DNA of 49,539 nt from a virus: IMG/VR virus record IMGVR_UViG_3300025168_000134, positions 1 through 49,539 of that record; one strand, given 5' to 3'. Positions 1 through 49,539 of the stretch are shown here, in pieces; within the stretch, counting starts at the first letter, position 1, and each line of letters begins with the position of its first letter. Made by a program: the position numbers and the translations under genes. The notes beneath the pieces were generated by a model. It saw only the letters and a list, made by a program, of their open reading frames with translations. It was not told the origin of the DNA and did no database searches.

Positions 1-395
1 TATCTAAGGCTTCAGGTATTAAAGGAGAAAAAGGAGATACAGGAACAGGAGCACCGGTTTCTTTAAGTAAAACATTTACTTTACAAGAACCAACAGCTTC
101 CGATAATATCACAATATTTAGAACAGAAGTCGACATTACAGTTCAAGAAGTTATTGCTGTAAGTACGGGAACAAATACACCTAGTACAACCTATACACTT
201 AGACATGGTTTGGATAGAAGTACAACTGGAAATCTTTTAGTTGTTAGTGCAGTAACAACAAGTACAACAACTGGTGATGTTGCAACATTAAGTGATGAAA
301 CTATTCCAGCTAATAGTTTCATATGGTTACAAACAACTGCTGCAAGTGGTGATGATGTTTATTTAAGTGTTGACATAAGATATACGGAAGATTAA
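1..395 (+). CDS. Tail fibre protein, C-terminal part (5' truncated)
   Basis: The frame is open from the left edge of the window and stops at 393-395, so only the last ~130 residues are seen. The visible part begins with collagen-like G-X-Y triplets (GIKGEKGDTGTG). A threonine- and serine-rich, beta-strand-type segment ending VDIRYTED follows. Short collagen-like stalks followed by a beta-rich tip are usual in phage tail fibres, so a fibre or adhesin role is inferred. It lies just upstream of the duplicated adhesin-like cassette. The true start is outside the window. Confidence 0.7.
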   Translation, partial: SKASGIKGEKGDTGTGAPVSLSKTFTLQEPTASDNITIFRTEVDITVQEVIAVSTGTNTPSTTYTLRHGLDRSTTGNLLVVSAVTTSTTTGDVATLSDETIPANSFIWLQTTAASGDDVYLSVDIRYTED

Positions 396-414
396 TAAAT
401 AAGATAAATAAGAT

Positions 415-696
415 ATGATAACGATTATACGAAAAGTAGAATTAGGAGAAAACAACGAAACTATAACTACTGATGTCGGTTATACTACGGATAAAAGTTT
501 AATTGATAGTATAAATGAAAACTATGATTCTAGTTTAGGTAAGTTTTTTGGTGAAAACCTAACTAAATTAGATAATAATGTTGTTAGTATATCTGATTTT
601 TTTAATGTAACTAGTTTTGTACATAGAGCTACTACAAAAGTAAGCAATCTTGAAGGATTAGACCTTTTAGAGATAACTAACGTAAACCAACTTTAA
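415..696 (+). CDS. Small protein, copy A of a duplicated cassette
   Basis: A 93-residue protein of no recognised family. It is clearly paralogous to the 94-residue protein at 1373-1657: both contain the pattern YTT-(D/N)-(K/E)-x-(L/V)-I-x-(S/D)-I-N, then YD-x-(S/T)-LGKF, E-N-x-TKL, and a C-terminal N-(V/I)-NQL. No signal peptide, membrane segment or catalytic motif is visible. It is followed after one base by a beta-rich surface-type protein, and the same gene pair is repeated immediately downstream. It may therefore be a partner, chaperone or base for the adhesin-like protein next to it (inference). Confidence 0.8.
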   Translation: MITIIRKVELGENNETITTDVGYTTDKSLIDSINENYDSSLGKFFGENLTKLDNNVVSISDFFNVTSFVHRATTKVSNLEGLDLLEITNVNQL

Positions 697-697
697 T

Positions 698-1366
698 ATG
701 GCAATAGTAGTAGGACAAAAATCAACAGATGTAAATAATCCTGGAAGTTCAGTAGTAACACATAATCATACCCAAGATGTAGGAGCTAATGGATTTTTAG
801 TTGTTTGTATAAATCATGATGCTAATCCATCTATTCAAAGTATTAAGTATAATGGTGTGTTGATGACATCAAGATTATATTACAGTTCAAGTGAATTTAC
901 ATCAAAGTGGGGATTTTGGGTATTAGATAATCCAGCAACCGGGTCAAACGAAGTTAGGGTAGATTTTAATGTAAACGTTAACCAATCGGTTTGTATGCAA
1001 GTATTTTCTTTTACAGGAGCATCTTCTAGTAATGGAGTTGTAGGAAATAATGATGGTGCGGCAAGACCCCATTCAAGAAATAGAACAGGAGTAACTGCCG
1101 GTTCAAGAATGATTTTAATGTCTACTTCTAGTGCATCTCCCGGAACCGTAAACAATACAATAGATGGTGTAGTAATATTTAAGAAAAATGTTACGAATGG
1201 TGCTAGAAGATTAAGTGCTGGTGTTTCAAATAGTGTTCTTCCAGCAGGAACAATAAACGCAACGGCCACAACTAATGCAAACTGGAAAAGACTTACTAAT
1301 CAAACATTAGAAATAAAAGCATATGTTGCACCATCTAGTTCAAGAAGACGAATAATAATTTGCTAA
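698..1366 (+). CDS. Beta-rich surface or fibre-associated protein ending SSSRRRIIIC, copy A
   Basis: A 222-residue protein with alternating short strands and many Gly, Ser, Thr and Asn residues. The order NGFLVVCIN, then SIKYNGVLMT, then WGFWVLDNPATGSNEVRVDF looks like a beta-sandwich of the type seen in phage and bacterial surface adhesins. This is inferred from the pattern only. The protein ends in a striking SSSRRRIIIC tail that is repeated exactly (SSRRRIIIC) in its paralog at 1659-2348, although the bodies of the two proteins have diverged. It has no signal peptide. It sits next to fibre genes and is probably part of the virion. Confidence 0.75.
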   Translation: MAIVVGQKSTDVNNPGSSVVTHNHTQDVGANGFLVVCINHDANPSIQSIKYNGVLMTSRLYYSSSEFTSKWGFWVLDNPATGSNEVRVDFNVNVNQSVCMQVFSFTGASSSNGVVGNNDGAARPHSRNRTGVTAGSRMILMSTSSASPGTVNNTIDGVVIFKKNVTNGARRLSAGVSNSVLPAGTINATATTNANWKRLTNQTLEIKAYVAPSSSRRRIIIC

Positions 1367-1374
1367 GATAAAAT
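1336..1374 (+). repeat. 39-bp direct repeat, copy 1 (3' end of adhesin gene)
   Basis: A 39-nt segment covering the SSRRRIIIC codons, the stop codon and the following TAAGATAAAAT. It recurs at 2318-2356 with a single C/T difference. Identity extends past the stop codon, so shared ancestry or recombination of the whole cassette end explains it better than protein selection alone. Confidence 0.85.
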
Positions 1375-1657
1375 GGAAAACTATACAATAATAAATAAAA
1401 TACAATTAGAAGGTAATACTCTTTTATATACGGAAATTGCATATACTACTAATGAAGAAGTCATCACTGATATAAATATTCAGTATGATGAAACGCTCGG
1501 TAAATTTATGGCCGAAAATAGAACAAAATTAGAAAATGAAAATATTACGATAGATACTTTTTTTGATTCTACCCTTTTTGTTTACCTTGCTCGAACAGAA
1601 GTAAATACTTTAGAAGGAATTGAATTGAAAGAAGTATTTAATATAAATCAATTATAA
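1373..1657 (+). CDS. Small protein, copy B of a duplicated cassette
   Basis: A 94-residue paralog of the protein at 415-696, with the same layout: an N-terminal strand (YTIINKIQLEGN), YTTNEEVITDIN, then YDETLGKF and a C-terminal NINQL. The family is not recognised. The start ATG sits inside the tail of the 39-bp repeat, six bases after the previous stop. The two copies differ at many positions, so the duplication is old or the copies are diversifying. Confidence 0.8.
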   Translation: MENYTIINKIQLEGNTLLYTEIAYTTNEEVITDINIQYDETLGKFMAENRTKLENENITIDTFFDSTLFVYLARTEVNTLEGIELKEVFNINQL

Positions 1658-1658
1658 T

Positions 1659-2348
1659 ATGGCAGCACCTACTATTGGTTATACAAAAGCAACCAATCCT
1701 ACTAGTAATGGAACATCAATAGATATACCTAGTGTTTCGGTAAATAGTGGGAATGATAGAATATTAGTTTTATTTCTTACTACACCCAAACCTAGTGGAA
1801 ATGTAAATGGAACACATAATGCAGTTACTTACGGTGGTCAAACAATGACAAACCATTCTAATATAACAAGAGCTGGAGGTCTTTCATCAAGAATGTCATG
1901 TTGGTATATAGTAAATCCTACTTCAACACAAGCTACAGCAACAATAACTTTTGGTGGTACCGGACTTTTTGGTTCTATTTCTTGTTATTTTCAAGCATTT
2001 ACCAATTGTGGTGGTTTGGGACAAAAAGCACTTTCTGGAGGTGCTACATCACCAAGAACGGGTACCTTAACAGTTGAACAAGATAGTTTAATAGTAACAA
2101 CATCAACTTCTGGAGCTTTAATTTTAACTATGCAAATACCAGATGGAACAAACAAGTCCTTTGTAACACATAATACTGGTAAGCAAGTAGGTATTGCCTT
2201 TTCAGAAAGTACTAATCCAACTACGGGTTTTAATGCCGGAACCATAAGTCTCAGAACTACAGCGGCAAATAGTGTTAGTCTTGATAGATTTGAAATAAAA
2301 GGTCTTGGTGGAAGTGGTAGTTCAAGAAGACGAATAATAATTTGTTAA
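1659..2348 (+). CDS. Beta-rich surface or fibre-associated protein ending SSRRRIIIC, copy B
   Basis: A 229-residue protein with the same architecture as 698-1366: N-terminal Gly/Ser/Thr-rich strands, NAVTYGGQTMTNH (matching SIKYNGVLMTS of copy A), MSCWYIVNP, and a C-terminal EIKGLGGSGSSRRRIIIC. The bodies of A and B align only loosely while the last nine residues are identical. That suggests variable receptor-facing bodies on a fixed C-terminal tag (inference). It is the last gene of the cassette; a 54-bp gap follows. Confidence 0.75.
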   Translation: MAAPTIGYTKATNPTSNGTSIDIPSVSVNSGNDRILVLFLTTPKPSGNVNGTHNAVTYGGQTMTNHSNITRAGGLSSRMSCWYIVNPTSTQATATITFGGTGLFGSISCYFQAFTNCGGLGQKALSGGATSPRTGTLTVEQDSLIVTTSTSGALILTMQIPDGTNKSFVTHNTGKQVGIAFSESTNPTTGFNAGTISLRTTAANSVSLDRFEIKGLGGSGSSRRRIIIC

Positions 2349-2356
2349 GATAAAAT
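2318..2356 (+). repeat. 39-bp direct repeat, copy 2
   Basis: Second copy of the repeat at 1336-1374. It differs at one base (TTTGTTAAG instead of TTTGCTAAG) and ends 8 bp past the stop codon of copy B. Confidence 0.85.
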
Positions 2357-2402
2357 ATTTCACATTTAATTCACATTTAATTAATATATAAAATTTTTAA
2401 AA

Positions 2403-2942
2403 ATGATAAACATAGAAGACATTTCCCCTTTAACAGTACTACAATGGATAAAAGGAGATAAAGAAGGTCAAATTGAAATTGTAGATACTATTGAAACTGC
2501 CGAAGATTTTGTTTGGATAAATTTCGTAGGTGGAGGAAGAATCAACGGACATGTTGTTAACGAAATGATGATTCATTCCGGAATTGCTGATGAAAAAGAT
2601 TTAGAAAAACAAAATCTTAAAAAACACGCAGACGATGGTGGTTTACCTGATGCACCTTATCAATTATCAACACCACCTCCGGTTGCACAAAAAGTAGAAC
2701 CTAAAAATGAGTTCGGGTTTGATATTTTAGATAAAGCAAAAAGAGATTCTAGAATGCAATTAGATATTGCTGTTGATTTCGATTTTATTTCAGAAGATAA
2801 ATTAAAAATGTTGATAGAATTATATGGCAGTGAATTATTAGATTCAGTCAGAGACTATATAAGAAATCAAATTACAGAAAAACATATCAATAATTGTATA
2901 GATAAAATAGTAGAAGAAAAGTTTTCAAATATTGAATATTAA
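2403..2942 (+). CDS. Unrecognised 179-aa protein
   Basis: No family is recognised. The N-terminal ~65 residues look like a small alpha/beta unit (EGQIEIVDTIETAEDFVWINFVG). A Pro-rich linker follows around residues 80-100 (DAPYQLSTPPPVA). A charged helical C-terminal half (residues ~105-179) begins FGFDILDKAKRDSR. The gene lies between the fibre cassette and the baseplate module and starts a run of four small genes reaching 4435. T4-like phages often keep baseplate and tail assembly helpers in such places, but the sequence does not prove that role. Upstream, 2360-2390 holds two copies of TCACATTTAAT and no GATTAAATA motif. Confidence 0.75.
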   Translation: MINIEDISPLTVLQWIKGDKEGQIEIVDTIETAEDFVWINFVGGGRINGHVVNEMMIHSGIADEKDLEKQNLKKHADDGGLPDAPYQLSTPPPVAQKVEPKNEFGFDILDKAKRDSRMQLDIAVDFDFISEDKLKMLIELYGSELLDSVRDYIRNQITEKHINNCIDKIVEEKFSNIEY

Positions 2943-2976
2943 GACGCAGTAAATATCATATATTAAAATTTAAAGT

Positions 2977-3249
2977 ATGCAAATCACTAGAGAACAAAGA
3001 AAATCATTTGTAAAGAATGCAAAGAAACAAGTCAAAAAAGGATTGATGACCAACGCAGAATTTCAAGAAATCAAAAAGCAAATGGCTGAATTAGGAAAAG
3101 AACAACACGAAAATCTACAACAACAACTAAAAGAAAATAATGGGGTTTCTAGCATTTCTAGTCAAAATACACATTCGGTAGATATCGAAGACGAAATAGA
3201 TATTGATGCTGAATTGGCGGAAGAAGACTTTACACCAGACGATTTATAA
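2977..3249 (+). CDS. Unrecognised small charged helical protein
   Basis: A 90-residue, highly charged protein. The basic N-terminal half (TREQRKSFVKNAKKQVKKG) is followed by a Gln/Glu-rich helix and a strongly acidic C-terminus (DIEDEIDIDAELAEEDF). It could be an assembly helper or scaffold-like protein, but no family is recognised. Its stop codon overlaps the next start (TAATG at 3247-3251), so the two genes are probably translationally coupled. Confidence 0.7.
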   Translation: MQITREQRKSFVKNAKKQVKKGLMTNAEFQEIKKQMAELGKEQHENLQQQLKENNGVSSISSQNTHSVDIEDEIDIDAELAEEDFTPDDL

Positions 3250-3683
3250 TGAATAATTTTTTTATAATTCATACAAAAGAACACACAGGATTCAAGGATT
3301 TTATTAAAAAGAAACCGGGTAGCATTACAGTATCCTATGTTGACATATTAAATCAACAAGAAAAATACTTACTATTCGGAGAAAGTAAAAATAATTCAGT
3401 TTTGAGTTGTGAACTATTTAATAAATTATACGATTCTATAACAAACCTACATAATCTAAAGTATCATACTATATTTTATTATACAGATACTTTAGATTCT
3501 GTTATTCTTGAAAACTTTATAGGAACTATCGAAAGTTATAGAAAAAAGTTACAAGTAGTAATGGAAATTCAAATATGCGACTTAGATGAACCTACTGAAA
3601 TAAATACAGAATGCCTAAATCAAATAACAACGATAAAAAATATAAACCAAGTAAACAAGGAATATATTCTTCAGATATTCTAA
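3249..3683 (+). CDS. Unrecognised 144-aa protein
   Basis: A cytosolic-looking mixed alpha/beta protein without signal peptide or membrane segment. It starts at the base shared with the preceding stop codon (TAATG). No catalytic motif is recognised. Its last 73 bases overlap the start of the next gene in another frame. That overlap is long for this tightly packed but usually 1-8-nt-overlapping genome. Confidence 0.7.
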   Translation: MNNFFIIHTKEHTGFKDFIKKKPGSITVSYVDILNQQEKYLLFGESKNNSVLSCELFNKLYDSITNLHNLKYHTIFYYTDTLDSVILENFIGTIESYRKKLQVVMEIQICDLDEPTEINTECLNQITTIKNINQVNKEYILQIF

Positions 3684-4435
3684 GAGATAAAGTTTACAAA
3701 AAAGGTGATACGGTTTATTTTTTACTTTTTTCATACAACAATCCGGATACAATAAAAGCCTTTTCTGGCGAAATCCTACGACACAAAACAAACGCTGACC
3801 ATACTGTAGAATATGCAATTAGAATAAAGAATGCATTCGAAAAAAGAGAAATGCTTAAAGATTTCTTTCATAACAATTGGTTCAAAACAGCAATCAAATC
3901 ACACGACATTCAAGATTCAGTATTAAACGAAGGAGTTAAAATGTTTTCATTCGTTGATTCCGAATTAGTACAAGAAATCGAAAACAAAGATTTTAGTTAC
4001 GGAAAATACAAAACATTCTTTAAGAATCAATCAGATAAATTTATTTTTTGGGTAAACGAAGCATTTGTTTTTGATAGACATTATGATTCTATGACTTATC
4101 TTAGTAAATTAAACTTTATGTCAACTTGTAAGTGCTTAAAACAACTACACGATATTGTAGTATCAAAACACAATGTTCAAAGTGCAAGTAAAATATATAC
4201 AAATTCTACACAAAAATTTATTCAAGACAATAAGCCTATGATACTAAAAATCATAGATGACATGGGTCCCGAATACGAACATTACAAGAAAACAAATAAA
4301 ACTATTTATGATTTTTTTGATGACTATATTTTAGGTAGACCAGCAAGAAGAATTGAATTTAGTAAAAGTAGAAAGAAAAATGTTTTGTATTATACAAATC
4401 GAGACCTATACAGAGAAAAGGAAAACCGAGATTGA
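3611..4435 (+). CDS. Unrecognised 274-aa protein
   Basis: The first ATG of this frame is at 3611 and makes a 73-nt overlap with the gene before it. The next in-frame ATG would remove about 80 residues that look genuinely coding (KGDTVYFLLFSYNNPDT, then AFSGEIL), so the upstream start is kept. The N-terminus is basic (MPKSNNNDKKYKPSKQ). A beta-type domain follows, and the C-terminal half is mostly helical and ends in a basic tail. No family is recognised. Its place directly before the baseplate module suggests a tail-assembly link, by position only. Confidence 0.7.
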   Translation: MPKSNNNDKKYKPSKQGIYSSDILRDKVYKKGDTVYFLLFSYNNPDTIKAFSGEILRHKTNADHTVEYAIRIKNAFEKREMLKDFFHNNWFKTAIKSHDIQDSVLNEGVKMFSFVDSELVQEIENKDFSYGKYKTFFKNQSDKFIFWVNEAFVFDRHYDSMTYLSKLNFMSTCKCLKQLHDIVVSKHNVQSASKIYTNSTQKFIQDNKPMILKIIDDMGPEYEHYKKTNKTIYDFFDDYILGRPARRIEFSKSRKKNVLYYTNRDLYREKENRD

Positions 4436-4450
4436 CCTAATTTACGAAAA

Positions 4451-4459
4451 GATTAAATA
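4451..4459 (+). promoter_or_regulatory. GATTAAATA candidate late promoter
   Basis: Exact GATTAAATA, ending 19 nt before the ATG of the gene at 4479. It is the first of ten exact copies in the window. It resembles the T4 late promoter box TATAAATA, and this spacing would give a leader of about 13 nt. Confidence 0.6.
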
Positions 4460-4478
4460 ATATAAATCTTAGGTCTTT

Positions 4479-6041
4479 ATGAGTGCAGGAGAAACGCCAA
4501 AAAGTGAAGTAACGAATTATATTGAAAGTACAATAGGTAGCTCAACAAAAATAAATCTACCAGAAGGTCCGAAATATAAAGAAAATGGTGAAAAAGATGG
4601 AAATTCTAAATTTGCACCATTAGAAGGAAAGCAATCTATGTTGCATTCTCTTTCTGTTCTTCATTACAATGATTTTTTTGAACAGGGTCCTGGAATGGCG
4701 GTTGACAATTTTAATGTAAAAGAAAGTAGATATTTCAGTGGTAATCGAGCTAAAGGATATAGAAATCCAACCGGTTCTAATATCGTTTCAACCTTTGACG
4801 AAACGATAGTAACACATGCTATGGGATATAAATGGGGTGACTTTTTATTTGTAGATGACTACGGAAAAGTACCTAATAACCACTTAATTACTCTTAGAAG
4901 GTTTCCTCAACCAAGTAACGATAACTTACTTAATAATTTACAAAATCCAAATAGAGATGTTTCTAGATTATTAACTTATTTAGATGGTGAATCAAATACA
5001 TTCGATTCAATTTTTTCTTTCAGTGCCGGTTTTAATTGGAAAGAATTTAAAAGTGAAATTCAAACAATGGAAAAAGCGAAAACTGGATGGGGTGGAATGG
5101 ATATGTTAGGATATGCCGACACTAAAGGTGGATTTGCAAAAGAAAAATTACAAGGTAAAGCCAAAACTGATTTTGACCCATATACTGCACACGCTAATAA
5201 TTATACTTTTGGACCAATAGATGTTATTGATTCAATAATGACTAGGGATAAAGGTGTAAACTTTACACAAGATATAACTTTAAAATTTAGATATGCAGTA
5301 AAATCATACGATGGTATATCTACAAAAGTTGCCTTTTTAGATATCATAGGTAACATGTTAAATATGGTTACAAATAAAGCACCTTTTTGGGGAGGAGCTG
5401 TTAGATTTACCGGAGGGGGTGGACACTCAGGACCAATGGGAGACCCTAAAAAGTTGAAAAACGGAGATGTTGATGGATTCTTAAAATCTTTTATAGGAGA
5501 TATTACAGATAAAATTTCTGAACCTTTTAAGGGAGGATTAATGAAAGGTATAAAAACTCTGGCAGGAAATGCAGCGGCAGCAATGTTAGGTGGAGGATTA
5601 GACACATTAGGTAGACCCGAAATGTTTTCTTTACATTCGCTGTTAACAGCAAATCCAACTGGTGAATGGCACATAACCGTAGGAAATCCTTTCAATCCAA
5701 CTATGATGTACGGAAATCTAATTTGTTCAGATGCATCTTTCAGTATGGAAGGACCATTTACTGCAGACGATGTTCCTAGTTTTGTAAACTTAGAAGTCAA
5801 ATTAAAACATGCAATGCCTAGAGATAAATATGGTATTCAAAGAATGTTTAATTTTGGAGGTAGTAGATTTTATGGTAGTAATACTGATTTTGAAAACAAA
5901 TCCTATTACCGAAATAGAGGGGGTAGTAAAGGAAAAGGAGGCGGAAGCAATCTTGCAGCAAAAGTAACAGATAGTAGCATAGATTTTTTAACAGGCAGTA
6001 GTAGATATCAAAGCAACGAACCAAGTAAAGCATCAGCATAA
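4479..6041 (+). CDS. Virion protein, probable baseplate/tube-initiator-like
   Basis: A 520-residue protein that opens the baseplate operon behind a GATTAAATA motif. Glycine-rich stretches occupy the middle (GGAVRFTGGGGHSGP). A C-terminal domain around residues 385-470 carries GEWHITVGNPFNP, then YGNLICSD, and DVPSFVNLEVKLKHAMPRDKYGI. That C-terminal pattern (an IGNP-type strand, a 'gNlic' strand, a long beta hairpin and then a basic helix) resembles tail-tube-fold initiator proteins such as T4 gp48/gp54. This is my pattern judgement, not a database match. It ends in a Gly/Ser/Lys-rich tail. The stop overlaps the next start (TAATG). Confidence 0.75.
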   Translation: MSAGETPKSEVTNYIESTIGSSTKINLPEGPKYKENGEKDGNSKFAPLEGKQSMLHSLSVLHYNDFFEQGPGMAVDNFNVKESRYFSGNRAKGYRNPTGSNIVSTFDETIVTHAMGYKWGDFLFVDDYGKVPNNHLITLRRFPQPSNDNLLNNLQNPNRDVSRLLTYLDGESNTFDSIFSFSAGFNWKEFKSEIQTMEKAKTGWGGMDMLGYADTKGGFAKEKLQGKAKTDFDPYTAHANNYTFGPIDVIDSIMTRDKGVNFTQDITLKFRYAVKSYDGISTKVAFLDIIGNMLNMVTNKAPFWGGAVRFTGGGGHSGPMGDPKKLKNGDVDGFLKSFIGDITDKISEPFKGGLMKGIKTLAGNAAAAMLGGGLDTLGRPEMFSLHSLLTANPTGEWHITVGNPFNPTMMYGNLICSDASFSMEGPFTADDVPSFVNLEVKLKHAMPRDKYGIQRMFNFGGSRFYGSNTDFENKSYYRNRGGSKGKGGGSNLAAKVTDSSIDFLTGSSRYQSNEPSKASA

Positions 6042-6544
6042 TGGAAAATTTAAAAAGTAAAATAACAATAGTTAAAGACAAAACAACAAGTACTGTTGAT
6101 TTTGCAGAACCAACATATGTTCCAAATTACGAAAGTGAGCATTTTCTTGTTAAGAAATTGATAAGAGTTTCTGAAGAATATGACCGTAGAGTTGATTTAA
6201 TATCCTTAGCGGTATATAATTCTGATGACTATGCAGATATAATTTTAAAATGTAATGAAATATCGGACCCTTTGAGTATAAGAACGGGCGATGTTATACT
6301 TATTCCAGAATTAAATGGTGCCAAGAAATTTTACAAGAATCCGAATAAAGAATCTAAGGAATCTACACAAAAATACATTGATTCTACTAAGAAAAGTAAA
6401 GTAGATACTAAACGTTTAGAAACGCTTGCAAAAATTAGTAGTAGTGTTAAAAACGGTTCGAAAGTAAATGTAAAACCTAATGAACTTAAACCGGGAGAAT
6501 CTAATATTGAAATAAATAAAGAAACTAACAGTATTAGTGTATAA
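6041..6544 (+). CDS. LysM-like baseplate protein (gp53 / tail protein X type)
   Basis: A 167-residue protein. Residues ~55-92 read like a LysM unit: ISLAVYNSDDYADIILKCN, then SIRTGDVILIPEL, where 'GdvI-iP' is the typical LysM end. LysM-like modules occur in T4 gp53, which joins wedges in the baseplate, and in short tail proteins of the P2 gpX type that sit next to the hub. Here the next gene is the hub candidate, which supports this reading. The C-terminal third is Lys/Ser/Asn-rich and probably disordered. Start and stop overlap the neighbours (TAATG on both sides), which indicates coupled expression. Confidence 0.65.
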   Translation: MENLKSKITIVKDKTTSTVDFAEPTYVPNYESEHFLVKKLIRVSEEYDRRVDLISLAVYNSDDYADIILKCNEISDPLSIRTGDVILIPELNGAKKFYKNPNKESKESTQKYIDSTKKSKVDTKRLETLAKISSSVKNGSKVNVKPNELKPGESNIEINKETNSISV

Positions 6545-8019
6545 TGATAACAGGAAGCAAAAATTCAGACATATTGACAATCAAAGAACCGGCTGTTGTT
6601 TTAGAACAAATGGAAGTAGGTAACGTTGAAAGTGAATCACAAACAAACGCGGATAAAGAAAAGTATATGGGGAACAATACCCCACTTATAAAAATCAACG
6701 GGTATGAAATGGATTCTAAATCTATTATCAAATTCAAGATAAATTCTAAAGATTTTGTTCCTACAATAGATTTATCATTTGTAGATACTACTAAGCAATT
6801 TCAAAATGATTTTCCTAAAGATGGTGATTTGATAGAATTGTATATTAGAAGTAGAAATAATACTGCAAAAAAGAAAATAAGAATAAATTTTGATATTCTT
6901 TCTATAAAAGGACAATCATCTAAAGGTAAAAATATTTATACTTTAACAGGCATAATGAAAGTACCTAACTTATTTAGTGAAAAACAACTATCTTTTTTAG
7001 AAGACACTTCGTATAATCATTTATTGTCTGTTTGTGATGAAATAGAATTAGGTTTTGCGTCCAACGAAACACTTACTGATGACACAATGCCTCGTTTCAA
7101 TCCAAACAATACAATAAGAGATTTCATAAAGAAAACCGTAGATTATTGTTACAAAGATGAAACTAGTTTTTTTACTTCTTATATTGACTTATATTATTAC
7201 CTTACATTAGTAAATGTAAATACTCTTTTTTCTATGGATGAATCTTTAGAAGATGGAGTTGCTGATATAATAACAGCAGCAACACAAGATAAAAGTTCGG
7301 ATACAGAAGGTCTTAAAGGTAACGACAATAAAATTATTTTGTCTAATCACGATAATTTTAACAACACAACAAATTTCATAAAAAGATATAGTCTTTTCAA
7401 TAATTCAGGTCAAATATGGATGGCAAATGGATATAAAAGGTACAGTCAATATATGGATATGGATACCTATGAATTTCAATCTTTCTTTGTTGACCCTTTA
7501 ACAACTGAGGGTGCAGAAAAAAACTTAGTTATTTTAAAAGGTAAAGCCGGAGATACTTCATACGAATTACAAAATAAATTTTTATATCAAGGTAGGCAAT
7601 TCAGTACTTTAAATGAGGGAAATTTACACCCAAATTATCATTATGCTAAAATTTTGAATTATCAAAATAACGAAGAATTAAATAAAATGGGACTAAGTAT
7701 AACTTTACAAGATATATCTAGTTCTATATCAAGGTATAAAAGAATTCCGGTTGCAATATACGAAAGGGATAGTGGAGAAATAACAAATGCTGGTATGGCA
7801 TACGGAGATGCTGAAAGAGGAACACAACCAGAAGATGACGGCAATAAAACAAATAGTCAACAAGACTTTGTTGCAAACAGTTTTATTAGTGGTTTTTATG
7901 TTGTTAGGGATTTTTCTATTAATTGGGATAAAAAAGATGGATTTACACAAACAGTTAATCTACTAAGAAGGGAATGGCCAATGCCTTATAGTGCTGGTGT
8001 TGCAAAAAATAAAAATTAA
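6544..8019 (+). CDS. Baseplate hub protein (gp27 / gpD-like)
   Basis: A 491-residue protein. The N-terminal ~130 residues form a strand-rich domain containing 'DLIELYIRSRNN' and 'IRINFDILSI', the layout of the first hub domain that binds the tube-like ring. Residues ~150-220 (SFLEDTSYNHLLSVCDEIELGFASN, then NTIRDFIKKTVDYCYKDETSFF) match the helical 'late-control D' segment typical of gpD/gp27-type hubs. Such proteins form a trimer at the baseplate centre that holds the spike. A LysM-like gene before it and an OB-fold spike gene two genes later support the call. Confidence 0.7.
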   Translation: MITGSKNSDILTIKEPAVVLEQMEVGNVESESQTNADKEKYMGNNTPLIKINGYEMDSKSIIKFKINSKDFVPTIDLSFVDTTKQFQNDFPKDGDLIELYIRSRNNTAKKKIRINFDILSIKGQSSKGKNIYTLTGIMKVPNLFSEKQLSFLEDTSYNHLLSVCDEIELGFASNETLTDDTMPRFNPNNTIRDFIKKTVDYCYKDETSFFTSYIDLYYYLTLVNVNTLFSMDESLEDGVADIITAATQDKSSDTEGLKGNDNKIILSNHDNFNNTTNFIKRYSLFNNSGQIWMANGYKRYSQYMDMDTYEFQSFFVDPLTTEGAEKNLVILKGKAGDTSYELQNKFLYQGRQFSTLNEGNLHPNYHYAKILNYQNNEELNKMGLSITLQDISSSISRYKRIPVAIYERDSGEITNAGMAYGDAERGTQPEDDGNKTNSQQDFVANSFISGFYVVRDFSINWDKKDGFTQTVNLLRREWPMPYSAGVAKNKN

Positions 8020-8022
8020 AAG

Positions 8023-9384
8023 ATGTTGGACCCAAGAAAATATACAGATAAATTACCTAAAAACGAAAATAATTTTTTTAAAAAACAACCAAGAAATGAT
8101 GATTTTATGTCATTGTTTCAAGACCCTACTACTTTAGGATTTAAACTTTTCTTTTTTAACATAGGGGGTGCAACTAAAGATGTTGGGTTGAAATTGAAAG
8201 ATTTAAAATCTTTATTTAAAAAAGGAGCATCAGTAAAAGATAGATTAGATAGTGCCTTTAAAAACGTTGGTAAATTTGTAGATACAACACCTATTATAAA
8301 TGCAACAGGATTATTTGGTAACGCACTCAATCCTAATTCAGCACTCTACTACTTAGATAAAATGGGAGATACTGCTCGATACGATATGCTTGTAGATTTT
8401 ATAGAAACCCTCAGTAAAATAAATTCAGAATATCCCTGGTACTTTCAATCGGTAGCCGGATTAAACGATACTTGGTCTAGAGATTATAGTAAACCAAAAT
8501 TCAAAAAAGAAATTACGATTACTTGTTTAGAATCTATTGATTTAAGAATAACTGCATTGATGGATTTATATAGAAAAATTGCATTTGATTGGAAAAATAG
8601 GAGAGCCATATTACCGGAAAATCTTAGACAATTTGAAATGTCTATAAAGGTTTATGATATGAGAAGATTTAAAACAAAACCGAATGAAATATTAGGAGTT
8701 CCTGTTGGATTTAATTCAAATAAATTTAGATTAAATTCTGAATTTTTAGGAGAAGATTATACAGATACTACACAAATTACATTTAATTTAGGACATTGTG
8801 AATTTTTACCAGATGAAAGTGGTGCAATGTTAGGTGATGTTTCGAATGTTGCGTATGAAAATGTTGCACAATCTATCAAGATTTCATATTCAAGTATAGA
8901 AGAAGATAACCTTTATCGAATTTTAGCAACTTTGAGTAAAAAGAAAGAATACTATAAAGTAAAAGATTACATGAAAAAAGAATTAGAAGCTATTGGTAAT
9001 TTTTCTAATGAAACTAGCAATCCATTCAATCTACCACCCGAAATGAACGGGGTTTTTGGTTCACTAATAGATGACATTACTCAAAATATTTCCAGTAAAG
9101 CTGCCGGATTAGTCAAAAATAAATTATCTTCTTTATTTTTAGGTAACGTTTATGGTTTTAGTGCTGCAAATCTTATAGGAAATGCACAAAGTCTTATTGC
9201 AGATGCACCGGGTAGATTAATAAACAATTTACGAAGCAAAAAAGCAGACGAAGGTTCGGATGCATTAGGTAGTATTTTTCCACCAACATCAGAAACACCA
9301 GACCCTGACGATTTAGGTAACATTTACCCACCACCATCAGAAACACCAGACCCTGACGATTTAGGTAACATTTATGAAAATTAA
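8023..9384 (+). CDS. Baseplate/tube-initiator-like virion protein with C-terminal tandem repeat
   Basis: A 453-residue protein. Residues ~170-290 (ALMDLYRKIAFDW, LPENLRQFEMSIKVYDMRRF, then LGHCEFLPDESG and SIKISYSS) have the order of a tail-tube-like domain: a helix, a long strand with 'vyDmR', a 'CEF' strand, then a final beta hairpin. A gp48/gp54-like junction protein is therefore likely, by pattern only. The last ~45 residues are low-complexity and contain two copies of a 16-residue unit (SETPDPDDLGNIY plus prolines). This acidic Pro/Asp tail is probably an extended linker or docking strand. It sits between the hub and spike genes. Confidence 0.65.
   Translation: MLDPRKYTDKLPKNENNFFKKQPRNDDFMSLFQDPTTLGFKLFFFNIGGATKDVGLKLKDLKSLFKKGASVKDRLDSAFKNVGKFVDTTPIINATGLFGNALNPNSALYYLDKMGDTARYDMLVDFIETLSKINSEYPWYFQSVAGLNDTWSRDYSKPKFKKEITITCLESIDLRITALMDLYRKIAFDWKNRRAILPENLRQFEMSIKVYDMRRFKTKPNEILGVPVGFNSNKFRLNSEFLGEDYTDTTQITFNLGHCEFLPDESGAMLGDVSNVAYENVAQSIKISYSSIEEDNLYRILATLSKKKEYYKVKDYMKKELEAIGNFSNETSNPFNLPPEMNGVFGSLIDDITQNISSKAAGLVKNKLSSLFLGNVYGFSAANLIGNAQSLIADAPGRLINNLRSKKADEGSDALGSIFPPTSETPDPDDLGNIYPPPSETPDPDDLGNIYEN
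9289..9375 (+). repeat. 48-bp tandem repeat, about two copies, in frame
   Basis: A 38-nt block (starting TCAGAAACACCAGACCCTGA) at 9289 recurs at 9337 without mismatch, giving a 48-bp period and a 16-residue protein unit. A weaker copy of the LG-(S/N)-I-(F/Y)-PP part precedes it at about 9265-9288. Near-perfect DNA identity suggests recent expansion or slippage. Confidence 0.85.
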
Positions 9385-9386
9385 TT

Positions 9387-10121
9387 ATGTTTAAAGATAT
9401 AACACTAGGAACTATATGGGTTGGAGAAGTCATAAATACAGGTGACCCTTTACAACTTGGAAGAATTAAGATAAAAGTATTCGGTAAATACGATGAACTT
9501 GAAGAAGAAGTTATTCCGTGGGCAATTCCATACAATCAACTTTCATCGGGAACAGTTTACATACCGAAAATAGGAGAAATTTGTAATGTTTTTTTCGAAA
9601 ACGGTGATGAAAATATTCCTTTCTTTATGGGGATATCTAAAACAAATGATGACCTTTTAGGAGAATATGCCGAAGACTATCCAAAAGTTTGGTCAATAGT
9701 TTATGACAAAAGAGCTGGGGAGGATGCATTAGGAGAAGTATCCGATGAAAGAACACTTGAAATATTCTACACAGAAACGCAAGGATTGATTATTAGAAAA
9801 AACCAATCCTTTATTCAATTCAAAAATGAAGACGAAAGTATTTTACTTACTAATGGTTCAACAGGAAAAGTTGTTCATATTTCAAATGATGGAATTAGTT
9901 TAGGTACAGTAGGAATAAGTTTAGAACCAGCAGTTCTAGGAACTACTTTAGAAACTTTACTTACTGAATTGATAACTGAAATAGGACTTTTAGTAATACC
10001 TACACCAGCAGGACCTGCTCCCGTAAGTAGCGCACCAACATGGGCAAATGTAGAAGCAATTAATCAAAAATGGGTAGATTTTAAATCCTTGTTAGTAACC
10101 TTAGATAAAGAAAAAGAATAA
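9387..10121 (+). CDS. 5: Baseplate central spike protein, gp5/gpV OB-fold type
   Basis: A 244-residue protein. Residues 6-55 contain the OB-fold signature of the gp5/gpV/VgrG spike family (GTIWVGEVINTGDPLQLGRI, then KIKVFGKYDE and VIPWAIPY). The sequence then continues with GTVYIPKIGEICNVFFENGDENIP, also typical. These proteins form the trimeric membrane-piercing spike below the hub. The lysozyme domain of T4 gp5 is absent. The rest is a short strand-rich stem (residues ~120-180) and an Ala/Pro-rich helical C-terminus, so this is the compact form of the family. The stop overlaps the next start (TAATG). Confidence 0.8.
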   Translation: MFKDITLGTIWVGEVINTGDPLQLGRIKIKVFGKYDELEEEVIPWAIPYNQLSSGTVYIPKIGEICNVFFENGDENIPFFMGISKTNDDLLGEYAEDYPKVWSIVYDKRAGEDALGEVSDERTLEIFYTETQGLIIRKNQSFIQFKNEDESILLTNGSTGKVVHISNDGISLGTVGISLEPAVLGTTLETLLTELITEIGLLVIPTPAGPAPVSSAPTWANVEAINQKWVDFKSLLVTLDKEKE

Positions 10122-10678
10122 TGGGACTCAAAGAAGACTTAGAAAGTGCATTTCAAGATACACTAGACAATAAATTAGAAAGTAATGACCTTGCTAAGGC
10201 AATAACGGCTGCATATGAAAAAAGTGCAAAAAAAGCGAAAGATATAAACAATAATACATATAGTCCAATTACGTTTTTGCCACTAGAAACTGCAATAATA
10301 GCTGCATTTGATTTATGTTTTGCTTTAGGAAAAGCCGGAACACCAGTACCTTTAGACCTTAATCTTGTTTCGGCATCATTAGTTGCTGTTTGGCCGTTAG
10401 CCACAATTAAAATGCCGGCAAAACCACCACCTCCGATGACTAGTGTAACAACCGGGTTGACACTTGTTCCTGGATTTCCACTTCCTGTACCACCAATTCC
10501 AGACCCAGACCCAGATGACCCAACTATTGACGAAATAGTTAATGCATTTTTAACAATGTTTGAAAACCACGCAAAAACATTAACATTCAATCTCATTGGT
10601 TTTGGGCCACCTACACCAGCAGGGGTTCCAGTACCGATTCCGGCATTTCCTGTTTTGGGTGGATTAACTCTAAAGTAA
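10121..10678 (+). CDS. Unrecognised proline-rich virion-associated protein
   Basis: A 185-residue protein coupled to the spike gene by TAATG. A helical N-terminal part (residues 1-60) is followed by an Ala/Leu-rich stretch and a long Pro-rich segment (FPLPVPPIPDPDPDDP). A helix (IDEIVNAFLTMFENHAKTL) and a second Pro/Gly-rich tail come next. No HxH or DUF4280/PAAR-type metal signature is visible, so a PAAR tip is not supported. Its place between the spike gene and the S1-like gene suggests a spike- or hub-associated part. Confidence 0.65.
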   Translation: MGLKEDLESAFQDTLDNKLESNDLAKAITAAYEKSAKKAKDINNNTYSPITFLPLETAIIAAFDLCFALGKAGTPVPLDLNLVSASLVAVWPLATIKMPAKPPPPMTSVTTGLTLVPGFPLPVPPIPDPDPDDPTIDEIVNAFLTMFENHAKTLTFNLIGFGPPTPAGVPVPIPAFPVLGGLTLK

Positions 10679-10690
10679 TCCTTTTATAGT

Positions 10691-10699
10691 GATTAAATA
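10691..10699 (+). promoter_or_regulatory. GATTAAATA candidate late promoter
   Basis: Exact motif in the 47-bp gap, ending 26 nt before the ATG of the S1-like gene. It suggests that this gene has its own late transcript inside the baseplate module. Confidence 0.6.
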
Positions 10700-10725
10700 A
10701 CTTATAACTTTAAAACAAATAAAAA

Positions 10726-11844
10726 ATGAATGAGCAAAAAGTAACCTATGGCGACCCATCAAATATTTCTGTATTTGAACAATCATCAAAAAAACCTTTA
10801 ATTTTAGAAAACGGTAAACTACTTTCAAACGAATCATATGCCGAAGACATGTTAAAAGAGTATGACAATTCTTTCAATAATCTACCTAAAAACCTTAAAT
10901 ACGAAATCGGACAAGCTATTGTAGGTACAATTTCACAAATTTCTAAAACCGATATACTACTAGACATTGGCTCAAAAGACTTTGCTTACATTTCATTAGA
11001 AAAGGATAAATTAAATCCAGAATCATATAAAATAGGAGAAGAAGTTGAAGCATCTATCATTGATACTAAAGAATATTTAAAAGCTAGTATTGTAGAATTC
11101 ATAAAAACGAATCTTTACAACGAAATGAAATATTCTGAAAACGAAACGGTTTATGATGCAGAAGTTCTAAGTTTAACAGAAAATGGGTATGTTCTTAGTA
11201 TAGAAGGTGTTCAGGTATTTATGCCAGGTAGTTTAGGTGGAATAAACAAATTATTAGATTTTCAAACATTAATAGGTAAAACAATAAAAGTTATGCCAAT
11301 TAAAAATGAAAATGCATATTCTAAATTTAAAGACCAATTAATTGTTTCACATAGAGCATATTTAGAAACTTTAATTCCAACAGAAATTGAGAAATTAGAA
11401 ATAGGTGCAGTCTATACAGGAACTATAACAGGGACTAAACCGTTTGGTATATTTATAGAATTTAACAATGTATTAACCGGAATGATTCACAAAGATGATT
11501 ACGATGAAGTTCTACTTGAACATATAAATAAAGGAGAAGTTGTTCCCGGAAAAGAAATTGATTTTTATTTAAAGGAAATAGTTACTAACAGAAAAATAAT
11601 TTTATCTAGGTTAGTAGTTGACCCAAACGAAATTGCAAAACCTAAATTTGAAAAAGGAGATGTTGTTGAAGGTAGAGTTGTTAAGACTGTAAAGTATGGT
11701 AGTTTTATTTCTTTAGGTAAGAATGCAACCGGATTGCTTCACGTAAGTAAACTAAAAGATGGTGTGGAATTAAAAAAAGGAGATAGACACAACGTAAAAA
11801 TACTTGACAATAAAGATAACAAATACGTTTTAGAATTAACTTAA
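10726..11844 (+). CDS. Ribosomal protein S1-like RNA-binding protein, four S1 repeats
   Basis: A 372-residue protein. After a ~58-residue N-terminal extension, four S1-type OB units can be traced at about 60-125, 139-210, 226-296 and 310-372. The last two are clearest: GAVYTGTITGTKPFGIFIEF with GMIHKDD, and GDVVEGRVVKTVKYGSFISL with GLLHVSKL. S1 repeats bind single-stranded RNA; bacterial S1 brings mRNA to the 30S subunit, especially mRNAs with weak Shine-Dalgarno sites. The protein is shorter than host S1 (usually five or six repeats). Its genes' leaders lack Shine-Dalgarno sites, so a role in translation of phage mRNA is attractive but inferred. It is bracketed by its own GATTAAATA motif and a terminator, so it is a single-gene transcription unit. 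Confidence 0.85.
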   Translation: MNEQKVTYGDPSNISVFEQSSKKPLILENGKLLSNESYAEDMLKEYDNSFNNLPKNLKYEIGQAIVGTISQISKTDILLDIGSKDFAYISLEKDKLNPESYKIGEEVEASIIDTKEYLKASIVEFIKTNLYNEMKYSENETVYDAEVLSLTENGYVLSIEGVQVFMPGSLGGINKLLDFQTLIGKTIKVMPIKNENAYSKFKDQLIVSHRAYLETLIPTEIEKLEIGAVYTGTITGTKPFGIFIEFNNVLTGMIHKDDYDEVLLEHINKGEVVPGKEIDFYLKEIVTNRKIILSRLVVDPNEIAKPKFEKGDVVEGRVVKTVKYGSFISLGKNATGLLHVSKLKDGVELKKGDRHNVKILDNKDNKYVLELT

Positions 11845-11869
11845 AATATAATTATCATAAAATCGTTAC

Positions 11870-11900
11870 AAAAGGCAATCGAAAATGGTTGCCTTTTTTT
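11870..11900 (+). terminator. Intrinsic terminator after the S1-like gene
   Basis: AAAAGGCAATC / GGTTGCCTTTT can pair (11 bp including one G-U) around a 6-nt GAAAAT loop, followed by a T run to 11900. It runs directly into the next GATTAAATA motif. Confidence 0.85.
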
Positions 11901-11909
11901 GATTAAATA
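11901..11909 (+). promoter_or_regulatory. GATTAAATA candidate late promoter
   Basis: Exact motif that starts at the last T of the terminator and ends 18 nt before the amidoligase-like start codon. This is the first of four terminator-promoter junctions of the same design. Confidence 0.65.
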
Positions 11910-11927
11910 AGAAAACTAACGCATTTT

Positions 11928-13238
11928 ATGAACCAAGAAAGAGATATGGAATTACACGATACTAAAGTTGGTTTAGAGATTGAATTTGTAAGAAAACCTA
12001 CCTTTAATTTAGGAGAAATTAAAAAACAATTTTCAAAACTTTTAAAGGCAAAAATTAATATAGAAAAGGAACACCATTCTGAATTTGTTCCTACCGATAA
12101 TCATTATAAAATAGAACCAGATTTTTCTTTAGGTGACCATTCTGTTGAATTAGTAACAGGACCACTTGATTATAATCATGCTAAAATAGTACTAATAAAA
12201 GTATTGAGGTGGATTAGAGAAACACCTGAAGTAAAAACTACCGATAGATGCGGTGTTCATTTGAATTTGAATTTTCCTGATACTGATTACATACAACAAA
12301 TTGACATTCTTAAATTTATTTTAAATTTTGATGAAGAAGAAGTTTATAGTAGATTTCCTAAAAGAAAGGATAACATATATACAAAATCAATAAAAGAAAT
12401 AGTTCCTTTACATAGTAACTTTGATTTTAAGACAATAAGTACTAATAGAACTAGTTTTGTTTATCCTATTAGCAAGTACTATGGTGTTAATTTTGAAAAG
12501 TTAAAAAGTAATTATTTAGAATTTAGGTATTTAGGTGGTAGAAAATACGAAGAACAACAATCTGATATCTTATATCTTTTAGATTATTTTTTAATGAGTA
12601 TCAAAGAATCTTACGAAAAAGACGATAGTGAAATAAAGGAAAAACTAATTAAATTATTAGAACCAAAGAAAAAAGTATTTTTGGCTGGTCAAAATTATTT
12701 TAATTTCAATAATATATTTAAAAATATAGAATTCAAAGTAGATACTAGAAATGATATCGAAACACTAAAATTGTTTTTTCCTCTTATGTGGAGAGATTTA
12801 TTTCCTATTCTTATTAGAATGAAAGAAGTTAAGTATAATATGAAAGGTATAATAAATTATGATACTGATAATTCTTGTATAGAATTTGCAGGATTTATAA
12901 TTAGAAGAACCTTAATAGAAAATCCAAGAATTCTTTTTTATAATTGTAGGTTATTAAATGTAGTTATGATTCAAACACCTATACACGATTGTGTGATATC
13001 TAATTCAGATTTAGACGGATGTAATACTAGTAATTCTAAATTCAAAGATAGTAGAATAAAAAATGAAGAAAATATCAATGCTGAATTCAAAAATTGTTAT
13101 TTAGATGGCGTAGTTGTAATGGATTCTTACATAGATGATGGTATTTTTAGAAAGGGTTCGTATTCAAATACTGAAATTACTGAAAACACTATCGTAGTTG
13201 ACGAAGATGTTGAAAACCTGGATGAAAAGGAAGATTAA
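11928..13238 (+). CDS. Amidoligase-like enzyme fused to a pentapeptide-repeat domain
   Basis: A 436-residue protein in two parts. Residues 1 to ~300 have the signature order of the amidoligase family with a glutamine-synthetase-like (COOH-NH2 ligase) fold: GLEIEF (E17, E19), IEPDFSL (D65) with SVELVTGPL (E74), CGVHLNLNF (H111), and YLEFRYLGG (E198, R200). Such enzymes join carboxyl and amino groups using ATP. From residue 339 to 423 the sequence falls into 17 consecutive five-residue units with a central hydrophobic residue (NCRLL, NVVMI, DCVIS, NSDLD, GCNTS and so on), the hallmark of a pentapeptide-repeat beta-helix. The substrate is unknown. A virion protein, a host cell-wall peptide or a small metabolite are all possible. 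The acidic C-terminus ends DEKED. It has its own promoter motif and lies among baseplate genes. Confidence 0.75.
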   Translation: MNQERDMELHDTKVGLEIEFVRKPTFNLGEIKKQFSKLLKAKINIEKEHHSEFVPTDNHYKIEPDFSLGDHSVELVTGPLDYNHAKIVLIKVLRWIRETPEVKTTDRCGVHLNLNFPDTDYIQQIDILKFILNFDEEEVYSRFPKRKDNIYTKSIKEIVPLHSNFDFKTISTNRTSFVYPISKYYGVNFEKLKSNYLEFRYLGGRKYEEQQSDILYLLDYFLMSIKESYEKDDSEIKEKLIKLLEPKKKVFLAGQNYFNFNNIFKNIEFKVDTRNDIETLKLFFPLMWRDLFPILIRMKEVKYNMKGIINYDTDNSCIEFAGFIIRRTLIENPRILFYNCRLLNVVMIQTPIHDCVISNSDLDGCNTSNSKFKDSRIKNEENINAEFKNCYLDGVVVMDSYIDDGIFRKGSYSNTEITENTIVVDEDVENLDEKED

Positions 13239-13255
13239 AATAAATTAAATACTTT

Positions 13256-14029
13256 ATGACTAAGCAAGAATTTTACGATGAACTTAATACAGCAATAACC
13301 GTTGGTTGTAGTTTACCATTTTCTGTTCCAGAAAAAGCAATAGATAATTTAGTAAAATATTCAGCTCAATGGTTTCATAGAAATTGGGATGATGGTGTAG
13401 AAAATATTTACCTATCAATTCCAGCATCAGTATGGAGTACAAATGAAGAATTTAAACAAACTAGAAAATTAACATTACCTAATTGCATATATTCAGTTAA
13501 TGCTGTTGCAAAAGATAATACATCAAAAAGACAAATGGGGGGTGGAAGTGCTGACTTTTCTTTTGATAAATATATGACTTCTAATTTTGGAATAAATGGA
13601 GGAATAGCAGGAACCGAAGATTTGATGGGGACAGATGCTGTTTTAGGATATGTAATTGCTTCTAGTTGGGGAGATTTAACTGACCTTATTTTAAAATATC
13701 CCATAACATATACATACAGCAGACAATCAAGTAAATTATTTTTAAAAGGTTCTTTAGAACATTCACCAGATTTTTTATTAGATTGTGAAGTAAGAGCACC
13801 TTTAGAATCACTTTATAATTTAGATTTATTTTTTAATTATTGTTTAGGTCAAACTAAAATGCAACTTGCAAATATATTAGGTACATTTACTATGGACTTA
13901 CCTGGTGGTGCAACTATTAATTACGATAGATTTTATGACCAGGGAAAAGAATCCGTAGATGAAGTAAAAGAAGAGGTTAAAAGTATGAGGGGTGGTAGTG
14001 ACTTTATCTTTCATACAAATGGACTATAA
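13256..14029 (+). CDS. Unrecognised virion-module protein, 257 aa
   Basis: A soluble mixed alpha/beta protein with a helical N-terminus (KQEFYDELNTAITVGCSLPF, then PEKAIDNLVKYSAQWFHRN). A Gly-rich loop in the middle (QMGGGSADFSFDKY) precedes a C-terminal half with LFLKGSLEHSPDFLLDCEV and ending in charged helices (DQGKESVDEVKEEVKSM). No family is recognised. The gene lies immediately before gp25 and the J-like wedge gene, so a baseplate or neck role is likely by position only. AATTAAATA lies only 4 nt before the ATG; this is probably too close to be its promoter. Confidence 0.7.
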   Translation: MTKQEFYDELNTAITVGCSLPFSVPEKAIDNLVKYSAQWFHRNWDDGVENIYLSIPASVWSTNEEFKQTRKLTLPNCIYSVNAVAKDNTSKRQMGGGSADFSFDKYMTSNFGINGGIAGTEDLMGTDAVLGYVIASSWGDLTDLILKYPITYTYSRQSSKLFLKGSLEHSPDFLLDCEVRAPLESLYNLDLFFNYCLGQTKMQLANILGTFTMDLPGGATINYDRFYDQGKESVDEVKEEVKSMRGGSDFIFHTNGL

Positions 14030-14043
14030 AAATAAAAGAATAA

Positions 14044-14409
14044 ATGGGCGCAACAGATATTTATATTAGAAGACCGCAACGTTCTTTATATAGCGAAAAC
14101 GATGTAGAAACTAACGATATGTTAATTATGTTTTTACAACAAATTGAAATGGTTTTGGGAACACCACCTTCAACTGTTTTAGGTAAAGCCGATTTTGGTG
14201 TTGGTTTACATTCTTACTTATGGGATTTTAATGTAGGGGAAAGTGAATTAAAACAAGCTATAAATCAACAAATAAATCTAAATTGCTCATTATCAGGAGA
14301 ATTTAGTTATAAAATAGATGTTGAATTTTTTGAGGTCGGCAATAGTGATTCAGCTGTTATTGATATAACCGTAGAAGATGACAATTTAGTTAGAATGGTT
14401 GTCAATTAA
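14044..14409 (+). CDS. 25: Baseplate wedge / sheath initiator, gp25-like
   Basis: A 121-residue protein with the length and order of the gp25 (GpW/gp25) family. A helix (NDMLIMFLQQIEMVLGTPPSTVLGK) is followed by DFGVGLHSYLWDFN (D50-F51-G52, the family core), a helix (ESELKQAINQQINLN), and C-terminal strands (KIDVEFFE, SAVIDITVEDD). gp25 sits in the wedge core and nucleates sheath assembly. The gp6/J-like gene follows, as is common in contractile systems. Confidence 0.85.
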   Translation: MGATDIYIRRPQRSLYSENDVETNDMLIMFLQQIEMVLGTPPSTVLGKADFGVGLHSYLWDFNVGESELKQAINQQINLNCSLSGEFSYKIDVEFFEVGNSDSAVIDITVEDDNLVRMVVN

Positions 14410-14412
14410 ATA
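14404..14412 (+). promoter_or_regulatory. AATTAAATA, one-base variant of the late motif
   Basis: It differs from GATTAAATA only at the first base and ends 20 nt before the ATG at 14433, inside the usual spacing. It overlaps the stop codon of the gp25-like gene. Confidence 0.35.
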
Positions 14413-14432
14413 TAAAAAACAATTGTTCGTAG

Positions 14433-16241
14433 ATGTCAAAGAAAGCAAAAGACCAAGTTAATAAGATTATAGACAAAAGTAGACTGTTCGATGGTCAATT
14501 AAAAGAACAAATAGAAACGTTCTTAATCAAAGAATACGAAAAAAGGGATTTAAACTTTTCTCCTTCAAGTCCTTATGGACAAATTATTGATGTACTTAAC
14601 GAATTAAACAAATTACAATATTTTTATTTAGAAGATTCTTTGAACGAAAGAAATCTTTTAACTGCATTCAAAGAAAATTCTATTTTAGGATTAGCAAGAT
14701 TAACGGGACACAATCCTAGTAGACCGATTAGTGCAAAAGGAGAAGTTTCTCTAAAGATTAAGCCAGGAATATCTAACGAAATACCGGGACCAACTGTACA
14801 AGTTCAAAATTACAGTAAAATATTGTGCAAAAACAATCAAAAAAATTATCTAATAATTTTAGATTCTGATTCAGTTTATGTACCTAAAACTAGTTCGAAA
14901 TTATTTAAGTTTCAAGTTGTTGAGGGAGAATTGAATACTTCTAACTTTATAGGTGATGGTACTGATTTACAATCTTTTAATATACCGACCAGATTTGCCG
15001 AAATAGAAAATGATATCATTACTGTTTTTGTAAACGGCCAAGAATTTAAAGGTTTCGAATCTCTTTATGACATCAAAAAAGATGAAAAAGGGATTATAAT
15101 AAAAACAGGAATTAATGGTGGGGTCGATATATATTTTGGGAATAGAGATTATGGTTATATACCAGAAGTTGGAGAAGAAATCAAAGTGGAGTGGATTGCT
15201 TCAAATGGTTCGAGCGGTAATATTGGGGAATCATCATCTTCTGTTTTGTTTGAATTTGTCGATGAAGTTTCTGATGGATTTGGTGGTGAGTTGGATTTGA
15301 ATGAAATTTTTGATATTAGTGTATCTAAAAAAATAACAATGGGGGCTGATGCAGAAGATAAAGAACTTACAAGATTTTTACTTAACAAAAACAGTAGAGG
15401 TTTAGTACTTGCAAATCCTACAAATTATACAGCATTTTTATCTAAATACAATCAATTTAGTTTTATAGAGGCATTCAATACTTTTGGTGATGAATATTTA
15501 GATGATGATAATGTAGTATATCTTTTCTTATTGCCGGACATTACAAGAAAGGTACAAAGCAATTCTGATTACTTTAGTACAGACATTAACAATTTCTTTC
15601 TTACCGAAGAAGATAAAGATGCAGTTTACGATGTAATCAACAAAAGTGGTAGACAGTTAATTTCAACCGAATTAGAAATAATCGACCCAGTAGTAAAGTA
15701 TTATGCACTAAATGTATTCATTAGAGTATATGATGACATTATTAGCGAAGAGACAATAAAAGCAGAAATAACAAATATGATAGGGGAATATTTCTTAAAA
15801 TTAAAAAGAAGAGATAAGATACCTCGTTCAGATATTATGAAATTGATAGAAGACGTTGATGGTGTCGATTCAGTATATCTTGAATTTGTTTCTAAAGATA
15901 ATGAAGAAGCTATTTTTAACGGTTATTACTTCAAGAAAATTGATTATAATAATATAAGTGCAACTAGTGCTTTAGTAAAAGCTGTTAGGGAAAATAACGA
16001 TGTACCTGACTTAAATGTAAGTAGTTCAATAGAAACAAATGAAAAAATTACACTTAAAGCCGGAGAAAATCCAAGTCTAGGTTTAGATGAGTTCGGAGAT
16101 ATTACAATAGGAAACAAAGAATTGCCAATCATTAGAGGTAATTTTACAGATAGAAATGGCATTTTATATGCGGATGGTATAAATGGTGATAATTTATCAG
16201 CACTAAATATTGTAATTAGGGAATCTATACCGAGAAAATAA
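14433..16241 (+). CDS. 6: Baseplate wedge protein, gp6 / J-like
   Basis: A 602-residue protein. Its start reads as a baseplate J protein: LKEQIETFLIKEYEKRDLNF, SPSSPYGQIIDVLNELNKLQ, LEDSLNERNLLTAFKENSIL, then GLARLTGHNPSRP and AKGEVSLKIKPG. The middle and C-terminal parts are strand-rich, with a helical segment around residues 440-480 (ISEETIKAEITNMIGEYFLKL, then RRDKIPRSDIMKLIEDVDGV) that matches the C-terminal module of the J family. The family forms the wedge dimers that build the ring around the hub. It follows gp25 and precedes the giant gp7-like gene, as in T4. Confidence 0.85.
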   Translation: MSKKAKDQVNKIIDKSRLFDGQLKEQIETFLIKEYEKRDLNFSPSSPYGQIIDVLNELNKLQYFYLEDSLNERNLLTAFKENSILGLARLTGHNPSRPISAKGEVSLKIKPGISNEIPGPTVQVQNYSKILCKNNQKNYLIILDSDSVYVPKTSSKLFKFQVVEGELNTSNFIGDGTDLQSFNIPTRFAEIENDIITVFVNGQEFKGFESLYDIKKDEKGIIIKTGINGGVDIYFGNRDYGYIPEVGEEIKVEWIASNGSSGNIGESSSSVLFEFVDEVSDGFGGELDLNEIFDISVSKKITMGADAEDKELTRFLLNKNSRGLVLANPTNYTAFLSKYNQFSFIEAFNTFGDEYLDDDNVVYLFLLPDITRKVQSNSDYFSTDINNFFLTEEDKDAVYDVINKSGRQLISTELEIIDPVVKYYALNVFIRVYDDIISEETIKAEITNMIGEYFLKLKRRDKIPRSDIMKLIEDVDGVDSVYLEFVSKDNEEAIFNGYYFKKIDYNNISATSALVKAVRENNDVPDLNVSSSIETNEKITLKAGENPSLGLDEFGDITIGNKELPIIRGNFTDRNGILYADGINGDNLSALNIVIRESIPRK

Positions 16242-16250
16242 TATATAAAT

Positions 16251-16472
16251 ATGTCAATTAAAAAATCTCAAATAAAACAAGCATACGAACCAGCAGTTCA
16301 AGAAGAATTAGACATATTCAAAAAAACTATGTCCCCATATTTGACAGGAACAGAAAATGAAATTATGCAAGGATTTTTGAAAAGATTAGAAATGATTAAA
16401 ATGAATAATTATTATTCAGTTAGACTTATTGAAAATTTATATAACTATACCGAAGAAAATCCAAATAAATAA
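16251..16472 (+). CDS. Small helical protein between the gp6-like and gp7-like genes
   Basis: A 73-residue, mainly helical, charged protein (QAYEPAVQEELDIFKKTMSP, then GFLKRLEMIKMNNYYSVRL). It has no recognised family. It shares its first five residues (MSIKK) with the following gene. Short gaps on both sides (9 and 6 nt) put it in the wedge operon. It could be a small wedge-stabilising part (inference). Confidence 0.7.
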   Translation: MSIKKSQIKQAYEPAVQEELDIFKKTMSPYLTGTENEIMQGFLKRLEMIKMNNYYSVRLIENLYNYTEENPNK

Positions 16473-16478
16473 TATCAG

Positions 16479-19400
16479 ATGTCAATTAAAAAAGAAAACT
16501 TACATTTCTTTAATAAAAAAGGAAACAACTTAAACTTATTTTATGATTCTGTTTCTGGATTGTACAAAGGAAACTATGTTCTTAGTGAAGATGCTGTTTC
16601 TGTGGATTTAATTGAATCGGAACAAATAGTTATATTAGAAAAAGTTTATAGTGCAGAATATCAAAAATTTATGTACGTAAAACCTACAAACGTAGATAAC
16701 GATGCACAAGAAATAATATTCGAAATAGATAAAACTTCAACAGACGAATTCTTTACGTTTGACATCACTTTAGATGATAAAACATACTATATAAACAAAG
16801 GAACTAATCAGTCCGTAGGTGCGACCTATGATGCCTCATTTACAGATGTTTCGATTGCAGGAGTTACCTATACAAATATACCGAATTCTTTTCAAATAAA
16901 CAAATTACAGGAGAACTATTCAACGGCAAATATAGGCTTTTCATCGGAAGTTGAAAATTCATTTGTAGGTAAGGTAAATATGTTCTTTAAAACGGGAGCA
17001 ACTAAAGTTCAAATAGGAGAAGTATTTTTATTTGTAGATACAGTAGCAGAAGATACAAGATTGCCCTTGATGTTAGAAACATTAGGACATACTTTGAATA
17101 CTAAAGATTTCTTGATATTTGATTCTACTAATGTAAACGAAGAAGATATTGATTTTGCAGTTGTCAACAAAAAAAGAAAAGAACTTTTATTAGAATTTCA
17201 CAATATTTTTCCGTATCTTGGTTCATATAAAGCACTTATTAATGTAATTAAGTATTTCGGTTATGAATCAGTTACTATAAAAGAATATTGGAAAAATGTA
17301 AAAGCTGATTCAGAAAATTTTGGTAAACTAAGACCGGTTGATATAGAAAGTGTGTTATTGAATTCTAATAATACAAAAGAACTTTCTGACTTGTTTCCAT
17401 CAAAGGTATATTCAAAGACTAATAAATTTGGTATGTACTATCAAATCACAGAAGAAACTGGAAAATACGATGAAGACGGTTTACCTATAACTAAAGAATC
17501 TTTTGAATTTACAATTGACGAAATATTAGTTAAATTGTATGCACTTAAAGACAAGTTAAAAAAGTATTTCTTACCACTAAACAGTAGGATAATTGATATT
17601 GTAGGTGAAGCGCTTTATTATACAAAAGTAGAAATAAATTATTGGAATTCAGTTAATAGGATTGATGATATAGATATAAACATAAATCCGACCTTTGACG
17701 TATTTCCACGCAAACACGGATTCATAGAAGATTTGAGACCACTGCAATGGTTAGGTGTAAAAATAAGTCCTGACTTATTATTAGATGGGTCAGCAAATTT
17801 AAAAGTTCGAGAATTTACTCTTACGGATTCATTTTTTCGAAATAAACTAAAAATATTTGATAGTGTTTCTGGTGTAGGTTTCGAAATAATAGCTGACTAT
17901 AAAAGTACAAACAAAACAAATGCATTGAAATTATATGAAGGTCTTATTAAATTAGGAGCACCTTTCGATGAATTTTACATAACGGTAGATGATAATAAAA
18001 TACTTTTTGTTGAAAAAGAAGATACTGGTGCTGTTTTAGAATCTTATGTAGAACAAGGGGCATATGCCTCATCAGTTCCTGTGCTTGGTTTCCAAGATTA
18101 TCTAAACGGAGTTCAACCAATAAGTACTTATGCAAAAGCATATTTACAATTCTTTTTTGATAGAGATTTTAAATTGTCAGAATTAGACAACAATGAAAAT
18201 ATTCCTGTTGGATATCCTATAATTTTAAAAAATACAAGTTTTGATATTAATTGGTCAGACGCAAATGTTACTTGGAATAGTGTAGATGAAAAAAGACAAT
18301 ACAACGATTTCAATTTTTCAAGTGCATCAGGATTCCCGAGTGGACCAACTGCATATAACAATGGCAATGACCCACTTAGTGGACTTTCTTGGGATGATTT
18401 TGGCAATGCTAATTTCTACGAAATACAATGGTACATTTACAAAAAAGCAAATTCAGTTTCACCTTTTTGGTCAAGTACCGTAAAAGGGTCACTATCTGAT
18501 TTTAAAGAATGGGCCGTTAATTTACCACATCCAGGAGATTATACAGTTGAATTGACTTTATTTGATATGTACGGTTCTTATAGTAAAAATACTGAAATAA
18601 ATCATATTACGGTTGAACAAAAGAATCCTAACTTTACGGCTTGGAAAATAAAAGATTTGAATTACATTAAATGGGATGATTTAGAAGACCTAACTTGGGA
18701 TGAAATGGGAAGTTCGTGGGATTTACCTTTCTTACCAAATACAAATACAGACGATGCTATTTTAGCATGGCATAGTATAGACAGGGTAGAATTTTATCAA
18801 AATCTTGTAAAACAAAATGCTATACTAAGAAGCGAAGGAGATATAAATTCAAAGACTTGGAAAAACATTGGAGATAATGTTACTTGGGATGATGTTGACC
18901 ACTTATATTGGGATGATTTAAGTAGTACTTATACGAAATTCTATATCAAAGATTTGAATACAGGAGCTGCAGGAGCAACCGCAAATATTGTAGTAAAAGA
19001 TAGTATAGGAAATACATTAGAAACTTTCGATGAAATTGTGTTGAATCTAACGGGAAATGCATATGTCGATTTAGTTCAACAATTAAGTTCTTTAGATGAA
19101 ACTACCTATCCTATTTTATCAAGTTTTATTTATGAATATAGACCAATAGTGGACTACACAGTCGCAACTATTCATCAAATAATTGCAGTATCTAAAAAAT
19201 TAGAAAAGCCAAAACGATATTTCTTTAGTAGTTATTATATTAACGATATATCAAATTACAACACACCAATGAATGGATTCGGTGCTGTTGGTGATGCTGG
19301 TTCTAGTTTTGATATTTACGGATTTGACAATTATTTTAATGGTACAACAGTAGCAGACCAATCTATAACTATTGATAATATATCTTATACTATTCCATCG

Positions 19401-19907
19401 AGCATTCAAACACTATCAGCATTGGCTACGGATTTGAATACGAATTCTCCGTTTGGTGAATGGGGATTTAATATAGTACAATCTTATCAAGGGGTAGGAG
19501 TGGCAAACAACGATGAAAAAATATTAGCATTTAAGAAAATATTGTCAAGTGATGAAATTAATATTATTAAATACAATAAGGTTTACGGGACTAAATATGC
19601 AAGAAGTATTACAACTAATGCAACTTGGAATAGTTTAGATGTTCTTTATTATCAACGAGATGTAAAGCCGTTTACTCAAATTTATTTTAATTACGACATT
19701 TCGTGGATGCCTGGATATAAAAATCCTAAATGGAAAATAACGAAAGTTGGAACAGGAGAAGAAGTATTTACTTGGTTGAATAAATATATGGTATATCTAT
19801 TTACAGACGAAGGAGAATATAACATTTCTTTAGAATTAGAAGATACAAATGGTAATATAAAAACAATAACTAAAAACGGATTGATTAGAGTAAAATCATA
19901 TAAATAA
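16479..19907 (+). CDS. 7: Giant baseplate wedge protein, gp7-like, with PKD-like domains
   Basis: A 1142-residue protein placed after gp25 and gp6 and close in size to T4 gp7 (about 1030). Residues ~225-260 (KKRKELLLEFHNIFPYLGSY, then KALINVIKYFGYESVTIKEY) resemble the helical 'tail protein I'-type segment found in wedge proteins. The second half carries Ig/PKD-like units (GDYTVELTLFDMYGSYSKN; at the C-terminus GEYNISLELEDTNGNIKT). A recurring Trp/Asp motif of the form TW(D/N)-x-(V/L)-D-x-L-x-W-DD occurs near residues 595, 635, 731, 805 and 1047. gp7 links the inner baseplate to peripheral fibres. The identity is inferred from position, size and the helical motif. Confidence 0.65.
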   Translation: MSIKKENLHFFNKKGNNLNLFYDSVSGLYKGNYVLSEDAVSVDLIESEQIVILEKVYSAEYQKFMYVKPTNVDNDAQEIIFEIDKTSTDEFFTFDITLDDKTYYINKGTNQSVGATYDASFTDVSIAGVTYTNIPNSFQINKLQENYSTANIGFSSEVENSFVGKVNMFFKTGATKVQIGEVFLFVDTVAEDTRLPLMLETLGHTLNTKDFLIFDSTNVNEEDIDFAVVNKKRKELLLEFHNIFPYLGSYKALINVIKYFGYESVTIKEYWKNVKADSENFGKLRPVDIESVLLNSNNTKELSDLFPSKVYSKTNKFGMYYQITEETGKYDEDGLPITKESFEFTIDEILVKLYALKDKLKKYFLPLNSRIIDIVGEALYYTKVEINYWNSVNRIDDIDININPTFDVFPRKHGFIEDLRPLQWLGVKISPDLLLDGSANLKVREFTLTDSFFRNKLKIFDSVSGVGFEIIADYKSTNKTNALKLYEGLIKLGAPFDEFYITVDDNKILFVEKEDTGAVLESYVEQGAYASSVPVLGFQDYLNGVQPISTYAKAYLQFFFDRDFKLSELDNNENIPVGYPIILKNTSFDINWSDANVTWNSVDEKRQYNDFNFSSASGFPSGPTAYNNGNDPLSGLSWDDFGNANFYEIQWYIYKKANSVSPFWSSTVKGSLSDFKEWAVNLPHPGDYTVELTLFDMYGSYSKNTEINHITVEQKNPNFTAWKIKDLNYIKWDDLEDLTWDEMGSSWDLPFLPNTNTDDAILAWHSIDRVEFYQNLVKQNAILRSEGDINSKTWKNIGDNVTWDDVDHLYWDDLSSTYTKFYIKDLNTGAAGATANIVVKDSIGNTLETFDEIVLNLTGNAYVDLVQQLSSLDETTYPILSSFIYEYRPIVDYTVATIHQIIAVSKKLEKPKRYFFSSYYINDISNYNTPMNGFGAVGDAGSSFDIYGFDNYFNGTTVADQSITIDNISYTIPSSIQTLSALATDLNTNSPFGEWGFNIVQSYQGVGVANNDEKILAFKKILSSDEINIIKYNKVYGTKYARSITTNATWNSLDVLYYQRDVKPFTQIYFNYDISWMPGYKNPKWKITKVGTGEEVFTWLNKYMVYLFTDEGEYNISLELEDTNGNIKTITKNGLIRVKSYK

Positions 19908-19925
19908 AAATTAAAAACAAAAAAG

Positions 19926-20456
19926 ATGGCTATAACTATTACAACATTACAAGGTACAAGTTCATTATCAGCAGACAGAATAACTCTGAATGATAACTTT
20001 AAGATAAATACAGATGCTATTAATAATATTTTAGGTGTTGTTGATACAACAACAGGAACAATTGACAATACCGGAGTTGGTACAAACAATGTTATTAAAA
20101 CCGAAGGTCTTACTACTTCAGGAACGGCCAATAATGGAATTGAGGTTCAAACTGGAAATATAAATATTACATCAGGAAGTTTTAGAGCAACAACAAATGG
20201 TTCTTTTTTAGAATTAGGTGCTGATGGTTCTAAAATTATTGATACTGTTGTTACCGTTAGTAGTGTAAATAAACACATTCTTGGTACAACTGGATTTGTA
20301 GGGACTCAAATTTCAGAAATGACAACTGCAGAAATTACTGCAATAACAAGTTTATTAACAACAACTAGTCCAAAAATACTTACTTTCGATTCAACACTTA
20401 AAAAATTGAAGTTCTGGAATGGTACTGCTTTTGAAACTATTACAAGTGTTGTTTAG
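19926..20456 (+). CDS. Small fibre or baseplate-tip protein
   Basis: A 176-residue Thr/Asn/Gly-rich beta protein without signal peptide. It starts with LQGTSSLSADRITLNDNFKI, like fibre attachment ends that list 'N-D-N-F'. It ends with PKILTFDSTLKKLKFWNGTA, the 'lyfdst-kkl-vwngt-f' closing pattern common at the tips of phage fibre and appendage proteins. It follows the gp7-like gene. It may be a short fibre or decoration protein. Confidence 0.7.
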   Translation: MAITITTLQGTSSLSADRITLNDNFKINTDAINNILGVVDTTTGTIDNTGVGTNNVIKTEGLTTSGTANNGIEVQTGNINITSGSFRATTNGSFLELGADGSKIIDTVVTVSSVNKHILGTTGFVGTQISEMTTAEITAITSLLTTTSPKILTFDSTLKKLKFWNGTAFETITSVV

Positions 20457-20573
20457 AATGATTATAAATAACGACCTATTTTTAAAATAACTTGCAATTG
20501 TCGAATATTATTAGTATATTGTGTATATATAATAAAGTTTTAAAATATTAAATATAGAAAATAAAAAATAAAA
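20457..20573 (+). promoter_or_regulatory. Leader with TATAAATA and TATTAAATA boxes
   Basis: A 117-bp gap. It holds a perfect T4-type TATAAATA at 20463-20470 and a TATTAAATA at 20546-20554. The latter ends 19 nt before the next ATG, the usual spacing of the late motif here. In between is AT-rich sequence with runs such as TATATTGTGTATATATAA. No gene was seen in it. Confidence 0.4.
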
Positions 20574-20897
20574 ATGAAAAACTTAGAACAATTTGAAAAC
20601 CTTAATGAAAATAAAGAATCTGTTAACGAAGATTTTTCAGTAGATATAGGTGGTGGTGTTGATACATCAAATCCATTTTACGATGAATCTGGTAGACAGT
20701 ATTCAGAAAAATTATCTCCTAAAGCAATGAAAGCACTAAAAGGAACTGAATTAGGTAGAGCAATTCTTGCTTTTGAAGATATAGTAGATGAATATATGGA
20801 TTGGAAACAATCAGCTCCAGGTGGAGAAGAAGATGATTATTTAGATGTAAGAATAAAAGGATTAAAAGATTCAATCAAATATCTTAATAGCATTTAA
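20574..20897 (+). CDS. Candidate internal head protein with capsid-targeting N-terminus
   Basis: A 107-residue protein starting MKNLEQFENLNE. This is a 12-residue version of the MKxLxxF(L/I/V)NE N-terminus seen in at least five other proteins of the window, and it resembles T4 MKTYQEFIAE. Cleavage after LNE (residue 12) or the nearby VNE (residue 19) would fit T4 gp21-type prohead protease rules. The remaining ~90 residues are acidic, with an extended part (GGGVDTSNPFYDE) and a helical C-terminus. A TATTAAATA motif lies upstream and an intrinsic terminator downstream, so it is a single late-type unit. Confidence 0.7.
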   Translation: MKNLEQFENLNENKESVNEDFSVDIGGGVDTSNPFYDESGRQYSEKLSPKAMKALKGTELGRAILAFEDIVDEYMDWKQSAPGGEEDDYLDVRIKGLKDSIKYLNSI

Positions 20898-20970
20898 GTA
20901 AAGCTATTTTTTACATTAATGATACTTTTTGTAAAATATAGTTTACAAAAACAACTAATTTTAAATTTTA

Positions 20971-20997
20971 AAACCTACTACAATTAGTAGGTTTTTT
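20971..20997 (+). terminator. Intrinsic terminator
   Basis: AAACCTACTA / TAGTAGGTTT forms a perfect 10-bp stem around a CAAT loop, followed by a T run. The next GATTAAATA begins only a few bases downstream (21003). The same stem sequence is reused at 26663. Confidence 0.9.
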
Positions 20998-21002
20998 TCT
21001 TT

Positions 21003-21011
21003 GATTAAATA
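21003..21011 (+). promoter_or_regulatory. GATTAAATA candidate late promoter
   Basis: Exact motif, ending 22 nt before the ATG at 21034 and immediately after a terminator. Confidence 0.65.
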
Positions 21012-21033
21012 AATAAAACTAATATAAAATAAT

Positions 21034-23127
21034 ATGGCTACACCACTATTAAGACCTTTACGCACACAAGGTGGAACAATTTATGTTTTTAACAGTGCAG
21101 CAAATGATATTGCAAAAACTTTTAGTGATGACAATGTTAGATTTACATTTAGTAAATTTGCGGCTTTAGATTTACCTAAAGTTAATCAACCAAGTAGTAA
21201 TTCTAATAACATAGTTTGGCAAGCATTAGGAAATAGAGCAAACACTACAACATCAACAACTTGGAGTAGTAATTCTGTTATTACGGATTTACTCGGTTCA
21301 AATCAACAACAAAATACTTATATAGCAAATAGTTTTCAAAATTACGTTTTGAATTGGGAAAACTTAGTTCTCAATAAAACTAATTCAGATGGTAATTTAT
21401 ACAATACAAGTACTAATCAAACCGTAACCGAAAGGATATTTTGGAAATGGTTATCCGATTTAGGTGCAATAAGATTTGATGATGCTACTTTAAATGTAGA
21501 TTCAAATGTTCCTAGTATGTACATAGAAGAACCAGAAAACCTTTCTGATTCCAGTAAAGATACGTATAATAGAGTAGTAAAATATTTAGGTGATATTGAC
21601 TTAATCAACAATGTCAACAGAGGAGGAGAAGCATATACACAAGTTTACTTACATATGCCATCAGAACACGGAAACACACCTACGGTTTTGTTCAATACAC
21701 TCTCTGATAATAATTACAATCCTTCTTTGAAATGGACAGGGACAGGAGAAGATATTGAAGGTAGGACTGCAGCTGCAGACCCGAGAATGTCAATCAAAGC
21801 ATATTATGCTAATGATACTTCCGGTCAGAATTATTATACAACAGAAAATACATTTGGTGCGATATCTAATAAAGAAGTAAGGGTTGCATCCGATTTAGGT
21901 TTTAGTAATAGATTCAATGTAAAATTGTCTAATATGGATGGTGCTGTCATTGATTGGGATAGTGCAAAATATACTAAAGTAACAAACAATGCTAATGTAA
22001 ATTCTATTTCAGAATTGAATTCAACGGCAGAAGCCGAAAACTTTTCTTTCAATACCGTATTACTTTATTATGATGTATTCAACGTATCAGACGGTTCGTT
22101 AGTAAAAAGAAATCTTTATGGGGTTTTATTTATTGATGACTTTGAACAAACTATAAGTGCAGGTTCAGATTTAAAATCATTTTCTAAATTTAAACCTAAT
22201 GCAATAACTAAATTAAATGGTAATGCATATTCATTAAAAACAAACATAAAATTTGATACAAGTGCCGATAACGTAGGTGTTGAAAGAAGTATAAATGAGT
22301 TTTCGACATTTTCAATGGATTTGTTTTCGGATGCAATGGTTCAATTACAGGATGCAACAGAAAATTTTGTTACACAAGAACTTTCAATACTAGGTTTAAA
22401 TACCAAAGTAGATAATTTAGAAAAGTTTTATTTCAATCAAGCAACTATTGATGAATTGAATGCAAAAATTAGTACATTACAAACTTCTGTACAAAATGCA
22501 TTGATTGCCTTAGAAAGTCCTACTACTATAATAGAATTAATTAGAAATAATAGTACAAGACTAAACAAACTTGCAGCCGGAGAATTGTCAAGTGATTTAT
22601 CTTATGATTTAAGTCCTTTCGTACAAGGGGCTGGTTTGAAATTAGACAAGTCTGTTCCCGGAAAGGTAATAGCTAGTAATATAGTTCAAAAATATAATTT
22701 TTTCCCTATATGTTTTAATAATTCGACAAATTTGAATTATAATGCTAATAATGGAACAGTTCCAAACGTAGGAACAAACCCGGTTAATAACAATATTATT
22801 AATTTAGGTCAATTTACAAATTACTTTAAAAACTATTCGACTGAAAAATTAAACATAGATAACGATGTCATTATAAATATAGATGATAGTATTGAAAAGT
22901 TTAAAACCGGACAAGTTTTTAGAATTGTTTTCGATACTAATTTTTCACTAGCGGACACTAGAAATCTTTACATATATACCGATGGTGAAAATAAAAGACA
23001 ATTAGGTGCATACAAATGGTTAATTGCTAAATTAAATAATGTCAATTTATCCGGAACAAAACCTATAATTGAAATAATTTGTACAAACGCCAATACGTAT
23101 TCATTTACGATTGATGTTTTAAGATAA
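21034..23127 (+). CDS. Large virion structural protein, 697 aa
   Basis: No signal peptide. The N-terminus (RTQGGTIYVFNSAANDIAKT, then FTFSKFAALDLP) is of the kind found in virion proteins of large marine T4-like phages; I recognise the style but not a named family. Residues ~440-500 are a likely coiled coil (VTQELSILGLNTKVDNLEKF, then INDELN-type heptads such as TIDELNAKISTLQTSVQNAL). A beta-rich C-terminus ends SFTIDVLR. A trimeric fibre-base or baseplate periphery role is inferred from coiled coil plus beta domains and from its place among fibre genes. It has its own promoter motif. Confidence 0.7.
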   Translation: MATPLLRPLRTQGGTIYVFNSAANDIAKTFSDDNVRFTFSKFAALDLPKVNQPSSNSNNIVWQALGNRANTTTSTTWSSNSVITDLLGSNQQQNTYIANSFQNYVLNWENLVLNKTNSDGNLYNTSTNQTVTERIFWKWLSDLGAIRFDDATLNVDSNVPSMYIEEPENLSDSSKDTYNRVVKYLGDIDLINNVNRGGEAYTQVYLHMPSEHGNTPTVLFNTLSDNNYNPSLKWTGTGEDIEGRTAAADPRMSIKAYYANDTSGQNYYTTENTFGAISNKEVRVASDLGFSNRFNVKLSNMDGAVIDWDSAKYTKVTNNANVNSISELNSTAEAENFSFNTVLLYYDVFNVSDGSLVKRNLYGVLFIDDFEQTISAGSDLKSFSKFKPNAITKLNGNAYSLKTNIKFDTSADNVGVERSINEFSTFSMDLFSDAMVQLQDATENFVTQELSILGLNTKVDNLEKFYFNQATIDELNAKISTLQTSVQNALIALESPTTIIELIRNNSTRLNKLAAGELSSDLSYDLSPFVQGAGLKLDKSVPGKVIASNIVQKYNFFPICFNNSTNLNYNANNGTVPNVGTNPVNNNIINLGQFTNYFKNYSTEKLNIDNDVIINIDDSIEKFKTGQVFRIVFDTNFSLADTRNLYIYTDGENKRQLGAYKWLIAKLNNVNLSGTKPIIEIICTNANTYSFTIDVLR

Positions 23128-23136
23128 TATTAAATA
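23128..23136 (+). promoter_or_regulatory. TATTAAATA variant of the late motif
   Basis: TATTAAATA, ending 24 nt before the ATG at 23161, in the 33-bp gap between two large virion genes. Confidence 0.4.
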
Positions 23137-23160
23137 AATAAAGAAAATACAATAAACGAT

Positions 23161-26100
23161 ATGTCAGACGTAAAGAATAGTTTAAGTTCAATTGTGGACA
23201 ATCTTATAAAACTACAAAGAAATAATACTGAAATTTTAACAAAACTTTCATCAGTTGTTAATAGTGATTCAGATGTAGTAACATTAACTTTAGAAGATAT
23301 TGCAAATGACAATATCAAAACAGTAACTATTCCAAGTTTCGGTGCCCTTAAAAAAGATATCGAAAGACTTGATGAAAACATAACTCAAATATCAGCATTG
23401 AATAATAAAGATGCTAGTGTTCAATTACCAGACGGTACTTTTAGAACTATTGTAAAATCTACACTAAAGAAAAGTGCTGAAGATATTACAAGCGTTCAAA
23501 TACCTACTGGTTTTCAATCTAAAAGTAATTGGTTTTTCGAATCTTTCTTGAATCCTCTATTGTATGTTGGATTGAATTTTCCAGCACAATTGAACCCTGA
23601 TACAACAAAGGTTAAGATGCAAAAGTTTATTTTGAACCTAGATTCAGATGCAAAATTAAATATTTTCAATTCGCAAATTAAAAATAATCCTGACTTAACG
23701 TATTCTAACTTTTTAGACATTATCAATTCAAATGGCATTTTATACACTATTGACGATGACATATTAGATTTACCACCAGTAGAACCTAGATTTTTTGGTA
23801 ACTTTTCTGTACTAAGAGTATTCGAATCAACAGAAAATATCGTAGTTGATGGTGTCGATTCTACAAAGAAAACACAAAAATTTCAATTAGACAAATTAAC
23901 ATATAACGATAAAAATTCTAGTACATTAGAAACTCAACAATTAAAGATAGGTGATTCTTTATTAGTTAATAAGAACGATAAAAGTACAAGATATAAAGTT
24001 ACTGGAATTGATTTTGAAACATTTACTATTTCTGTTATTTTGGCAGAAGGTTACGATTCAGTTAATATAGGAGCTGATAATTTATCTTTTTATCCTGTTG
24101 AGGCAATATCACCAGAAATTAGAGTTGGTATTGGATTCAATGAATATCTTTCGGTATTTTTAAAACCTATAAATCCAGATTCAAATAGACCAGCTGATAA
24201 CTATTCTCCCGGGATTAGTTTCTATTCTAATGAATTGACAATAAAAGACACGGATAGCATAATTAAAACATTAGATACATATTACCAAGAAAAGGTAGTT
24301 GATTTTGGAGCTGTTTTATTTTCTATGACACAGGAAAATATTCCACCAGTTTCAAAAGCAATTGTTCCTAATGTTCCTGAGGCTGTAGCAAACGATTTTA
24401 AAGTTGTTCAAATAAACAAACACGCAACGGATGGACAATCTAACGAAGATATCAAATCACTTAATAAAGAAAAGTTATCACTAAAAAGTGAACTAGGAGA
24501 TTTAGATAAGGCGATTTCTACTAAAAGACAATCAATTTCTACTAAGAACTATAAATCAGATATTCAAAGAGATTCTGATGCCAATCAATTAAAAACATTA
24601 ATAGAAAAAAGAGCCGCAACCGAATCACTTTACAATTCAGTTGTTTCAGATATTCTAACTAAAGCAGAAGATAAAACAACATCAACCGCCAATGCAAAAT
24701 ATAGAGTTAGAGGTTTTTGGCCTTTACCTACAAATAGGATTGCATCGGATGGTTCAGAACAAAGTGTAATTCAATTTAAGATTGAATATAGATATCTTAC
24801 TAAAGGAGGGGCTGCAAATAATTTACAAGAATTTGACTTTACGGATGCAGACGGAAATACACAAAAAGGTGTTTATTCTAATTGGGTTTGCATGAAGTCT
24901 TCTTTAAGAGAAAGATTCTTTGATATAAATACTGGTAGGTATTATTGGAAAGAACAAAGTACAGAAAACGGAGAACAAGTTAATATAAATCAACTTGACA
25001 TTCCAATTAGACCAAACGAAACAGTTGAAATAAGAATAAAATCACTTTCGGAGGCTGGATATCCAGCTAATCCTATTGAATCTGAATTTTGTAATATAGT
25101 TTCTATTGAATTTCCGGACGATTTAGGTATTTCAAAGGACATTTTATCAATTATTGATGAAACTAACAACGAAAAAGTAAAGGTTAGATTAAACGAAGAT
25201 TTAACTGAAAGAGGTGTATATACGCATATTGATGACCAATTCGTTCAAAATAGCATAACTTGGAAACATCAATCGGCAAATATTGCTTCTGGTTTTCTTT
25301 CTGAAGAAAGAAACATAATTAGTTTATTAGATTATCTAAAAAGTTTAGAAGATAAGATTTCATCTTTAGAAGCTCAAATAAATAAGACCGTTGGTATTTT
25401 ACTTGTAAAAGTAGAAGACGAAGCTGGTAATCAAAAAATTATCCAAAATAATACTAGCACTTCAATTTTTGCTGGGAACTATAAAGATGAAGTTTCGTCT
25501 TTAGATGAACCTAAAGGAACTATAATAACTAAAAACTATTTTATTAGAATAGAAAATGAAGCTGCAACCCCTATTCAATTGTCGGCTGCACTAGTAGACA
25601 ATAATGCATCAAATGATGATTTCGGTAGTAAGTTTGAAAGACCCACATCACAATATCGGAATCCGAGTTTAGGATTAAGTAATCCTTCAATAGATGATTT
25701 GACTGCAACAGATAAATTGGCACAAAATTTACCTTATCAAAGTGCTCAAGTAAAAGGACAATTTATATATTCTAGAAATCAAGATATTACTGCGGTAAAA
25801 ACTCTTTATAAGACTAATGGTTCGTTAACCAATGATTTTTACACATTCGATACTGCCTTAGTTACTGGAGCTGGAAATTATAAAACAGACAATAAGTTTT
25901 TTATATGGGATGGTACACTACCGACAGTTAGTGATATACAAGGGGAAGAGGTTGATGGTTTTACTTTCGCATCAAACCAAGTTTATGTTCATTGTCAGCA
26001 TCCTGATTTATCCAATATCCCTTTTACTATAAGTCCAAGTGGGACATATCAAACAGTTGACGATTGGATATTTAAAAATGCAACAGTTTCAAGAAATGCT

Positions 26101-26637
26101 AACGAAAAAGTTGGTGACACAACAACAGCAACATCCTTTTTTGCACAAACTGAATATGCTAGAGGAACACTAGGTTCATATTCTGACATTACTAACAAAA
26201 TATCTTTTCAAGAAAATGATAAATATTTATTAGGTAAACGTTCTTGTGGAAGTTATTTATATCTAAGTCCTTTAAATTATGATGACATCAGAGTTGATGG
26301 GAATGATAAAAAAAGTAAAAAAGAATTACCTACTGGTTCTTCAAGTGCTGTTGTTTTACAAGTTGTATATCAATATAGAATGACTGATTATTTTGGACCT
26401 GGTAAGTTAGGTATAGGTAAAATATCAGGTGAAGATGGAGTTACTCAATTACAATATACAAAAATTTTAGGATTGGATATATATTATGATGAAAGTAAAT
26501 TTTCTTTTGACCTTGAAGTAACATCAAGATATAAATCTAATTCTATTGGTACATCAGACGTACCAAGTTCATCGTTTCAAAATACTATAAATCAAACTAC
26601 TAATAGTGTAAGTCAAATTACACCTACTATTTCGTAG
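23161..26637 (+). CDS. Giant virion protein, 1158 aa, with coiled coils and a fibronectin-III-like domain
   Basis: The first ~90 residues are helical coiled coil (VDNLIKLQRNNTEILTKLSS, then LKKDIERLDENITQIS). A second coil lies near residues 430-500 (LNKEKLSLKSELGDLDKAIS). Around residues 510-640 a segment of the form VRGFWPLP ... QFKIEYRY ... SNWVCMKS ... VEIRIKSLSEAGYPANP reads as a fibronectin-III-like unit. A further helical stretch (LLDYLKSLEDKISSLEAQIN) precedes a beta-rich C-terminal third. The protein ends SSFQNTINQTTNSVSQ. A baseplate-periphery or side-fibre role is likely. It ends just before a terminator. Confidence 0.7.
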   Translation: MSDVKNSLSSIVDNLIKLQRNNTEILTKLSSVVNSDSDVVTLTLEDIANDNIKTVTIPSFGALKKDIERLDENITQISALNNKDASVQLPDGTFRTIVKSTLKKSAEDITSVQIPTGFQSKSNWFFESFLNPLLYVGLNFPAQLNPDTTKVKMQKFILNLDSDAKLNIFNSQIKNNPDLTYSNFLDIINSNGILYTIDDDILDLPPVEPRFFGNFSVLRVFESTENIVVDGVDSTKKTQKFQLDKLTYNDKNSSTLETQQLKIGDSLLVNKNDKSTRYKVTGIDFETFTISVILAEGYDSVNIGADNLSFYPVEAISPEIRVGIGFNEYLSVFLKPINPDSNRPADNYSPGISFYSNELTIKDTDSIIKTLDTYYQEKVVDFGAVLFSMTQENIPPVSKAIVPNVPEAVANDFKVVQINKHATDGQSNEDIKSLNKEKLSLKSELGDLDKAISTKRQSISTKNYKSDIQRDSDANQLKTLIEKRAATESLYNSVVSDILTKAEDKTTSTANAKYRVRGFWPLPTNRIASDGSEQSVIQFKIEYRYLTKGGAANNLQEFDFTDADGNTQKGVYSNWVCMKSSLRERFFDINTGRYYWKEQSTENGEQVNINQLDIPIRPNETVEIRIKSLSEAGYPANPIESEFCNIVSIEFPDDLGISKDILSIIDETNNEKVKVRLNEDLTERGVYTHIDDQFVQNSITWKHQSANIASGFLSEERNIISLLDYLKSLEDKISSLEAQINKTVGILLVKVEDEAGNQKIIQNNTSTSIFAGNYKDEVSSLDEPKGTIITKNYFIRIENEAATPIQLSAALVDNNASNDDFGSKFERPTSQYRNPSLGLSNPSIDDLTATDKLAQNLPYQSAQVKGQFIYSRNQDITAVKTLYKTNGSLTNDFYTFDTALVTGAGNYKTDNKFFIWDGTLPTVSDIQGEEVDGFTFASNQVYVHCQHPDLSNIPFTISPSGTYQTVDDWIFKNATVSRNANEKVGDTTTATSFFAQTEYARGTLGSYSDITNKISFQENDKYLLGKRSCGSYLYLSPLNYDDIRVDGNDKKSKKELPTGSSSAVVLQVVYQYRMTDYFGPGKLGIGKISGEDGVTQLQYTKILGLDIYYDESKFSFDLEVTSRYKSNSIGTSDVPSSSFQNTINQTTNSVSQITPTIS

Positions 26638-26662
26638 ATGTACTTTACTAAAATTATTTTAG

Positions 26663-26690
26663 AAAACCTACTATTTCAGTAGGTTTTTTA
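26663..26690 (+). terminator. Intrinsic terminator
   Basis: AAAACCTACT / AGTAGGTTTT forms a perfect 10-bp stem with an ATTTC loop and T run. It is nearly the same stem as the terminator at 20971, and it again leads directly into a GATTAAATA motif. Confidence 0.9.
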
Positions 26691-26693
26691 TTT

Positions 26694-26702
26694 GATTAAA
26701 TA
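26694..26702 (+). promoter_or_regulatory. GATTAAATA candidate late promoter
   Basis: Exact motif, ending 20 nt before the ATG at 26723 and following a terminator. Confidence 0.65.
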
Positions 26703-26722
26703 TTGAAAATAGATACATTGGA

Positions 26723-29700
26723 ATGGCAAAGGTATTCACAAATAAAACATCATATTCTTTATTAAAAACTAATCCTAAACTTACAGGAAATATCAAAATG
26801 GTAGTTGATAGTAAAGGTGATATTTTTATTGAAACTATTGATGCTAAACCAGAACTTACAAGAAACAAATACAAAAAAGTTAAATTAGACTTAGAAAATA
26901 CTTGGTCTAGTTCAATTTATAATTTTTTCAATAAAGGTTCGATACCTAAATCACTTTTTTATGCAATAAAAGACGATGAAGATTTCTATTCTATAAAAAC
27001 TGATTTTAGTAAACAATATTATACGGATTATCAACAGGGAGTTAAGCCAAAAATTTCTAAACTGTACGATGAGCAAATTTCTTACTTAGCGCCAATATGG
27101 TTAGAACCTAACGACATTCCGGAACATTTTGCAATTTTCAAGATACCCGAACCGGTTTCAGTTTCTACGAAAAATCAAGATAAAGATAAACCTTTCGATG
27201 AAGATACTGAAAAACAAATTTACAATGCAAACTATTTCGATACTTTCCCTGATGGAACAGGAGTAACGGGGGCAACTGCCAGTGATTATTTTTTCAATAC
27301 TGTACTTTCTAAAGCAAAACTACATAAAGTTTTTGACTTGGATTCAGATTCTACATTAGGTAAGTATTTAAGAAATCACATAAATGATGCAGAAATGCCA
27401 GAAAGTTCTTTAGATATTGATTGGAATATAAATTCTAATAGTACAGTAAATGGCATATCATTAGAACAAAGTGGTTTCGTAAAAAAAGCATTAGATGTAT
27501 TCGGTGAATCTTTTCCAATAGATAAAACAGTAACTGAATTTGATAATTTTGTTACAAATCAATTTCAAAATAAAGGAGTTGTGCATCCTAATATAATAAA
27601 CTTAGAATTTTTATTCGATGATGAAGAAGATGATGATTTTACAGTCAACAGATATTTTGGTGTGTATTTTAATAAAAATGACATATCTAAATTTAATTTA
27701 GATAGTAAAGCATTCTATGATAAAAAATACGATAATATAGAACAGAATAAAGATATCGAATCTATTTTTTCGGTTGATGCGCTTTCAGATTCTAATATTG
27801 TATTAGAAAATAAAAAAGGCGTAAAACTATTTGTAGATTACGGTTCCGAATATAGCGTACCCAGTTCCGACATAAAAGGAGGTAGTTTTTTACCTTACGT
27901 ATATTCAATAAGTGCCGGAGGTTCTGGAAATAATAGATTTTACGATTTAGAAAATAACTACGATTGGCAAAGTAATGAATTAATATTAAAAGATAAATTT
28001 ATAAACACAAGAGATTTCAAAGGATTTAAAAAAGATAGTGTAGGTATAATTCCTTCTACAAAAACAAATAAATCTGGTAGGTCTTATTTTGAATTTAAAA
28101 TTACAGGAACTATAACTTCATTTGAATTAAGAATAAAAGATGTAGATGAATACAAAGCAGATTTCAATCTAAATCAAGTTTTCGTAGGTGATGTAGGATT
28201 ACCTAAAGGAACGTTTGTTGATAACAAGTTTTCTTTACAAGGGGCACCTGATGAAGTTGCAAATGCAATAGTTACTGCGATAAATTCATATTCAGATTCT
28301 GACGAAGATTTCAATATGTATGCAATTACTAAGTTTGATAAGGTTATTGTTTTTACTAGGGGAATTAACGAATATTGGAATAAATACAAATACTTGATTT
28401 ATAGTGATGATATTAATTTTCCTAATGCTATTGAAGTACCTTATAAAACTTTCGGCAATCTTACAGATTTCAATACAAAAAGAGCAACACCTGGACCACA
28501 AGGTTCAACAGGACCTGCATTTTTAGATTACGATGCCATTGTTTCAAGTGCTGCATCTATGTTTATTAGTTCAGATTTTAGTATCTTAGAAAGTAATTTA
28601 ACAAACGGAAATAATGTAAGTGAAAATAAAATAAGAATTCCTATTGAATTTAGTAGTTATTTTAATACATCTTTATTTTTGAAAACTAAATTTTGGTATT
28701 CTAAAATAGTATCAATTGATGGATATTTAGATGAACCCGTTTATGAAAATGGTAGAATCGTAGATTTTAAAAATTTCAATAGTTATAAAACTATAAATTG
28801 CACAGATGATATTTGGGTCTCTCCGGGAACATATTCAGAATTATATGAAATAGAAACTAACAAAGTAGGATTAATGTCTATGTATCCAATTAAACAATTT
28901 GATGTTGACCAATTTAGAAGTGAATACGGAAAAGATGGTGATGGTAATATTGAAAAATTGAATAAACAGTATATTGCCAAAGCTGGAAGTAGTGCATCAC
29001 CGTTTATAACTTATTATCCTAATGCTGCTAATATAGCACCTAATATAACTAATTTTAAAGATACTGGATTTAAAAGATTAACAGGAAAAATAGATGAAGT
29101 AACTGGTGATATTCCAACTATTGATAATGAATACGATAGACTTTCAGAAAACGAATTGCCTCAATTGTCTATAAAAGGTAGAATTATACCTTATATTAAT
29201 AAATGGGTTTATGATGATGACGGAAAAGATGTTAGAGAAAATAATTATAGAATGACTAGCAATAGTGCTTTTAGTTATGATAATTTTTCTCCTTCATCTA
29301 AAAATATTTTACCTGATTTTAGATTCTTTACTCACGAATGGTACTACCTACAAAAATATCCATATTACTTAACAACAAAAGAAAAGATTGAATCATTTTC
29401 TTATTTTGAAAATTTGATAGAAAAAGGTAGTTATGAACTCGGAGCTACGAGCAATTTAGGTATAAAAGATATAACAGAAGATAAGTTTATAGAATACTTT
29501 ACCGAATATAAAGTAGGAAATTACTATTTTCCAGCAAAAAGAAAATATTCTATAATAAGTGGAGGTAACGAAGATTCGTTTGGTGAAACTTTTTTTAGAG
29601 GTTCAAAAATAAAATTCAAAAGAAGAGTTGAAAGTGATGTTGTATTAGATTCTAATATAGAAAACATAGGAGTTTTTAAAAGTGATGAATTCAATGGATA

Positions 29701-31498
29701 TAAATTTAGTGCTATCTTAACTAACAATACAGATAATGCATTAAAATATTCTGTAATTGAAAATAAGAAATATAAAACTATAACTATGATTATAGAAGCC
29801 AAGTTGCAAGACTATTGGTTGAACTATGATGAAAGCAATACTTTCGGTGCAACGGCCTTACTTTTAGATAGAAGTTCATTGTATATTTTAGAAGATAAAT
29901 TTGAGACTACTATCGGGTCCCGGGATAAGTATGCCGACATAAATTTGAATGGTTCAATTTCTCCTTTTTTAGAAATCTCAGGAGCTATTGTTAGCAACTT
30001 TACGAAAGATGCCTCTTCTGGTTTTTATACGATAAAGGGAATTCAAAATAAGGTAAACGGTTCTATACCTAATTTCATAAATCAAATTGTACCATTAGAT
30101 GATGGTACTTATTCTAAAATAAGAATAGATGTAGATGCTGTTAGATACTTAGAAATAGATGACATTATTTCCGTAACAAAAAATACTATATTAGCCAAAA
30201 AATTTAACACAGTAACATATTTTACATTAAGTGGAATTGAAAACATAGTAAATACAATTCCTATAAATACGACCTTTCTTCCATTTTATCCAGCACCTAG
30301 TATTTGTGTAGATAAAATACCTACATATATAGGGGGTGGGTTTAATGCATATAAAGGTCTAATAAATGAACTAAGTTTTGCAACTATATTTGACAAAATA
30401 AATACAGGAAGTCCTGATATTAATTATCTTACTGTAGATGAAATAGGTGCGACTGCAGTAGAAACTAAAAATACATTCTTAATAGAATTTGAAGACTATT
30501 CTACTAATGTAAAAGCAGATTACTTGACAACCGAACCGATTATATTTAACGGATTGGCAAATACTGATTTTCAACCAATAGGTTCTAAAACAGTAGGTAT
30601 GAACAATACTTATTTTTCAACTATGTTTAGATTCAATGGAAAGTTTAATCCAAAGGTCAATGATGTAATATATTTTAGTGAAGATTTTGGTACAAAATTT
30701 ACAGATACAATAAGAAAGCAATTAAGATTTACAAATACAAATTTCTTTAGTACTTATCCAGATTTTGGTTTGTACAAGCAATTGTATATAAATAAAGTTA
30801 ACGAACAAAATCCGTTAACAATTCTTACATTGAACAAAGAAAGTTCACTAAGACCAGAATTTTGGAAACCAAAAGAAATTTCCCTTGATAAACAAGATTC
30901 CTATATTTTTAGGAGTTGTTGGGACCACAATTTTCATAAAAGATACGAAACTAAATCTACTTTTACAAGTTTTCCGGGATATATCGAACCTAAAGAAGTA
31001 GGAAGTTTTTTAGCGTCTACGATTATGAACATAACAGATGATATTAAAATTGAAAAGTATGGTTCTTTAAATATTGTTATTGATAGAAATCAAAGCAATG
31101 TTATTTCAGGACAAATAAAAAATACACAAGAATTAATTGATACTATTAATCCAAGTTTAAAACCCTTGTTTGAAAAATACGTAAATAGTTCTTATAACTT
31201 TCAAAAATTAGATACCTTAGATGATGATATTGAAAGATATACAAAAGCAAATATTTTACCTAGATATTCTTCAAAAGAAATATATGCGTATGTAAAGTAT
31301 AGTTCTAAATTATCAAACGAACCTATTTTAGAAACTAGTAAAACCGAACAAGAATTGATATTAGATGGATTTATAAAATTAAGAAACATAAGTTTTGTTC
31401 AACAGAAATTTAATGATTTTGATTTTAACTTTACTTATAACAAACCGAGTGATAGAAATGTAACCCTAGCTTTTATAACTAAAGTAACTACGGTTTAG
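26723..31498 (+). CDS. Giant virion protein, 1591 aa
   Basis: The longest gene in the window. The N-terminus is basic and strand-rich. Around residues 115-135 it has KLYDEQISYLAPIWLEPNDI followed by PEHFAIFKIPEP, a memorable block that could serve for homology searches. A short collagen-like step (PGPQGSTGPAF) appears near residue 595. Many Asn/Asp/Tyr-rich beta segments follow, with no recognisable enzyme motif. Such large beta-rich proteins in T4-like phages are usually proximal fibre or baseplate-periphery parts, and the collagen-like fibre gene follows directly. Its own promoter motif precedes it. The function is otherwise unknown. Confidence 0.7.
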   Translation: MAKVFTNKTSYSLLKTNPKLTGNIKMVVDSKGDIFIETIDAKPELTRNKYKKVKLDLENTWSSSIYNFFNKGSIPKSLFYAIKDDEDFYSIKTDFSKQYYTDYQQGVKPKISKLYDEQISYLAPIWLEPNDIPEHFAIFKIPEPVSVSTKNQDKDKPFDEDTEKQIYNANYFDTFPDGTGVTGATASDYFFNTVLSKAKLHKVFDLDSDSTLGKYLRNHINDAEMPESSLDIDWNINSNSTVNGISLEQSGFVKKALDVFGESFPIDKTVTEFDNFVTNQFQNKGVVHPNIINLEFLFDDEEDDDFTVNRYFGVYFNKNDISKFNLDSKAFYDKKYDNIEQNKDIESIFSVDALSDSNIVLENKKGVKLFVDYGSEYSVPSSDIKGGSFLPYVYSISAGGSGNNRFYDLENNYDWQSNELILKDKFINTRDFKGFKKDSVGIIPSTKTNKSGRSYFEFKITGTITSFELRIKDVDEYKADFNLNQVFVGDVGLPKGTFVDNKFSLQGAPDEVANAIVTAINSYSDSDEDFNMYAITKFDKVIVFTRGINEYWNKYKYLIYSDDINFPNAIEVPYKTFGNLTDFNTKRATPGPQGSTGPAFLDYDAIVSSAASMFISSDFSILESNLTNGNNVSENKIRIPIEFSSYFNTSLFLKTKFWYSKIVSIDGYLDEPVYENGRIVDFKNFNSYKTINCTDDIWVSPGTYSELYEIETNKVGLMSMYPIKQFDVDQFRSEYGKDGDGNIEKLNKQYIAKAGSSASPFITYYPNAANIAPNITNFKDTGFKRLTGKIDEVTGDIPTIDNEYDRLSENELPQLSIKGRIIPYINKWVYDDDGKDVRENNYRMTSNSAFSYDNFSPSSKNILPDFRFFTHEWYYLQKYPYYLTTKEKIESFSYFENLIEKGSYELGATSNLGIKDITEDKFIEYFTEYKVGNYYFPAKRKYSIISGGNEDSFGETFFRGSKIKFKRRVESDVVLDSNIENIGVFKSDEFNGYKFSAILTNNTDNALKYSVIENKKYKTITMIIEAKLQDYWLNYDESNTFGATALLLDRSSLYILEDKFETTIGSRDKYADINLNGSISPFLEISGAIVSNFTKDASSGFYTIKGIQNKVNGSIPNFINQIVPLDDGTYSKIRIDVDAVRYLEIDDIISVTKNTILAKKFNTVTYFTLSGIENIVNTIPINTTFLPFYPAPSICVDKIPTYIGGGFNAYKGLINELSFATIFDKINTGSPDINYLTVDEIGATAVETKNTFLIEFEDYSTNVKADYLTTEPIIFNGLANTDFQPIGSKTVGMNNTYFSTMFRFNGKFNPKVNDVIYFSEDFGTKFTDTIRKQLRFTNTNFFSTYPDFGLYKQLYINKVNEQNPLTILTLNKESSLRPEFWKPKEISLDKQDSYIFRSCWDHNFHKRYETKSTFTSFPGYIEPKEVGSFLASTIMNITDDIKIEKYGSLNIVIDRNQSNVISGQIKNTQELIDTINPSLKPLFEKYVNSSYNFQKLDTLDDDIERYTKANILPRYSSKEIYAYVKYSSKLSNEPILETSKTEQELILDGFIKLRNISFVQQKFNDFDFNFTYNKPSDRNVTLAFITKVTTV

Positions 31499-31503
31499 TT
31501 ATT

Positions 31504-31512
31504 GATTAAATA
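31504..31512 (+). promoter_or_regulatory. GATTAAATA candidate late promoter
   Basis: Exact motif, ending 43 nt before the ATG at 31556, the longest spacing in the set. The leader it would make contains a small GGGTA-TAA-TACCC hairpin (31523-31535). Confidence 0.55.
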
Positions 31513-31522
31513 TTCTAAGTTC

Positions 31523-31535
31523 GGGTATAATACCC
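31523..31535 (+). promoter_or_regulatory. Small leader hairpin before the fibre gene
   Basis: GGGTA and TACCC can pair around TAA, 20 nt before the start codon. It lacks a following T run, so it is not a terminator. A role in leader stability or translation is possible but unproven. Confidence 0.3.
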
Positions 31536-31555
31536 CTTAAAATAAAGTTTATTGC

Positions 31556-34500
31556 ATGGCAAATATACACATAAAAGAATTATTCGGTTCTGATAATATC
31601 ACAGCTTTAACAGAAAAAGTTAATTTTAATTTTGACCAATTAATACTAGCCGGAGGTGGACCCGAAGGCCCAATTGGACCAACAGGAAATACTGGAGTTG
31701 CAGGTCCGGACGGAAGAAGAGGTTCACAATGGGTGGCCGGTTTTGGTCCTACTACAATTAATTTACCAACAGATGGTGTTTATAGAAAGAATGACTTTTT
31801 ATTAAACGATGGTGGTAGTTTTGTAGGTGGTGCAACTGGTCAAGTATGGTACTATAATTCTACTACTTGGGTTGATTCCGGAATAAATTTAAGAGGACCA
31901 AAAGGAGACCAAGGAGTAAGAGGAATGGGTGCAATAGAATTCTTACCTGGACTTTTACAAGGTAGTAGTTTCGTTCCTAATTATACAAACACTACCACTA
32001 CATCATTACAACCAACAATTAGTGATTATATTACTCAAATAATACCAGAAAACGACCAAGATGATTATGACAAAGGGGGTGTTGGTTTTATTAATGCCGG
32101 TGTAGATTTTGCAGCAATAGGATATGGTAACAATTCACTTGTTTTAGGTAGATATGCAACTCTTTTTCCAACCGGAACAAGTGGTACTCATTTAGAACCT
32201 CCAACAGGAGTTTTACCATTGATTGGTTTTCCAATTCAAGAGTCTAATGTTCCTATGCTTTTAGTTTCACAAAATGACTACCAAGACCCGAGTGGTTTAA
32301 ACAATACTTATACTAATGGTATTTCAATAGGTTTAACTAAATCACATCCAGATGCTGATTATACATTAAATGATGGAATGAGAGGGATTCCTGCAAATTA
32401 TTCTAGGTATTCAAATATTAGTATAGAAAATAAACATGATGATTTAAAGATAGCAACCGGATACCAATCATTATTAACTTTGTCTGCATCAAGTAATTCA
32501 ACTTTCTTTAGACTTGGAAATACTATTGCAAGGACTGGACAAACTTTAGATGCTAGGAGTACTAAATTACAAACAGAACAATATACAAATTTTAAAATCG
32601 AAAATACTTTTTTTACAGACTTATCTGATATTAGTAATAATACTAGTGGAAAGGAATTCATAACTAATGCTCAAACTACTTTCTTTCAAAATAAGAAATT
32701 TTATGCATCAGATATAGATGGTAGTACAAATAACGATACTAGAAAATTAATTGCAAAAACTTTTATCGGTTCAGAAGATGAGTTAGATGGGGGAGCTAAT
32801 GAATTAGTATTTGTTAATGGTGATTCACTTACAACTGACGCTGATGGTAAAAAGATTTCAAGGTCAATTGACCCAACTACAACTGGGACTACCCCTTCCG
32901 ATTTTAATAAACGTTCTATGTTTGATTCAAATAATAGAGATTTTGCATTTAGAATTGGACAAACTACCGTACAACCAGGAAGAATGATTGGAGTTAATTC
33001 GAATGGAACACCTAATATAGATTCAAATTTTGCTAATAAAATAAACATAACCTATCAAGGTCAAGGATACGATACACCTTTTATACAGTATTCGGGTATA
33101 GATTTAACCAACACATATAACGGTTCGATATCAAGTGGAACATATGAAGGTTATGCGGCTTATGCTGTTATTCCAAATGATAGTGCATTAGAAAAAGTAT
33201 TAGGTTACGACATAAAAGACCCAATAGGATTTTCATCAACAGAAAATAAAAGTGGTTCTAGGTCAATGTCGAGAATGGGTATATATCCAGGATTTTTTAG
33301 AAAAGACAAGACCGGTAATGTGTATATTGGTGATGCCGATGCAAGACAAAAGAAATTCTTTGATGTTGCACACAGAATGATGCCAACCGGTTCACTAGAT
33401 GTATTCGGAACAGTAAGAATAAGAGAACAAGAAACAACAGATAACGGTGCAAAAGATGGATGGATAGTAGTAAACAAAAAAGATGGTATCTTAGGATTTC
33501 AAGACCCTAATGCGGCTTCAGGAACAGTTGGAACTGCTCTTTTTTCTATTATTATGTTTCCAGAAATGGCATCAAATAAGTTTAGTTTTTATGTAGAATC
33601 CAGACAAAAATTCGGAGCCTCTTCAACAGCTGTTGGAGACGGAAAAGCATATAACTATACAAATACAGTTGTTCCACTACCAACAGGAGGTACTGGTAGG
33701 AACTACCCATTTGCAGCATTTCCTGGAAAAGGTTCTGATGAATTGCAAGATTATTATATGTGTAACGGTGCAGTACTTGCCGATTCTAGAGATATAGTTG
33801 CAACGGGGCCTTTTTCAAAAATGAAAGGTATGAACATTTCTGCACAAAATGGAAGTTCAAAAATTCAAAATGGGACACCAGTACCGACTTCGGGAATTAC
33901 AGATTTCGATTATGAAGTGAATCCAGATTTTATAGGAATTGCTGGTCAAACGCACATTACATCACCACAAATACCAGCAAGTGCAGGAACTTGGTCTGAT
34001 TTTGTAGTTAAGTATTTTAACGATAAAGGTTCTTTACGTAATAGTGGAGGTGCTTGGGGATATAGTGTTTTAGCGGGTGCAGATGCAGATTCTAAATTTA
34101 GAGTTGTTCTACCTAATTATTTTGGTAGGGTTGCAAAAATGCAATTCCCAGATTCTGATTTAGTAGTAAGAGCAATTTCAGGCCACAAATTAAGTCAAGA
34201 CCCGGGAATAGCCGGTGCTTATAATGCTACCGGTTATGCTAATGGACAAGCAAGAAATAATGGGTATGTTTATTACGGAACTAATAATAAATACAATGCA
34301 TCTTGGATGATGAAAGGTATGTTTGATTCCACAGGATTTCCTTATCTTAGTGGTTCACAAACACCTAAGATGGCAATGCCAAAACATAGACACACTACTG
34401 GAGGTGATGACCCGCTAATAACAGATTCACATCTTGAGCCAAACCATTCTCATGGATACAGAGGGTTTAATGATGTTAGAAAAGACAATAGTAACAATGA

Positions 34501-35338
34501 CCAAATTGGTGTAAAAAGTAGGGGTAATATTTCAACTGACCCTATTGATTATGCCGGTGATGCTGCTGGTGGATTTACACATTCTCACTCGGTTTCTGGT
34601 AAGACTAACTATACTGGCGATTTGGCTGGAGGTAATCCAGATGTTAATGACTATGATATAGACCATTACTATATAACAGGAACAGGATTCTCTAATGCTA
34701 CATTTGTATTGGCCCCACATTTTGCATATGATGTTGATGGAATAACAGGTGGTGGTACTTATTCTAATTTTAGTAACTGGATAAAATACTCACCGAACGA
34801 TAACGTAGATAGTTCTGCCGGAGCTGTTAATGGTGGTAAAGCTGATATATCAGGACAAAAATTTATTACACCACCATTTAAGGGTACTATAATGGCAATT
34901 TACCTAAAGGGATTAAGAAATCCAAATAGAGGAAATAGCATAATAACTGATTTACATTTTGTCGGTGGTGTTCCGACATGTGGAGAACCAACAAGTGCTA
35001 TCACAAACGCAGATATGTCTTGGTATTCCGATGCCAACAGCAAAAGGTATTCAAAAGTACATTCGACATCAGCAATATATTCTGATGGTAAATTTAATAC
35101 TACAACAGGAGCGAAAACGAATGAATGGTGGGTTGATAATTTCTACGAATATGGATATCAAGATATGTCAAGAAATGATGATACTATGCATCCGTATTCA
35201 TTTGTAGATGCAATAGGACAGAGAAACACATCACGATTAGATTATAATACGTATAGTAACACAGATTCAAGAAAATATACAAATATGCTATATAAATCTA
35301 ACATAACAAAAGAAAATGATTTCGATGTATATTCGTAA
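31556..35338 (+). CDS. Collagen-like receptor-binding tail fibre with gp12-like HxH tip
   Basis: A 1260-residue fibre. Residues 34-57 hold collagen triplets (GPEGPIGPTGNTGVAGPDG) and a second short run follows near residue 118 (GPKGDQGVRGMG). A long beta-rich shaft leads to a tail-collar-like region with DYYMCNGAVLADSRD and later FRVVLPNYFGRVAKMQ. The tip has three His-rich sites at about residues 943, 962 and 1007 (KHRHTT, NHSHGYRG, THSHSVSG). In T4 gp12 paired HxH sites bind a metal at the receptor-binding tip, so a metal-stabilised trimer tip is expected here. No self-cleaving chaperone domain is visible at the C-terminus (NDFDVYS). It is likely the main host-range determinant of the window. 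Confidence 0.8.
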   Translation: MANIHIKELFGSDNITALTEKVNFNFDQLILAGGGPEGPIGPTGNTGVAGPDGRRGSQWVAGFGPTTINLPTDGVYRKNDFLLNDGGSFVGGATGQVWYYNSTTWVDSGINLRGPKGDQGVRGMGAIEFLPGLLQGSSFVPNYTNTTTTSLQPTISDYITQIIPENDQDDYDKGGVGFINAGVDFAAIGYGNNSLVLGRYATLFPTGTSGTHLEPPTGVLPLIGFPIQESNVPMLLVSQNDYQDPSGLNNTYTNGISIGLTKSHPDADYTLNDGMRGIPANYSRYSNISIENKHDDLKIATGYQSLLTLSASSNSTFFRLGNTIARTGQTLDARSTKLQTEQYTNFKIENTFFTDLSDISNNTSGKEFITNAQTTFFQNKKFYASDIDGSTNNDTRKLIAKTFIGSEDELDGGANELVFVNGDSLTTDADGKKISRSIDPTTTGTTPSDFNKRSMFDSNNRDFAFRIGQTTVQPGRMIGVNSNGTPNIDSNFANKINITYQGQGYDTPFIQYSGIDLTNTYNGSISSGTYEGYAAYAVIPNDSALEKVLGYDIKDPIGFSSTENKSGSRSMSRMGIYPGFFRKDKTGNVYIGDADARQKKFFDVAHRMMPTGSLDVFGTVRIREQETTDNGAKDGWIVVNKKDGILGFQDPNAASGTVGTALFSIIMFPEMASNKFSFYVESRQKFGASSTAVGDGKAYNYTNTVVPLPTGGTGRNYPFAAFPGKGSDELQDYYMCNGAVLADSRDIVATGPFSKMKGMNISAQNGSSKIQNGTPVPTSGITDFDYEVNPDFIGIAGQTHITSPQIPASAGTWSDFVVKYFNDKGSLRNSGGAWGYSVLAGADADSKFRVVLPNYFGRVAKMQFPDSDLVVRAISGHKLSQDPGIAGAYNATGYANGQARNNGYVYYGTNNKYNASWMMKGMFDSTGFPYLSGSQTPKMAMPKHRHTTGGDDPLITDSHLEPNHSHGYRGFNDVRKDNSNNDQIGVKSRGNISTDPIDYAGDAAGGFTHSHSVSGKTNYTGDLAGGNPDVNDYDIDHYYITGTGFSNATFVLAPHFAYDVDGITGGGTYSNFSNWIKYSPNDNVDSSAGAVNGGKADISGQKFITPPFKGTIMAIYLKGLRNPNRGNSIITDLHFVGGVPTCGEPTSAITNADMSWYSDANSKRYSKVHSTSAIYSDGKFNTTTGAKTNEWWVDNFYEYGYQDMSRNDDTMHPYSFVDAIGQRNTSRLDYNTYSNTDSRKYTNMLYKSNITKENDFDVYS

Positions 35339-35341
35339 CAT

Positions 35342-36130
35342 ATGAAAATAGGTAAATTAGAAATATCGACAAATACATTTATTATTGCTTTACTAGTAGG
35401 GGTTATTCTCCTATTAGTAAAATGCAATAATGATTCAAGAAATAATTTAGAAGCTCAAAGTATAATAAGTAAAAATAATATACAAGTACTTAATGATTCA
35501 GTAAATTACTTGAAAGGAAAAAATGGTCAATTTATTGCAGAAAGAGGTGTTCTTATTGCCGATAAAAAAGATTTAAAAGAATTAAATTCTGAATTGTATA
35601 ATAAAATAAATGATTTAGAAGAATCTATTCCTAATCTTAAACCAAAAGTAGTAATTGATTATAAAACTAAAATAGAACACGATACAATTTATATAAGTTC
35701 TGATTTAGAATTGATTAATGATAGTTCATATATTGTAAACTTTAAAAAAGATACAGTATATGATGAAAATAATTCTAGAAGTTTAGAAGGGGAAATATCT
35801 ATTGGATTACTTGTTGATAGTATTTCTAAATATAATAACGTAAAAGTTAGTAATGTAAAATTGACTAAAGACATAATAGATATGAATGCAACTTTAGTTT
35901 TAGGTACAAAGGATAAAGAATTGAAAGTTTGGTTAGAAAGTAAGTATCCTGGTTTTGAAGCTAGTAAAATAGAAGCTGTAACTTTAGACCCATCAATTCA
36001 TCCTGAATTAAAGAAATTAAATAATAAAAAGTACAGTGTTGGTCCTTACTTTGGATTGGGAATAGGTCAGAATTTATATATCTTACCCACATTCGGAATC
36101 GGAATACAATATAGTATTTTCAAATTTTAA
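35342..36130 (+). CDS. Spanin-like membrane protein with outer-membrane-type C-terminus
   Basis: A 262-residue protein. Residues ~12-27 are one hydrophobic membrane segment (FIIALLVGVILLLV). A helical, coiled-coil-like stretch (residues ~35-95) and a beta segment (VVIDYKTKIEHDTIYI) follow. The last ~35 residues (YSVGPYFGLGIGQNLYIL, then FGIGIQYSIFKF) alternate like outer-membrane beta strands and end in Phe, as in outer-membrane beta-signals. Cys28 follows the hydrophobic stretch, but Lys at -1 argues against a lipobox. A protein anchored in the inner membrane and reaching the outer membrane in one chain would do the job of a spanin in lysis. This is inferred. A structural transmembrane protein is the alternative. 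Confidence 0.6.
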   Translation: MKIGKLEISTNTFIIALLVGVILLLVKCNNDSRNNLEAQSIISKNNIQVLNDSVNYLKGKNGQFIAERGVLIADKKDLKELNSELYNKINDLEESIPNLKPKVVIDYKTKIEHDTIYISSDLELINDSSYIVNFKKDTVYDENNSRSLEGEISIGLLVDSISKYNNVKVSNVKLTKDIIDMNATLVLGTKDKELKVWLESKYPGFEASKIEAVTLDPSIHPELKKLNNKKYSVGPYFGLGIGQNLYILPTFGIGIQYSIFKF

Positions 36131-36139
36131 CAAAAGACA

Positions 36140-38557
36140 ATGAACGTATTTCTAAATTTAGACAGTTCTGATTTCTTACTCGAGTATATTTATACAGATT
36201 CGGCAAGTCCAGAAATAATAAACACAACCAATGCACCTTTTTACTTGATGCAAAACGGTCACGATGGGAGTTCATTGTTGATGAATCAAGATGCTTATGG
36301 TGCGACCTCAAATAATACAAGAAGTCGTTCTGTTGTTCAAATTGATACACCATCAAAAGAATTTGCTCTTTTAACACCTAATAAATTAGGTGCAGTATAT
36401 AATGACTACGATAGTAAATTAACAAGTACAGCTTCGTTACCAGTAACATATGCAGTTGGTAATACAGAAGGAATTCAATACGATACTGTTAGATTACATT
36501 TTATTCAAGGATTTACCTTTAATGATTTTTTCTCTGGAATAAACATTGATATTAGTATCAAAGATAAAGCAGATAAAAAAATAAGTTTATTGAGTGCTAT
36601 TTATAGAAGAGAAGATAATTTTGAAATAATGAATCCTAATCCGTTCTTATATTCGGGTAGACAATATTCATCTTATGTTGAATTTAAAATTCCATCATTA
36701 AGATTCTTAATTAATAGTTACAAAGTTGATTATGTTCAAGGTGCGGATAGTGATATACTTGCATATAAAATTACAAACGGAGTAGGTTTTACTGACAATA
36801 CTCTATTAGATGTTAGTGCTGGTAAATTTTCAGATTTAAGAAAATTAGATAATCAAATTTATACTAAAAGAATTTCGGGTTCATCTACATCTATATCATC
36901 AAAAGATGATTTTGGTGATGTTGGAGTTTATGTTAATGAAAGCACAAGTGGAGATTTTATAGAATTTTATGGAACTTATAATGGTATCATATTTGGTGAT
37001 TACATACAAAGTTTAAATAATAGTGGAATAGGTAATCATATTGCAGTACACAAATTGAGCATAACCGAACAATTACCTAATACGGTAGGAAGTTATAATA
37101 TTGTAGGTAGATATAATCCATTAACAAATGTGCCAAATTTAAGTGATAATACTTTCTTAGCAAATTTTACAACTGGAGATTACTGGGTAGCAACAGAAAC
37201 TGGATATTCTTCTCAGATAAATGCAAATGTAAAAAAAGGTAATTTTATTGTATATGACCCAAGTTTAGCATCGGCAATAAAAGTCACCGTTATTGATTCT
37301 TACGATATTCAAAATTATGCAAACATTTCTCAAATAATCAGAACAGGAGAACAAGAATTTATACAAGATAGTGATTTCGGAGAAGCAAATACATTTAGAC
37401 CGGTATTAAAATTCGGAGGTAGTGCATTATCTTATAAATTGAATTATACATTACAAATATTCAATACAACTACTAATTCTACTATTGAAAAATCAGGTTC
37501 ATATGTTAGTTTCGAACCTCAAAAATATGGAAAAGAATTATTGAAATTGAATACTAGAGATAATATTCAAGTATTTAATGTGTTCAATAAAAAACCAATA
37601 ACAACAATAGTAAACACAAGTTCTGCAACTATTAGTAATGGCATAGAAAGTACAGATTTATATAGTAAAAACTTAACTGCATTCAAACAAGTTAAAAGTG
37701 TACATTCAGGAGTTACTGAAGTTAATATAGATTCGGAAGGTAAAATAACACCGAGTGTGAATCCAGATTCGGTAACAAATATACGAGGTCAAGGAACAGC
37801 AACCGTTTATATTTCACCCTTTGATACATTTTTACAGTTTTCATTATACGAACAAATTGAAGATAAATCTTTTAGAAGTATTGACTTGAATAAAGTAGGT
37901 ACAATTTTTATGAATTTTACTAATAAGAAAGGTGAAATTATAAAAATAGAAAGTACAAAAAATAAAAATGTAGATGAATCAAAAGGTCAAGTTCTCTTTA
38001 GAATTAAATCTGATTTATACAATCAAGTTATAAATTCTGGAAATGATATATTTTTTATAACTTGTAAAGTTGGTAAAAATAGTCCAGAAAGTCCGCTATA
38101 TACGGGTAGATATAAAGACTATGCAAAAATGATAGAAGATGAAATAGAATTATTAATAAATCAACAAAGGCAAGTGATAAGCGATTTGAATGAAAACGTA
38201 TCAGATTTAGATAAAAGATTATTGATTTCAATAAAAGAAAACTTGGCTGCAAGTGCATCCAATGAAGAATTAGAAGCAAAGTTAATGAAAGTAATAAAAT
38301 CAAATCTTACTAAAAGCTCGACAAATAAAGAATTAGAAAGAAAATTATTAGAAGCATTATCATTAACTAAAATTACAAAAAAACCTGGTTCGACAGCTAA
38401 CGATAAAGCAATTGATGATAATTCAATGAATATAAAATCTAGTACATTTAATCCATATGGCCCAACAAGTATTAAAGGACCAACTAGTAGAATGCTCACA
38501 CCGGTAACTGGACCGACAAGTAGAAGAGTTTCGGGACCAACTAGTAGAAATAGATAA
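36140..38557 (+). CDS. Large virion protein, 805 aa, with GPTS-repeat tail
   Basis: The N-terminus (MNVFLNLDSSDFLLEYIYTD) and a strand-rich body fit a virion protein, but no family is recognised. Near residues 680-750 there are two related helical repeats (NEELEAKLMKVIKSNLTKS and NKELERKLLEALSLTK). The last ~35 residues are low-complexity with four GPTS units (GPTSIK, GPTSRM, GPTSRR, GPTSRN), probably a flexible, basic tail. The gene lies between the spanin-like gene and the tube-like gene. Its role could be neck, whisker or baseplate periphery. Confidence 0.65.
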   Translation: MNVFLNLDSSDFLLEYIYTDSASPEIINTTNAPFYLMQNGHDGSSLLMNQDAYGATSNNTRSRSVVQIDTPSKEFALLTPNKLGAVYNDYDSKLTSTASLPVTYAVGNTEGIQYDTVRLHFIQGFTFNDFFSGINIDISIKDKADKKISLLSAIYRREDNFEIMNPNPFLYSGRQYSSYVEFKIPSLRFLINSYKVDYVQGADSDILAYKITNGVGFTDNTLLDVSAGKFSDLRKLDNQIYTKRISGSSTSISSKDDFGDVGVYVNESTSGDFIEFYGTYNGIIFGDYIQSLNNSGIGNHIAVHKLSITEQLPNTVGSYNIVGRYNPLTNVPNLSDNTFLANFTTGDYWVATETGYSSQINANVKKGNFIVYDPSLASAIKVTVIDSYDIQNYANISQIIRTGEQEFIQDSDFGEANTFRPVLKFGGSALSYKLNYTLQIFNTTTNSTIEKSGSYVSFEPQKYGKELLKLNTRDNIQVFNVFNKKPITTIVNTSSATISNGIESTDLYSKNLTAFKQVKSVHSGVTEVNIDSEGKITPSVNPDSVTNIRGQGTATVYISPFDTFLQFSLYEQIEDKSFRSIDLNKVGTIFMNFTNKKGEIIKIESTKNKNVDESKGQVLFRIKSDLYNQVINSGNDIFFITCKVGKNSPESPLYTGRYKDYAKMIEDEIELLINQQRQVISDLNENVSDLDKRLLISIKENLAASASNEELEAKLMKVIKSNLTKSSTNKELERKLLEALSLTKITKKPGSTANDKAIDDNSMNIKSSTFNPYGPTSIKGPTSRMLTPVTGPTSRRVSGPTSRNR
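38459..38545 (+). repeat. Degenerate GPTS-coding repeat
   Basis: Four copies of GG(A/C)CC(A/G)AC(A/T)AGT at 38459, 38478, 38510 and 38534, spaced 19, 32 and 24 bp apart, all in frame and coding GPTS. The spacing is irregular, so this is a motif array and not a simple tandem repeat. Confidence 0.7.
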
Positions 38558-38581
38558 GTTTATTAAAAAGTATTTAGTTAT

Positions 38582-39199
38582 ATGAGACACCTTGCAAGAA
38601 AAGATTTATTTTATATTGAATTTACTAAAAAGTTTATTCCAGATAAAATTGAAGAATTCTATAAACCATATGTAAAGAATATGCCAACTCAGTTGGAAAG
38701 TCCTAGAACTTTAGTAGAAAGTACTTTACAAGGTGTTACTATTCCTAGTTATCAATTTGACGGAGTTGAACAAGGTTTTGTTGATACTCTTAATAAGAAC
38801 GAAATAAAAACAACTTGGCGAAGTACTTTAAATGCACAAGATTTAACAGAAAAAAATCTTACGTTAACTTTTAAATTAATAAATGGATATGTAAACTATT
38901 GGATTCTTTTAGATACTTTTTTCTTTCATTATGATATGAAAAATCCTGAAGCGTTTATTGGTGATATCACTTTAAGAATGTTAGATAATCAAGAAAACAT
39001 AATGTTTAGTAGAGTATATCGAGATTGCATCTTAACAGGAATTAGTGATTTCGAACTTAGTTATTCTGAAAATATTCAGACATTTGAAACTTTCAACATT
39101 ACTTTGCAATATAGTAAAGTTGAATCAACTTTTGCCAATCCAGGAAATCCCAATACATTTACCAGCAATCCCAGTAATTTTACAGGAAAGATAACTTGA
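38582..39199 (+). CDS. Tail-tube-like protein
   Basis: A 205-residue protein whose second half follows the tube-fold order: LTLTFKLINGYVNYWILLDT, then DITLRMLDNQENIMFSRVY, and DCILTGISDFELSYSENIQT ending in a strand TFETFNITLQYSKVE. These correspond to the strands, the central helix and the closing hairpin of T4 gp19-like tube subunits. The N-terminus (RHLARKDLFYIEF) and a Pro/Asn-rich C-terminus are extra. It may be the main tube protein or a baseplate-end tube homologue of the gp48/gp54 kind. The major sheath gene is not adjacent, which leaves this open. Confidence 0.6.
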   Translation: MRHLARKDLFYIEFTKKFIPDKIEEFYKPYVKNMPTQLESPRTLVESTLQGVTIPSYQFDGVEQGFVDTLNKNEIKTTWRSTLNAQDLTEKNLTLTFKLINGYVNYWILLDTFFFHYDMKNPEAFIGDITLRMLDNQENIMFSRVYRDCILTGISDFELSYSENIQTFETFNITLQYSKVESTFANPGNPNTFTSNPSNFTGKIT

Positions 39200-39206
39200 T
39201 TAAATA
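39198..39206 (+). promoter_or_regulatory. GATTAAATA candidate late promoter
   Basis: Exact motif straddling the stop codon of the tube-like gene (39197-39199) and ending 16 nt before the GTG start at 39223. It would drive the unit 39223-41920. Confidence 0.6.
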
Positions 39207-39222
39207 AAAAAAAGGATACTAA

Positions 39223-40251
39223 GTGAAGAAGTTTAAAAATATACGCAATCTGTTACCATTCGATACTTTGAATGAGGAAAAGAAAATGTCTTTAGGTAGG
39301 TATTTACAAGGTTTAAGAGATTTAGAAAGTGCGGCAAGGGATGAAAAGAATCCATTAGTTACAAGTAGAGCTACTAAAGAATATTATAATAGAGCTATGC
39401 AAATAGGTAATAAATCGAATCTTTTCGGTAATAAACTCAGGAGAAAGATAAACAAAATTAACAAAGAATTTGCTGTTTTGGGTAGAGGTAAAAAAACAAA
39501 TATAATTGTTGCTGATAATATTGCGCTAATTCTAAAAGAAATTGAAAATCAAGAAAAATTAGGAATTTTTAATGAAAATGAATTTGCGGCAACACTCGGT
39601 TCTGTTAATGGAATGGGTGCTGTTGAAATACCGGAAGTAGGTGGTAAATTAGGTAGTGGTGATGTGTTCGGTGGAACAGCTGATGATGGCGTTTCGGTTC
39701 AAGAACCAGAAAAGACTATTTCAATGAAAAAATTCAAAAAAGTTAAAGAAGATAAAAACATTTCAGAAAAGGAAATTTATATACCATTAAACGATTTCGG
39801 AGACCCAGCTTCTTTAGTACAAATTTTAGCAACTGAATTATCAAAAGGAAATTCTGAAGACTTTTCATCTATCGTACCAGAATTAACTAAATTAGAAGTT
39901 AGTTACAACGGACTAGTAGATATAAAATCTTTAGATACTATTTCAAGAATATTAGATACTGATAAAAAAGTTCTAAAAAAGAAAATGGATAAAATAATAT
40001 CTAAGAATATTGAAGTATTAGAAAATTTACAAGTAGAATTGTTAATAAAAGTAATATCAGACCCAGAATCTTTAAACGAAGGAATAGTAGGTAGAGCATT
40101 GGGAGGTATAGCTGGTTTTGCATTAGGACCAAAAATTGGAAGAGCAATTGCAAGAGTTCTTGGTATAGAAAAAGGACCACTTTTTAATGTTCTTACTTCA
40201 AGAATAGTTAGTGCGGCATTAGCTCAAGAATTGACAAAAAAATTATTTTAA
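39223..40251 (+). CDS. Candidate internal head protein with putative prohead-protease sites
   Basis: A 342-residue protein that uses GTG as start; no in-frame ATG lies close upstream, and AAAGGA precedes it at a Shine-Dalgarno-like position. An LNE site occurs at residues 16-18 (FDTLNE) and a second one at 284-286 (PESLNE). The latter would release a C-terminal 56-residue piece, GIVGRALGGIAGFALGPKIG and onward, which is Gly/Ala-rich, basic and likely membrane-active. In T4, gp21 cuts after (L/I)xE in head-internal proteins. The middle (GKLGSGDVFGG, then MKKFKKVKED) is loosely structured. It heads an operon with a protease and endonuclease VII. A packaged protein is inferred, not shown. Confidence 0.6.
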   Translation: MKKFKNIRNLLPFDTLNEEKKMSLGRYLQGLRDLESAARDEKNPLVTSRATKEYYNRAMQIGNKSNLFGNKLRRKINKINKEFAVLGRGKKTNIIVADNIALILKEIENQEKLGIFNENEFAATLGSVNGMGAVEIPEVGGKLGSGDVFGGTADDGVSVQEPEKTISMKKFKKVKEDKNISEKEIYIPLNDFGDPASLVQILATELSKGNSEDFSSIVPELTKLEVSYNGLVDIKSLDTISRILDTDKKVLKKKMDKIISKNIEVLENLQVELLIKVISDPESLNEGIVGRALGGIAGFALGPKIGRAIARVLGIEKGPLFNVLTSRIVSAALAQELTKKLF

Positions 40252-40253
40252 TT

Positions 40254-40637
40254 ATGAAACCATTAAACGAATTCCTAAATGAATACAGAGACTATGTTGG
40301 GGAAAGAAACATAGAAAGAAAAAAGGAACTTTTGTCTGCTGAAAGAACAATAAATGATAATAAACTTCTTAGTAAAAAACTTAAAGAAAAAGGATATGTT
40401 GTTAGGGTTGATGGCCCTCTTTTTAGCAAAAGTGCAAGTGGTATGGACCGTATATCGGTTATTAACAAAGGAAAAGACATTTTCAGAATATTTCCACCAA
40501 CGGTTCATAGCAAAGAATGGTCTATAATTTTGATGGAGGTAAAAAATGGATATATGTCGTATAAAAGGCAAAAAGACACTTATAATGAAAAAGGATTATC
40601 TTCAGTAATAAACAGACTTATAAACTTATTAGAATAA
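40254..40637 (+). CDS. Candidate internal head protein with MKPLNEFLNE N-terminus
   Basis: A 127-residue protein with a perfect 10-residue capsid-targeting-like start, MKPLNEFLNE, and a predicted cut after E10. The mature part is basic (YRDYVGERNIERKKELL, later KKLKEKGYVVRVDGP) with a small alpha/beta body ending in a Leu-rich helix. No enzyme motif is recognised. The start lies 2 nt after the previous stop. It is followed by a metalloprotease gene whose N-terminus is a looser version of the same motif. Confidence 0.7.
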   Translation: MKPLNEFLNEYRDYVGERNIERKKELLSAERTINDNKLLSKKLKEKGYVVRVDGPLFSKSASGMDRISVINKGKDIFRIFPPTVHSKEWSIILMEVKNGYMSYKRQKDTYNEKGLSSVINRLINLLE

Positions 40638-40647
40638 ATTAATTATA

Positions 40648-41169
40648 ATGCAATACTTATTTGAATTTTTTAAAGAGGATAAAAAGATTAAAAAACACGA
40701 AAAACTTTTAATTGATTCTGTTATTGAATTTATGCAAGATAAATTAAAATTCAAACCTAATAGAATAACAGTAAAGAAAAAGTTTTCTGATACACATATC
40801 GGTGATGTTGTACTTAGTGATGCATCTATAAATAAAGGTAAATTTACATTACATTTTAATCCAAATCAAGGTTATAGAATGATAATAGGTGCATTGATAC
40901 ACGAATTAACACATGTTAAACAAATATCAAATGGTGAACTTAGACCATCCGAAGATTGGAAATCTGTCTTATGGAAAGATGATACAGAACTTTCAGTTAA
41001 AGATTATAAAAAAGCACAAAAAAACTACGATAACTATAAAAACCTTGCTTGGGAAAAGGAAGCATACGATAATCAAAACAATCTAAAAAACGAATACATT
41101 TCTTCTAAGTATTTTAAAAATCTTAAAGGACAAGACGATACTTTAGATTTCATAATTGATAATATATGA
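40648..41169 (+). CDS. Zinc metalloprotease-like protein (HELTH)
   Basis: A 173-residue protein with the zincin core ALIHELTHVKQ (H85, E86, H89) and a likely third ligand in WEKEAY (E136 or E138), the spacing of compact gluzincin-type peptidases. The first ten residues, MQYLFEFFKE, are like the MKxLxxFxNE starts of its neighbours in length, aromatic residue and final Glu, but the cut site FKE is atypical. If packaged, it would be a head-carried protease. If not, it may act in the cell on head or host proteins. It is coupled to endonuclease VII by ATGA. Confidence 0.75.
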   Translation: MQYLFEFFKEDKKIKKHEKLLIDSVIEFMQDKLKFKPNRITVKKKFSDTHIGDVVLSDASINKGKFTLHFNPNQGYRMIIGALIHELTHVKQISNGELRPSEDWKSVLWKDDTELSVKDYKKAQKNYDNYKNLAWEKEAYDNQNNLKNEYISSKYFKNLKGQDDTLDFIIDNI

Positions 41170-41675
41170 AACAACTAAAACAAACAGACTTAAAAATTAT
41201 AAGAGAAAAATGGTACAAGGAACAAAATGGTATTTGTCCTATACTTGGAAACTATTATGATATTTCGGAATTTTGTATAGACCATCAACATAAACTTGTA
41301 AAAGAAGTTGCTGATGAAACAGGGAAAGGATTATGCAGAGGTGCAATTCAATTTCAAGCAAATGCATTAGAAGGAAAAATTACAAATTCATTCAATAGAT
41401 TAGGTTTAAGTAAACACATAGATATGATTACATTTCTTAGAAACCTTGCTGACTATTTAGAAAGTAATAAGATTCATACAGATGAAAAATTGATACACCC
41501 AAATGAAGCACCAAGAAAACCTATTTTAATGAAATCAAGTTACAATAAGTTAGTAAAAGAAATTAATGGTAAACAAAAAGTTCCTGAATTTAAACAAAAG
41601 AAAGGTAACTTAACAGCACCATTAAAAAAACTATTTGAAAAATATAACATAGAACCACAATTTAAAAAGTCATGA
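41166..41675 (+). CDS. 49: Recombination endonuclease VII-like (gp49) lacking most zinc ligands
   Basis: A 169-residue protein that follows T4 endonuclease VII closely: YKEQNGIC, CIDHQHKLV (D39, H40, H42), then QANALEGKITNSFNRLG (N66, E69), and the helical FLRNLADYLESNKIHTDEKL. The active-site Asp, His, Asn and Glu of this His-Me-type nuclease are kept. T4 uses four Cys in two CxxC pairs to bind zinc. Here the first pair is CPIL (one Cys) and the second is QFQA (none). Endonuclease VII resolves branched DNA before packaging. ATGA overlaps link it to both neighbours. Confidence 0.85.
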   Translation: MKQLKQTDLKIIREKWYKEQNGICPILGNYYDISEFCIDHQHKLVKEVADETGKGLCRGAIQFQANALEGKITNSFNRLGLSKHIDMITFLRNLADYLESNKIHTDEKLIHPNEAPRKPILMKSSYNKLVKEINGKQKVPEFKQKKGNLTAPLKKLFEKYNIEPQFKKS

Positions 41676-41920
41676 AAAAACTATTTAGATATATGTTTAG
41701 GTGGCAAATGAGCACACCTATATTAGCAATTATTCCTTTTATACTATCCAAGTATAACATTTCAAATTTCTGGATAACAGCTTTTATTGCTAATGCAATA
41801 GGTTCTTTAATATTTTTTAAAGTAGATGAATATATCTTTTCTAAAGAAATGACAAGATTTCAAAGGTTAAGATTGAAAGTTCTCAAAAGAAAAAAGAAAA
41901 AACTAAAAATCAGGTTTTGA
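41672..41920 (+). CDS. Small two-helix membrane protein
   Basis: An 82-residue protein with two hydrophobic segments (TPILAIIPFILS and ITAFIANAIGSLIFF) and a strongly basic C-terminal tail (RLRLKVLKRKKKKLKIRF). The form fits a small inner-membrane protein of holin type or another membrane modifier, but no family is recognised. It starts inside the stop of the endonuclease gene (ATGA). Its 3' end overlaps by 18 bp the 3' end of the reverse-strand guanylate kinase gene. Confidence 0.7.
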   Translation: MKKLFRYMFRWQMSTPILAIIPFILSKYNISNFWITAFIANAIGSLIFFKVDEYIFSKEMTRFQRLRLKVLKRKKKKLKIRF

Positions 41921-42379
41921 TATTCGCAAATCGTAATCGTTAAAATTTTCAAACATTTCTTTATCGGCTTTTAATCTTCTATCAACTGAATCAGCATCGT
42001 TTCTATTTGATAATCTTATTTTTCGAATTCTTTCTTCAATATCTAAATAAATAATAAACGAATTCTTTCTATCTTTTTTTGCTAATTCTAATATTGCCGG
42101 TGGTGTCATTATGAATATTTCAGCACTATTGAATTCCTTTAAAGATGTTCCATAAAACCATCCTCTGAATTCTTTATATTCGTATAGTTCTTGATTTTTA
42201 ATCATTGAACTAAATTTTTCAGAACTACAATAGTAATAATCTATTCCTTCAATTTCACCAACTCTTGGTTTTCTTGTTGTAAAAGAAACACTTGGATTAA
42301 ATCCTTTCTCTACGAACTTATTTTTAAGATAATCCTTTCCAGAACCACCAGCACCTACGATTATGATTTTTTTGCCCAT
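41903..42379 (-). CDS. gmk: Guanylate kinase-like (deoxy)nucleoside monophosphate kinase
   Basis: A 158-residue protein with the P-loop GAGGSGKD (residues 9-16), the GMP-binding segment SFTTRKPRVGEIEGIDYYYC, and the YKEFRGWFYGTS block of guanylate kinases. These enzymes turn (d)GMP into (d)GDP and would feed phage DNA synthesis. At 158 residues it is shorter than bacterial Gmk (about 200), with a reduced lid and C-terminus. It is the second gene of the only reverse-strand unit and starts within the stop of the 89-aa gene. Confidence 0.85.
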   Translation of the reverse strand: MGKKIIIVGAGGSGKDYLKNKFVEKGFNPSVSFTTRKPRVGEIEGIDYYYCSSEKFSSMIKNQELYEYKEFRGWFYGTSLKEFNSAEIFIMTPPAILELAKKDRKNSFIIYLDIEERIRKIRLSNRNDADSVDRRLKADKEMFENFNDYDLRISKPDF

Positions 42380-42648
42380 TATTGAAAAACTACTTCTATT
42401 TCTAAATCTTTTAGTTTTAATTCAACCATTAAGATTGTTTCTTCTTTATTTACGAAATGACAAATAACTTTGTCTATCTTTACTCTTTCAGGAACAACTA
42501 TGATTTCTTCTAATAGATAATCAGTAACTACTATTTTGTAATCACTACGAACATATACATCTAAATCTTCTCTTTTAAAATTATAGGTATTGACTAAACA
42601 GCGATATGTATCATGTTTTTTTGAATATTGAAAATTATTAAATTGCAT
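42379..42648 (-). CDS. Unrecognised 89-aa protein upstream of guanylate kinase
   Basis: The first gene of the reverse unit, reading away from the non-coding region. It is a small beta-rich protein (YRCLVNTYNFKREDLDVYV, then IVVPERVKIDKVICHFV and ILMVELKLKDLEIEVVF) with no family recognised. Its stop shares a base with the guanylate kinase start. The position suggests early expression with the nucleotide kinase. Confidence 0.65.
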   Translation of the reverse strand: MQFNNFQYSKKHDTYRCLVNTYNFKREDLDVYVRSDYKIVVTDYLLEEIIVVPERVKIDKVICHFVNKEETILMVELKLKDLEIEVVFQ

Positions 42649-42726
42649 TTGTTTTACTTTAAGTTCTTATGTATATTAAAGACAAATATCTATATAAATC
42701 TTTCTTTACATATCTATTATTATTAA

Positions 42727-42796
42727 TATATTATCATTAATTTAATAATACTTATATGTATATTATCATTAGTTTAATAATACTTATATGTATATT
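42727..42796. repeat. 32-bp direct repeat, two copies plus a partial third
   Basis: The unit containing TTATCATTA(A/G)TTTAATAATA and CTTATATGTATA occurs twice with a 32-bp period (TTTAATAATAC at 42741 and 42773) and one clear mismatch. A degenerate third copy (TATTATAATTAATAATAT) follows. The array is made almost only of A and T. Confidence 0.8.
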
Positions 42797-42940
42797 ATAA
42801 TTAATAATATCTTTAATTAAACTAATATTAATAGATATTTTAGCATCTATATATTTTCCCCTGGAGAATTATACAATTATTAAATGCATAGCCATCAGGT
42901 TTTATTTTATTTTACCCTAACTATTTTTGATTTACCCCTC

Positions 42941-42961
42941 TATTTAGAATCATTCTAAATA
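42941..42961. promoter_or_regulatory. Perfect palindrome, operator-like
   Basis: TATTTAGAAT and ATTCTAAATA are exact inverted 10-mers around a single C. There is no T run after it, and it lies about 135 bp upstream of the SSB start. The two-fold symmetry suggests a dimeric DNA-binding protein site. Confidence 0.6.
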
Positions 42962-43041
42962 ACAAAATAATAAAAATAAATTGATATTGATAAAATATTT
43001 TAATGTTTAATGTGCTTAACTATATAAGTAATACAAAAGGT

Positions 43042-43095
43042 AGCTACTGAGTATGAAAGTAAATTTATAAAAACAAAGTAAAAAAAAGTAAAATT
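43042..43095 (+). promoter_or_regulatory. Leader of the SSB gene: small hairpin and A-rich unstructured stretch
   Basis: GTAGCTAC (self-complementary) lies at 43040-43047. About 40 nt of almost pure A/T sequence with AAAGTA repeats follow, up to the ATG. T4 gene 32 controls its own translation by cooperative binding of gp32 to an unstructured A/U-rich leader. This arrangement resembles it, but autoregulation is inferred only. Confidence 0.35.
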
Positions 43096-44088
43096 ATGGT
43101 AGACATATTTGATTTATCCGTAGATGATTTAGACAAAGACGTAAAGAAATCATACGTAAACAACGAGTTCAAACCGAACCCTAAAGAAGCAAAAGATGGT
43201 GTTTATAGAGCACTAGTAAGACCAGTTTATTGGTTAGAAAATCACAAAAAATCCTTTATTCCAAAAACAACATTTTATTTCGATAAAAATGATGGTAACG
43301 ACACAGGAAATAATTTCTTTGATTCAGCCTTTTCAATAGGTGATGAATGCTTAGCAATGAACACTTTCTTTGATTTAAAAAGAGAAGGAAAAACAGATGC
43401 AAGAGCTGAGCAATTAGCAAAGGATATTAGACCTAAAAGTTCATTCTTCTACTTAGTATTAGTAGAATCAGATGCTGTTAATCCGGATAACGAAGGAAAA
43501 CTAATGGTTTATAAAGCACCTATTCAAGTGCATAAAATCTTACAAGGTGCAATCAATGTATCTGACGAAGATAAATCAATAGGAATCAAACCTTGTAATA
43601 TCTTTGACCCGTTTAAAGGTAAATCCATAAGATTACAAATAAATACTGTTGGTAACAATTGGAACTACAATGGAACTGTTACATTATCAGAAGCAGGTCC
43701 TCTAATGTTCAACGGTTCTGAATTAACGACAGATAAGAAAGCAGAATTTGTAGAATTCTTACAAGAAGGAAACACCTTAATGGCACCGTATAAGTATAAG
43801 AAAAGTGCTGATGATAGATTGAAATTGTTATTATCTATCATTTCAGAAAAGACCGGAAAACAATTCGGTAATATCAAACCAGCACAAATTAGTGCTAATA
43901 TTAACATAGAAGGTTTAGAAGATACCCCAGCTCCAAAAAAGAAAGCAAAGGTTGAAACAAAAACTGAAGTTGCTGAAGAAAGTGTTGTAGAAGAAGTACA
44001 AACTGACACTTTAAAAAATGCAAGACCTGACAATGCCCCCACGGATGATGATGTTTTCGATGACATCTTAGAAGGTTTAGATGTGTAA
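43096..44088 (+). CDS. 32: Single-stranded DNA-binding protein, gp32-like
   Basis: A 330-residue protein. The core matches gp32-type OB-fold binding proteins: GVYRALVRPVYWLENH, SFFYLVLVESDAVNPDNEGK, GIKPCNIFDPFKGKSIRLQI, and VGNNWNYNGTVTLSEAG. The C-terminus is a flexible charged tail ending in acidic residues (TDDDVFDDILEGLDV), the site through which gp32 recruits replication and recombination partners. T4 gp32 has a zinc site (one His, three Cys) in the core. Here the equivalent stretch has only isolated Cys and no CxxC pair. It is the first gene after the non-coding region and is followed by a terminator. Confidence 0.85.
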   Translation: MVDIFDLSVDDLDKDVKKSYVNNEFKPNPKEAKDGVYRALVRPVYWLENHKKSFIPKTTFYFDKNDGNDTGNNFFDSAFSIGDECLAMNTFFDLKREGKTDARAEQLAKDIRPKSSFFYLVLVESDAVNPDNEGKLMVYKAPIQVHKILQGAINVSDEDKSIGIKPCNIFDPFKGKSIRLQINTVGNNWNYNGTVTLSEAGPLMFNGSELTTDKKAEFVEFLQEGNTLMAPYKYKKSADDRLKLLLSIISEKTGKQFGNIKPAQISANINIEGLEDTPAPKKKAKVETKTEVAEESVVEEVQTDTLKNARPDNAPTDDDVFDDILEGLDV

Positions 44089-44101
44089 TTAATATTAGTT
44101 C

Positions 44102-44132
44102 AAAGGGGAATAAGTTTTTATTCCCCTTTTTT
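44102..44132 (+). terminator. Intrinsic terminator after the SSB gene
   Basis: AAAGGGGAATAA / TTATTCCCCTTT forms a 12-bp stem with a GTTT loop and a T run. It separates abundant SSB transcription from the primase unit, whose ATG lies only about 20 nt further on. Confidence 0.9.
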
Positions 44133-44149
44133 ATTTTTAAAAAGTTGTA

Positions 44150-45235
44150 ATGGGTGATATAAGAAAAGATATTGAAGAAATTTGCAAAGATATATTATAC
44201 AACGCACATACTGATTCTGAAAAAAGAAGATTGATAGACAATAAAGAAAATCAATTAGAAATGGCTTGTCCTTGCTGTGGAGATTCTAAAACTAATCCAT
44301 CTAAGAAAAGAGGTATATTATATTTAGATTCTTTTAAGTACTATTGTTGGAATGGTGATTGTAATGCAAAATATTGGTCTATATTTAAGTTCTTTGAACA
44401 ATTTGGTAAAAAGATAAAAAATTTAGACCAAATTGTTGAAATTACAAAAGTAATTGAAAAATCAAAAAGATTAAGAAAACCTACAAAATTAATTGATTCA
44501 AGTGAATATTTCGAATTCTTGTATAACAATTCTATTTCAATTTTAGATTTAGAAAAACACTATGGTTTGTTTACTGCAGGTAGTTGTAAATGGGGAGCTC
44601 AATTTTTGAAAGGTAGATTGTTACATAGATTTCAAGATAGAATTAGATTTAGAAAAAATAAATTCGGCAATAGAGAAGTTTGGGTCCTGAACAAAATTGA
44701 TGAAAATGAAAAGGTAGTAGGATTACAAATAAAGAATTTAGATTTTGGTATGAAATATAGTACTAAAACTTTTCCTGTTCTAGTAGAAGAAATGAGTAGA
44801 AATGTACAATATCCGGATGATGCACCTTTCGTAGAAAAACTTTCAACTTTATCAATAATTTTCAATTTATTCAATGTAGATATCGAAGATAAGGTAACTG
44901 TTTTTGAAGGACCATTCGATTCTTTCTTTGTTCCTAATTCAGTAGCAACTGCTGGTGCAAGTAAATTGAAGAACTTTTTTGATGGGTTAGATAATATAAG
45001 GTATTGGTTTGATAACGATACTACCGGCAAAAACAGTGCAATAGATAAAATAAAAGGTAAAAATAATTGTTTTTTATGGAAAAGGTTTTTCAAAAATACT
45101 TCATTTAATAATAAGAAGGTTAAAGATTTAAACGAACTTGTAGTTTACATATACGAAAATAGAGAATATAAAAACTCATTAAGTTATATTAAAGATTGCT
45201 TTAGTAAAAATAAATACGATATATACCATGTTTAA
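44150..45235 (+). CDS. 61: DNA primase, gp61-like (zinc ribbon plus Toprim)
   Basis: A 361-residue protein. A zinc-binding domain comes first (C40, C43 in CPCCGDS; C66 and C71 in YCWNGDC). A linker and a Toprim domain follow: the acidic VTVFEGPFDSFF near residue 253 and WFDNDTTGK near residue 288, which hold the catalytic Glu and DxD. This is the layout of phage DnaG/gp61 primases that make RNA primers for lagging-strand synthesis with a partner helicase. The helicase gene is not in the window. It overlaps the next gene by 8 nt. Confidence 0.85.
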   Translation: MGDIRKDIEEICKDILYNAHTDSEKRRLIDNKENQLEMACPCCGDSKTNPSKKRGILYLDSFKYYCWNGDCNAKYWSIFKFFEQFGKKIKNLDQIVEITKVIEKSKRLRKPTKLIDSSEYFEFLYNNSISILDLEKHYGLFTAGSCKWGAQFLKGRLLHRFQDRIRFRKNKFGNREVWVLNKIDENEKVVGLQIKNLDFGMKYSTKTFPVLVEEMSRNVQYPDDAPFVEKLSTLSIIFNLFNVDIEDKVTVFEGPFDSFFVPNSVATAGASKLKNFFDGLDNIRYWFDNDTTGKNSAIDKIKGKNNCFLWKRFFKNTSFNNKKVKDLNELVVYIYENREYKNSLSYIKDCFSKNKYDIYHV

Positions 45236-45422
45236 TTTATACAAAAATACAAAGAAAATTGTAAAGAAAAACGGCAAGTTATTTATTGTAGATTTCGATA
45301 AAGAAATTATTCCAGAACCGAAAGGTAATGATATAATTATTGAACAAGAAAAACTAAAACCAACAATTAAAAAACCTACTATAAAAATTAAAGACCCCAA
45401 AAAAGGAAAAAAACTATTTTAA
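45228..45422 (+). CDS. Unrecognised 64-aa basic protein
   Basis: A very Lys/Ile-rich small protein (IKKPTIKIKDPKKGKKLF at the end). It starts within the last codons of the primase gene and shares its stop with the next start (TAATG). No domain is recognised. Its place between primase and the UvsY-like gene suggests a small DNA-replication accessory. The tight overlaps on both sides support it being real. Confidence 0.65.
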   Translation: MFNLYKNTKKIVKKNGKLFIVDFDKEIIPEPKGNDIIIEQEKLKPTIKKPTIKIKDPKKGKKLF

Positions 45423-45877
45423 TGTCTGAAGAAAAAGAAATATCCAAGTCCGATAAATTAGATATGGCATTTGCAAAACAACGCTTTGAAATATCTACAT
45501 ACTTAAAAGAAAATATTACTAATCCAATGGGAAGTATTAATAATGTTGCAGATATACAAGTTCATATATTATCACAAAGACAACTACTAGTAGATAAATC
45601 AAACGAAATGAGAGTTTCGATTGTAAAAAGAAACAAATCTTTAGGTAGTACAAGAAAGCAAAAGTACAGGTTCTATAAATTAGAGTACGATATCAAATTA
45701 AATGATTACGAAATAAAAAACCATATCGAAGCAGACTTAGAAGATAGTTACAATGTAATTAAAATGATTGAAAATCAAATAACTTTTTATAAAGAAACAA
45801 TCGAAACTTTAGATAAGAGTATTTGGATGATAAAATACCTAATAGATACTGAAAAATTCAAATCAGGTAGTTTTTAG
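45422..45877 (+). CDS. uvsY: UvsY-like recombination mediator
   Basis: A 151-residue helical protein. The C-terminal part (NVIKMIENQITFYKETIETL, then DKSIWMIKYLIDTEKFKSG) lines up with the end of T4 UvsY: the positions of the hydrophobic residues, the 'LD-I' core, the 'IK-L-D--F-G' finish and the overall size (137 in T4) agree. The central part has the expected basic helix (VSIVKRNKSLGSTRKQKYRF). UvsY loads the recombinase onto gp32-coated DNA. The gene lies next to uvsW, as in T4. The family is divergent, so this is a reasoned call. Confidence 0.6.
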   Translation: MSEEKEISKSDKLDMAFAKQRFEISTYLKENITNPMGSINNVADIQVHILSQRQLLVDKSNEMRVSIVKRNKSLGSTRKQKYRFYKLEYDIKLNDYEIKNHIEADLEDSYNVIKMIENQITFYKETIETLDKSIWMIKYLIDTEKFKSGSF

Positions 45878-45880
45878 CAT

Positions 45881-45889
45881 AATTAAATA
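45881..45889 (+). promoter_or_regulatory. AATTAAATA variant of the late motif before uvsW
   Basis: It differs from GATTAAATA at the first base and ends 22 nt before the uvsW ATG. In T4 uvsW is transcribed late, unlike genes 32, 61 and uvsY, so a late motif exactly here is meaningful. Confidence 0.45.
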
Positions 45890-45911
45890 ATATGTACTAA
45901 AGAAAGTAATT

Positions 45912-47450
45912 ATGAAATTTGAATGTACTCACGAAGGTAAGATTTTAACGCTAGTAGATGCTACCGAATTAGAAAGAAAACAACTAAGTTTATCCTTAAC
46001 AAAAAAACTTGAAACTTATAATTTTTTACCTCCAGCGGTAAAGAGAAAATGGAATGGGATTATATCTTATTTTCATAAAGATAAATTCGTTCCTATTGGA
46101 TTATGGAAAGAAATTAAGTACGTAGCTGAAACTTATAAATTTCCTTTAGAAATAACAGGATTAGGTGAAGCACTTTTCTACAAAGATGTTTCCAGAGAAG
46201 AGTTTCAAGAATGGGTTGAAAATAAATTCGAAGGTTCAATTGATACAAAAGGTAAACCTTTTTTTCCTTATGACTATCAAATAAATACAGCATATAAAAT
46301 TTTAACTAATAAAATATGTATAAGTGAACTTACAACAGCTGCAGGTAAATCTTTGATTATATTTATTTGTATTGCTTATTTTCAAGAAAAGGAATTAAGT
46401 AAAAAATTCTTAATGATTGTTCCATCAATTGACCTTGTAATTCAAGCATATGAAAATTTTCACGAATACAATTCTTTTCTAACGGAAGAAAATAAAATTC
46501 CTTTGAACATCAAACAGATTCACGGAGGAGAAAAGAAAGATTTTACGGCATCACAAAATATACATGTTAGTACATTTCAATCACTAGGTAAATTTCAAAA
46601 TTCTTATTTTAAAGCATTTGATACTGTTATTGTTGATGAGTGTCACAGAACAAAATCTAATACTATTAGAGAATGTATAAGTAAATGTGTTAATGTTGAA
46701 AGAAGATTTGGATTAACAGGAACAACACCTAAACAAGGCACACTTGATAGTTTAACACTTCAAGCTTATTTAGGACCGACTGTTATTGAAATTCGTGCAG
46801 AAGAATTGCAAGAAATGGGAACCATTGCTGAGGTAGAAATTGCAATTGTAGAATTCAATTATCCAGAAGAGGTACAAAAAAGATTTGATTTAATTAGAAA
46901 AGAATTGACCGGAGAGGATAAAGGTAAACTACTAAAAATAGAACAAGATTTTGTTATTCAATACAAACCAAGAATTGAAACTATATCTAAAATTATTTCT
47001 AAGGTACAAAAGAATCAATTAGTTTTATTTCATAGACAAGTATATGGTAAGGAATTAAAAAAATACTTAGAAGATAATACTGATAAAGAAGTTTACTTTA
47101 TATATGGTGAAATCAAAAAAGATGATAGGGTAGAAATAAAAAAATTGATGGAATCTGGTACTAATAAAGTTCTAGTAGCAAGTTATGGAACTCTTAGTAC
47201 AGGAGTTAACATTAAAAATATACACAATATTCACTTTACTGAATCTTTCAAATCCGATGTTATAGTTAGACAATCAATAGGAAGAGGATTAAGAACACAT
47301 AAAGATAAAGATAAGTTAAGACTTTATGATTATGTAGATTGTTTAGATTCTAATAAAAAGTCAATGCTAGTAAATCATTCTAGGGTTAGAAAAACTATTT
47401 ACAAAGAACAAGGTTTCAACTATATAATCAAAAAAGTTTCTTTGGGTTAA
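45912..47450 (+). CDS. uvsW: UvsW-like DNA/RNA helicase
   Basis: A 512-residue superfamily 2 helicase, almost the length of T4 UvsW (503). The N-terminal ~115 residues are the UvsW-specific DNA-binding region. Motif I is TTAAGKS (141-147), motif II is DECH (242-245), motif III is TGTTP (269-273), and motif VI is RQSIGRGLR (452-460). UvsW unwinds D-loops and R-loops and drives branch migration, switching the phage from origin-dependent to recombination-dependent replication. It follows the UvsY-like gene and a late-type motif. Confidence 0.9.
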   Translation: MKFECTHEGKILTLVDATELERKQLSLSLTKKLETYNFLPPAVKRKWNGIISYFHKDKFVPIGLWKEIKYVAETYKFPLEITGLGEALFYKDVSREEFQEWVENKFEGSIDTKGKPFFPYDYQINTAYKILTNKICISELTTAAGKSLIIFICIAYFQEKELSKKFLMIVPSIDLVIQAYENFHEYNSFLTEENKIPLNIKQIHGGEKKDFTASQNIHVSTFQSLGKFQNSYFKAFDTVIVDECHRTKSNTIRECISKCVNVERRFGLTGTTPKQGTLDSLTLQAYLGPTVIEIRAEELQEMGTIAEVEIAIVEFNYPEEVQKRFDLIRKELTGEDKGKLLKIEQDFVIQYKPRIETISKIISKVQKNQLVLFHRQVYGKELKKYLEDNTDKEVYFIYGEIKKDDRVEIKKLMESGTNKVLVASYGTLSTGVNIKNIHNIHFTESFKSDVIVRQSIGRGLRTHKDKDKLRLYDYVDCLDSNKKSMLVNHSRVRKTIYKEQGFNYIIKKVSLG

Positions 47451-47457
47451 ATATATA

Positions 47458-47694
47458 ATGAAGCACCTTTGTTATTTTCTGAATGAAAATTTTTCATTAC
47501 AAATGAAAGAATATTTAGATTCTAAATATGGAGATTCCGAATACGAATCTTTAGAAAAAGCAAATGTTATTGCGTTATTAGATGGTATGATACAATTAAG
47601 TGTAACTACTAGAAATAAACCTAAAAATACAAATCCAGATTCCCTACAAGAAATAGGTTCGAGTTGGGTTTCTATTTATAAAAAAATAAAATAG
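47458..47694 (+). CDS. Small candidate head-packaged protein, MKHLCYFLNE start
   Basis: A 78-residue protein starting MKHLCYFLNE, a 10-residue capsid-targeting-like sequence with a predicted cut after E10. The rest is a small, helical, soluble protein (YGDSEYESLEKANVIALLDG, then MIQLSVTTRN) with no recognised family. It starts 7 nt after the uvsW stop and is probably read from the same late transcript. Confidence 0.6.
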   Translation: MKHLCYFLNENFSLQMKEYLDSKYGDSEYESLEKANVIALLDGMIQLSVTTRNKPKNTNPDSLQEIGSSWVSIYKKIK

Positions 47695-47711
47695 GTACTG
47701 CAATTTTGTAA

Positions 47712-47720
47712 GATTAAATA
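47712..47720 (+). promoter_or_regulatory. GATTAAATA, unusually close to a start codon
   Basis: Exact motif but only 4 nt before the ATG at 47725. By T4 geometry transcription would begin inside the gene. It may serve the next gene (47952) or not be active. Confidence 0.3.
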
Positions 47721-47724
47721 TACT

Positions 47725-47943
47725 ATGAAGTCTCTTAATGAATTCGTAAACGAAAAAGCATATTCTATGTCCCAGCAAAGACTTATGGCAGTTGCCTTAC
47801 AAGTTAGAGAAGGCGATAAGAAACTTAGTTCAATTGAATCTATTGAATTTAGTGATAAAGTTAAAGAGTTGGTTGATAGTGATATTACTAACAAAGAACT
47901 TAGAGATTTTGCAGAAACCAAAAAAGATGAATTAAAAAAATAA
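47725..47943 (+). CDS. Small candidate head-packaged protein, DUF3008-like
   Basis: A 72-residue protein starting MKSLNEFVNE, with a predicted cut after E10. The rest (SMSQQRLMAVALQVREGDKK, then VKELVDSDITNKELRDFAET) resembles the small bacterial DUF3008 family, whose members have the order 'kaQQrfmg', a Gly-Asp step, and a final 'kdlkdfA-tK'. The resemblance is judged by eye. The function of that family is unknown. In this setting the protein would be a DUF3008 module carried behind a targeting peptide. Confidence 0.7.
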   Translation: MKSLNEFVNEKAYSMSQQRLMAVALQVREGDKKLSSIESIEFSDKVKELVDSDITNKELRDFAETKKDELKK

Positions 47944-47951
47944 CATTATAT

Positions 47952-48308
47952 ATGAAAAATTTAGATGAATTTCTTAATGAAAGAAAAACTGTTCAAGTTA
48001 AAAGAAAATACAGAGAATATGATTCTGTGCATGTTGGTACAAATGCACCTATTAGAACTAGTATTTTAAATTTCGTAAATGAAAAAGGTTCTTGTACTGA
48101 AATTCAATTGAAAGAATTTATTAGAATTAAGAACGAAGGTACTATTCTTAATCATAAAAAAGGTGACGCAATAGGAAGAACTTCTACTAAATGGATTGAT
48201 AGAAATTCAAGATACTTTACTAAACGAACAAATGAAAGTGGTGAAGTTACTTATAAATTATCTAAATTAGGACAAAAAGTGGTAAGTAGAACTACAATAA
48301 ACGAATAG
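47952..48308 (+). CDS. Candidate head-packaged protein with winged-helix-like body
   Basis: A 118-residue basic protein starting MKNLDEFLNE, with a predicted cut after E10. The body (RTSILNFVNEKGSCTEIQLK, later KLSKLGQKVVSR) has the helix-turn-helix plus hairpin order of a winged-helix DNA-binding domain. It has further NE-ending sites inside (FVNE) and at the very C-terminus (TINE). A basic DNA-binding protein packed with the genome would resemble T4 internal proteins (inference). Confidence 0.7.
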   Translation: MKNLDEFLNERKTVQVKRKYREYDSVHVGTNAPIRTSILNFVNEKGSCTEIQLKEFIRIKNEGTILNHKKGDAIGRTSTKWIDRNSRYFTKRTNESGEVTYKLSKLGQKVVSRTTINE

Positions 48309-48316
48309 ATTAAATA
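48308..48316 (+). promoter_or_regulatory. GATTAAATA candidate late promoter
   Basis: Exact motif, beginning at the last base of the stop codon of the previous gene and ending 22 nt before the ATG at 48339. Confidence 0.6.
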
Positions 48317-48338
48317 AAGAAAGAAAATAAAAAATTAT

Positions 48339-49172
48339 ATGAAAAATTTAACTAAGTTTATAAACGAAGCTGAGCAATCTAAAAAACAAAAAGAATACGA
48401 AGATTTTTTTGAAAAGAAATTAAAGAAATTCGGTGTTGATTCTCCAGCTGAATTGTCTGATGCTGACAAAAAGAAATTCTTTAATGAAATTGATAAAGAA
48501 TGGACTCAAGAACCAACAAACGAAAAGCAAGTTGAAGAGGATTACGATTCTGAAGAAGATGAAGATTCTAAGAAAATGAAAGCTAAGAAAGAATCTTACG
48601 AATCTAAAGACAAAGGAAAAGACAAAGAAGAATTATATTCATCTGAAGACGAAGAAATGGAAGAAGATAGCTATAACGAATCTAGTAAAAAAAAAGTAAA
48701 TGAGGCAAAGAAAATAAAAGAAAAAGACGCTAAAAAAAGATTAGAACAAATTAGAAAATCTTTAAGAAGAGAAGACCTAAGTTATGGTGAAATTGCAGAA
48801 CTTGAAGCACTTTCTGATTTTATCGAAGCTGATGATATCGAATTAAGACAAGCTGCTGGATTACCAGAAGCTGAGTATGATATGGATGGAAACATTCTTG
48901 AACACGAAAAAGGTGAAACTGCAGAAATATCTATTTCTAAAGATGAAATGGAAAAGTTACACAAAGGTGGTAAAGTCGATATCGACAAAAACGGTGTAAT
49001 TTTTAGTCTTATTTTTAAACACAATGAATCAATGCACGAAGCCAAATTGAATGAAGATGGTTATGCAGAAGGTTCTATTAAAGAAGCATTGGCATTATTA
49101 GCAGGTAGTACTAATAAAAGAGACAGGCAAATAATGAAATTACTAAGAAGCGCATTAAAAGATTTGTACTAA
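48339..49172 (+). CDS. Candidate prohead core / internal protein, strongly charged
   Basis: A 277-residue protein starting MKNLTKFINE followed by A, almost a copy of the T4 targeting end MKTYQEFIAEA. Residues ~55-125 are extremely Glu/Asp/Lys-rich (EEDYDSEEDEDSKKMKAKKE), as in scaffold core proteins. Two more possible cut sites lie at KKVNE (about residue 124) and AKLNE (about residue 232). The C-terminal half is an ordered, acidic helical/beta part (ELEALSDFIEADDIELRQAA) and ends in a basic helix (RDRQIMKLLRSALKDLY). A prohead core protein that is cut up during maturation fits best. Its own promoter motif and a terminator flank it. Confidence 0.7.
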   Translation: MKNLTKFINEAEQSKKQKEYEDFFEKKLKKFGVDSPAELSDADKKKFFNEIDKEWTQEPTNEKQVEEDYDSEEDEDSKKMKAKKESYESKDKGKDKEELYSSEDEEMEEDSYNESSKKKVNEAKKIKEKDAKKRLEQIRKSLRREDLSYGEIAELEALSDFIEADDIELRQAAGLPEAEYDMDGNILEHEKGETAEISISKDEMEKLHKGGKVDIDKNGVIFSLIFKHNESMHEAKLNEDGYAEGSIKEALALLAGSTNKRDRQIMKLLRSALKDLY

Positions 49173-49197
49173 AAATAAAAAATAGAAATACTATTAT

Positions 49198-49224
49198 AAA
49201 GGAACTTTTTAAGTTCCTTTTTTT
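49198..49224 (+). terminator. Intrinsic terminator
   Basis: AAAGGAACTT / AAGTTCCTTT forms a perfect 10-bp stem with a TTT loop and T run, immediately before a GATTAAATA motif. Confidence 0.9.
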
Positions 49225-49228
49225 GTTT

Positions 49229-49237
49229 GATTAAATA
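49229..49237 (+). promoter_or_regulatory. GATTAAATA candidate late promoter
   Basis: Exact motif after a terminator, ending 19 nt before the ATG at 49257. Confidence 0.65.
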
Positions 49238-49256
49238 ATAAAAACATATTTACACT

Positions 49257-49539
49257 ATGATTAAATTATTCGAAGGTGGAAAAGCGGTTCCCAATGTAAT
49301 GCCAATTAAAGCAGAGGAAACGATGCCAACATTAAAAGATATAGAAAATAAAATTTTAAATAGGTTTTTAAAACTTAAAGGTAAAGATTGGGCCGCATTA
49401 GGTTCAACAGGGAAAAAACTACCTGGACAAACAAGTGGTGATATTGATATCGCAATTGATACTGGTGCAATCGCAAAGAATCTAAATATTTCTAAAGACG
49501 ATGTTGGTAAAAAGATTTTAGATTTGTTAGATACTGCCT
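49257..49539 (+). CDS. Nucleotidyltransferase-like protein, N-terminal part (3' truncated)
   Basis: The ATG at 49257 opens a frame that runs off the window (94 codons seen). The N-terminus MIKLFEGGKAVPN lacks the full targeting motif of its neighbours. Residues ~45-62 read ALGSTGKKLPGQTSGDIDIA, which holds the nucleotidyltransferase-fold signature: a Gly-Ser step followed by DxD (GDIDIA). This fold transfers nucleotides to RNA, DNA, proteins or small molecules, and the substrate cannot be told from the fragment. It is read from its own promoter motif. Confidence 0.7.
   Translation, partial: MIKLFEGGKAVPNVMPIKAEETMPTLKDIENKILNRFLKLKGKDWAALGSTGKKLPGQTSGDIDIAIDTGAIAKNLNISKDDVGKKILDLLDTA

Follow-up and report, generated by a model that had tools for sequence, protein, structure and literature searches.

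The stretch of DNA analysed here (the window) is a 49,539-nt fragment of a marine bacterial virus (IMG/VR record IMGVR_UViG_3300025168_000134) with genes for tail and baseplate proteins, SSB, a primase, a UvsY-like protein and UvsW; head genes are absent from this fragment, and the protease and capsid genes are likewise missing there. Five of its proteins start with MK-x-L-xx-F-[LIV]-NE (Table 1). Six N-termini, one of them a longer variant, had been pointed out in a preliminary description of the DNA (at 47458, 47725, 47952, 48339, 40254 and 20574), and open reading frame calls on the plus strand confirm all six at these places. The map is extended by the viral contigs L001-L005, whose UvsW proteins are 96-100% identical to that of the window.

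Table 1. Features of the window discussed in the text (positions in nucleotides).
Feature	Position	Strand	Basis
107-aa gene, 12-residue variant tag MKNLEQFENLNE	20574..20897	+	ORF
342-aa protein, GTG start, begins MKKFKNIRNLLPFDTLNE	39223..40251	+	ORF, BLASTP
Tagged putative cargo gene, 127 aa, MKPLNEFLNE	40254..40637	+	ORF
Possible tagged gene, 173 aa, MQYLFEFFKE, HELTH zinc-metalloprotease-like body	40648..41169	+	phrog_16532
UvsW-type helicase, conserved flank of the putative cargo cluster	45912..47450	+	phrog_16 E 3e-70
Tagged putative cargo gene 1, 78 aa, MKHLCYFLNE	47458..47694	+	ORF
Tagged putative cargo gene 2, 72 aa, MKSLNEFVNE, DUF3008-like body	47725..47943	+	Pfam PF11450
Tagged putative cargo gene 3, 118 aa, MKNLDEFLNE, winged-helix body	47952..48308	+	AlphaFold2 + Foldseek
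Tagged putative cargo/core gene 4, 277 aa, MKNLTKFINE, acidic	48339..49172	+	ORF
Next conserved gene past the cluster, incomplete at the window end	49257..49539	+	open ORF; 312 aa full length in G002, G003

The bodies behind these N-termini had been described as unrelated, which holds: the product of 47725 matches PF11450 over residues 12-69 just under the cut-off (E 1.5e-4), that of 47952 was modelled as a winged helix (AlphaFold2 pLDDT 76; best Foldseek E 8e-3, MarR/ArsR-type) and ends in TTINE, 48339 encodes an acidic protein with four [LIVFM]NE sites (residues 10, 50, 122 and 239) and a weak match to phrog_28651, and no family match was obtained for the bodies of 47458 and 40254. Orthologues of 47458 in G001, G002, G003 and L005 carry the tags MKHLCYFLNE, MKGLCYFLNE and MKDLCYFLNE, and homologues of 48339 begin with MKKLTNFINE, MKKITEIINE or MRSLGQIILE; gene 40254 is found in G001 and G003, while in the G002 gene list the two genes that flank it are present without it. 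Weaker cases are 20574, which has a second VNE at residue 19 and occurs only in the window and G001, and 40648 (phrog_16532 with E 1e-16), whose tag satisfies the relaxed rule only. Elsewhere in the window, an amidoligase-like protein and a protein resembling S1-domain repeats are encoded in the tail gene region (11928-13238 and 10726-11844), a kinase-like protein (guanylate-kinase-like by eye) lies on the minus strand at 41903-42379 in an otherwise plus-strand region, and the product of 49257 looks nucleotidyltransferase-like by eye.

According to UvsW, the nearest relatives are uncultured huge phages (LR756500, 462 kb, 40%) and the nearest cultured phage is Tenacibaculum phage PTm1 (31%); a Bacteroidota host is therefore plausible, an inference to which PTm1 alone points. 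A TTAAATA box occurs upstream of window genes 13 times in sense and once in antisense orientation (mononucleotide-shuffled mean 1.8), preceding 4479, 10726, 20574, 45912, 47725, 48339 and others, several of which are tagged; it is a candidate T4-late-like promoter and as such would fit late expression together with structural genes.

Scored over the 46 called window genes, the strict pattern M[KR]xLxxF[LIVF]NE was observed 5 times against 5.2e-5 expected by composition (P~3e-24), which places the shared N-terminus remarked on earlier far beyond chance. A looser rule (hydrophobic at 4, aromatic/Leu at 7, hydrophobic at 8, Glu at 10) was met by 6 of these genes against 0.064 expected, and the relaxed form of the tag followed none of 196 internal Met positions in the window. 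Further proteins starting MKxLxxF[LIV]NE, for which a search had been proposed, were found in G002, G003, G023 and G026. The relatives contain about 10 tagged genes in 73.5 kb (G002), 13-14 in 59 kb (G003), 11 in 66 kb (G023) and about 13 in 172 kb (G026), arranged in several clusters, the contents of which differ even between near-identical phages. The label is not universal, since the strict scan detects a single tag in G012, and the DUF3008 protein of the 77%-identical relative G007 (reverse complement, 49422-50180) begins with the tag-like MKHLNEFLNLINKK without Glu 10; the latter may be read as a natural variant in which the targeting half is retained and the cutting half altered. LR756500 has its own 13-residue form, MK[YF][IL]KxYxxF[LIV]NE, on approximately 8-10 proteins. 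PTm1 was considered as a cultured example of the array and rejected: protease, INE capsid junction and protease-scaffold fusion are present, but a tag array of such form is absent.

A codon-pattern scan of 2.9 million IMG/VR viral contigs for MKx[LF]NEF[LF]NE gave about 90 matches in 62 stretches, which with few exceptions coincide with the first ATG of an open reading frame, whereas a permuted pattern of equal degeneracy gave no match in the viral contigs; in 257 Gb of cellular genomes the original pattern was met only 3 times. When a relaxed N-terminal rule was applied to the matched loci and the relatives, 135 distinct tagged proteins were obtained, which fall into 71 body families (BLASTP E<1e-3) and whose alignment has a consensus confined to the first ten columns. 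Lys 2 is present in 68 of the 71 family representatives, and the hydrophobic residue 4, Phe/Tyr 7, hydrophobic residue 8 and Glu 10 in all of them (partly by selection). Bodies recognised by Pfam include ART-PolyVal, GNAT, ATP-grasp (R2K), HAD, DUF3008, DUF6321 and others, one family being an ADP-ribosyltransferase with E 3e-20. Cyanophage relatives of DUF6321 were discarded, being C-terminal domains of a larger protein. In a tagged protein of L058 (2923-3327, minus strand; orthologues in L038 and L059), HMT and HVT motifs suggest a 2H phosphoesterase, unconfirmed by structure; for the T065 cargo (HMT...HVT) the model reached a pLDDT of 35, no convincing sequence relatives with a solved structure were found, and no function is claimed.

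A possible footprint of cutting is visible directly behind the tag. Residue 11, which played no part in the selection of the tagged set, is Ser, Gly or Ala in 41 of the 71 families (background 18.6%, P=2.7e-13), a preference that is absent from residues 12-18 of these families; in T4, Ala follows the ipII, ipIII and gp23 sites and Ser the gp24 site. In part, this bias could reflect the choice of a linker. Further evidence comes from cargo genes that are split in one genome and fused in another. Window genes 2 and 3 correspond in G002, G003 and L005 to a single 167-residue, singly tagged protein whose second half begins ...KIDE/RKTLQVKRKY (the slash marks the motif end or cut), compared with MKNLDEFLNE/RKTVQVKRKY in the separate window gene and MKSYKSFLNE/RRTIQVKRKY at the start of the winged-helix body in G026; the fusion is kept in G007 with LEE at the junction. 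A 450-residue protein (L031, L047) contains an internal ...MKALNEFLNE/KKSN... or ...IKGLNEFLNE/KKSN..., and the domain behind this internal tag also occurs alone with a tag. Each separate polypeptide therefore has its own tag, and [IL]xE marks the boundary in the fusions: split and fused cargo genes keep the tag or the cut motif exactly at the junction.

No S77 family match was obtained in a search restricted to the window, because the record is a fragment, and the relatives had to be consulted for the head genes. The gp21-like protease that the preliminary description called for is encoded in near-identical relatives (not in the window) as an S77 gene beside those for a Gp23-type capsid protein and a T4-type portal; the order in G002 and G003 is T4 portal, S77 protease, Gp23 capsid protein, with Pfam E values in G002 of 8e-59, 3.6e-13 (PF03420) and 3e-29, respectively. 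Such a protease is present in G002, G003, G023, G026 and others, and of 35 tag-bearing contigs, 8 have a T4 portal, all but one of these also having an S77 match. The G002 protease aligns with the solved T4 gp21 (5jbl_A, E 1e-4), its GELDHP and ISSRAAG segments with GELNHP and ASRG, the His and Ser segments in T4. It is part of a 547-residue fusion in which residues 18-139 match the protease family and 8 [LIVFM]NE sites (0.8 expected) all follow the protease domain; the corresponding G026 fusion contains a single site, and an NE-rich tail is therefore not general. A protease joined to a long coiled-coil-like scaffold was also noted in G002 (reverse complement, 40832-42475), LR756500 (226725-228623) and PTm1 (217778-219547). 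To judge from these sequences, the protease-scaffold fusion with many possible self-cut sites is a trait that the phage group shares.

The capsid protein reads GGELNE/NNFYATPGSVNGMG at the position where T4 gp23 is cut, and the junction of LNE/NN type is present in G002, G003, G012, G023 and G026; PTm1 has GGIINE/SY and LR756500 probably ELYE/NA. The cleavage point LNE/N is inferred from this position and from T4, no measurement being available, and the predicted mature capsid N-terminus right after NE would be NNFYATPGSVNG. On this inferred cleavage point, the putative cut motif at the tag end and that of the group's own capsid protein are the same. In the protein of 39223, 57 residues repeat the cleavage junction of the capsid protein (NENEFAATLGSVNGMGAVEIP; BLASTP to capsid residues 30-86, E 2e-10); the protein also has three [LFI]NE sites that are kept in G007, and its Gly-rich C-terminus follows a conserved [LI]NE/G, the C-terminal part being conserved in LR756500 (462 kb); it is predicted to be a prohead protease substrate.

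Several other readings of the shared N-terminus have to be weighed against this evidence. Chance likeness among short ORFs could be invoked in so far as AT-rich genomes favour Lys, Asn, Glu, Leu and Phe, but it is refuted by the empty permuted control and the excess in the window, the tags being moreover conserved between orthologues, and its probability is negligible. The peptide itself might be inert and reflect a translation-start effect or a 5' cassette spread by recombination, which would agree with the clustering of the tagged genes and the almost identical DNA of some G001 tags (0.92). However, mean DNA identity between the tagged genes of the window is 0.68 over the 30 tag bases compared with 0.42 upstream, near the background, and 0.34 downstream (random 30-mers, measured in the relative G003: 0.30), the synonymous codons of the window tags vary, and the 462-kb LR756500 uses a 13-residue MKYIKxYxxF[LIV]NE with the same ending; neither the residue-11 bias nor the capsid-site match would be explained. 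The tag is conserved as a protein, not as a DNA cassette, and the cassette origin, hardly credible on these grounds, was rejected.

The tag might alternatively direct proteins to another compartment or complex of the infected cell, e.g. a replication factory or the membrane. Tag clusters do adjoin replication and recombination genes (uvsW, uvsX-like), yet the final residues of the tag are the cut motif also present in the capsid protein and the protease, and the T4 and cyanophage proteins with this type of tag are virion proteins, which renders such a signal very unlikely. It is harder to set aside that the motif could be a mere prohead-protease substrate or scaffold-core element, the tagged proteins being structural, degraded or kept in the shell without delivery to the host: the several NE sites of 48339 and 39223 resemble a degraded core protein, and ejection is invisible to sequence analysis. 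Against this, 71 unrelated and patchily distributed bodies, several of them enzymes (ADP-ribosyltransferase, GNAT, ATP-grasp, HAD), are unlike obligatory structural parts, and T4 proteins with this type of tag are injected (PMC12373910); a structural role alone is regarded as unlikely, without being excluded.

The shared N-terminus is, with high probability on the strength of its sequence, a T4-type capsid-targeting propeptide that marks a large set of cargo proteins. In the proposed mechanism, the tag would attach, chiefly through residues 4 and 7, to the scaffold core while the prohead grows, and the labelled proteins would thereby be built into the head; after assembly of the shell, the scaffold-fused gp21-like protease would cut behind the Glu of [LIV]NE in the capsid protein (GGELNE/NN), in every cargo tag and probably in its own scaffold tail. 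Mature cargo would remain in the head and probably be ejected into the bacterium with the DNA. Clusters of cargo genes would change rapidly between conserved neighbours, and acquisition of the label could make cargo of any protein. The modular capsid-cargo reading of the preliminary description gains support from the Ser/Gly/Ala at residue 11, the LNE junction of the capsid protein, the split and fused genes and a similarly tagged cyanophage virion enzyme (see below); packaging, cleavage and ejection in the window phage nevertheless remain inferred in the absence of virion proteomics for this phage or its clade, and roles of the cargo in host take-over or counter-defence are inferred likewise.

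Little is known of which proteins phages inject together with their DNA, and many factors for counter-defence and host take-over are to be found among them; all three T4 internal proteins (IPs), for example, block restriction enzymes (PMC12373910). With the label and the matched protease site, candidates for the injected proteins of uncultured phages can be listed from sequence only, the exchange of cargo between genomes is revealed, and semi-tryptic peptides are directly predicted. There is a somewhat better than even chance that a wide group of marine T4-like phages assembles, by means of a portable ten-residue code, large and quickly exchanged injected sets (each clade having dozens of effector families, with ADP-ribosyltransferases, acetyltransferases and DNA-binding proteins among them), that polyprotein cargoes are cut apart inside the head, and that sequence alone then suffices to tell which proteins an uncultured phage injects. 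In addition, an unexplained cyanophage virion enzyme (NMNAT) would be linked to the T4 targeting mechanism.

Among known systems, the SPN3US/phiKZ protease belongs to a different branch from the S77/gp21-like one found here. The SPN3US/phiKZ ejection proteins (gp245-type protease) are, as proposed here, protease-matured head cargo of a large phage; they differ in the cut motif and in their mostly long propeptides (PMC10052503). Closer is the NMNAT/cytidylyltransferase of cultured T4-like cyanophages, detected by mass spectrometry in virions of S-SCSM1 (PMC9602691) and S-SM1 (T4-GC190, PMC3037559): it shares MK-x-F-xx-FL-x-E followed by Ala or Ser, with MKSFLQFLKE/A in S-SCSM1 and MKKFSAFLTE/A, MKSFSAFLTE/A, MRSFLTFLTE/A and MKSFFQFLFE/S in other cyanophages, and differs in being one widely conserved enzyme, not an array. 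Its cleavage is not reported in the S-SM1 and S-SCSM1 virion data, and this literature (PMC9602691, PMC3037559) does not seem to recognise its N-terminus as a targeting tag. The record of S-SCSM1 gp279, a relative of 47725 with DUF3008 above the cut-off, calls it a virion protein, a label that is only presumed here to rest on mass spectrometry; gp030 (MKTFKQFMSE) of the same phage is tagged, yet not labelled a virion protein.

With the T-even IP hotspot (at least 10 IPs; T4 Ip1-3 inhibit GmrSD type IV restriction enzymes, PMC12373910) the clusters have in common a variable gene set that shares a leader sequence alone; they differ in that no restriction-inhibitor body was recognised, several clusters exist, and the phages are marine with a probable Bacteroidota host. 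The T4 start MKTYQEFIAE, quoted earlier, proved correct for ipII and ipIII (MKTYQEFIAE/A), and mutagenesis in T4 shows residues 4 and 7 to serve targeting, residues 8 and 10 processing (PMC9026906). Shared with T4 IPI, IPII, IPIII and Alt are the length of ten residues, the MK start, the hydrophobic residues at 4 and 8, Phe 7 and Glu 10, the small residue after the cut, the unrelated bodies, the S77 protease and an ADP-ribosyltransferase among the cargoes, functionally alike to Alt. Neither Pfam nor PHROG links a mature body of the window proteins to a named IP family (IPI, IPII or IPIII), and these proteins would therefore be IP-like in working without being IP orthologues. As judged by sequence comparison, the tag group meets every sequence test for the T4 capsid-targeting class, and would both work like it and belong to it. 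Targeting, cutting and injection as well as the anti-restriction function of Ip1-3 are already known in T4 (PMC12373910); new here are the NE form of the site ([LIV]NE consensus), the number and diversity of cargoes (approximately 10-14 tagged genes per contig and 71 body families versus 3 IPs), the protease fused to the scaffold, and the split and fused cargo genes with tags at their fusion and fission junctions.
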